A DNA stretch of 64,000 nt, taken from positions 11,917,001 to 11,981,000 of the forward strand of contig OX387202.1 in assembly GCA_947561715.1 (NCBI GenBank), given 5' to 3'. The notes beneath the pieces are model-generated. The model made no database searches. It was not told the origin of the DNA and worked only from the letters and a program-made list of their open reading frames with translations. The position numbers were made by a program, and so were the translations under genes. Positions 1 to 64,000 of the stretch are shown here, piece after piece; position 1 is the stretch's first letter; each line of letters starts with the position of its first letter. The DNA comes from Ascidia mentula. Lineage: Eukaryota > Chordata > Ascidiacea > Phlebobranchia > Ascidiidae.

Positions 1-104
1 TTAGTCAGGTACTCCAGTACTACTGAAGCAAGTTGTTGCTCTCCTGTCAAATTGAGTATAATTTGAGTAATTTTTCGGTATGATACAAATGCATTGTTTT
101 ATAC

Positions 105-451
105 CCAATTTGCTTATTTCCTGTGCAAACAAGTGTGCCCAGTTTTCTGCTGGTAACAATGACAAAGCTCTGACAAGTAATCGTGCAATTCCACCATCAT
201 TTTTTTTCATATCTAAAACACAATTGTACAACATTTCAATTGCCTACTTCTACATCAAGCCAAATTTTAGATGAAAACATCCTGAATACCTAATTTTTAT
301 ATAAAGGTACATAATTTTGCCTACCACATTTAAGAATATGTTTTTTCTCCAGGTTTTTGCATATTTGCTTCAGTTGATCTTCATTCAAAAAAATTTCTAA
401 CAAGGGGGACAAACATTCAATCTCTTCACTAGAATTCATGATTTTGCTCAT
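105..451 (-). CDS. RNF213-like gene A, first two coding exons (partial)
   Basis: Two exons on the minus strand, 451-325 and 212-105, are joined in phase 1 by a GT-AG intron. The gene continues beyond the left edge. The first exon starts at ATG 451-449 and encodes a short helical segment containing QLKQICKNL; the second encodes a segment ending in WAHLFAQEISKL. Both match the first two exons of the plus-strand gene at 6338 in length (127/108 versus 118/117 nt), intron phase and pattern: QREICNNL and WGKILIEELNSI there. This makes it a divergently transcribed paralog of the RNF213-type gene. The RNF213 assignment rests only on that paralogy, because no AAA or RING part lies in the window. An alternative start is the second Met, four codons later. 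The apparent longer frame down to base 1 is intron read-through. Confidence 0.7.
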
Positions 452-819
452 GACATTTTTTCAAAAAAGAGAGTGATATCATGCTAACTTATAACAAAAT
501 TCTTCTGAAAAAATACAAATCATTCAGAGTAATTAATCTTAAATTCACCTAAATTTGTATCAAAAATTTCTCACATCACATACACAATTAAATCCAGAAA
601 ACAAAGCAGACGTAAGATATAAAGTATAAACATATACTATGTTTTTTTCTGGGGTTCAACCCCATAATTACAGAAGCCATGAAAATCTACTTCCTAGACT
701 GCAGGTGCCAGAGCGCAGACTTGGCCACAACGGTGCCACGCTACTCGTCATATTGTTGGGGCGAAAAAGGAGTTTCGCCATAACACACATAAGATTCGCT
801 GTAGGGAAAGAACCGTAGA

Positions 820-1910
820 CAGTGGTGGCGACATTGTTTTGAGGTTTTAGTTTGAATGGAACCAAGTCGGTTTTCAGCATGACTGACTGCGATACTTCGG
901 CAAGCGGTGATTCTCGGTGAGTAAATCACTTTCAAATGGGTGGCTGATTCGACGTGGTTCGATCCAACCTCTTTATATCGTATATTAAAAACAAACCTAG
1001 ATATGCAGATTAACCGTTAAACATGTAAAATTAAAGCAAAAACTTGTTGTGGTTAAAATGCCTTTCCTGAAATGAGTCTGAATGTTCGTTTGCGGTCGTA
1101 GCAAATCTCAGAATAAAGAACATATGTAACAAAAGACCGCCTCTCCCTGGCGCATATAGTCTCTTTCCTATTTAGAAAAACACGCTTAATTACAAATGAC
1201 TCCAAGCACAGTCTACAAACAAAGCGTCACTTTACGCTCAAGGCGGATAAATAAAGCTCTATAAGCTACTGACAAAGGAAGGTGACAACACCAACCAATA
1301 CCGCCTGCCTGATTTTAAACTCCCTGAAGGTAGCACACGATTTCCTCTAATTTATCCGAAAGATATTTTGCCATTAACTTAGTCGAACATTTTTATAGTC
1401 AGCGATTTCAATAATTGATGATTGACAGATTTGCTTCAATTTTTACAGCAAAGTCACGCTTCCGTTCTTAGTTTTACTGGCTTTCAATTCTTCGCACGTC
1501 TTTATGTTTATTCAATACTTTTACCTACATCTGTAACTGTCGCCTCGCGTGCAGAGGTAAAGGCGAGGTTAACTGCAAATTTAGTTGCGGTTTTATTCTA
1601 GCAACGGACCAAGCGGTCAGTGGCCGAATACGGGTTTAAGATACATTTAAGCGGAATTTTATTTATTAATTTAGTTGGTTATTGGAAATACAGCGGCAAG
1701 ATTTGTTGGTAACTGTCTACATGGACCGATTAAAGTGTGTGACCTTCACTGACCTTTGTTACAAATATATCCCTGGAGTTACGAGATTCGATCCTTGTTA
1801 TTGTCATTATGATAATTTGTCATGCTACGTCATGTTTCACATCTTAATTGTGTTTTTTTCCCCACATGCAACCAATTTATAACAACGCAACAGACCGGTG
1901 TTACTAAAAT
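820..1910 (+). repeat. Diverged direct repeat, copy 1 (about 1.1 kb)
   Basis: This stretch aligns colinearly, with many substitutions and indels, to 4840-5910. Shared landmarks in order are GACTG.CTGCGAT near the start, AACCTAGA, a run around AACAAAGC.(T/C)CAC, TTTTACTGGCTTT, TCGCGTGCAGA.GT and AACCAA.TTAT at the end. Both copies have the same orientation, so they are not mirror-image promoters of the two flanking genes. No ORF is conserved between them. Ends are approximate. Confidence 0.6.
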
Positions 1911-4320
1911 GCATATTACAAATAATAGCATACGGCTTTTACCGCTATTGTCACTTTTGTCGCGATATAGTCAACGTTGTTTACAGTTTTGTTGCAAGTT
2001 CACATGGATTTTAGCATTTGATTTTAGATGATCCTAGTTGTTTTGACATAACACGTATTGGTGTTCTAATAGGGATGTAGTTGTATGGCAAGGAGTACTG
2101 TAATATTGGGGTTTCTTACTATCAACAAAAGTTGGCCATCTGCTTATGTTATCCTGTTTAAGTACAAGAAAAGATTTGGAAAAAGTTGTCTCGTTACTTC
2201 ACCGGGCGAAGTTGGGTGAAGTCACCTCGTGAGGTGCGTTGCCGAAAACACCTTGGGTGGAGTCACTTCATCGAAGTAAATATTTTCCCCGGCAAGTCCG
2301 TCTCACAAATCCTCTGACACGGAACTTTGGCTTTGCGGGCGGGAAGCACCATGGTCGAAGGCTGATATATGACAAATTGTGATAAATGATTGCGTTGCGT
2401 AACCATGCAAAAAAGGAACAGGTAAACGAACTACAGTTCAATTGCATAGGCCTATACAAATGATAGCACTATTCTGTCCCCATTCTTGAAATTGCTTAAA
2501 TTGACAGTATAATTGCTTAACGTTTATGTAAATGTCTACGTGCCTATTTTTCTAAAAAAAAATATGAAAATATACATGGTAAACAATAAAACTATTTTCT
2601 CCTGCCTCGTTATCGTCAAAACAATAACCATAACTCCACAGTTGTGGTGGGTCCTAATCATATAACACCAACGCAAACACCCGACTCGCGAATGCGGAAA
2701 CCAATTGGATAGTTTTACTCGCATGAAATAAAACTTATTCGTCACCAAATATAAAAATGTGTAAGTCTAAAACATCAATACGCCCTGTATACCCACAATT
2801 ACTAACAGTAAGGTATTCAACTACAAGGTTTATAGTGTCGGTGTTGCCCGCGCTGCATGACCGTGGGGTACGACTGCGTCTCGGGCCTCGCACCCAAAGA
2901 ATCCGACTGAGTCTCGATGGCACCCCGGCCTCGTAGGCAACTTGCCTTCTCTATCTCAAGGTCACTATTGGAGTTAATTAACTCCTTTACGCAAGTCTGT
3001 GCGTCTAAGTAGTCTAACACAGCTACACTTAAAACACAAAAAAACACACAAAAAAACAAAAAACACACCCCTTATTTGGGGTTGTTGCGCAACTTGCATG
3101 CAACCTGTTGGAGTTGTTGCACAACTTGCTTGCAGCTTGAATTTGGCCAATTTGGTCGATTACGTCAGTTATTTATATAGCTTGATTGGCTAAGTGCACT
3201 AAATAGGTTGTTTATGTTTATAGGTTGACTTTCTTTTCCGAGTAACTAAAAGTAGCTATGTTTATTTTTGCTTTATTGATCATTTGCGAAAGAAGTATTT
3301 GTGTTTGAATTAACCTTATTTATTATTTGCCAAAGAAATGCCTGTCATTATTTTAACTTGATTTACGCAGTTAGTTTTGTTTCCTAAGTTACCTATTTGG
3401 CTTCGTTACCCAAATTACATGGTTTATAGCACAACCATAATGTGGCTGCTTCTACCGGCTACAATTTTTTCACTTGCCACCAATTCGGCAAGTTTTTCCT
3501 ATTAAATTGTCCGATCAGGAATTGACCTAAACCGGAAATTGGTTCTTCTTTTTTTCCCATGTCGTTTTATTGGACATCACAACTTGGACATGCGTTGAAC
3601 GCGTGATTATGACTTTGGTTTTAACTCTCGGTCATAACATAGTTATACGTTTTGGGCCTTTTTTAGCATATACATATGTTATGCGGCGACAATAGTAAGG
3701 CAAGGGCGTCCAGCCCGTTGATGTGACTCTACCCGATCAGCCTTGGGTATAGAAGACGGGTTTACCATTTACATTATTTGGTAGATATATAGGAACCGCG
3801 GGGTGTAAAAAAAATCTTGATACGAACCTTATCTTGAAAGCCGCTTGCTACAGAATCTGTCCTACTTTCGACAAAAACTCTAACTGAGACATCAGGTGTA
3901 CCAACTAGTTTGTGGTACACCGTTCAAGATATTTGAGACTCCGCCTGAAGAATATGGCTTTGTTAAAATCCATGCTCGACTTGGCAACCCTACCTTGCTT
4001 TCTTTCGTTCTTTTATGACGCACATGTTTGATAAACACGCTATCGTGTTACACTGCCTCAAACAATTTAACCTAGGTTGCAAGGAAACGCTTTGAAATTA
4101 AACGCACATCTTCATATAATGTAGATATAGCTTCTATGTGGGAACTCCTTACACCCAAACACGATGTCACAAGCAAACAAATTTTATCGAGTTGGTTATA
4201 CAATGAATAAGATGACTAACGTACCATGCAGTGCCTATACACATATTTCCGACTCCTAAGCACCCGGAAACTGCTGTGTTGCTGATATTACAAAATGCAA
4301 CAAACTAACAACAACCTTTT

Positions 4321-4640
4321 TTGTTCGACTGCAATGCTTCACACCTTTATTAAGATTACGAACTCCCCCCTTTTTTCTTTTACCAATGTTGCATAGATTG
4401 CCTCACTTGTTTCTGCATCAGTGCATCTGATGTGTGTTAAGCCTGTCTGGTTACACTGTATGGCTGTTGCTAATGAATAGCATTGGCCTACTGGGTGTGG
4501 TACTGAGGTTTTGTAAAACCTTAACAGTCGTTAGTAGTGTACTGTAAGACGGTAAGGTGGTAAGGTATAAAGTGGCTTGAGTTAAACCTTTTTTTTTCGA
4601 CTGCAATGCTTCACACCTTTATTAAGATTACGAACTCCCC
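4321..4640 (+). repeat. Copied upstream segment with a repeated flank
   Basis: Bases about 4368-4583 are a close copy of 6008-6229, the DNA immediately 5' of gene B. The copy is flanked by two direct repeats of about 46 bp, at about 4321-4367 and 4588-4638; both contain TTCGACTGCAATGCTTCAC. The arrangement looks like a duplicative insertion with duplication of the receiving sequence. No terminal inverted repeats are visible. Confidence 0.65.
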
Positions 4641-4839
4641 ACATAGCATCCAATCACAAACACACTGTTGGTCGTCACGGCTACGTTCTCACTTCGTTGC
4701 ACTTGACTTCAAACGTTCCTCTTGTTAAAAACTTGCCGTCTCGTGTAAAAGGAAAAGTGTTAGCATGTTTTTCGTCATGTGAAGAGTGCTGTAAACAAAG
4801 AAAAACGTTTTATTGAGCGTTTTGATGGGTTTTGCTTCG

Positions 4840-5910
4840 GTCAGATCGATGGGGTGGTTATCTAACCTGTCCCTACTCATCACCTGCCAGTGCGACTGGC
4901 TGCGATCCTACGGCATATGGCAATTCTCGATGTAGAAATCAGCTCAGCCGCCTGATCCGACAATCTTCATGGGCGCCCATGTTTCATTTCTCGTGTTTAT
5001 TATTCATCGTTCTTTTGCGCCAAATGCAAATGATTTGATTTAACCTCTTTTGGTCGAAAACTATTTAAAATAAACCTAGACATTTACAATGAGCGTTAGA
5101 ACCATAAAACTTAATGCAGAAACTTGTGACGGGTAAAATGCAGCAGTGACATTTCCAAAATATTCACCAACTTCGTTTCCGCTCTTCAACAAAAGGCCGC
5201 CACTCACTGGACACACATTTTGCTATTTTGGTAACAAACGCTTGATGAGACATGAATCCAATGAAGTCCAATTTTTTTGCGAACAAAGCACCACGCACCC
5301 TCAAGACGGCTAAATAAGGCTGATTTGAAAAGCTCCTTTCAAAGAAACACGATACGCAACAGCACTAACCAATGCCGAGCCATTTTGAACCGGCAATAGG
5401 TTGCACACGGTGTACTGTAATTAATGCGTAAAAGATTTTAGTGCCATTATTTGGTCAACCTCATAGTGGGTGGTTTTATTATTCGAATATGCTCCTTTCG
5501 ATGTGCTTTAACCTTCAAAGTGCGTAAGTCGAAGTTGTTTGGTCTTTGCTGAAAACCCCGTGTAATTCCAAGCGCGCTGTATGGCCGGTAATGTAAAACC
5601 ACTACTTTCAGCCTCCAAATCCCAAGCAATTATGTTGTATCCGCACCGAGCCCGGCTCAAATTCCGTGCGCAAGAACTAATTTTCCGTTTTTTATTTTTA
5701 CTGGCTTTAAATTCTCCGCACGTATTTATTTTCATCAAATAGTGACCGTTGCATCGCGTGCAGACGTGAAGGCGAGGTTCACTGCAAATATGCACTGGGA
5801 TACAAAGACTTTTGAATTTCAGTTGTGGTTTTCTTCAAGCAGCGGGGAAAATGCTACGTCATGTTTTACATTTAAATTGCGGTACTTTCCCTCATATGTA
5901 ACCAACTTAT
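4840..5910 (+). repeat. Diverged direct repeat, copy 2 (about 1.1 kb)
   Basis: Partner of the segment at 820-1910, lying just upstream of RNF213-like gene B. Homology runs the whole length at moderate identity, which implies an old duplication. Ends are approximate. Confidence 0.6.
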
Positions 5911-6007
5911 GACGACGCATATTTTAATTGCAACAAACAAATAAACAGGAAGCCCAATGATGCAATATCAATTTGCCACTATTTCCGTCTTCTCTTTTGT
6001 TGTGTTT

Positions 6008-6229
6008 ACCTATCCTTTTTTCTTTTACCAATGTTGCACAGATTGCCACTTGTTTCTGCATCAGTGCATCTGATATGTGTAAAGCCTGTCTGGTTACACT
6101 GTATGGCTGTTGCTAATGAATAGCATTGGCCTACTGGGTGTGGTACTGAGGTTTTATAAAACCTTAACAGTCGTTAGTAGTGTGCTGTAAGATGGTAAGA
6201 TGGTGAGGTATAAAGTGGCTTGAGGTAAA
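6008..6229 (+). repeat. Upstream segment of gene B, source or sister of the copy at 4368-4583
   Basis: Nearly identical to 4368-4583 apart from scattered substitutions and small indels. It ends about 110 bp before the ATG of gene B and so probably overlaps promoter or 5' UTR sequence. Function is not shown by the sequence. Confidence 0.6.
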
Positions 6230-6337
6230 AACTTTTGTTTCCAGTAGTGTGAAAAGTTGAATGGGGTTTGTAAGACTGCTGTAAGGAACTAACAACAAAC
6301 TTAACTTTCCATCAGATTTTAAGTTTTATTTTAAGTA

Positions 6338-9300
6338 ATGTCTGTTCATGGGGACATCCACTTTCTTTTCCCAATATTTGAGGAATTTTGGACTAATGGT
6401 GAACAAAGAGAAATATGTAACAATCTGATGCAGAGTAAGAAAATTTCGGAAGAATGTAAGTTGAAGAAACAAAAATTACAAACAGTGATTTTTTTCAGCA
6501 TATGTACTTATTTTCAGTATATGTAAGTTTTGTATAACTTTACTTTTTAACAAATGTCTATATGTGACTACATTGATGTTTTTGTGTTTTTAGGCTTTGC
6601 AGATTTAGCCCAACAAAATGTGCCATTGTATCAGACTTTAATTAAAGCGTTGGCTTTATTTAATGAAAAGGAATGGGGTAAAATTTTGATTGAGGAGCTG
6701 AATAGTATTGGTATGTTATTTCATATGTACACTTGCCTTAAAATATAACTTCTCTCACTTAATAAACCGGTTTATCTGGGTTGTGCGCTAAACAAACATC
6801 GGGCATCAAAAACCGTTTATCTAATTTTTTTCAAAATATTTTATTCAGGAAAATTTGAGCTTGCTGTCTTTGTGCAAGCCTACCTTTCTAAATCTGATGC
6901 CAACCTGTTGTGGATAGCAAATAACTGGGATGAACTTATCTCAAATTCACTTACTTTTGCTGGTTTGAAAGGGTTGCTTCCCAAAATGTAAACAAATCAC
7001 TTTTTCAATATTAGTTTACATTGTCATTTATATGTTTTTGCTTCTAATATCAATGACACATGATAAACCCAAAAATTGCATCAAACTGAATGTGTATGTT
7101 AAACTAGAGAACAACAAAAAACATATAACGAACCAATTAATGTAATTTATATATTAAGTCACTGTTTTCCTTTTATGATCAAGTGCTTTGTATAATCATT
7201 TACTTCACTGTCGCTTTATGCGACTAAAATGTAAAAAAGCAGTACATTATGTTAATGACAAATAGGGATTTGCACAGAAAACAGAACACATGCTTGGTAG
7301 CAAACTGTTACTTAGCACAAGCACAGCCTCTAGGCAAGACTTACTGTATACTGATGTCAGCACACACCCCAAAATACTAATTTTCTTGAGATAAAATTAT
7401 GTAATGTATTATGTCATACAGTAATGCAAGAAAATCACAACAGCTGCTTGATGTTGCACTTCAATGTGTGCAACCTGTGTTTGATGACAAAATGATCAGG
7501 CTAATAATAGAAAAAATGAAGAGTAACTTAAATTTACAATTAAATGTAAGTGCTTGCTTTTTTGTTTATTTATTGTTTTTGGTTTATACCAGTAAAATAA
7601 ACCACTTAAAAAAAACAACTAAAGAATAGTTGAATTTTTAAACATAGCCAAGTGAAAGTGACTGGGAATTGCTGGAAAATATTCAGCCAATGTTGTCGAA
7701 TGAATTGACTCTGCAGCAAATTTTGGATGTTGGAAAGTTTCTGCATGCTAATGATGCTGTCCCAAGTGGTAATCTGTTCGACATCAGTTTGTTTGTATAA
7801 TTAGGGGCCTGTACACTAAATTTCAGATATAGTTGCACATGTTCAAAATGGTTGTGGGGAATTGGATTGTGCCAAAGCAATGGAAATTATTGCTAATGCT
7901 GTAGGCAACACAGCAAGGCCCAAATGGAAAGAAATTCTAAGGGATGGTGTTTTCAATACAGTTGGTAGGCTAAGGTTTTATGTGGTTGTCATTAGGATTT
8001 TTGGTAATTTCTTGCTAAAATTGCATCCATCAGCCTTTTCTGTAAAATGTTTACAACTGTATGTGGTGTACAACATTGCAATTTGTAGGAGTGTTTCATG
8101 CCAATATTGTTGATGTCTGCTTTAACCATCCCGAAGCACTGGTTTTCCAATGGATTGTATGTTCATGGAAACAATTGAAGGAAAAACGTGATTTGGTGTC
8201 CAATTGCTGTTTCAGTTTATTTGGTCCGTCAGAATGGTGAATCTAATCATAAAGTTATTTTACCCATGGTGCAAACATTACTGCATTAACGCTTTACCTT
8301 TATTAAGTACTGTACTACAATTTGTATGACCTAAAGTGGTACAAAAAGGATATGTACTGGTTATCAAACCTATTTTTAAAGTAAAACTTCATTTCTTTTA
8401 ACATAAAGAAAATATGTAATTGCAAAAAACAATAAAAAACATCATTTATTCCATAAAAATCAGTCCCGTTTTGTTGTCTAGCATATTGACAAGCATTTTT
8501 GTAAAAACAAACAACAAAAAGTAACATTTGTCATAGGTAAGGCAGTAATTTATTTAAATTATTTGTACATATTGTGTAATGTTGTCATGAGTTTACTGGA
8601 GTATCTTTATTAGGTTTTTATCTGCCACACTGGTGGAAATAGTAAATTCTTTGATGGACCAAAATCCAGAAATTATTCAAGGATTTGCAAGACTTTTGTC
8701 ACAACATTTAAATGTTACAACAACACCAAGTCCTGCTGTTCCAACTTCCACACACCACCCTTTTTATTTTGGCCCAACTGTATTTGGTGCAAGTGCACAT
8801 GGACCAATGCCATACAAGAGTGTTGCAGACCCAACACAATTAATGATTCAACAGCAAGCTTGGGGAAATACTCAAATGTCACCTAGGTTCCTTTTACGAC
8901 CACCTTTGCTACATGCATTGCCTCAGGAATACTTTCCTCTTAACAATTACCATCAGTTGCCACATTATGTTGATCCTGGGGTGTGTTCATTATTATTTTT
9001 TGTCTGAAATTTGTGGAAATGTATATAGTGCTTTTTAGGCTTGTTTAATACATTTTTAAACTTCATTCCTAACTGTAAACATAATGGTCCAATTAAAAAC
9101 ACAGCACATTACATAGTAATAGTCATAATTATTATGCAATAGTCTGGACTTTTTCTGGTTCCTGATTTTCACATGTATTTTAAGTATTAAAACCATTTTT
9201 TTGTGCAGCTTACTTCCCATATTCAGCAATCTCCTGATCATAAAACATTTCCTGCTAAAAATGAAGTAAGCGGTTAGGTTACAACTTTATTTGAAAAGAC

Positions 9301-12300
9301 AATGCATAACTCATACAGTGTATTTAGCTTGATAAATACAGTGTATTCCACATTCCTGTCTAATAATATTATTACATTTTAACATTGTCTACAGGTTAAA
9401 TCTCAGCAGTTATTAGAGGAAGAAAAAACAAAAGGTATGGCTTATGAACAAATATTTTGTGGTCACTTTGGTGCAACATGCATACAATTGTTTTTAGATG
9501 AACCTTCTGACAAGACTGCAGAAAAAATGAGTGCATTTTGTGAGCATAGTTTTGAAGGTACTGTAAATGGTATGACAGCAATATAACAATACAAGTGCAG
9601 TCTGTTCACATACCTTATTTTAAAATGTATATAAACACTGCTGTAAATTTGAACCTATGCAGTAGGTTTTTATAATGTCTGTTCATTCATAGGAGTTTTG
9701 TGTTATAAGCATGTAAACTGTTGATTTACATTCAAATCTAGCTGGTGATAATGATTAACACACACAGGAAATCAACCTACAACAAATTTACAAGAAGATG
9801 AGAAAAACTGCGGGAAAATTGAAAAACCAATAAAGGATGATGTAGAAAATGAAAATACATCTACTGTTGTCCCAGGAGACACAACAACATTTTCAACTGC
9901 AAAAGAAGGAGCAGAAACACATAAATCAAAATCTTATGCAGAAGTATTAATCAGTACACAACAAAATGAAAATCAAGGTATTTTGGGAAATTAGATGAAC
10001 ATCATTAATTCATGAAAATTTATTTTGTTGTATTTTATGTTAATAGTGAACTTGAAATCGAATTTCGCTTTTCAAGCATTACAATAAATTTTTAAAAATA
10101 AAATATTTTTTGTAGAACTTTACATATAAAAAGAATTACATCTTTTGGCTCAAATTATTTTTTCTTGTTTTGAAGTGAATGAAACCAACATCAAATCAAA
10201 AGGTGTAAAAACTGTTAAAGTAATAACTTGCATGAAACCTTATGTATGTGAAGGAATTCAGCTAGTAACACCCAAAAATGGAGGTTTGTACATTTTAGCT
10301 ATAAATAAACAATTGCATAAAATGAAACAAAGAAGAAGATTATTTGTCTTTATAGTTACCAAAATAAAAAAAAATCTTAATACAAATAATCTGTGGAATT
10401 AAAGTACTCAAATAAATTCGTACAAATAAGTCATAAAACACTTTGTTGTAATTTCATTCCGCTCTTTAAAAGTGTTTTTTTTCAACCTTTTTTACAGAAA
10501 TATTCCTAGAGTTTCGACTGGTTGTTGCTGAAGGTCTTAAACAACTTAAAAATCCTTATAACATATTTGTTTTTGTGAAACATCTCAATAGAAAGTTTCA
10601 AATGCATCAAGACCACACAGGGTATGGGGTTAAATACAGATAATATATTTTGACATTTTACTGTTTGTAAGATCAAAGGCCACTGTTTTTTTAAAGGCCA
10701 AGTTCAGATTGCTTCCATGCCTTTGTAAAGATTGAAAAGGGCAGAACTGAAATTATGTATAAGTATCTTGCCAGAAACAGTTGTGACCACTGGGAAGCAG
10801 TTCCAAAACCTAATACAACGATACATTTGAAGAGAGTTAAAGACCTTCAATCGAATGGTTGGTTTGTGTTAATGTACCTTGTTAAAAATTTCATTTACAA
10901 AACAATTTTATTTAAATTTGTTTGTTTTATGTTACATAAAACAATTATATATTTTTTGAATGAAAAGCAATGTTTCAAAAAAACATGCTTATTCTCATTT
11001 TCAGAAGTCTCTATTCTCTTTGATGTATGTAGTTTTCTCGATAGTTCCAAACCACTGAATATATTTTCAAAAATGTGTGAACAAAATATCAGCAAACATC
11101 TTTGTAATATTTCAAGTCTGTTTATGGTGGGCGAAGAAGATATTTGTATGAATTACAAAATGTATAACAACTACCTTTGTAACTGGTGGATTTCTGCACA
11201 AAAAGGCATATTATTTACAAATTCTATGAAGAAACAATTCGCTGTAAGTGAAATTTTGCAAAGTGCTCTTTGATTTGAAAATAACACCTTTTTAATCTAA
11301 TGTATTATTATAACGCAGAAATCAGTTTTTCAAGAATGCATTCGAATGCTTCCAAAACCAAAAACTGCATTGACTTTAGTTCTCATTCATTTACCCATAT
11401 GCAAGTTTCTCTTTCAAATCAAGAAAGATCATGCTCCATTTGATAATATGTTATTTGAAGAACTTGCAACACTTTTGGACACCACTGGATTAGACATAGG
11501 AGATTTCAACACAATATACGAAAATGCAAAATCTTTAGATATAAAGTATAATCTCATGTTTTTTCTTGTTGTATGTTGTAAAACTAAATTTTCTTATAAT
11601 GTATTAACTGCATCTTTAAACTTGTACAAAGGTGAGTATGCCTGTTCTCAACTATTTGCTTTGTTTTCAGAATTTTATTACAAGGGTGCATATATGTCTT
11701 TGATAAAGTTTCAAAAAATGCAAAATGTCTGTTGCTTCTTCCACTTTTTTATGTATTGATGAATGAAGGCAAATGTGGGTATAAACAAAGTGCTTGGGAA
11801 AAAATGGAATCAAAGACAAGGATAATGCAATGTGTACACAAGCTTGAGAAAACAAACCCGTAATGAAACTACCCTTACTAATATTTTTCTCAAGCACAAT
11901 AATATTAATCCATGTGCAAAATATAGTGAAACAAACTTCATGGTGCCAAAACTAGAGAAATTCGCTGATTTGTTTCCACAACTTCCAAAGGTGTACCAAA
12001 AAACACTTCCACTAAAAACAGCTTGTAATCTGTTTAAAACTCACAAGGATTTCATGATATTTTTGGATGCAAAATATTTTCTCACACTGATTGAGCGCAG
12101 CATGGACAAAACCTATCCAGTATGTGGACATTTGCTTTTTCTAAATTACTCTGAATTTAGTCAGGTTGCAAGTAACACATGTCAATTTGGAAGCCATGTA
12201 ATTTTGATTTAAAGTAATTAACTGCAACATTGTTTAATAGAACATAAGCAAAACTTTCTTAGGCAATTCAATCCAGCCATGTACAAGTAAACAAGTAGTA

Positions 12301-15300
12301 TTGCAATTTTACAAAACTATTGATTTTATCTCTTCACTCATGCAATTCTTTCTAACTTTTGGTATAGATTTTAAATGAGGATGTATCAAAATGGATTTAC
12401 CAAAAATTAAAATGTCAATTGAATCTTGCAGACGAAAGGTAAAGAAAAAAGTTTCTTTGTAGCTGAATATTTTATACAACTAAATAAATTATTCTTCACA
12501 GTTCTGAAAGCAAGGAAAAAATTCAAACACAGGCTGATAAGATATTGTCAAAAGTGTATGAAACTTTCAAAAACCACAAAAACTATTGTTTGCTCTCTTT
12601 TTCATTATCGGTTGTCCTCCTATTTAAGACAGAAGTTGTGTCAATAACCAGAAGAATTAAATCTGGTTGGATGGATAATGAAAAGGATATTGCTTTGTCA
12701 CAGGAAAAGAAAAAGGTCTATCCATTTTAACAAGTGTTCAACCAGTTCTGTTAACAAGTTAAATATAACTTTGCTCACCACACCTAAAATTGCATCATAT
12801 GTGTGGGTTGAGGATTAATTTAGTTTTTTGACTAAAACCTTGTCCAGAAACATAGAAAAATTATTTCTCACAGTTTTTGAACAACCTTTTGGAATTGCAA
12901 TGTGAGGATGAAGAAACTGGAAAAAATTGGAAAACTCAAGCTGAGTACCTATTGACAGAATTTTTCACAAAAGTAAATAAATTCTATATCCATGATAATA
13001 CAAAACAAATATTATATGTCCATTCTACATTTATGGTGTAGTTTATGCATATGCAAAATATAGAACCCATAGTAAATTCCGGAGAGTTTGTATTCCATTT
13101 TTTTAAGTGCCTTGGAAATGACATCAATTTTGTCAACAAATTTGATGAAACTCCTGAACCTGAACCAAAACTAAATGAAGTTGTCATTGGATGTTTCTAT
13201 AAAGCACTTGAGAATGTCCTTGCAAAACATAAACAGGTAATAACAAATAAATTTTTTGTATAAGAACAGTTACTAAAAAATTATTTGCTTAGGATCAATC
13301 TTGGAAGGAGTTTTTCCTGAATGTTTTTCTCGGAAAAAATTTAAATTTATTTCAAATTATTGAGAAAAGGTTTTTAAAAATGTGGCAATCTGTGGAAGGA
13401 AATTGTGCAGATATTGCACTTAAATTGCTTTACAACCCTGTTGAACTTTGCTACTGCAAAATCATTGGTAGGTATAGATACTTTTTACATAAAAACATGG
13501 TGAAAAAAACATTCTTTGAAATAGCTAAAGGTATGGTAAAATGGGATTTCCATGGTGGTAAATAAATTGCACACAAATCATTCCGCTATTCATTTCTTTA
13601 AACTATTTTTAAAACATGTACATTCAGACTTTTATAAGAGTATTACTTGCCATGATATTTTCAAACAATTTGTAAAATATTAAATCAAGCATTCAAAGTT
13701 ATCTTTTGCTTGGATAATGAAAATCATCCTGTTAGTAGAAGAGTACCTTGTGGAAAATGATGAATTCTGCCTTAAAGTCTATTGTATTATCAGTTAACAG
13801 CAAAAAGTTGATGCATAAGTCAAGTGTTTTTCAGCAAAATCTCCTTTGCCCCACACATCTCAAAAGCCTTTCAAGGAATTTCAGAAGGGGCTGGCTACTT
13901 TGCTACATCAGTTGAATACTGGAAACTTGCCTTTCAAAAGCTTAAAGAGCATTCTAAACACTGCAGATACATTCTCCATGGCTTTGTCAACTATATTAAT
14001 AGTAAGAGAGTAGAATCATAGTTTGGAAACCACCAAATATAATAGCATTAATCTTAATAGGAAACAATGGATGAAAATACAATTAATTTGAAAGAGCTTT
14101 TAAGCATTCGGGAGAATGAATTGTGCTTTGTTGAGGAATTTCAAAAAATTGTGCAATGTTTTGTTGATGTCTGTCAATCGGCTGTTGAAGGTTGGTGTTT
14201 TATAAAATAAAAGTTACAATGGTACCAAAATGAAAATCCTTACCCATGTTTATTGATAGATATTTTGGAGCAATGCATTATATTAGTGGAATGACAGTTG
14301 GTCACACTTCTTTTTTTTTGTTGCAGGGTTACTTCAGAGCTCATGGCTTACAGAAAGTATTGAAGAAACTACCTGGAGTGATGTCATCGATTGCTACATT
14401 CCTGGAAAAAGGAAAACCAATACTAAACCCAGAATTACTCTATTTGGGTTGACAGCTAAGCAGCAAAATGCTATGTCAGAGATTTATGCAGCAAAGGTAA
14501 AAATATATTTTCTATTGGTATTTTTAATCACCAAACATTAAAGAATAAAGAAATATACTGGCGATTTTGTTTCTTTTTGCTTACAACTGCCAAACCGCTG
14601 GCCCAAGATATTAGTTTTGATGTCATTGAGTTTCAAAAGGAGGAAAACAACAATTTGTATGCCTTATTTGCATGAAATGTATATTATGTATGCACTTTTA
14701 AGCAATGCTGCATTAAGCAAAAAATCATACATTTTTAGGTTGCTGACAACAAGTTTGTTTTGACAAAATGGAATGAGTTTTACAATGATGCTTTACAAAA
14801 TAAGCAAAACCCTACAAATGATGTTCAAGCCAAAGAAAATATGCTTACATTAGATGATGTTGTATCTTGTGTTTGGGCCAGTATGCTAAAATTCTTTTGT
14901 CCCCTAAAAATTGGAATATTGCATGGTAAACAATTGGCATATCTTTGTTTAAATAGTTTAATTTCTTCAATGTGCTGTGCCAGTCTCTGGTCTATACCTA
15001 TTATACTTGCTGGTGCACTGTTTTGATAAGAGAATGACTATTAAAAAACTTTATTCCCACGAGTTTTCATAACCTTGATCTTGCTTCATTAAAATAATTT
15101 ATCATTATGATGCTACAAACAAATGTTATTGTTTTTCCAACTTTTTTTTAGGCGACGTACCATTGACCCAAGTTGATAAATATTTTAAAGATTTGGAAAA
15201 AGTAGAGATAGAAAAATTGTTTGAGTCCATATGTTGTTTTCCTTCAAATCATGCTGAAAATGGAAGTGAAATGCAAATTTTGTGTGACTCTAACAGCTCT

Positions 15301-18300
15301 GCCAACAAACAACTGAGAAAAGATCAACTTTGCAATTATATTGCAATCAAGAAGCAACAGCCAAATGTTTCTGCATTTATAGTTATTAAAGATTGCTTAG
15401 ATTTAAAGGGGGACTTTGGTTACTTGGACATTTTACAGGTGATAGGTTTACTGTGGTTTATTTAACTTGTGTAAATTAAACGCTGCTACTGTCAATTAAA
15501 AATTGAACAAAAAATCAGTAGTTAAAAAAAGATTTTATTTTATATATTTGGGTTGTGTTGAATAAATTTAAATAAACTATTGTTTCAAAGGATGAAGAAA
15601 GTATCTCCAGGCACAAAGTACTAAATACCATTACTGATTCAATAATTAATGTTGGAAAACTATTCCAGGATATTACAGAAAAGCATTGCGACTTAATTAA
15701 AGGATTTATCGAACAAACCGATTTAATTGAGTGGCTTAAAACAATGAAGGGTAATGTAGAAATTGATTTTAATCAAATGTTAACAAAACAAAATGTAATA
15801 AATGAAATGTAATAATTTTTAGTTTTAACAACTAAATAAATTTACAGACCGCAGTGAAGTGAAGGTGATGAGTGACCTTGGCATGATATCTGCCGGGGAA
15901 TCAGTTGTTGACGTGGATCGAATTTCATGCTTTCTAAGTGCTGTCATGGGCTTTGCACCATTTATTTATGACTTAAATCCTGAGAGTGCTGGCCTTGAAG
16001 ACGTTGTCTTTGCTGTTAAAAGGATATACGATCAATCAGAGTCAGCAGAACTGTTGGAGAAATGGGCAAGAAATTTAAGGCTTTTTAATACTTTTAACTT
16101 GATTTTATTGCATCTATTAATTAATGTTTCAAAATGATTTTAATGCTTTAAACACATTTTTAGAAAGCAACAGCCTCCAGTCTGAAATGGCTGAAGGGGA
16201 TTAAAGATTCCCATGGATCAGTAGAAGAGTCGTCACTCCTAAAAGTTCAAAACATCAACACTAAGGGAGTGTATTCTGTTGGAGGTGGTGGATTAGTTCC
16301 AAATGTTGAAGAGTGTGTCAAACTAAGCTGGACAAGTACAAATGATGGCACAGGCAAGAAATAAAATATTGACAATACAATCACAAAATGAGTATATCTG
16401 GAATCAAGAGTAAAAATGGCTGAAAATTATAACAATAGGGTCAACTTTTTGCAACTGCCTTTTTTCAACGTTTAAATATTTTTAATATATTACCAATTGG
16501 TGATTATTTGGTGCTTCTTTGTTTTATAAACTGATAATTTTATTCTCGAAAGAAACAAAAAACAATTTTTGGGAGTTTATTTTTCTTGACAGAAGAGAAA
16601 GACATGACTTTGTCAAATCTTCAAGACCTTCAATCACGGTTGATGCTAATTGAAGACAAAAATCTGAAAGGAGTTGACATGTTTATTCAAACCTTGGCAT
16701 TGGTAGAAAACCTGGCACAAGCCTATGTTAATCTTAAGGTGGCTGGATGCCTGCTATTTGATAAGTGGATGGCTAAAATTCAGTAAGTAAAGCAGTAAGC
16801 AGAAACACTAATTGCTGTATTTCAAAACTTTTTGTTTGGAATTGAGTATCTCTTGTTTTAAGGGTCAATGAAGACAATGAAAACACTGTTTGTACAAAGA
16901 TAATCTTTGATGATGAAAGTCAAGCTCTTTGCTTCCAAAAAAACAAACTCGATGAATTGCAAAAATTAGTCAGTATCATGACACAGACCCTTAACAGGTG
17001 TGCTGTTAATACAAGTAATTACTTAAGCCTATCAATCTGAAAGTAAACTGGTGTTTAATTTGCAGTTGGAAAAGAATTGTTTTTGAAAAACGTTCATCGT
17101 ACTACCATTTAAATCATTACAATATGCAACAAATCAATTACATGTGTAAAGAACTGGCCCTTGCATCTAAGTTTGGATGCTTGCCAGATCAACTTTACAC
17201 ACTGCTGTCTGTTATCAAACATGACATTACACAAGATGAATTGTTGGAATGTTTAGCTAACACAACCATATTGGATGATGAAAGCACTGATGAGAGCTCA
17301 AGGGAGGAAGGAAATGGTGAATGCCAAAAGCCAACAAATGCAAAACAATTTGCTGATAAAATTGATTTTGGTTTTAGTACCAATGAGTGAAGATGAAAAA
17401 AAAAGAGAAATTGTGGCAAAGTTACTTGAGGATGGTGTGGAATTAAAAGTTGCAAAGGCAACAGTACGAGATGCTGTATCATTTGATTACGTTGACCTAT
17501 ATTTGGAATCCCTGAACAACATGCATGAAGATGACGAAGTTGCCAGACTTGCTGAAGAGTTTGATGATGTTATTGGTAAATTACAAAGTAGTAAAACTAT
17601 CCATAATATTGACGAGCTGCAGACAGGGTGTGTATATATCCATAATATTATCCTCAATCTGTAGTAATTTTATGCGGTTTTGGACCTTTCACAACCTATT
17701 TTTGTCATGTCCAGTCCAGAATACAATCTATTTTGCTTGAATGAAAAATTTGGGTTACTTCACGAACTAATATTTCCTTTTAATTTAAGGTTTTGACCAA
17801 ATGGAAATAAACCATACAACTTTTGATTCTGTGGTAAAAAACAAGTCAAATCACACACTTTCGGATGTTATCAACAATCTCCTCGATGCCAGAGTAACTA
17901 AAAATCTCAGTGATTGTTTTGACAGCTTATGCAATCATTACATCCAAGAAGAAAGCTTGGTATATAAAATAGAATAACAGTACATATATATATATTATTG
18001 GCTCCACATTGCTTAGTACATATATAGTTGGGTGTGGGTAAACAAATAAATACAGGTATAATAAAGAAATAGTGACATTTTCAATTTTAACACTAATTAT
18101 ATTACAGAAAACTTCTTTGATGGACACCATTAGTCTAGATCATTTGGGGCAGTTTCTGACAAACATAAGTTTGCTTGTTGATCAATCCGCAATTCCGAAT
18201 AGATCTGTACCTGGTTTATTGCATAAAAATGTTAACTTGGTCATTTGTAATGAAGAGGATACCTTTACCAACATTATATCACTTTACATGGAATCACCTC

Positions 18301-21300
18301 AGGAACCATTGCCTTCTAATACAGAAGTTTTTCTTTGCACTGATAAAACAGATGAAGTTGAACTGGAACCATTTCTAAGGCGGGCAGTTGACAAGGATCC
18401 GAAAAAGGGTGCCTAGCGTGTTGTGTTTTTAGCAGTTAAATTTTCTTCTATAATCATGTGTTTTGGATGGCATTGTATGTTTAGGAAAATTAAAACAACA
18501 GAAAAATATTTATTAAAATTATTACACCTATTTGCATATCCTCTGAAGTTGGGTTTAAATAAAGTGTTCATGTTTGATGATATTTTGTATCAGACTTTAG
18601 TTAATAATGCAGTAGTGAATACAAAGGTTACAACCTCTTTATATTTATATGCAGGGAATAGAATTTACTGTCTTGCCCACACTGAGAAACTAGCCTTTGA
18701 AGTTGCTAACTCACTGCACAATAACTTAAGGAAGTTACAGAATGATAACTTCACTGTTGTATTACTGTGCTCTTCACCACAACACTTCATAGCATCACTT
18801 TTTTATGAGGTATTTTGCTATATTATTTGGCATACTTTTAGCATTAACATTTGGATTGATTGACAAATATTAGTAATACTTTAAACAAATGTGATGCTAT
18901 ATTTCATTTCAGAATAAGATTAATTATATCATAAAGCATTCTGATGACAACATAAGAGAGTTTTTTGAAAAAAAGATGACTATTCATGACCATCACAAAC
19001 CAGGCAATCCCTCAACCCTACTTGTAACTTCACACAAAGCTGGATTAGGTTTTTTAATTGTGAAATTAATGAGATTTATAGTGCTCAAGTAGATTTTTTT
19101 TTAGGGAAGTCTTTGTATATTTCACGACTCAGAGAAAAACTGCATGATGACTATTTCACTACAACAATAAGATTCCTGGAAAAGGACTGCAATTCTGATT
19201 ATGTGATGAACCATTTACTAAACTCGGGAGCAAAAAACACAGATCCTCAATTTGTGCACTTGGATGTCACACCTGCAGTAAGTCCATGGCTTTTTAGCTG
19301 CCTTTTTTTCAACAAGTATCTTTATTGCTGTAATTCTAAGCATAAATTTCACTGTATAAGCAAAAATTGTAAAAATGTTGTGCCATAGGTAAAGAATGGA
19401 ATTAACAACCTTCTTTTTCATTTGCTTATTCTTGGATCTTGTAAAGACAGCCATGGCTTTGTGTGGCAAAAACATACCTCACATATCTACTGTGTTGAAT
19501 ACACATATCTGGAAAAGGTTTGACTTTTTTATGTTTGTTCCATAAAATGAAAAGCTTTGTGACTCTGTGGTGCCCAAATTGTTAGTTAGTTTCAAACAAA
19601 AATCTTAAACATGGCTTTGTCATTGTGGCGATATCTCTTTATACAAAAAACTTATGTAGGACATTCTGGACAAAGTGTTGCTCCATCTTCCCACAATAAG
19701 ATGCCTCTCACCACTACAACTGGTAGAAAATACAAATTCAAATGACCTTCTGTCAGTGGGAATGGACCAAAAAGAATTTTTAAGTGAAACATTTCAGCGC
19801 CCTTACCAGTATTTGCTGCAGCACAAGCTCCAGCATAATCTTGATGACTTTACCTACAAAACACCAAAGGACAACCCAATGGAATGTTTACACACACTTT
19901 ATAATTTCTGTGGTGTCAAGGATCCATCATGGTCCTTACTAAAGCATTTTGCCAGCTTTTTAAATTGCCAACTAAGCGATTGTGAGAAGTCTGTATTTTG
20001 TGACACAAATTTAACTGGTTCGGATTCCGGTCTTTCTGGCTTTAAAAGCTTTGTTGTAAAATTCATGATTAGAATGTCACAGGACTTTGCTACACCTTCT
20101 TTGGATTCCTCTCCAGAACACAAAGAAGGTGTGTTTGGACAGCATCAGCTAAGAAGAAGCTGGGAGGAAGGAAAACATCCCTATCTCTTCTTTAATGAAG
20201 ATCGGATGTCAATGACTTTTGTCAACTTTATGATTAATCACAAAGGCGATTTAATATCTACAAAAACAAATGAAATACTTGAAAAAAATATCATGCAGAG
20301 AAAACTTCTGAATGGATTGCGATTACAAAGAGTTAACTTCAGACAGAATTTCAATAGTTTGTCAAGAAGTAATAAACTGAAGACACTCTACCAAGTTTTT
20401 GGAATTGAAGGAGACATACAAGATCCTGATCCCACATATGAACTAACAACTGAAAATGTACTAAAAATGCTTGCAATTCATATGAGGTTTAGGTGTGACA
20501 TTCCAGTCATAATCATGGGTGAAACTGGCTGTGGAAAAACAAGAATGGTGGAGTTTATGAGCAAGATAAAAGCAAACAATGCAACTTCAGTTAAAAATAT
20601 TGTTACTGTTACAGTACATGGTGGAATCACAGTCAAAGATATTCAAGAAAAAATTTTAGAAGCCTTGGACCTTGCAAATCAAAACAAGGGAAAGACAGAG
20701 ACCACATTGTTCTTGGATGAGGCCAACACCACAGAAGCAATTTATGCTATTAAAGAATTTGTATGTGATGGAAGTGTTTGTGGAAAGTCAAAACACAGGT
20801 CTTGCTTGAACATTGTTGCTGCTTGCAATCCTTATAGAAAGCACAACAAAGAGGCTATTACAAAAATGGAAAATGCTGGTCTGGGATTCAAGGTAAAAAC
20901 CGATGACACCTCTGATAAACTAGGGGAAATTCCAATGCGCTGGCTTGTATATAGAGTTGTTGCACTTCCACCAAGCATGCATCCCCTTGTGTGGGACTTT
21001 GGCCAACTTGATGAAATGGCAGAAAGAGTTTACATTGAACAAATGGCACATCATGAAACAGTGCGAGAGACTGTTGGATTACAGTCTGAGCGTGACCTCT
21101 TGGTTCACATGTTGTGTACATCCCAAGCATTTATGAGGCAAAATCGACAAGACTGCCTTTTTGTGAGTCTGAGGGATGTTGAACGGTGCCTGAAGTGCTT
21201 TAAATGGTTCTGTAACAACAAAGATTGGCTTTTGGAAGAAATTAAAATCAAACAAACTGATAAAAGCAGTCAGTCAGAAATTTCAGATACTGTTCAATGT

Positions 21301-24300
21301 TTAATACATTCATTTGGAATGTGCTATCATGCAACTTTGACTGACAGATTGGAATATCGAAAAAAGATGTCAGAATGCTTAGCAGATGTTAGAATTAAAA
21401 TGTCTGAATCACAAATTCTTCAAGAGATTGTGGCATGTCAAAACGTATTTCTCAATGAAATACAACTCAAAGACAATATTGCATCAAATGAAGCATTAAG
21501 AGAGAATGTATTTATGATTGTTATGTGTTGTGAATTAAGAATTCCTTTGTTTCTGATAGGAAAACCCGGAAGTTCAAAATCGCTGGCGAAAAGTATAGTT
21601 GCTGATGTCATGCAAGGTTCAAATTCCAACAGTAATGTGTTTCAGAAACTAAAACAAATTCATGTTCTATCATTTCAGTGCAGTCCAATAACAGAGGTCA
21701 GTGGTATTCAGAGCATATTTAAGCAATGTGAAAGTCTTCAGGAGAAACAAGACACCACAAAGTTTGTTGCCGTTGTTGTTTTGGATGAAATTGGTTTGGC
21801 TGAAGATTCACCAAAAATGCCATTAAAAGTTCTACATCCATTATTGGAAGGTGGTGTGAGAGACAGTCAATCATCTTTACAACTTCATGATCGTAACAAA
21901 AACATTTCAAAGCATGTTGGCTTTGTTGGTATTTCCAACTGGGCACTGGATCCAGCTAAGTTAAATAGAGGTCTGTTTGTTCATCGATTAACACCATCAG
22001 AAAGTGAATTAAACCTGACAGCACAAGGCATATTTCCACCTAGTTCGATCAATTATCAGGAAGTTTCCAGCATTGTTCAGGCTGCTACGAAGTCATATTT
22101 GGAAATTAGTGAAAAATGGGATAAGACAACCAGTAAACTAAGCTCTGAAGAAGAAATCTTTAATCGGGAGTTTTTTGGTTTGAGAGACTATTATGGCTTG
22201 CTGAAGATGATTTATGCTGTTTATTGTGATGGTGAAGTCACACCACAGTTTTATGATGTTCTTTATGCAGTGAAGCGCAATTTTGATGGGTCAAAATTAA
22301 TTGATTGCATGCAAATTTTTGTCGACAATTTCAAAACTCTTCGTCCTTGTGAAAATGTTCCAGGTGTGACTTTAAAACAAATTGTGTCCGATAATCTGCA
22401 GTCAAAATTAAACAATGACACCCACTTTGAAAGTCGCTATCTCCTTCTTATGACAGATATCCCTGAAGCTGTGATACTCCTTGGAACCATTATTGACCGA
22501 GATGTTAAATTTGTTTTTGGTTCAAGCTTTTCTCAGGACAATACCTACACTGAAAAGTGTCGTAACATTAACCGCATCAAAATGTGCATGGAAGCTGGAA
22601 GTACAGTTCTCTTGCTAAACCTGAAGGATTTGTATGAATCACTGTATGATGCACTGAACCAACATTATGTTACATTTAAAGGACAGAGATATGTTGACCT
22701 CGGTCTTGGTGGTCACAGGGTGAAGTGCAGAGTTCACAAAAACTTTCGGTTAATAGTAATGGAAGACACTGAAATTGTATACAGGGATTTTCCAATACCA
22801 CTTATCAATAGACTTGAGAAACACTTTTTGACAACAAAATGCCTTCTTTCAACTGAACAAATAACTGATACAAGGCGCCTTGAAACATGGATGGAAGATT
22901 TTTCAACTATTTCTCAACCTCTATATTTGCAAAATTCAGTATATTTTACCAAAAAAGATGTTTTTGTTGGATACACAAATGAAACTGTTGGCTCTGCTAT
23001 CATAACCACCCAAAATAGGAAGAATCCTTATGAAGAAGCCAAGCATCTACTTCTCAGAACAGTAACATGTGATGGTGTATTGCGACTGGCTAAGTCAGGA
23101 CTGAAGCGGGAAGCACCGAACTTGGCGAAAACTTACTTTGAACAACAACAGCACGATAACTTACTTGATTTACTGAAAAGTTTTGTTACACTGAAAACAA
23201 ATGAAGGTATTCTGCAACTTGACATCACATCTTTCTCAAAGATTCTCTCAGAAAATGATCGCATGATCTTGAAACTGTCATTGGAACCACTTGTGGAATC
23301 GATCACCCTGGTTACGTTGCAGCAGTTCAAAACACAAGAAGAATTTTCTGCAAGAGTAGTCAAATTTCTGCATGATGGTCTCTCCGCAAAAGAAAATGTA
23401 GAAGAGATGTATTCAGTAGTTTTACTTATTCAATGTCCGGAAGTTCAGACGACCAATAGTCTTATTGCCTGTGCCAAATATACTGTACAAAATATTCTGT
23501 TGGAAAAGCAATCTGTCGTCAGTGTTGATTATGTCCAATTTATAGTGGCATTTCTTTACACATTGGAACGACGGGGCCCGGAAAACTCAAATAAGAAGAT
23601 GAAAACTTTCATCAGTTCAGATACCTGCAGCTTGTATGTGGATGAACTTTGTGTCACTGCAGATCATCTTGGATCCATAAACATAATTAATAAGTACACT
23701 TTAGGTGAATTATTAAACCATTCAGTACATGAAAAACCCTACATAGTACAAACTGATGTTCGCAGAAATACCACAAACTTTGCAGAACCCGAATTTGCAC
23801 TAGATTTTAAAAAATTGCTTCTTGCCTCACTCCCACTTGCACTTACTAAACTTCAAGCAGTTTTTAAGACAGCACAATCAGATAGGTTTTTGTTGTCTGC
23901 ATTTTTTAGTGATGATGACCCTGTATGTAAGGCATTTGTTCAAGAACTCATTAAATGTGTTGTGAAAATGGCACAATGCAGAGATTCTAAGATGGTGTTG
24001 CAATCTTCTTGGGTAACAAATGTGGCATTTAATTCAGAAGCTCTGCAGGAAGGAGGAAGCTTAAAAAAAACTCTATGGTTGCATTTAAGGAACATTATGT
24101 CCAGTTTGTTGGCCAGCTTTATCAGTGAAGTTAACACCGATCAAAACCTTCTCATTCTGTGTTCATCCAATCAGAATTCATTAGCAACTCACTTAAAGCA
24201 AGTTTGGTTCGACCTGTTTCATGTAAACACAATTTTTTGTGCAACTTGGGATAACCTGGAAAAAGTACATAGATATTTTGTAAGAGGCATAGCTAACTTT

Positions 24301-27300
24301 GCTTGTCAGTTTCCATACAGTCGCAAGGTCTTATCAGTTTTTCAGAAACAATGGGAACTGGTTCAAAATCAGGAAAATTCTGTACAGCTTTTTCATAGCA
24401 AAATAAAAAATATGAGACTAAATCATATTTTAACAAATGCCTTGGAATCACACACTGAGGAAGTATTGAATTGTTTTGTTCATGACATGGTGCATTTACA
24501 TTACAAGTGTGGATCACACAAAAAGCTTGAATTTCAGATGATTCAAAACACTCTAATGGAAATATGGAAGCAAAAACAATATGACCTTGATGTGTCTGTA
24601 ACAAGTTCAAGCAACTTAGTTTCTTTTATGTTTGTTCTCATGAAAATGTTTTCTCTTGAACTAAAACAAGTGGCTTTTATCTTGGAACTTATACCACAAA
24701 TATTAAGTGATGATATTTACAACGAGTTTCTGAAAAGACAAGCTGATACAACAACAATTGTAATACATTTTGGGTTGCTTGAGTTTGCTCTGAAACACAT
24801 TATAGAAATATCTGAAACATTAACCGATGTTTTGCAGTACCAGAAATGGGCAAAGTTAATTGGACAACTTAGACCAACGGCTGAAGCAATTTTGTTGAAC
24901 ACAGAATCTGAATCACTACACAAAACTTGGAAAGCTCTACAATTCGGTGCACTCTTTTCAGAGCACCTTATACCACAAGGGTTAACAGAAGCTACACAGA
25001 AAGGCTACATTAAGGTATTCATGCAACCATCAAAGCTGTTGTGGAAGGGAGCATTGAAAGTTGACTTAAACACTGATACCTACTTAAGATTAATTGTAAA
25101 AACTTTAAATGGTTGTGTCAAAAAGGTTCGACTGATGTACTTGGTTGACTTCCAAGACAGTATGTGCAAATTTTGCAACAAAACTGTCAGTGATCCAGTT
25201 GTTCTTCCTTGCAAACATTTTATGTGCTGCAAATGCACTCGCCTTATCACGATAGACCGACAATGTCCAATATGTAGAAAAGTGGTTCATGAAAACTTTG
25301 AGTTTAAACCCACTACCCTCACTGCAAACCAAGCCAAAGACATGGAAGTTCTGACTGGAAATTGTACAAGCTTTTTTATGGAGTATCTGTCTGTACTTTG
25401 CTTTCCCGCTTCTTCAACAAGTTGTAGAGAAAATGAAATCACACAACTGCTATTCAGTCTTGTATTTCAGAACAAGGATCAAAAAGATAAGTCTTCATTA
25501 CAGTCATCATTTTTGTATTCTGCAGACACAGTCAGATCCTACATCTTGCAGCTTCTTCTTCGCCACAATGAGGCCATAAAACATGAACTTGAAAATCATT
25601 TTACCACAAATCCCAATGATTCAGCAAATTTTATGGATTTGATGATAGTCTACGTTCACTGCAAAGAAGACATGTTGCATAAAAATATTTCAAGTCAACT
25701 AATGCCACAACTGCTTCAGGAACAGATTGCTCAGTTGCAGGAAGGTCTGGTTGTCAGTCAGTTGCAACAGTTGGATTTAGTGGCAAACTTGCAGTGTATT
25801 ATCAACAACCTTGTTGAATTAGTTTACCAAGAAATAAACAACAATGAGACTAAAGAGTTTGTGTCTGATATAATCGATGCCCTGTTAAATATGGATGAGG
25901 AAATTATAAAAGTGTACTTCATAAAATGTTTCTGCAGGCGGTATGGAATTAGCTTTTTTTCAAATTTGTTTGCACATGATCAGTTGAAAAATTTCATTCC
26001 TGGATACCTATACAATTGTTTTAAGTATCAGCCAACTGATATGTTGTTAGTGGCTGGTGAAGTTGTGGTGTCAACTAAGAAACATCTTGACCAAATAGAT
26101 GAACACAAAACCATTCAAGTATTTAAACAAATTTGTAACCAAAATGTCTCCCAATTGCAAGTTGTGTTGGGAAGTTTGTCTTGGGCAGTTTTAAATGTGA
26201 ACACAAGCAAACAAAATTTTGAAGTCACAGAGTCTTTACTGGACCACCTCTACCATCATTCTTCAATCAAAAAATTGATTTACTCTCTTTCAAAAAAGAT
26301 GTTGAGTCTAATACCAAATGTGTTTAGTTTGCAAGACTTTACTCACCAAATAGTTGCCAATTTGTTCATAAATGCTGCAATTGTGACAGGATTTTCAAGT
26401 GGTTTGCTAGTTGGTGAAGTATACAATTTAGTTAAAGACCACTTGCATATTGCTGAAAAATTTCTTCCAACAATGCCCCAATCATCTTATTTTGATGTAA
26501 AAGATTTTGTTGAAAAGTGGATAGATCCAGCCCATAAAGTACCCCCTAAAAAGTATTTTTGCCCAAATGGACACCTTTATGTAGTGGGTAATTGTGGCAA
26601 TGTTATTCCTACAAATGCCGTCTGTCCTGACTGCAAAGCACCCATTGGGGGAAAGGATTATGGCAAATTACAGCCTGGAAATACAGCTGGTGATATTTCA
26701 GAAGCAAGCCAAGCTGGTTATAAATTGCCTTCTCCCGAACAAAGAGGCTTGGAAGCTACTCCAGAAAGGAAATGCAACAAACTAACTGTTTGTGTTATTC
26801 GTTTTCTTCTGCATTCTCAATTACTCCTCAATACATCAGAATTAGGCATTCAAAGGTTGGTAGCTTTTGACATCTTGTGTTCTTCCATATTCTGGTATGG
26901 CCATAAATTTGTTTGTTTGCAGCTTACTTAAGGTAAACGGAGAGGAAGAAGCTAGGACTCTACTTCTTTCACATCTTAATAAGGATTTTGAACAGTTTCA
27001 TAACTCAATTGGAAGAAGTCTGGAAGACTCTGCACTTCTTTTGCACTATATTTTTAAACAGATTGCTGATTGCAAGGTACACAAATCTCTACATGCAGAT
27101 TGTGAGACATCTACTTTTATTATGCAATGACAAACTTTTTTTCTATTTAGACAAATGAACATAGTGTAGATGCCAACTTTGACTCAATTAAAGGAAGGCA
27201 AGTGTGGGAAACTGAGTTTCATAGCTGTTATTTGCAGCCAGTTTTTGCACATGTTGAACAAAATATTCATGATTCGTGGAATGTTATCTTCAATGCAAGG

Positions 27301-30300
27301 CAGAAAAGTGATTTAGAATGGTAATGACACATTAGTCCATTATTTAAATGTAAATTAAAGACAACGAATTTGCCTATACAAATACCATTCATGTACTGTT
27401 TAGGTTAGTTTATGAACTGCAAACTTCAGAAACAACAATGCCCATGAGCAATGTTGATGTCATTCCATGGAATCAATCACTTCTTTGGAAGTACCATGTT
27501 AATATTACAGTCAACCACCTGAGGCAAAAACTCAATGCTAATGTAACATGTGATGCAGGTACTATGTTTGGTACATTTTCTTCTTTTTGTCATAATTTGT
27601 TGGGAAATTTGTGTTGCATTACATTATTTTTATCGATTAATATTGAATGGACATTTCAGATGAAGGAGCGTTATTGCAAATGATCCTGGACAACCAAAGC
27701 ATATATGACCTATGTCAATTGGAAGAAATAATTGAATTGCAAACTAAGCTTGTGGATAGGTAAAATCATTTGCTACTAAATTTATGTGTTTTGAAAACAC
27801 AATAAATGGCAGCTTGATTTGTCACAACCAAAATATTTTCATCAATAAAACACAATTTTTCTTAATATATTGTTGCAAAAAAATCATGCATCCCATTCAT
27901 TTTAATATTTAGGTACAGACATAAAGTGGATATTGATGATTTAGACAAGATCACCATAGATGATTATCTGAATGATGGGGACTCATTAGTTTCCAAAGAA
28001 AAGTTTATTGCATACATGGACTTATGGAATAAGGTTACCTAAATCTCTCTTACTACTGATATCTTGATACACAATAAAAAGTAACAGGGACAAAACACAG
28101 GCACATTTAAACATGGTACGCTGGTCTTGGGGCACCTTTAAACGTGGTACGCTGGTCTTGGGCACCTTTAAACATGTGTTCACACCTGAACAATTTTATA
28201 TACAGTGATGCATGCAAATCCAAAAAGCCAATTTGTTAAGTTTGATTAAAAACATAAAAAAACAAAAAAAATTAATCGAGAATTATTTAAAAAAAACAAA
28301 TGTGGTAGTGGTTTTGCCAAAACACATTTTTAAGGTGCAGGACATAAAAAAAAAACTTTGTACCAGTAAAATTTTACCTTTGGGTGTGAATAGTCATATT
28401 AACTGATGTTTCCTAATATGCATTGATAATTTGTTTCAATAAATCTTTGAATTATCACATTATATCCTAAATTTTTTTTAACAAACCACGTTTACAGCTG
28501 CAGCATAACATAAAACAAAAATTTGGATCAACCATTCCAAATGAAAATTTTTATGGAGACCTCTCCTTTCAAAGTCCAATATCAAAATGTATTCCCAGCA
28601 AAGTGGGAAAAGGCCAATGTGCATTGTGTCTGACAACTTTTGTGATTCAACAACAAAATGAATTGATCGAAAGAAGCATGGAAATAATAAAACCTAAACC
28701 ACAGTTGGTTTTGTTTGTGTGAAAAATGCATTTAATTTTGTATATATCTTTAATAAAGTGCACAAAAATTTCTTTTGAAAAACTATTTTTAAGAAGCTAC
28801 CATTTTTTTTCAGAATTAAAACTCACACTGATTTACAATTAAGGTTTCTGGAAGCAGCAACTTCAGAACTCACATGTAATGACATCATTTTGATTGATAA
28901 TGATGAAACCCTGCTTCCATATGTTCTGGCCAATGCACAGTATGAAAAAACAATCTTTGGATCAAACCATGAAATACATTACAGGATTCCAGCAATTGAA
29001 AAACAGGTATTTAAGCATGGACCTTCTTCAAACATTTTTGCAAAGCTTATGAATTGTGGTTGTTTATAGATTTTCCAAAGATTTATCCTACACAAGAAGT
29101 TGATTGATATTAAGGTTTGAAAATGCCTTTATTTTCCAAAAAAATTGTAAATTATCTGTGTTAATATTTTCATAGAGCATAGAGTGCATTGAGTTCTTGC
29201 AAGATATGGGAATGGTGAAAGAGTTCATGATGTTGGAGCAAAACGTCAAACAGGTCAGTACTAATAAGTTTATACTGCTGTTGTAGCAGGTTTTTCTTGC
29301 CTTATGAAACTTTTCATTAGTAATTCAGTGATATAACAATAAACACCCTAACAACTGATTTATTGCAAGAATCAACTCCCAGTCAAGCTGCTTCAAAAGT
29401 TAGAAGATCTTAGAAACATAGCAACAATGCCAGTGATATGTGAGGCAGTTCGAACCCTTACATTGGTTGTCAAACATCTCTCAAAGGTTTGTTGTTATGG
29501 TTAGCAAAATATGAGCACTAATTTTGGTCAGTAAAATGTAAAAAGGATTTCTGTAGCATACATTGCAAATAATGTGGTGTAGTAGAGTCATTTTGGATAT
29601 ATATATTTATTAAATTTAAAAGTCTTATTTGGATCACTATTGCAGTATTGTAATCGTGCACCTGAGGATGTGTAACATTTTCCTTACAATTTCTAGATGA
29701 AAAATGATGAATTAGCTGACCTGATTAAATACATCAAAGATGACCTGATGTTACCCCCAGAAGAGGCTGACAATATACCACATTTATCCCAACTGTGCCA
29801 CACAAGAGCATTGTTTGAGTGGTTTTCTTGGCAACGTTCTGTGAAATATGTTTTACTAGGACAGAATCCATTTCGCAATATTATTATGTCAGGTATATAT
29901 AAGTTTGTTTCAATCATTGTGTATTAATATTTCTATGCACATATACCAATGTATCTCAAGGTGCTGTAAATTTTTGTCGTTATTACAGCTTACCACCATA
30001 CTGACTCATAACTTGTAGTCTTATTTTACTAGTTCTACATAATCACCCTTTATTTTGTTTGTGTTTATTACTGTAGTAGAGTGTAACAATACCCTTGTAC
30101 TTCAGAGACCCAAGAGCTGATCGAAGATGTCGAAAATATTGAAAAGTTTTTGGTCCAAATTGATACAGAGCAGCTTCAAATGGAAATTAACTCCCTTTTG
30201 ATGATGAAATCGGACTTCTATGGAAATGCAAAGTGAGTATTTTTTTTACAAATATACTGCTATTTTTGCTGCCATGTATAGTAATTAATGGGAATTGCTC

Positions 30301-30619
30301 TTTTGGCACTTAAGTTTCGAAATGCGATTGATGCATTATTGTGTGACATTACCCTGAGGAAGTTTTGTCTGGTGGTAGCGAAACGTCGGTTTCAAAGAAC
30401 ATTTTCAAAACTGAAGTGCCAGAAGAGCAATTCCCATTATTTTTGTTACAAAGTTTTTCTAACCTAATTTTAAACTCCATACTTTAATAAAGACTGAAGG
30501 ATTACTTAGCTGTCTTTGCTGAGGAAAGGGATGTATGTGATGCTACTTGGATCACCAAAATGCCCGATGAAATATGTGTAAAACATGCTGTTCATCTCTT
30601 CAAACTTGCTGTCAAATAA
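6338..30619 (+). CDS. RNF213: RNF213-like giant AAA+ ATPase and E3 ubiquitin ligase (gene B), complete
   Basis: Manual splicing gives 56 exons and about 5,361 residues; human RNF213 has about 5,200. Reading phase is kept at every junction from ATG 6338 to TAA 30617-30619. The N-terminal exons (6338-6455, 6594-6710, 6849-6987 and on) are poorly conserved and include a Thr/Pro-rich stretch at 8700-8980. Later exons give the AAA2 P-loop AGLGKSLY across 18913-19048/19105-19277, the AAA3 Walker A GETGCGKT near 20518 with Walker B LFLDEAN near 20710, and the AAA4 loop GKPGSSKS near 21560 with Walker B VVVLDEIGLAEDSPKMPLK near 21775. A C3HC4 RING lies at 25165-25281 and an RZ finger (CPNGH...CPDC) at 26560-26634. 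The family forms a cytosolic dynein-like ring that ubiquitinates proteins and bacterial LPS; that function is known for vertebrates and inferred here. Introns fall into a short class (56-75 bp) and longer ones. Two introns are GC-AG. Uncertain junctions are around 11545, 11833 and 17629. Confidence 0.92.
16066..16163 (+). other. GC-AG intron of RNF213-like gene B
   Basis: The upstream exon 15848-16065 ends after codons for LLEKW and the intron opens with GCAAGA. No GT donor keeps the frame before the next exon at 16164, which starts with codons for KATASSLKWL. Phase 0 is kept on both sides, so a GC donor is the simplest reading. Confidence 0.7.
16354..16592 (+). other. Second, adjacent GC-AG intron of RNF213-like gene B
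   Basis: Exon 16164-16353 ends in ACAG followed by GCAAGA, the same donor hexamer as in the previous intron. The next exon at 16593 continues in phase 1 into a stretch with SNLQDLQSRLMLIEDK, which resembles the corresponding part of RNF213. No in-frame GT donor is available nearby. Confidence 0.7.
19660..26855 (+). other. 7.2-kb coding exon of RNF213-like gene B (AAA3 to RZ finger)
   Basis: A single open exon of 7,196 nt runs from an acceptor at 19651-19659 to a donor GT at 26856. Frame then continues through AG + C into the exon at 26923. It carries AAA3, AAA4, the inactive AAA5/6 part, the E3 back with the RING, and the RZ finger. All other exons of this gene are 40-370 nt. Large central exons are also known in vertebrate RNF213, but this one is unusually long. 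Confidence 0.85.
28101..28178 (+). repeat. Short tandem repeat in an RNF213 intron
   Basis: About two and a half copies of a 30-31 bp unit containing TTTAAACATGGTACGCTGG, with one A/G difference, lie inside the intron 28034-28497. It looks like an ordinary minisatellite seed. Confidence 0.75.
30286..30439. mobile_element. Small foldback MITE, possibly Tc1/mariner-like
   Basis: Terminal inverted repeats of about 30 bp begin ATGGGAATTGCTCTT and pair across a 150-bp insert. The ends are bordered by TA on both sides, consistent with a TA target duplication, although the TA could be part of the repeat. It lies in the last intron of RNF213-like gene B (30233-30492). The core contains CTGAGGA and GCGAAACGTC, a pair often seen in invertebrate repeats. 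Confidence 0.6.
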
Positions 30620-30902
30620 GTTTTTATTTTCTGTCTGTAAAAATATTTGTTAAATGCTTTGAAATTATGCTTCATTTAGTAAACATGTGAATATTATTGT
30701 ATGTAGTTGAATGCACTTAAACACAGTTCCTCTTTTTTAAAATTTTAGGATTTATGCATCACTTTGGAAATTAATTGCATATTTTAATGTGAATAACTTA
30801 GCTAGGCATCTGTTTATTGTACATTCAGTAAATCCATGTAAATATGTACTTTAGTTATGATGTTTATAGGATTAGCATCAACGGACATTCAGATCTATTG
30901 CA

Positions 30903-30908
30903 AATAAA
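30903..30908 (+). terminator. Polyadenylation signal of RNF213-like gene B
   Basis: AATAAA lies 284 bp after the stop codon at 30619 and is the first canonical hexamer after the last exon. The 3' UTR 30620-30920 shows nothing else recognisable. Confidence 0.55.
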
Positions 30909-30920
30909 AGCCTTTGTTTT

Positions 30921-31740
30921 ATGATACAGAAGTGATTTTATGTGGTTTGTTTCCATGTTCACAACGTTGAATATGAATTTGAAATTGTTTTAGTATTTGA
31001 GGTTGACTTCTAAATCCGAGACGTAACTTGCAAGCTAGCGTTGGATAATTGTAGGAAAGAAAGAGCAAGTTTAAAACGGTTATAGTAAACACGTTAACAA
31101 AACAACGGTGCAATTTATTCGCCCGATATAGAACTGGCGCAATGAACACAATGGAAATCAGAGAAGCTGGCCATACACGGGGATTCCCCAGTCAATACCT
31201 CCGCGTCAAAAAAAAACAAGAACCAAATTTTAAGAAAAAATTTATAATTGACTAAAACAGTGTTTCCCAAAAAATAAAAATGGCACTTACCGTGATGCAA
31301 AGCCTGTAGAAAACGTTTCCATGACTATGACCGTATGTTTAGCAGATAGTTCGGATCAATTGACGTCGCCGCAAACTCTATGGAAGTTTAATCTTTATAG
31401 AGTTTCTATGTGGGAAGAAAATGTGCAACTTTTGTTTTGAAAAACTGTATTCAGTAAAGCGTAAAATTTTGTTCAATAAAAATTATTTTCTGTTTTGTTT
31501 TGTTGATGAACCTATTGCACTTGCTGGTGCATTGTGGCGTGAAGTAGGTGATTAGTACCAACGAGACGCTAGTCGACAAAACTTTGAACGCTCATAACTT
31601 TGCCATTTCTTAACAGATCTCGATGATTTTTGCACAAGTTGCATGGAATGGCATGTAGTTTCAAAAAATATAAAAAAATTCTAACGATTTATGGAACGAA
31701 TATTAATGTATATTGTCATAAATAGGTAATCAAAAAGAGT
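30921..31740. other. Intergenic spacer before AHCY-like gene 1
   Basis: No gene, repeat family or clear promoter was recognised. It is AT-rich. An in-frame stop lies a few codons before the ATG at 31741, so the coding frame does not extend upstream without splicing. Confidence 0.5.
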
Positions 31741-33045
31741 ATGTGCAGCTACAAAGTTGCTGACTTTGGGCTAGCCGGTACTGGGCGAAAATTGATTGAG
31801 ATTGCTGAAAATGAAATGCCTGGTCTTATGTCGTTGCGTCAAATGCATGGAAAAACAAAACCGCTTTCAGGAGCAAGGATTGCTGGTTGTCTGCATATGA
31901 CAATTCAAACCGCCGTCCTTATTGAAACACTTGTGGAGTTGGGAGCAGAGATTCGTTGGTGCTCTAGTGATATTTTTTCGACCCAAGACGAAGCTGCAGC
32001 TGCTATAGCTGCTGCTGGTTTACCTGTGTTTGCTTGGAAAGGTGAAACTGATGAAGAATATGTTTGGTGCATGGAGCAAACCCTTATGTTTTCAAGGGAT
32101 AGGCCACTTAATATGATATTGGATGATGGAGCTGATTTAACGAAATTCGTTCATGAAAAATATCCTTATCTAACAGAGGGCATTAAAGGGTCATCAGAGC
32201 AAACAACGACTGGTGTGCAAGTATTAAATGCTATGGTTAGAGATGGGACCCTAACTTGTCCTGCAATTGACATAAATGATTCTGTGACAAAGAGCAAATT
32301 TGATAATCTTTATGGATGCCGTGAGTCAATTGTGGATGGAATTCGTAGAGCAACACATATAATGTTGGCAGGAAAAGTTGCCATGGTGGCAGGGTTTGGA
32401 GACGTAGGAAAAGGGTGTGCACAAGCTTTAAGAGGTTCTGGATGCAGAGTTTTAATCACGGAAGTTGACCCGATCGTGGCACTTCAAGCTGCAATGGAAG
32501 GCTATGAAGTTCTTACAGCAAAACACGCTGCACCAAAAGCCAATTTAGTGATTACAACAACTGCATGCACTTCTGTTATCGACAAATCGACTTTTGAATT
32601 GCTTCCAGACAATGCAATAGTTTCCAACATGGGTCAGTTTCAAACAGAAATTGATGTTAATTGGCTCAAAGAAAATGCACTGAAAAAAGTTTCCATTAAA
32701 CCACAAGTTGATCGATACTTACTTCCAAACGGAAATCATATCATCCTTCTTGCTGATGGTCACTTGGTCAATCTTGGCTGTGCCATGGGACATCCAAGTT
32801 TTGTCATGAGTACTTCATTTACCAACCAAGTGCTGGCTCAGATTGAACTTTGGACAAACAATGTTAACTTCAGCAAATACACTAAAGGGAAATTGTACAC
32901 TTTGCCGAAGCATTTGGATGAAGAGGTGGCACGACTTCACCTGGATAAGATTGGTGTTGAATTAACCAAGTTGACAGACAAACAATCAAAATATCTTGGT
33001 ATTCCTGTATATGGGCCATTCAAGCCAGAAAGGTACAGGTACTAG
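31741..33045 (+). CDS. Adenosylhomocysteinase-like protein 1, intronless
   Basis: The 434-residue single exon is close to the usual 432 residues of animal AHCY and aligns end to end. AHCY splits S-adenosylhomocysteine to adenosine and homocysteine in the methyl cycle, using tightly bound NAD. Visible are CLHMT with His52, DDGADL with Asp129, the K184-D188-N189 cluster and Cys193 in the [11 protein letters not shown] region, the Rossmann loop GFGDVGKG at 219-226, GHPSFVMS with His351, and the C-terminal KPERYRY. Two positions differ: residue 154 (human Glu156) is Gln in SSEQTTTG, and residue 299 (human His301) is Gln in NMGQF. Both contact substrate or take part in catalysis in characterised enzymes, so activity is uncertain. 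No introns occur, unlike the neighbouring host genes, which suggests retroposition. An AATAAA lies at 33361. Confidence 0.9.
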
Positions 33046-33880
33046 GAATGGAGGGCACAGAATATATTTTCATCAAAATTAGTTTTTGCAGAGTTTAATC
33101 AACAAGCACTTGAGGTAATATATGATCATTATCTTACATATGCAAACTTGTTAATTATTTTTGAAAACAGTAGTGTTTTAAATAGTTTCCAACTTTTTTC
33201 CATGCCTTTTGTATTGCATAACATTCAAATAATATTTGATACTTGACTTCCAATTGTATTGAAATTTGGTCACAGTTTTATAAAATATAAGTTTGACATT
33301 TAAATGTTATATTGTAACCTGGTGAATGTTGCAACTTGCAATAATGTTGTTTGTTGATGCAATAAAATCCATTTTTGCTCATATAGTTCTGTGATCATCT
33401 TGCATTATCAAAAAAGAACTTCTACAAATTGACCTGACGTAATCCTTTTTAAACAAACTTACTATTGTTTCTAAATGACATTAAGCTTTGACTCTTATTT
33501 CAAACACAAACCGTACAAAAGCCTTATTACTAAACAATGGTCAGTCCAACTTGTGTGCATCTGTGTTTAGTCAACCCAGCTGCTTCCAGTCAAATTATGA
33601 GGAGGAGTTACATAATGTGGAATTTGAGCTAACAGCCAAATAGTCCACCAACTTAAAGTACTTTGTTACTGATTTGTTTAAGCTAAGTTCTCAAACCTTT
33701 TATACTTTGTGCGCGTGTCTATGGCCCTCTGCTCATCTTAAACATGTAGATGGCTGGAAAAACCATTTATTATTATTTTCTTATTCATGGTTCCGACATC
33801 GCGTTAACAATGGCTCTGATGTCACAATGCTGTAGATTGGCTGAAAATGCATTGGTTTAGATAGGAGTTATTTGCTAAAA
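33046..33880. other. 3' UTR of AHCY-like gene 1 and spacer
   Basis: The first 370 bp is AT-rich 3' UTR ending near AATAAA at 33361-33366 and is homologous, with gaps, to 36879-37690 behind the truncated AHCY copy. From 33420 to 33880 nothing was recognised. Confidence 0.55.
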
Positions 33881-33889
33881 CGCATGTAG

Positions 33890-34990
33890 CACAGCCCAAA
33901 ATCCTTTTGTGGGAAATACTATGCGAATTGATAAGCCACTTCAACACCCTGTCAAACATAAAATTATAACAAGCAGTTATCCTGTTAGTTGTCGCCCCAG
34001 GCGTTTATCTCCCAAGATGTTAAAGGTGATAAATGAATAATTTGATGATCTTGAACGAAAAGGTGTTGTACGTCCTATTAGTTCTCCCTGGTCTTCTGCC
34101 ATTCATGTAGTTCCAAAACCAAACGATAAATGGCGAATTTCGGTTATTATAGAAGGTTAAACCTAATAACGGAGCCTGATAAATATCCTATTCCATTTTT
34201 GACTAATTTTGTAAATAATTTAAAAGGAGCAACAATTTTTTCCAAGATCTCAAAAATGCGTATTTTCAAATTGCACTTGAACAAGAATCTATCCCAAAAA
34301 CAGCTGTTGTTTTTCCACATAGATCCATGGAATATTTGCGTTTGTCATTTGGTTTGTGTAATGCGCCCCAGACTTTTCAAAGTTTTATGGATCAAGTGTT
34401 GGGTGGTCTACCGTTTGTTTACGTTTATCTTGATGATATCCTAATTTCTAGCAGATCAGAAACTGAGCATAAACAGCACTTAAGACAGGTTTTGAAACGT
34501 TTGTCTGATTATGGATTAGAAATTAATTTAGAGAAAAGTGATTTTGGTGTCGCTGATGTTGTTTTTCTCGGTCATAAAATCTCTTCAGATGGCTTTCGTC
34601 CTCTTAAAAACAAAGTTGAGGTGATTCAAAACTTTCCACGACCGGCAACATTAAAAGAGTTAAAACGATATTTGGGCATGATTCAATTTTACAGACGTTT
34701 TATTCCACATTGCGCTGAACACTTGCAGTTACTTACCAACATGTTGAGGAAAGTTGTGCGAAGGGTATGTGTTGAAATGGTCGCCTGAGGCTATAGTCGC
34801 TTTTGACAAGACTTTATTGCACTATCTGAATGGAAGATTTTCTTTGTTTTGTGACAGTAGTAATTTTGCCATGGGTGCAGTACTCGATCAACTTGATAAT
34901 GGTGAATGGTGTCCTCTTGATTTTCATTTTTTTCAAAACATTTTCCAAGAACAAAGAAATTTTACGAGAAAAACAAAAAGCAAAGCACGT
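33890..34990 (+). mobile_element. Fossil Ty3/gypsy retroelement fragment (reverse transcriptase and start of RNase H)
   Basis: Translated pieces show the typical gypsy reverse transcriptase order: a segment ending VVPKPNDKWRI, the LSFGLCNAPQTFQ block, the YLDDILI catalytic box, FLGH, and YRRFIPHCAE, followed by the beginning of the RNase H region. Only this part of pol is present. I see no gag, integrase or LTRs. The copy is broken, with several interruptions, and looks old. Confidence 0.85.
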
Positions 34991-34997
34991 TTCACAA

Positions 34998-35390
34998 TGG
35001 ATCCAACTGCAAGATTTTTAACAGAAGTCGGCGACACTGTAAATGAAAGATCTGTGAATATGAATGCCGACATACATTATATGGAATGACAATTGAACTC
35101 TCTATTGACAAACGTTTATTCATTATTGGCAAGGCAGTATCCAGGAGAAACAATTAGCAAACTTCTGGGCGTAAAAAGAGCTGCCATTGCTATTGGAGAT
35201 GTTGCCAGAGAATTAACTTGTAAAGAAATAAATGGCACCATGCTTCACGATCTTCGACATGGCAACTTATACGCCACTCGACCGATAATCGAATTCCGTA
35301 ACTCGATGGGAAATTTTACACGAGGACACTTCTATCGAGACGGATTCGTTTACAGGAATATTAAGTTCTTAGAAAACTATGTTCCAGGTT
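34998..35390 (+). other. Unrecognised coding-like sequence, part 1
   Basis: Directly after the retroelement fragment the same frame changes character to a coding-like stretch with ISKLLGVKRAAIAIGDVA and LRHGNLYATRPIIEF, with mixed codon use unlike the AT-rich spacers. I do not recognise the family. The frame is not one clean ORF. It may be part of the fossil element, a host gene remnant, or an exon group continued by the next entry. Confidence 0.35.
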
Positions 35391-35459
35391 GTATATTAAT
35401 AACATATTTTATACTTATGAGAATTATACTCTTACTCATGTTAATACTAAAGTACAAAC

Positions 35460-35555
35460 TTTTTTTTTACCACACCGGGGTTTGAACCCAGGACATCCTG
35501 AACACGAATCCCGATTTTCTTCTTAGTATATGGGTCGGGCGCTTGACCAATATTG
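35460..35555 (-). mobile_element. tRNA-derived SINE, copy 1
   Basis: Read on the minus strand, it has a box A-like GGTCAAGCGCC, a possible anticodon stem CCCGA/TCGGG, a box B-like GGTTCAAACCCC and an A-rich tail at 35460-35468. The loop between the CCCGA/TCGGG arms is too long for a functional tRNA and no acceptor stem pairs. It is similar to 36266-36365. Confidence 0.65.
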
Positions 35556-35798
35556 GCTTGCATCAGTATTCCATTTCTTATGGTTTCAAATGGACTGCTG
35601 CCGTACGTTTTAGCCATCTCAATAAAAGATTATTTAAACCTGATTGGTGTTGGATACACGGAGTTTATAGAAGAACACGCTAAAAACGCAACAATGACGC
35701 GAAGTCCAAATCATGAATATGACTCAACCAGTGCGGACTCTGCTTGTGGCCCTCCAGGGCGGCCTAGGCAACCCCTGATAAACCCTGAAAATGATTAA
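35553..35798 (+). other. Unrecognised coding-like sequence, part 2
   Basis: An open stretch contains IKDYLNLIGVGYTEFIEEH and a Pro/Gly-rich end (CGPPGRPRQP) before a stop at 35796-35798. It lies just after a SINE that separates it from the previous entry. Composition suggests real coding origin. No family was recognised and no safe splice junction to part 1 can be named. Confidence 0.35.
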
Positions 35799-35860
35799 AT
35801 GAAAGCAAAATACACTTTTCCCAACATTTTTTTACAAAACCAAACCACATTTCCGATTTT

Positions 35861-36220
35861 AGTTCCCTGTTGGGAAGCGCTAGAGCAGGGGTTCTCAAAC
35901 CTTTTAGGCTCGCGGCACTCTCGGATCCTCTTAATTCGTTTGCGGCACTCCAAACTTTTTAGTCAGTTGAAGATTTAAAAGGAAACGGCAGGTGGGCCTG
36001 GTTAGGTGAACGAATTGTTTTGATTCGGGGCTGCTTTTAGTTCCGAACGTTGTTTATTTTTCACTAGTGTCGTCAAGGAAACCGATAATTGCAGTGGTGG
36101 TCTATAACATTTTAAATAAATTTCTCGCGGGACACCTAAACCCGTATACAGTTTGAGAAACCCTGCTCTAGAGTCTATAGTGCAGCATGAACCACGTGGG
36201 TTCGAATCCCACTTCTGACA
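35861..36220 (+). pseudogene. tRNA-like remnant split by a hAT MITE
   Basis: The 3' part, 36166-36220, ends with GTGGGTTCGAATCCCAC followed by TTCTGACA, a perfect T-arm and an acceptor 3' strand typical of tRNA-Leu. The likely 5' part, 35861-35885, has a D-arm-like GTTGGGAAGCGC running into CTAGAG. The two are separated by the hAT element at 35886-36165. The anticodon loop is short and the acceptor 5' strand is lost, so it is not a working tRNA. It could instead be a tRNA-derived SINE. Confidence 0.5.
35886..36165. mobile_element. hAT-type MITE (280 bp)
   Basis: The ends are CAGGGGTTCTCAAAC and its near-exact reverse complement GTTTGAGAAACCCTG, the classical hAT start. The flanking 8-bp repeats 35878-35885 (CGCTAGAG) and 36166-36173 (CTCTAGAG) match at 7 of 8 bases. 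There is no coding capacity, so the copy is non-autonomous. Confidence 0.88.
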
Positions 36221-36265
36221 TCATGTAGCATTTATTCGGAAAAGCTGAACAGTTCGAAAAGGCGG

Positions 36266-36365
36266 TCCCACCGGGATTTGAACCCAGGATATCCTGGCCA
36301 CAAATCCCGATCAGGTTTTCGTCTTGGTATATGGGTCGGGCGCTTGACCTATGCTGAGCCGGTCG
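36266..36365 (-). mobile_element. tRNA-derived SINE, copy 2
   Basis: The minus strand reads GGCTCAGCATAGGTCAAGCG (box A region), CCCGA/TCGGG arms with a long loop, AGGATATCCT, then GGGTTCAAATCCCGG (box B). It matches the SINE at 35460-35555 over most of its length but lacks the A tail. The tRNA-like acceptor does not pair, so this is a repeat and not a tRNA gene. Confidence 0.65.
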
Positions 36366-36497
36366 TATTGCATTGTATTGATTCGTTTATATTATGTGTG
36401 CAACACCTCGTGGTTTTCTACACAGAAATTATACTATCAAGGTGTTTCAGGTTAAACCATTACCATCTCACTAGATGCATTACAGCATTGTCTGCTA

Positions 36498-36878
36498 GGC
36501 TGCAAAGAAAATGCACTTGAAAAGGTTTCCGTTAAACCACAAGTTGATCAATACTTACTTCCAAATGGAAAACATATCATCCTTCTTTCTGATGGTCACT
36601 TGGTCAATCTTGGCTGTGCCATGGGACATCCAAGTTTTGTCATGAGTACTTCATTTACCAACCAAGCGCTGGCTCAGATTGAACTTTGGACAAACAATGT
36701 TAACTTCAGCAAATACACTAAAGGGAAAACACTTTTGCCGAAATATTTGGATGAAGAGGTGGCGCGATTTCACCTGGATAAGATTGGTGTTGAATTAATC
36801 AAGTTGACAGATGAACAATCAAGATATCTTGGTATTCCTGTGTATGGGCCATTCAAGCCAGAAAGGTACAGGTACTAG
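36498..36878 (+). pseudogene. 5'-truncated adenosylhomocysteinase copy
   Basis: Homology to the AHCY-like genes starts abruptly at the codons for KENALEKV and runs to the C-terminal PERYRY and stop, about 125 of 434 residues. It lacks the whole substrate domain and most of the NAD domain, so it cannot make an active enzyme. One place near 36726 is a codon short relative to both full copies. The 5' part resembles gene 2 ([15 protein letters not shown]) while the 3' part and 3' UTR resemble gene 1 ([18 protein letters not shown]), so it is a mosaic. Confidence 0.88.
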
Positions 36879-37690
36879 GAGTGGATGACACAGAAAATAT
36901 TTTCATCAAAGTTGCTTTTTGCAGAACCACAAAACATTTGCTAAAGGTAATATCCCATACTTGATTAATCGTTCAATTATTTTTCGAAACAGTAGTATCC
37001 TTAACGTTTTCACTTTGTTTTCTTGTGTTGTGTGTTGCGTTACGTTTAAATAGTGGCCTACTTGGCGCCTGGCTTCCAATAACGATTTGATGCATCCAGG
37101 GGGTCGATTTTTTTACGTAATCTTCAGTTAACAGCTGTTGTTTGATAAAGACTCGAAATACAAATTTCTCCCCAAAAAATTGTTCGCGTTTTGAAATTAA
37201 ACGACTTATGCTGGCACCATACGTCTTCGAACCGCTTTTGCAAACACAATGAAAAAATTGACAAATAGATAGGAAAATCGTTGCCTCCCAATCTTCGAAA
37301 AAAGAAAACTAGTAAGATCAATGTGAATGTTGCAAGACCGATACGTTAGGCTAAATTGAGTAATTATAGTAATTCATTTTATGGAATTTGGTAGATAACA
37401 ACAGCGTTGTTCTGTTCGTGGTACAGCATACCGGTAATTTAAAATTTATTCGCGCCGCCCGTGTCGAACAGGGGCGTCGCGTGTCGACCACTTAGAATGG
37501 CGAAAAAGGCATAAATCGACACCCTGGATGCATCGTTGTACAGTTTTACAGATAGCCGCATATATTTTAAACGTTGTATTGCAACCTAGTGAGTGTATTC
37601 GTGATGGTTTGTTGGAATCAAATCGATTTTGGAAATTATAGTTTTGTGACCATCTTGCATTATTTTATATTGTACTGTATACGATTTTGC
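36879..37690 (+). repeat. 3' UTR homology of the truncated AHCY copy
   Basis: Aligns with gaps to 33046-33400 behind AHCY-like gene 1. It breaks off at 37096 and resumes near 37535, exactly where the hAT element is inserted. This shows that the truncated copy and gene 1 derive from one duplication that included 3' flanking DNA. Confidence 0.7.
37097..37526. mobile_element. hAT-type MITE (430 bp)
   Basis: The termini are CAGGGGGTCGATTT and AAATCGACACCCTG. A perfect 8-bp target duplication GATGCATC lies at 37089-37096 and 37527-37534. The absence of this insert in the homologous 3' flank of AHCY-like gene 1 confirms the boundaries. No ORF of note. Confidence 0.92.
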
Positions 37691-37860
37691 TCCTATGGTT
37701 TGTGTGGAAATCTTGACTGGTCAACACACCTTCAATTTATGCCATAATTTTGACCGCGCTTCTGTCAGGCAGATGAAAAATCTGATGCCATCGAATCATT
37801 TTGAAGCACAACGCATATTGCCATTTTGAAGCATTTTGAAGCACAAAAATTGCCCCTGAT

Positions 37861-38510
37861 GATTGTCACGAATATTAATTGTTTGTCCAAGCTTTTGCTG
37901 TGGGGTGCGTGTCGGTATACTACATCAATCACATACTAGTATCCTAACAGGCTTTGTAAACAATTGTAGGAAGTAGCAATGTGTTTTCCGCTTCAATTAT
38001 AACCACACACTCTTGCTGCTGATATATTGCTATCAAATACCATTAAGCTTTGGGGGTAATATTCAACATGAACAGCACCAAAGCCAAATTACTTATTGCT
38101 AGTCCAACTTTAGGAACATATCTGTGCTTGGTTAGCAGCGAAGGTACACAGGTATCTTGGCGTATGAGCAAAATATGTCAATCCATCGACCAAGCCAAAA
38201 CCCCTTTTTAATTATTTGTTTAATTGTAACACCAATTTTGCTGTGTTGATAAATGGCCACACAAAAGTCTGACATATACCTTTTACGGTATTTTCCGCAA
38301 AGCTATTAAATGTTCATTGTTACTAAATGGCCATCATCAATATTAATTGTGTAACCAAGCATTTGCTGTGGGTTGTATGTCGGTACTGCATCCATCACAT
38401 ACAAGGTAAAACTGAAAGATTGGTTTGGTGCTGCATCCTTTGCAAGTATCCTACGGGCTTTGTAAACAACAAAAGGAAATTGCGTTGATGAAACGTTAAG
38501 CTTCAAATAT
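37861..38510 (+). repeat. Diverged direct repeat upstream of AHCY-like gene 2
   Basis: The segments 37861-38000 and 38326-38510 share AATATTAATTGT, CCAAGC(T/A)TTTGCTGTGGG, GTGT/ATGTCGGTA and GGCTTTGTAAACAA in the same order. The downstream copy has a roughly 40-bp insertion and ends 70 bp before the gene 2 start. It may be a duplicated promoter; there is no direct evidence of function. Confidence 0.6.
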
Positions 38511-38579
38511 GTTTGTCGCTCGCTTCTGTTGTGTCGAGTGAAATTGAAAGTAGCTACAATTATTGCAGAAGAATCGAGC

Positions 38580-39887
38580 ATGATGTGCAGCTACAAAGTT
38601 GCTGACTTTGGGCTGGCCAATGCTGGGCGGAAAATGATTGAAATGGCTGAAAATGAAATGCCTGGTCTTATGTCGTTGCGTCAAATGCATGGAAAAACAA
38701 AACCGCTTTCAGGAGCAAGGATTGCTGGTTGTCTGCATATGACAATTCAAACCGCCGTCCTCATTGAAACACTTGTGGAGTTGGGAGCAGAGATTCGTTG
38801 GTGCTCTAGTGATATTTTTTCAACCCAAGACGAAGCTGCAGCTGCTATAGCTGCTGCTGGTTTACCTGTGTTTGCTTGGAAAGGTGAAACTGATGAAAAA
38901 TATGTTTGGTGCATGGAGCAAACCCTTATGTTTTCAGGGGATAGGCCACTTAATATGATATTGGATGATGGAGCTGATTTGACGAAATTTATTCATGAAA
39001 ACTATCCTCATCTGACGGAAGGCATTAAAGGGTCATCAGAGCAAACAACGTCTGGAGTGCAAGTGTTGAATGCCATGGTTAAAGATGGGACCCTAACTTT
39101 TCCCGCAATAGAAATAAATAATTCTGTGACAAAGAGCAAATTTGATAATCGTTATGGATGCCGTGAGTCAATTGTGGATGGAATTCGTAGAGCCACACAA
39201 ACAATGTTGGCAGGAAAAGTTGCCATGGTAGCAGGGTTTGGAGACGTAGGAAAAGGGTGTGCACAAGCTTTAAGAGGTTCTGGATGCAGAGTTTTAATCA
39301 CGGAAGTTGACCCGATTGTGGCACTTCAAGCTGCAATGGAAGGCTATGAAGTTCTTGCTGCAAAACACGCTGCACCAAAAGCCAATTTGGTGATTACAAC
39401 AACTGCATGCACTTCTGTTATCGACAAATGGATTTTTGAATTGCTTCCAGACAATGCAATAGTTTCCAACATGGGTCAGTTTCAAACAGAAATTGATGTT
39501 AATTGGCTCAAAGAAAATGCACTTGAAAAGGTTTCCGTTAAACCACAAGTTGATCAATACTTGCTTCCAAATGGAAAACATATCATCCTTCTTTCTGATG
39601 GTCACTTGGTCAATCTTGGCTGTGCCATAGGACATCCCAATTTTGTCATGAGTATTTCATTTACCAACCAAGTGCTGGCTCAAATTGAACTTTGGACAAA
39701 CAATGTTAACTTCAGCAAGTACACTAAAGGGAAAGTGTACACTTTGTCTAAACATTTGGATGAAGAGGTGGCGCGACTTCACCTGGATAAGATTGGTGTT
39801 GAATTAACCAAGTTGACAGACGAACAATCAAAATATCTTGGTATTCCTGTGTATGGGCCATTTAAACCAGACATTTATAGGTATTAG
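38580..39887 (+). CDS. Adenosylhomocysteinase-like protein 2, intronless
   Basis: The 435-residue single exon starts at ATG 38580. The frame is open 17 codons further up to 38529, but homology begins at [10 protein letters not shown], so 38580 or 38583 is preferred. It is highly similar to gene 1 and has the same family motifs: [24 protein letters not shown] and GFGDVGKG. It shares the two unusual glutamines, SSEQTTSG (human Glu156) and NMGQF (human His301). It also differs in conserved blocks: [10 protein letters not shown] instead of [10 protein letters not shown], and PDIYRY at the end. 5' and 3' flanks are not similar to those of gene 1. Intact frame despite many substitutions suggests it was maintained for some time. 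The expected role is the methyl cycle, but catalysis is uncertain. Confidence 0.88.
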
Positions 39888-40670
39888 GTATAAATAATAC
39901 AAAACTTATTTTGCTAAGTTACAAACTTTTCTCTGTGTGTAGTGTATTACCATAGTATACTCTACTTAGTGCAATTTTGTGCACGATAGTACTGTAAAAT
40001 AGCGGTATAAAATTTATTGTTCTGTATTGCAATGAAACACAGTTTTTTATGTGCTTTATGATGCTATGAAAACTGTTCTTGCCACAATCTTGTACACTTT
40101 TGCTATTAAATGACATTGAACAGTTCATTTTGTCCATGTGAATGAATGACATAATTAGGTTATTACGTAACAGTGTGCAAAACTGCACTTGTTCTCACGC
40201 GTTTACAATAATCCATGCATCTCCGAAGCCAAAGTCATGAACGATGAATGAAAACTGAAGTAAATCATCTTTACAGTTTCTCGTTGGTAACGCTGTCAAG
40301 CAAAATGTCAATCTAAAACAAAAACTTTATCTGGAAACTGCACTCGAAAACGTCCGAAACGTTGAGATTAATAATTTTTTTTCTTGCCAAAAGAGCTTAT
40401 TTGGTTAATTTAAACGTGAGAATAAAATGACATGTGGACCGATAAAACCATGAGGGTAACGATAATTTACGGATTAAGAAACCTGACGAAACTCACAGTA
40501 TTATACGGTGCTAAAGAAACAAAGGAAAATCGCAAACACTAATTTAAGCAGCGAAGGAACGAAAACGAAAATGACCAAGGGCATCAAACTAAAGCATATA
40601 TGGACCTTAATTACCGAATGGATCAAGAGCAGATATAGTTCATGAAAAAACCCACTGGCCCATTCAGGTC
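39888..40670. other. 3' flank of AHCY-like gene 2, no gene seen
   Basis: AT-rich sequence with no recognisable gene or repeat. Small frames on the minus strand here have no family features. Confidence 0.5.
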
Positions 40671-41435
40671 TTTTTTTTTATTCGGGCGCGCTAAAACACA
40701 TCCACGAATAACAGACACGGTATACAAAAAGGATGACGCTAATAATTAGCAATGTACGGACAATAGAATTTACAAGATTATTGAGAGAAAGGGAAAAAAG
40801 ATAGAGGTTTTGAAGAGCGGAAAGGTAAAAAAAAGACATAGTTAAAGTAGTACAATTTGTGGATTGAGTTGCCGGGGAGAGGGTTAATTATTTTTTAAAA
40901 AGGTGGCGGTGTCGGCCAAGACGCCTTCGAGAAAAGGGTCCTCCCTGTTTCGCTGTATAGCTAGTTTAATGTTGTTATAGGATTTGAATGATACTATCAG
41001 GTGTTGAGGAATGTTATTCAAAGGGCGGGGGTCATGGTGGATTCTGTTGCGGGTTTTCTAAATGATATGGGATAGTGCGGTGTTGAGAAAGGCGGTGAGG
41101 GTTGTGGCGTATTTGGTGGTTGGCCCTGGGAGTTTGGGGAATCTAAGGTGTGCCGGGGTGTCAAAGTAGGTGGAGGTGTTGCTTAGGAGTGAATTTAGGG
41201 TGTTCCTTACTAAAAATAATAGGGGCTGGATAGAGGGACAGTTGTGGAACAAATGGGTCAAGGTTTCAAAGGGAAAGGCGCAGAAGTGACAATGGGGGGG
41301 TCTGGTCTAATGGAAGAAAGGATTTATAGCATTTAAGGAGGAGGATAAGCTCTCTTAAGCTCTCTAAGCACTCTGTAGCTTACTTTTTTTAGCCGCCTTT
41401 GGCCAGTTCCGTAAGCTCTGCCCATGTGAAGGAGA
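40671..41435 (-). mobile_element. LINE 3' end, 5'-truncated
   Basis: The minus-strand translation shows the typical C-terminal end of a LINE ORF2: a run with LKRAYPPP, then CHFCAFPFETLTHLFHNC, a zinc-knuckle pattern found after the reverse transcriptase in many non-LTR elements, then about 60 more residues. An in-frame TAG lies at 41309-41307 before the knuckle and another at 41060-41058 after it. If the second is read through, the frame continues to TAA at 40886-40884. A T run at 40671-40681 is the poly-A tail read from the other strand. It is a dead, truncated copy next to the foldback element. Confidence 0.75.
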
Positions 41436-41552
41436 TTTCCTAAAAGTCATTCATGTTAGCATGCTTCAGAGTTTTCGTCATTTATGGCGAAAATACGCAA
41501 GGAGAAAAACAAAACAGGGGAGCCACCAAATCTTCATTCACACGGAAATGTT

Positions 41553-41822
41553 ACCACCCTCATTCTGGCAGAATTCTGGCAGAATAATTTTGCAAATTTG
41601 CCACATTCTACAAGGTACAACAGGCATTTACTCAAAAATTGTTTTTTTTTGGATTAGAATCAAATTACAGAGATGAGCAAGCAGATCAAACCTCAAAAAA
41701 CATTTAAACAACATTTTCCGCAGCTGTATCAATCAAAAAAATCGCGAATTAAAAAAATCGCCTGGTTTTGCGATTCAGCATAATGGCGGCATGCGAAAAA
41801 CTAGTCTAATACAAAGAATTCT
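41553..41822 (+). repeat. Left terminal inverted repeat of the foldback element
   Basis: Matches the reverse complement of the right end with only a few differences, including a single A/G change in the CAACAGGCATTTACTC region and small poly-T/poly-A length changes. Its inner part, with GGCATGCGAAAAACTAG, is a diverged version of the end of the 205-bp unit, so the array probably grew out of the terminal repeat. Confidence 0.85.
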
Positions 41823-44119
41823 GCTCGGCGTTCTGGCAATAGGTGCCAATATTGACCAATATCAAGAGAACGGAAATTTAATTCTCTACAACATGCAATT
41901 AACAAATTTGAAATTAAGGTGCCGGATGACCTTCAAATCGCCGATTGAAGACGACCCGCTTTGAGCGAATCAGCAGCGTAATGGCGTAATGTCGGCATGC
42001 GAAAAACTTCCCTATTAAAACAATTCTGCTCGGCGTTCTGGCAATAGGTGCCAATATTGACCAATATCAAGAGAACGGAAATTTAATTCTCTACAACATG
42101 CAATTAACAAATTTGAAATTAAGGTGCCGGATGACCTTCAAATCGCCGATTGAAGACGACCCGCTTTGAGCGAATCAGCAGCGTAATGGCGTAATGTCGG
42201 CATGCGAAAAACTTCCCTATTAAAACAATTCTGCTCGGCGTTCTCGCAATAGGTGCCAATATTGACCAATATCAAGAGAACGGAAATTTAATTCTCTACG
42301 ACATGCAATTAACAAATTTGAAATTAAGGTGCCGGATGACCTTCAAATCGCCGATTGAAGACGACCCGCTTTGAGCGAATCAGTAGCGTAATGGCGTAAT
42401 GTCGGCATGCGAAAAACTTCCCTATTAAAACAATTCTGCTCGGCGTTCTCGCAATAGGTGCCAATATTGACCAATATCAAGAGAACGGAAATTTAATTCT
42501 CTACAACATGCAATTAACAAATTTGAAATTAAGGTGCCGGATGACCTTCAAATCGCCGATTGAAGACGACCCGCTTTGAGCGAATCAGCAGCGTAATGGC
42601 GTAATGCCGGCATGCGAAAAACTTCCCTATTAAAACAATTCTGCTCGGCGTTCTGGCAATAGGTGCCAATATTGACCAATATCAAGAGAACGGAAATTTA
42701 ATTCTCTACAATATGCAATTAACAAATTTGAAATTAAGGTGCCGGATGACCTTCAAATCGCCGATTGAAGACGACCCGCTTTGAGCGAATCAGCAGCGTA
42801 ATGGCGTAATGTCGGCATGCGAAAAACTTCCCTATTAAAACAATTCTGCTCGGCGTTCTCGCAATAGGTGCCAATATTGACCAATATCAAGAGAACGGAA
42901 ATTTAATTCTCTACAACATGCAATTAACAAATTTGAAATTAAGGTGCCGGATGACCTTCAAATCGCCGATTGAAGACGACCCGCTTTGAGCGAATCAGCA
43001 GCGTAATGGCGTAATGTCGGCATGCGAAAAACTTCCCTATTAAAACAATTCTGCTCGGCGTTCTCGCAATAGGTGCCAATATTGACCAATATCAAGAGAA
43101 CGGAAATTTAATTCTCTACAACATGCAATTAACAAATTTGAAATTAAGGTGCCGGATGACCTTCAAATCGCCGATTGAAGACGACCCGCTTTGAGCGATT
43201 TAGCAGCGTAATGGCGTAATGTCGGCATGCGAAAAACTTCCCTATTAAAACAATTCTGCTCGGCGTTCTCGCAATAGGTGCCAATATTGACCAATATCAA
43301 GAGAACGGAAATTTAATTCTCTACAACATGCAATTAACAAATTTGAAATTAAGGTGCCGGATGACCTTCAAATCGCCGATTGAAGACGACCCGCTTTGAG
43401 CGAATCAGCAGCGTAATGGCGTAATGTCGGCATGCGAAAAACTTCCCTATTAAAACAATTCTGCTCGGCGTTCTGGCAATAGGTGCCAATATTGACCAAT
43501 ATCAAGAGAACGGAAATTTAATTCTCTACAACATGCAAATTAAGGTGCCGGATGACCTTCAAATCGCCGATTGAAGACGACCCGCTTTGAGCGAATCAGC
43601 AGCGTAATGGCGTAATGTCGGCATGCGAAAAACTTCCCTATTAAAACAATTCTGCTCGGCGTTCTCGCAATAGGTGCCAATATTGACCAATATCAAGAGA
43701 ACGGAAATTTAATTCTCTACAACATGCAATTAACAAATTTGAAATTAAGGTGCCGGATGACCTTCAAATCGCCGATTGAAGACGACCCGCTTTGAGCGAA
43801 TCAGCAGCGTAATGGCGTAATGTCGGCATGCGAAAAACTTCCCTATTAAAACAATTCTGCTCGGCGTTCTCGCAATAGGTGCCAATATTGACCAATATCA
43901 AGAGAACGGAAATTTAATTCTCTACAACATGCAATTAACAAATTTGAAATTAAGGTGCCGGATGACCTTCAAATCGCCGATTGAAGACGACCCGCTTTGA
44001 GCGAATCAGCAGCGTAATGGCGTAATGTCGGCATGCGAAAAACTTCCCTATTAAAACAATTCTGCTCGGCGTTCTCGCAATAGGTGCCAATATTGACCAA
44101 TATCAAGAGAACGGAAATT
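41823..44119 (+). repeat. Left satellite array, 205-bp unit, about 11 copies
   Basis: The marker GCTCGGCGTTCT recurs at 41823, 42028, 42233, 42438, 42643, 42848, 43053, 43258, 43463, 43654, 43859 and 44064. The period is exactly 205 bp except for one 191-bp unit with a 14-bp deletion near 43540. The last unit is cut after about 56 bp. Units are nearly identical, with a G/C variant in GTTCT(G/C)GCAAT. Each unit contains an 8-bp doublet GCGTAATGGCGTAATG. Confidence 0.95.
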
Positions 44120-45490
44120 TATTTATTGTTTCCTAATGCATATTTTGCTATATTTATGTGTAGCTGATGGATTGTTTTCTTCATTTCTTTGTCATGTGCT
44201 GTTCAGATAAAATGGCAAATGGAACAAAATAAAAAGGTATGTAAGATGCCCAATGCTTTATGTTGGTTTATTACATAAGTTACACACTTACTAAAATATG
44301 TTTATTGGTGTAATAACAACTTATTTATGTGTTGCATTATTTTTTGGGGAAAACAGACCTGTACAGTAAAACCTGCTGAATGCATGAACCAAGTGTAGCA
44401 CAGTCTGGACTGAAGGACCAAACTTGATTACACCATAAGCCTTCTAAATTTATAACTTTGGCAGTATGCAAGTACAACATGTGTTCAATCATGTACATTT
44501 GCACATATCAGCAAACTTGGCAATGATACACCACTTTATTTGTAAAAAATTGTATTTGTTAAATTCCGGGGCCGGGCCACGTAGCAGCCTTCGACATGCT
44601 ACAAAATGTTGATTTGCGGACTGCAGTTTGTACACCCTTGGTGTAAACAAATACAAAACATTTTTGCTACATGTTTAGATGATGGATTGCTTTCTACATT
44701 TCTTTTTCATGTGCTCTTTGGATAAAATGGCAACAAATTTTAGAGGTATGTGACATATATAACGCTAAATACTATTTTTTCCAATACACACAAACATATT
44801 TATTTACTGTTTATCCTGTGACATCTGTTGCATAATTTATTTCTGTGACAAAATACTGTAAAAAAAATATGCTCTATTTTCTGTGCAGGTCGTGATTCAT
44901 TTCTTCACTGTTCAGTTCGAAAAAAAAAGGAAAAGTTGAATTGTGATGGTTACTTTTGAGGGAAAAAAAAATGAAAATGTAGTGTAATTCATACTACACC
45001 TGACAAATTCCTGCAAATGTGTCATTGATAGGGGAGACAGGAGATAATAGGAGGGAGGTTATTAAAAAATTTTCATGTTAGGTACCACGAATCCATACGA
45101 GTTGATAAACCCTTCGGTATCTGAGATCAAATCCTAATAGAATGCAACAGTACAGTCAAACGATAACGCGTGAAATATGTCCACATCAACGTCAATGCGT
45201 CATAAGGGACAAACAAAAAGAAAGGCAATCTTCGACCAAAACGAATTTCAATGCCAAGACCAAACTTTATTTTATGAAAATAGGACTAAAGACCGCATAT
45301 CAGCAACTCTATTAAAATAGTTTTGCCCGCGGGGATTGCCCGTCTTGTACTCCTGCGTCATAGAGATTCTCAGTTTCGTCACAAGGCAACCGGTGATGCA
45401 TTGGGGTCAATTTTCTGGTTGAATGAGCAAGAAGTCACATGGTATAGCGATTTTCAGCGTGTTAGGTGCAGTTTTAGTGCATTTTTTGTT
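44120..45490. other. Unique core of the foldback element
   Basis: AT-rich and without significant coding potential. It contains two diverged direct repeats of about 95 bp, near 44146-44245 and 44660-44752, sharing GATGGATTG, TTTCTT or CTACATTTCTTT, CATGTGCT and GATAAAATGGCAA. The right part, 45320-45480, is richer in GC. No family was recognised. Confidence 0.6.
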
Positions 45491-48400
45491 TTAATAGGGA
45501 AGTTTTTCGCATGCCGACATTACGCCATTACGCTGCTGATTCGCTCAAAGCGGGTCGTCTTCAATCGGCGATTTGAAGGTCATCCGGCACCTTAATTTCA
45601 AATTTGTTAATTGCATGTTGTAGAGAATTAAATTTCCGTTCTCTTGATATTGGTCAATATTGGCACCTATTGCGAGAACGCCGAGCAGAATTGTTTTAGT
45701 AGGGAAGTTTTTCGCATGCCGACATTACGCCATTACGCTGCTGATTCGCTCAAAGCGGGTCGTCTTCAATCGGCGATTTGAAGGTCATCCGGCACTTTAA
45801 TTTCAAATTTGTTAATTGCATGTTGTAGAGAATTAAATTTCCGTTCTCTTGATATTGGTCAATATTGGCACCTATTGCGAGAACGCCGAGCAGAATTGTT
45901 TTAGTAGGGAAGTTTTTCGCATGCCGACATTACGCCATTACGCTGCTGATTCGCTCAAAGCGGGTCGTCTTCAATCGGCGATTTGAAGGTCATCCGGCAC
46001 CTTAATTTCAAATTTGTTAATTGCATGTTGTAGAGAATTAAATTTCCGTTCTCTTGATATTGGTCAATATTGGCACCTATTGCGAGAACGCCGAGCAGAA
46101 TTGTTTTAGTAGGGAAGTTTTTCGCATGCCGACATTACGCCATTACGCTGCTGATTCGCTCAAAGCGGGTCGTCTTCAATCGGCGATTTGAAGGTCATCC
46201 GGCACTTTAATTTCAAATTTGTTAATTGCATGTTGTAGAGAATTAAATTTCCGTTCTCTTGATATTGGTCAATATTGGCACCTATTGCGAGAACGCCGAG
46301 CAGAATTGTTTTAGTAGGGAAGTTTTTCGCATGCCGACATCACGCCATCACGCTGCTGATTCGCTCAAAGCGGGTCGTCTTCAATCGGCGATTTGAAGGT
46401 CATCCGGCACCTTAATTTCAAATTTGTTAATTGCATGTTGTAGAGAATTAAATTTCCGTTCTCTTGATATTGGTCAATATTGGCACCTATTGCGAGAACG
46501 CCGAGCAGAATTGTTTTAGTAGGGAAGTTTTTCGCATGCCGACATTACGCCATTACGCTGCTGATTCGCTCAAAGCGGGTCGTCTTCAATCGGCGATTTG
46601 AAGGTCATCCGGCACCTTAATTTCAAATTTGTTAATTGCATGTTGTAGAGAATTAAATTTCCGTTCTCTTGATATTGGTCAATATTGGCACCTATTGCGA
46701 GAACGCCGAGCAGAATTGTTTTAGTAGGGAAGTTTTTCGCATGCCGACATTACGCCATTACGCTGCTGATTCGCTCAAAGCGGGTCGTCTTCAATCGGCG
46801 ATTTGAAGGTCATCCGGCACTTTAATTTCAAATTTGTTAATTGCATGTTGTAGAGAATTAAATTTCCGTTCTCTTGATATTGGTCAATATTGGCACCTAT
46901 TGCGAGAACGCCGAGCAGAATTGTTTTAGTAGGGAAGTTTTTCGCATGCCGACATTACGCCATTACGCTGCTGATTCGCTCAAAGCGGGTCGTCTTCAAT
47001 CGGCGATTTGAAGGTCATCCGGCACCTTAATTTCAAATTTGTTAATTGCATGTTGTAGAGAATTAAATTTCCGTTCTCTTGATATTGGTCAATATTGGCA
47101 CCTATTGCGAGAACGCCGAGCAGAATTGTTTTAGTAGGGAAGTTTTTCGCATGCCGACATTACGCCATTACGCTGCTGATTCGCTCAAAGCGGGTCGTCT
47201 TCAATCGGCGATTTGAAGGTCATCCGGCACTTTAATTTCAAATTTGTTAATTGCATGTTGTAGAGAATTAAATTTCCGTTCTCTTGATATTGGTCAATAT
47301 TGGCACCTATTGCGAGAACGCCGAGCAGAATTGTTTTAGTAGGGAAGTTTTTCGCATGCCGACATCACGCCATCACGCTGCTGATTCGCTCAAAGCGGGT
47401 CGTCTTCAATCGGCGATTTGAAGGTCATCCGGCACCTTAATTTCAAATTTGTTAATTGCATGTTGTAGAGAATTAAATTTCCGTTCTCTTGATATTGGTC
47501 AATATTGGCACCTATTGCGAGAACGCCGAGCAGAATTGTTTTAGTAGGGAAGTTTTTCGCATGCCGACATTACGCCATTACGCTGCTGATTCGCTCAAAG
47601 CGGGTCGTCTTCAATCGGCGATTTGAAGGTCATCCGGCACTTTAATTTCAAATTTGTTAATTGCATGTTGTAGAGAATTAAATTTCCGTTCTCTTGATAT
47701 TGGTCAATATTGGCACCTATTGCGAGAACGCCGAGCAGGATTGTTTTAGTAGGGAAGTTTTTCGCATGCCGACATTACGCCATTACGCTGCTGATTCGCT
47801 CAAAGCGGGTCGTCTTCAATCGGCGATTTGAAGGTCATCCGGCACTTTAATTTCAAATTTGTTAATTGCATGTTGTAGAGAATTAAATTTCCGTTCTCTT
47901 GATATTGGTCAATATTGGCACCTATTGCGAGAACGCCGAGCAGAATTGTTTTAGTAGGGAAGTTTTTCGCATGCCGACATTACGCCATTACGCTGCTGAT
48001 TCGCTCAAAGCGGGTCGTCTTCAATCGGCGATTTGAAGGTCATCCGGCACCTTAATTTCAAATTTGTTAATTGCATGTTGTAGAGAATTAAATTTCCGTT
48101 CTCTTGATATTGGTCAATATTGGCACCTATTGCGAGAACGCCGAGCAGGATTGTTTTAGTAGGGAAGTTTTTCGCATGCCGACATTACGCCATTACGCTG
48201 CTGATTCGCTCAAAGCGGGTCGTCTTCAATCGGCGATTTGAAGGTCATCCGGCACTTTAATTTCAAATTTGTTAATTGCATGTTGTAGAGAATTAAATTT
48301 CCGTTCTCTTGATATTGGTCAATATTGGCACCTATTGCGAGAACGCCGAGCAGAATTGTTTTAGTAGGGAAGTTTTTCGCATGCCGACATTACGCCATTA

Positions 48401-49589
48401 CGCTGCTGATTCGCTCAAAGCGGGTCGTCTTCAATCGGCGATTTGAAGGTCATCCGGCACCTTAATTTCAAATTTGTTAATTGCATGTTGTAGAGAATTA
48501 AATTTCCGTTCTCTTGATATTGGTCAATATTGGCACCTATTGCGAGAACGCCGAGCAGAATTGTTTTAGTAGGGAAGTTTTTCGCATGCCGACATTACGC
48601 CATTACGCTGCTGATTCGCTCAAAGCGGGTCGTCTTCAATCGGCGATTTGAAGGTCATCCGGCACTTTAATTTCAAATTTGTTAATTGCATGTTGTAGAG
48701 AATTAAATTTCCGTTCTCTTGATATTGGTCAATATTGGCACCTATTGCGAGAACGCCGAGCAGAATTGTTTTAGTAGGGAAGTTTTTCGCATGCCGACAT
48801 TACGCCATTACGCTGCTGATTCGCTCAAAGCGGGTCGTCTTCAATCGGCGATTTGAAGGTCATCCGGCACTTTAATTTCAAATTTGTTAATTGCATGTTG
48901 TAGAGAATTAAATTTCCGTTCTCTTGATATTGGTCAATATTGGCACCTATTGCGAGAACGCCGAGCAGAATTGTTTTAGTAGGGAAGTTTTTCGCATGCC
49001 GACATTACGCCATTACGCTGCTGATTCGCTCAAAGCGGGTCGTCTTCAATCGGCGATTTGAAGGTCATCCGGCACCTTAATTTCAAATTTGTTAATTGCA
49101 TGTTGTAGAGAATTAAATTTCCGTTCTCTTGATATTGGTCAATATTGGCACCTATTGCGAGAACGCCGAGCAGAATTGTTTTAGTAGGGAAGTTTTTCGC
49201 ATGCCGACATTACGCCATTACGCTGCTGATTCGCTCAAAGCGGGTCGTCTTCAATCGGCGATTTGAAGGTCATCCGGCACTTTAATTTCAAATTTGTTAA
49301 TTGCATGTTGTAGAGAATTAAATTTCCGTTCTCTTGATATTGGTCAATATTGGCACCTATTGCGAGAACGCCGAGCAGAATTGTTTTAGTAGGGAAGTTT
49401 TTCGCATGCCGACATTACGCCATTACGCTGCTGATTCGCTCAAAGCGGGTCGTCTTCAATCGGCGATTTGAAGGTCATCCGGCACCTTAATTTCAAATTT
49501 GTTAATTGCATGTTGTAGAGAATTAAATTTCCGTTCTCTTGATATTGGTCAATATTGGCACCTATTGCGAGAACGCCGAGCAGAATTCT
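45491..49589 (-). repeat. Right satellite array, 205-bp unit, 20 copies
   Basis: The reverse-complement marker CGCCGAGC recurs 20 times from 45679 to 49574 with a period of exactly 205 bp and no indel. The array is the same unit as the left one in opposite orientation. Variant bases show a higher-order repeat: the paired CACGCCATCACG changes occur 1,025 bp (five units) apart at 46341 and 47366, and CACC/CACT states follow a five-unit pattern. The copies are nearly identical, so expansion was recent or they are being homogenised. Confidence 0.95.
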
Positions 49590-49850
49590 TTGTATTAGAC
49601 TAGTTTTTCGCATGCCGCCATTATGCTGAATCGCAAAACCAGGCGATTTTTTTTATTCGCGATTTTTTTGATTGATACAGCTGCGGAAAATGTTGTTTAA
49701 ATGTTTTTTGAGGTTTGATCTGCTTGCTCATCTCTGTAATTTGATTCTAATCCAAAAAAAACAATTTTTGAGTAAATGTCTGTTGTACCTTGTAGAATGT
49801 GGCAAATTTGCAAAATTATTCTGCCAGAATTCTGCCAGAATGAGGGTGGT
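49590..49850 (-). repeat. Right terminal inverted repeat of the foldback element
   Basis: Reverse complement of the left end, running from ACTAGTTTTTCGCATGCC at the array side to GAGGGTGGT at the outer edge, immediately followed by the target duplication GAAATGTT. Confidence 0.85.
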
Positions 49851-49858
49851 GAAATGTT

Positions 49859-50370
49859 TTGTACCGATTGCAGTCAACCGTGACCAGCATAGCGGTGTTT
49901 ACTGTCAACCAGTTCACCACAAAAAACGAAACTACTCATTTGTTGCAGTCCGTATCGGTAGTCGGTCCACTGTTGTGTTGATTTTTACTGTTAATACTTG
50001 AATTGGAAATTAAATGAGCAAAACTAACAATGTCCACAAGCATGGGCGAAATGTATGTACCAATTAAAAACCTTTTGAAACAAACGATTTATGATTTAAT
50101 AACCTTTTGGTTTTGTCCGTGCCCGTGCCATTATTTTTCTGTTGTATACTGTTCATCTGCGTAGTTGCTTTTTGCGCAAAATACATTTGATTTTATTTTG
50201 ATTTAGGATTCATTACAAAAGTTAACATTTAATTTGTTGTAGTATTTCAGCATCTTTTTTTATGTGTATGATTTGTCAGCAGAACGAACGTAGACTTTAA
50301 TGCAGGGATTGTGATAACATCTCTTCACTCCGAATAACATTTGTGTCATGGTTTAATACAAAGTTAAACT
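49859..50370. other. Upstream region of the ADAP gene
   Basis: AT-rich, probably holding the promoter and 5' UTR of the ADAP gene. I see no clear TATA box or other site. The foldback element ends only about 520 bp before the ADAP start codon. Confidence 0.45.
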
Positions 50371-58513
<8,143 letters not shown>

Positions 58514-60240
58514 AGAAAAAGAGCCTGAATAAAGAAAATAATGTGACAAAAGCTGTAACAGCCAGCTGGCATAAAACTATTGCATTTAATGTTGCAAAAA
58601 GAAAAAAAATCCTCAAAAGTATGCCTACATGGCACAAGTGAATTTAAAAATGAAATGATGTTTCGCTGTTGCAACAACCCTTTCATGCTAAGATTGACAT
58701 GAAAACTGACTATTTCGTTTGACTTTTGCTACCACAGACTTGGCTGATTACAAACTGACTTACCAGCACAGACGCAAATCAACAGTAAGAAACAACTTTA
58801 CAAATCCTACTGGATGGAGATAAGCAAAATCATGAGGTGTCTTTATCACTTATACCCTGTTCTGACTGTGTCTTCCTTTTTTATTTGCAAATATTCCTAT
58901 CATTTTCTGATGCATTTATTGTCAATTACTAGTGTTATTTACTAGGTGTGACCAAATCTTAATGATGTTTACCAGCAAAATATTTTTGTAAGTTGATATA
59001 GCCTACAACAATTTAATATAGGTTACCACACAAAATTCTAGCCAAAATTTGTGAGTGTGTTTTATTTTTGGGAAAATTTTCAAAAATTACATTTAATGTT
59101 TACACACATTTTTTGCAAAAAAGTACAATTTTACACAAACAGTGATGTTGCTAATCCTAAAACCTGGTAATTCAACAAAATTTACAACACCAACTTAAAA
59201 ATGTTTTGGTTGGTAATAAGTTCAAGCACCATAAAGTCATGGTTTTTTATCAAACTTGTTAGTGGTGTTTCTTATCCTATCCACACTGCAGCAACTGAAA
59301 AATACGTGCAATATTTACATGGCCCAACATGTCAATTTAAGCAAACCACTGTATTATTAAACTTTTAGGCATTGCTTCTGGGCATGTTTCGCAAATGTAG
59401 AAGTTTATTTGCAGTACTAGAAACTGGCATTTTTGAGGCACCCTTGAAAAGTATATACTTTGACAAACTAATATTAATTGAACATAGTTAATATTTATGA
59501 AAACTGTTCATACAGAAATCATTACATATAGTATGAATTTCCTAAAATTGCTGGTGTACTTTATTCTTCAAGTTTTTATTGTGACTTGTTTCTATTTTAT
59601 GTACTCAGAAAACTGTGTTGCTTTGCATGTTACCTTGTACTTTTTATCATGGAAAGCCGTTTATTAGTGCATGAAATAAAGTTTATGAATACGAAACCAC
59701 TGATGTATTGTATAGTAGACTGGGCTCGGCAAAAAACTTGCATAAAAACAATATTTTAAGAAAGGGAACAAAAGGCAATGAGATTTTGCACATGGTAAGG
59801 CTTATTCTAATTTTCTATCATTTGCGAAAATGACGTATGAAAACACACTATAACTACGGCTACTTATTTGTTTCCTCTACGAACAACATCTTTAACCTAT
59901 GTTATTAACACTTGATTCCCCCCCCTCCCCCTAAAAGAAGAAGTATGTAACGATTTTGTTTGAATAAATCATGGTTGTCTGAACAAAGTAACTTATCCTT
60001 GATATTTGAGTTACAGTGTAGTGTGGAGTTTTCCTATTGGTGTTTCTGTTGTGTACTTCGCAAGCTAAGTTGTGTTTGCCATATTTCACAAGGTAAGAGA
60101 ATGGAGAAAACTAAACGATATAACATGCAATTGACAACCGAAAACAATACGATTTGCTCAAGACTCATTTTTTGGTGATAATTGCTGATGGTGAGCATCG
60201 TGTTACCGATGCTGAATTGCTGAACAATATTTGACATAAG
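58514..60240. other. Intergenic region between ADAP and PP1
   Basis: It probably begins with the ADAP 3' UTR; hexamers AATAAA occur at 58528 and again near 59675. Nothing else was recognised. Sequence is AT-rich, with a C-rich run near 59920. Confidence 0.5.
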
Positions 60241-60243
60241 TTT

Positions 60244-60505
60244 TGACGTCATTTCACAAACATCGTATCGATACGTCAAATATTTTTTACGCATATGACG
60301 TCATAATCCCGGTTGCTAGTCTCAAATGTTGCGCGAGCAGTCGTGTGTTATATTACAACGAGTTGCGTAGGATCGGTTCTCGGTTGTTTGTTGAGAAGGC
60401 AGTGTATGATTTTGAACAACGCTAATGTCTTACTCTACAGTTTACGTCACTTGGCAAACATTTTGTAGCCGTTGCATCAGCCATTGAGTTGTTTGCGTAT
60501 ATAAG
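60244..60505 (+). promoter_or_regulatory. CRE-rich TATA promoter, probably of the PP1 gene
   Basis: Two perfect cAMP-response palindromes TGACGTCA lie at 60244-60251 and 60296-60303, with half sites ACGTCA near 60272 and 60445. A TATA box TATATAAG lies at 60498-60505. The cluster is about 575 bp before the PP1 ATG. An AG acceptor directly before that ATG (TACTTCAG at 61071-61078) suggests a 5' UTR intron or trans-splicing, which would link this promoter to PP1. CREB/ATF binding is inferred from the motif only. Confidence 0.55.
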
Positions 60506-61079
60506 AGCTGCAGGCCGCTGTGAAATAAGATTGCCATCGATCGAAGCTACTATTGGATGCACGGACAAACTTCACATTTTACTGTCCATTTTGACAAAGG
60601 GGTTTTATTTTCGTTTATAACTAAGAACTTTCCGAGGGTTTTAATCGGTTATTCTGCGCATGTGGCGTAACTATGCGGCCTAACTAATAACGAGATTATC
60701 TATTTCATCCAAACTTGGAAGTACTGTACTAATGCGGGATGCAAAACGTTTAGTCTTTACCCACAGGATTAGGTAGTTGTGATAAAAGCAAGAGCTTTCC
60801 ACCTTACTATCCAAATTCACAAATCATTCTGCATATTTTTTTTGACAAATGTATTTTTTGTGCAAAATACGTTCATTTTAAAATGGTAGAAGGTGCAAAA
60901 CATTGAAATTAAATTAACCTCAAGCAGATGCATTTTCAAAAATAAATACTTTTAATAATTGCTTACTTTGCTGTAGGGTACCTGAGAATTTCAACTTACT
61001 CACCCAAACCAATTTGTGATTCTTTGCTCCAGGCCACTGTATGTTAGTTTTTGATTGATTGTTTATTAAATACTTCAGT

Positions 61080-63894
<2,815 letters not shown>

Positions 63895-64000
63895 TAGTAC
63901 TGTAAAGTGGTAAACAATTGTGTAATGGTTTCTTGCAAGAAAAATATCTGATTTAAATGTCATGAGATTCATATGTTAAAACTTACTCTGAAAATATGCT

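Follow-up and report, generated by a model that had tools for sequence, protein, structure and literature searches.

A foldback transposon with satellite-repeat arms in Ascidia mentula, best read as a deletion derivative of a Mutator/Rehavkus-like element

The closest known systems to the element described here are Rehavkus-1_TC and Tetris, which, like the other published elements below, are characterized from excerpts of the published accounts. Rehavkus elements are tabulated with 9-bp target duplications, a PHD finger, and one long frame (PMC6446971). Rehavkus-1_TC of Tribolium castaneum is 9.5 kb long and carries the 164-bp satellite TCsat23 in its inverted termini, mostly as five and eight monomers; whether transposons create or merely pick up satellite DNA is still debated (PMC10218199). 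Tetris, a foldback element of Drosophila virilis, has in each inverted end a terminal domain and variable ~220-bp repeats (TIR-220), with 37 bp of the terminal domain resembling the repeat at about 80%. It makes duplications of 8–10 bp, and its arrays expand within the element; three complete copies and no autonomous copy are reported, and TIR-220 repeats occur alone in 39 contigs (PMC4079207). Tm1 of root-knot nematodes is a Phantom-type Mutator element with foldback ends, 9-bp duplications, ~14-bp repeats, and a 496-aa transposase that carries a FLYWCH finger and clearly matches MULEs (PMC3169594). In a 2026 survey of arthropod MULEs (Mutator-like elements), complete elements span 1.9–10.0 kb, with frames of 313–1136 aa and ends of 13–1193 bp (PMC13359780). 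Galileo of Drosophila has a P-element-type transposase with a THAP domain.

In the window, by which we mean the whole stretch of 64,000 nucleotides analyzed, positions 41553–49850 are a transposon with satellite-repeat arms, one copy of a dispersed family. A sequence-only reading had proposed terminal inverted repeats, a perfect 8-bp target duplication, and facing arrays of a 205-bp unit around a core, and this architecture was borne out. The limits are exact, with ACCACCCTC opening at 41553 and GAGGGTGGT closing at 49850, and GAAATGTT is perfectly duplicated on the two flanks (41545–41552 and 49851–49858). The left distal terminal inverted repeat (TIR), the transposon end that starts with ACCACCCTC, occupies 41553–41780 on the forward strand and its right counterpart 49623–49850 on the reverse strand; the two 280-bp ends are 98.9% identical. 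By Tandem Repeats Finder, the left array (41781–44121, forward strand) has 11.5 copies with 97% unit matches and the inverted right array (45486–49623, reverse strand) has 20.2 copies with 99% (here and throughout, array lengths are lengths as assembled). Between them lies a core of ~1.36 kb (44125–45491), whose edges, set by BLAST, take in a few bases of the right array as Tandem Repeats Finder delimits it. Ungapped inverted-repeat arms extend to at most 1904 nt, at 99% complementarity. An Rfam search of the window and six loci gave a single match, a tRNA in L046, and nothing at L042 6800–7000.

The inner part of the TIR had been taken for a diverged 205-bp unit. This stands for a partial piece, not for a whole unit: at the inner edge of the left TIR (41778–41802, forward strand), 23 of 25 bases match the end of the unit. 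TIR positions 226–250 score 40 against the unit end, where shuffles reach at most 31 (n = 300), and positions 1–200 score 20–21, not above shuffles (at most 30). In a whole-genome search, array units match query positions 226–298 (41778–41850) at 86–89%, a range that extends into the array itself. Because only ~25 bp of the TIR proper is significantly unit-like, a TIR origin is unsupported for the unit as a whole.

Other copies with target duplications were sought and are present. A 40-base TIR piece matches 121 places genome-wide (up to three mismatches) and a 40-base unit piece 1422, with zero matches for the reversed control of each. Twenty-three copies were fetched, 22 of them with both ends in inverted orientation, and 42 of 45 ends could be aligned across the full 280 bp at 97.2%–100%. 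Among the two-ended copies, perfect duplications are 8 bp in 16/22 and 9 bp in 4/22 (the 9-bp duplication of E08 lies in a GT run and is ambiguous); that of E10 is imperfect, with six of eight bases matching, and E18 has no target duplication. Copies reach 26.4 kb (E13). The core of the window element can be aligned with one side of the E13 inner region, as the cores of other copies can with one or both sides among the pairs listed, and one deletion junction is common to six copies (the window element, E02, E06, E10, E14, and E17). In E03, the arrays abut directly, with no middle. As for an empty site, a paralogous one was found for copy E05, not for the window copy: E05 is inserted within a relative of its own core, and its flanks, once joined, give a sequence that aligns through the insertion point with cores of 18 fetched copies, E05 itself among them.

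The autonomous relative that had been looked for is probably E13, which is complete at both ends, is flanked by a perfect GTTTATAC duplication, and contains a stop-free frame of 1871 codons. Its protein (P0001) combines a ubiquitin-protease domain with DDE-like motifs, a PHD finger of borderline score, and a part with weak likeness to Ulp1. The PHD finger (PF00628) is above the cut-off in P0003 (4e-7) and P0002 (5.7e-6), and just below it in P0001 (7.3e-5). Residues D656, D730, C776-x-x-H779, and E992, which on our reading of the alignment may be the catalytic motifs of a MULE fold, are invariant in four aligned proteins, two of them near-identical; the motif N-N-x-T-Q-G-I-x-E-x-H-F-x-x-L-K resembles what we take to be the MULE third catalytic site. 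Pfam transposase profiles, MULE included, gave no match for P0001 (E ≤ 1) or for P0002 and P0003 (E ≤ 10), a negative limited by HMMER filters that discard weak matches, and nothing in NCBIfam matched P0001. A search of viral contigs for relatives, made with the protein alignment, gave 209 pattern matches, none of which was confirmed, and in the open-licence literature we found no report of a transposase that carries an Ulp1 domain as well as a ubiquitin-protease domain. We infer that the E13-encoded protein is a transposase that works in trans on the window copy.

Tandem arrays also adjoin the gene in relatives of the E13 protein in the same genome, and two relatives of the window family likewise have satellite in their inverted termini. 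The units beside this gene type are 205, 206, and 181 bp long and mutually unlike beyond short words, which are all that the 205-bp and 206-bp units have in common. Two 181-bp units are related (84% over 133 bp), the second belonging to a fourth gene group. There are 22 further protein matches at 30%–37% identity, with the matched stretch stop-free in 18. L043 and L044, near-identical copies of a relative, have no array within ~1 kb after the frame; dN/dS between them is about 0.45, on just 16 codon changes (six silent, 10 replacing).

Full units per arm range from one to 75 among the fetched copies. The cores of E06 and E17 differ at two of 1363 sites, and their arrays have 14.4/34.0 and 5.3/1.0 units, respectively. 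Across 695 full units, two units differ on average by 1.0% when they share an arm, by 1.6% when they lie in opposite arms of a copy, and by 2.0% when they come from different copies, and a unit has its nearest neighbor in its own arm in 43% of cases (4.5% expected). Homogenization is not uniform, given that the medians for units in opposite arms of a copy (1.46%) and in different copies (1.48%) nearly coincide, and that in E16 and E20 units differ within an arm as much as between arms. Units at array edges are more divergent than those of the interior (1.4%–1.6% vs. 1.0%). Some arrays have higher-order patterns of their own (e.g., a divergence minimum at five-unit spacing in the right arm of the window element), and within one copy the unit variants and the higher-order pattern of one arm can be unlike those of the other.

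We hold it very probable that the window copy is a non-autonomous, internally deleted member of a young cut-and-paste family of Mutator/Rehavkus type, with ends recognized in trans by the E13 transposase and arrays that vary by whole units. The giant transposase from E13 would recognize the ~230-bp ends of the window element, transposition would presumably be by cut-and-paste, and integration duplicates 8, sometimes 9, bp. Each arm carries a 205-bp array just inside the terminal repeat, and arrays would lengthen and shorten by whole units or small blocks, each arm largely on its own, with length changing at a rate far above that of mutation in the flanking DNA. The most likely route of expansion is unequal exchange or replication slippage. 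The genome holds young copies with the same deletion junctions and near-identical cores, yet arms of one to 75 full units, and the window family is therefore a good place for watching satellite growth inside a transposon, where rate, step size, and homogenization would be directly measurable. Why ubiquitin- and SUMO-protease-like domains should be on a transposase is a question that it raises.

A bolder reading, which we regard as possible although rather unlikely, is that of a clade of giant transposons in which arrays are a standard working part, serving as binding or nucleosome-phasing platforms with selected lengths, and in which new satellites arise again and again in every family. If so, dissimilar units would be held to one of two approximate lengths, 205 or 181 bp, and the transposase would carry its own chromatin reader (PHD) along with SUMO- and ubiquitin-protease-like domains. 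Were the stretch common to TIR and unit a protein-binding site, it would be expected to vary less than other parts of the unit; it does not, ranking 147 of 205 rotations, which counts against the binding-platform idea and this reading.

Descent from another superfamily, with the foldback form evolved on its own, is improbable. P/Galileo, hAT, and Zisupton-like elements all make 8-bp duplications, as 16/22 copies do here; Pfam gives no MULE match, and P-type Galileo, as far as its excerpted descriptions go, likewise has long, internally repetitive ends. However, four of the 22 duplications are 9 bp (one in a GT run), the motif resembling the presumed MULE third catalytic site points the other way, and the PHD finger and one long frame are as tabulated for Rehavkus in the excerpt available (PMC6446971).

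Nor do we think it probable that a host satellite was captured, the 205-bp repeat having come first and an ordinary transposon having spread it. The short unit-like stretch of the TIR would fit such a history, and the array candidates scored are a minority (19/122 and 24/152). Among those scored, however, no array is clearly outside the family, and three unlike units (205, 206, and 181 bp) beside the same gene type are not easily explained by repeated capture. Reported arrays are in fetched copies, less than ~2 kb from a listed TIR, or in inverted pairs, with the exception of C70:15146328-15152149, whose own TIR could be one of the 21 TIR places, out of 121, beyond those listed. The original suggestion that a transposon seeded a satellite is supported only in part: the arrays are the arms of a foldback DNA transposon, and none of the scored candidates was shown to stand free. 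That assembly produced the inverted arrays artificially, from collapsed or mirrored satellite contigs, is scarcely credible: the structure does rest on the assembly, and exact copy numbers of assembled satellite arrays are often wrong, but inverted ends recur at 22/23 fetched places, 20/22 copies have perfect duplications of differing sequence, and unit variants and higher-order pattern can change from one arm of a copy to the other.

On the best reading, the window copy is a non-autonomous derivative, made by deletion, of a Mutator/Rehavkus-like foldback transposon. MULEs make target duplications of about 8–11 bp, a range that includes the 8 bp of 16/22 copies and the 9 bp of 4/22, and the long inverted ends, internal tandem repeats, and variable middle are those of the foldback class. 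It is not the first transposon with such a satellite, being preceded by Tetris and Rehavkus-1_TC. As far as the excerpted accounts allow, the family shares with Galileo long, internally repetitive inverted ends, as in foldback elements, and with arthropod MULEs (PMC13359780) a transposase frame set between terminal inverted repeats, although E13 is longer (26.4 kb, 1871 codons). Tm1 is alike in its composite inverted ends, variable tandem repeats, and autonomous and deleted copies, and differs in its ~14-bp repeats and 496-aa FLYWCH transposase with a clear MULE match (PMC3169594). Compared by description, Tetris has similar variable arrays in inverted ends, similar duplications, and a unit-like terminal stretch, whereas the window family has a probable autonomous copy and no array shown to be free-standing among scored candidates. 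The likeness to Rehavkus, again by description only, lies in the PHD finger (above cut-off in P0003 and P0002), the one frame, the long inverted ends, and the satellite in the termini of the window family and two relatives. Duplications of 9 bp occur in just 4/22 copies, and we therefore label the family Rehavkus-like rather than filing it as a Rehavkus member. Its ubiquitin-protease domain and Ulp1-like part find no mention in the excerpts on Rehavkus (PMC6446971, PMC10218199), and compared with Rehavkus it has up to 75 full units per arm, copies of up to 26.4 kb, and mostly 8-bp duplications.

The transposon in the window occupies 41553-49850, exactly the interval proposed in the sequence-only reading; it starts ACCACCCTC, ends GAGGGTGGT, and carries a copy of the target-site duplication GAAATGTT on each flank. 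The facing arrays of a single 205-bp unit are likewise as described, with 11.5 copies on the left (41781-44121) and 20.2 copies on the right (45486-49623) around a core of ~1.36 kb. The longest inverted repeat without gaps spans 1904 nt per arm (99%). Elsewhere in the window there are two adenosylhomocysteinase-like frames on the same strand, each apparently single-exon (31741-33045 and 38529-39887), with a reverse-transcriptase fragment between them (34327-34788), and a frame of 2418 codons (19675-26931) that matches AAA, RING, and RZ-type zinc finger domains and so resembles RNF213.

The window was located in the 196-Mb genome at C70:11917001-11981000. A genome search with the left end of the element gave 39 full-query matches from 39 of 319 candidates scored, and the family sample comprises 23 fetched places (E01-E23; E15 is the window copy), ranging in length from 2.9 to 26.4 kb. 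Both ends are present in all but E04, the left end of which falls outside the fetched piece; a pattern search puts it at about C1:9010657, making E04 ~20.9 kb by arithmetic. The sequence-only reading had proposed looking for further copies with 8-bp duplications, and these exist: perfect 8-bp duplications border 16 of the 22 two-ended copies and perfect 9-bp duplications border four others (E01, E08, E12, and E17, that of E08 within a GT run). The duplication of E10 is imperfect (6/8 positions agree), and comparison of the flanks of the 22 copies found none at E18. One end is ~11 bp short in the sequences of E19, E21, and E23. Genome-wide, a 40-base segment from the terminal repeat occurs at 121 places with up to three mismatches (64 on the forward and 57 on the reverse strand; none for the reversed control). 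Among the 100 of these that were listed, several with two mismatches carry identical changes, and perhaps represent an older subfamily. A 40-base piece of the unit occurs at 1422 places (control, 0), 705 of them within the 23 fetched pieces.

One long copy, E13 (C69:11163300-11189706), has arms of 44 and 33 full units around an inner region of 10 kb with a stop-free frame of 1871 codons (protein P0001), and is probably an autonomous copy. Among the matches listed for the 22 cores compared, cores align to this inner region on one or both sides, or in some cases to E13-aligning copies instead of E13 directly; in E16, E18, and E20, one side of the inner region is duplicated in inverted orientation. 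By sequence, the copies other than E13 look like deletion derivatives. One deletion junction is common to E15, E02, E06, E10, E14, and E17, and because it is identical to the base, the six are most likely descendants of a single deleted copy and have moved since; each has a separate target duplication, that of E10 being the imperfect one. In E03 (locus L011, C1:8015222-8019543; 4.3 kb) the arrays abut without a core, leaving a nearly pure inverted satellite. The insertion target of E05 is a relative of that copy's own core. When its flanks are spliced together so that the duplication is kept once, they align across the insertion point at 89%-96% identity to the cores of 18 fetched copies, E05's own included, and the unoccupied sequence is thus seen in paralogues.

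The autonomous relative that the sequence-only reading proposed to look for is thus probably E13. No Pfam transposase profile matched P0001 or the relatives tested, so “DDE transposase” is our reading of this putative enzyme rather than a database result. In Pfam, P0001 matches a ubiquitin carboxyl-terminal hydrolase domain (7.7e-22) and, slightly under the cut-off, a PHD finger (7.3e-5); among solved structures, the matches are USP36 (3.4e-9), a PHD-bearing demethylase (4.2e-6), and the SUMO-type protease SENP8 at 0.037 only. In the alignment of P0001 with three relatives (a set of four in which two are near-identical), D656, D730, C776-x-x-H779, and E992 are invariant, as are the putative active-site residues of the ubiquitin protease (C1387 and H1605) and of an Ulp1-like part (H1257 and C1320); the Ulp1-like Asp is Asn in the two near-identical sequences. 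Elsewhere in the 23 fetched pieces the frame occurs as fragments only, the longest in E04 and E11. Among the open-licence papers listed, we found none that describes a transposase with both ubiquitin and Ulp1-like proteases.

A genome search with P0001 (25 of 339 candidates scored) returned E13, the E04 and E11 fragments, and at least 22 further matches at 30%-37% identity, a count that leaves out short additional matches at places already counted; 18 of the 22 are stop-free in the matched stretch. Some of these relatives also have arrays. At L042 (32% identity to P0001), a 206-bp array starts ~380 bp past the stop, and another array of 206-bp period was found at the relative L045. Arrays found with that of L042 flank, in opposite orientations, the frames at C72:4753482, C69:20731251, C72:12108550, and C69:18937131 (the last with two stops). 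The 181-bp array of L047 lies in opposite orientations on either side of the frames at C2:14353663 and C71:5413513, and L046 matches ~181 bp apart were seen on one side of those at C67:6100072, C69:9935541, C67:9221684, and C70:928599. No array was found within 1 kb past the frame at L043 or L044; the L042 and L043 proteins are 51% identical. Because the periods are similar though the unit sequences are dissimilar, we suggest that unit length may matter, perhaps for nucleosome spacing or repeated binding. A simple prediction of repeated binding failed: the part of the unit that recurs in the terminal repeat shows no greater conservation than the remainder (rank 147 of 205).

Several other features of these relatives were observed. 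A 37-position stretch 3′ of the transposase frame, on the sense strand, is invariant at 36 positions in L042 (6876-6912), L043 (629-665, minus strand), L044 (6247-6283), and L045 (341-377), despite the mere 51% protein identity of L042 and L043. By eye, two crossing stems (CCACTAC/GTAGTGG and TGCCGG/CCGGCA) could form, possibly as a pseudoknot. A 28-base piece of it occurs at 34 genome places with up to three mismatches (control, 0); the stretch has no Rfam match and was not found in the fetched members of the window's family. Four related places lack an insert with a tRNA-Thr-like gene (L046:529-1060); at these places the matches to its two flanks overlap by 15 bp. Parts of the insert recur tandemly with a 366-bp period at several places, C73:4823151-4827506 among them. 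Within the fetched piece, the L042 frame opens with a 57-bp repeat (19 residues) iterated 16 times (L042:1-913), possibly a coding minisatellite. Before the PHD finger, L042 and L043 have a conserved hydrophobic, membrane-like N-terminal stretch (by eye), which is odd for a transposase.

The arrays differ far more than the cores. Across the six shared-junction copies and E05, cores differ at 2-20 sites in 926-1363, and arms range from 1 to ~76 units; E06 and E17, with two differences in 1363 core sites, have ~48 (14.4 + 34.0) and ~6 (5.3 + 1.0) units, respectively. We compared 695 full units (646 with a length of precisely 205 bp) from 45 arms. Units of one arm diverge by 1.0% on average (median, 0.98%), units from opposite arms of a copy by 1.6% (1.46%), and units from different copies by 2.0% (1.48%), and the nearest neighbor of a unit lies in the same arm in 43% of cases (4.5% expected). 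Given this lowest within-arm divergence and excess of same-arm neighbors, homogenization is mostly within the arm, and between-arm conversion is not the main force; in some copies (E16 and E20), though, within-arm variety equals that between arms. In 24 arrays of at least eight units, outer (1.4%) and inner (1.6%) edge units are more divergent than interior ones (1.0%). Some arrays have private higher-order patterns (e.g., five units in the right arm of E15, four in that of E06), and others have none. Divergent edge units and array-specific higher-order patterns are the expected outcome of unequal exchange or replication slippage, and the arrays most likely change by one or the other.

The sequence-only reading had placed a diverged unit inside the terminal repeat. 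What holds is a partial piece: of the 25 bases at positions 226-250, 23 agree with the unit (score 40, against a maximum of 31 in shuffles), whereas positions 1-200 have no match by the shuffle test. The array therefore starts within an incomplete, diverged copy of the unit at the terminal-repeat edge, where the 205-bp unit may plausibly have arisen. In two array searches for free satellite (19 of 122 and 24 of 152 candidates scored), no array clearly outside the family was found; those reported lie in a fetched copy, within ~2 kb of a listed terminal repeat, or in an inverted pair (C1:26799341-26811715; C2:2513375-2516998). The exception, C70:15146328-15152149, is in a single orientation away from listed terminal repeats; the terminal repeat of this array may be one of the 21 places (of 121) beyond the 100 listed.

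Related plans are known. Rehavkus elements, from insects and annelids, are described as MULE-like; their features are a PHD finger, duplications of 9 bp, and a minisatellite preceding the 3′ terminal repeat (PMC6446971). Tetris has the same plan as the window's family, with repeats of 220 bp and duplications of 8-10 bp, and a 37-bp similarity of ~80% comparable to the 23/25-base stretch at the terminal-repeat edge here; no autonomous copy of Tetris is reported (PMC4079207), whereas the present family has a probable one in E13. In light of these plans, the window's family is a larger, better preserved form of a known kind.
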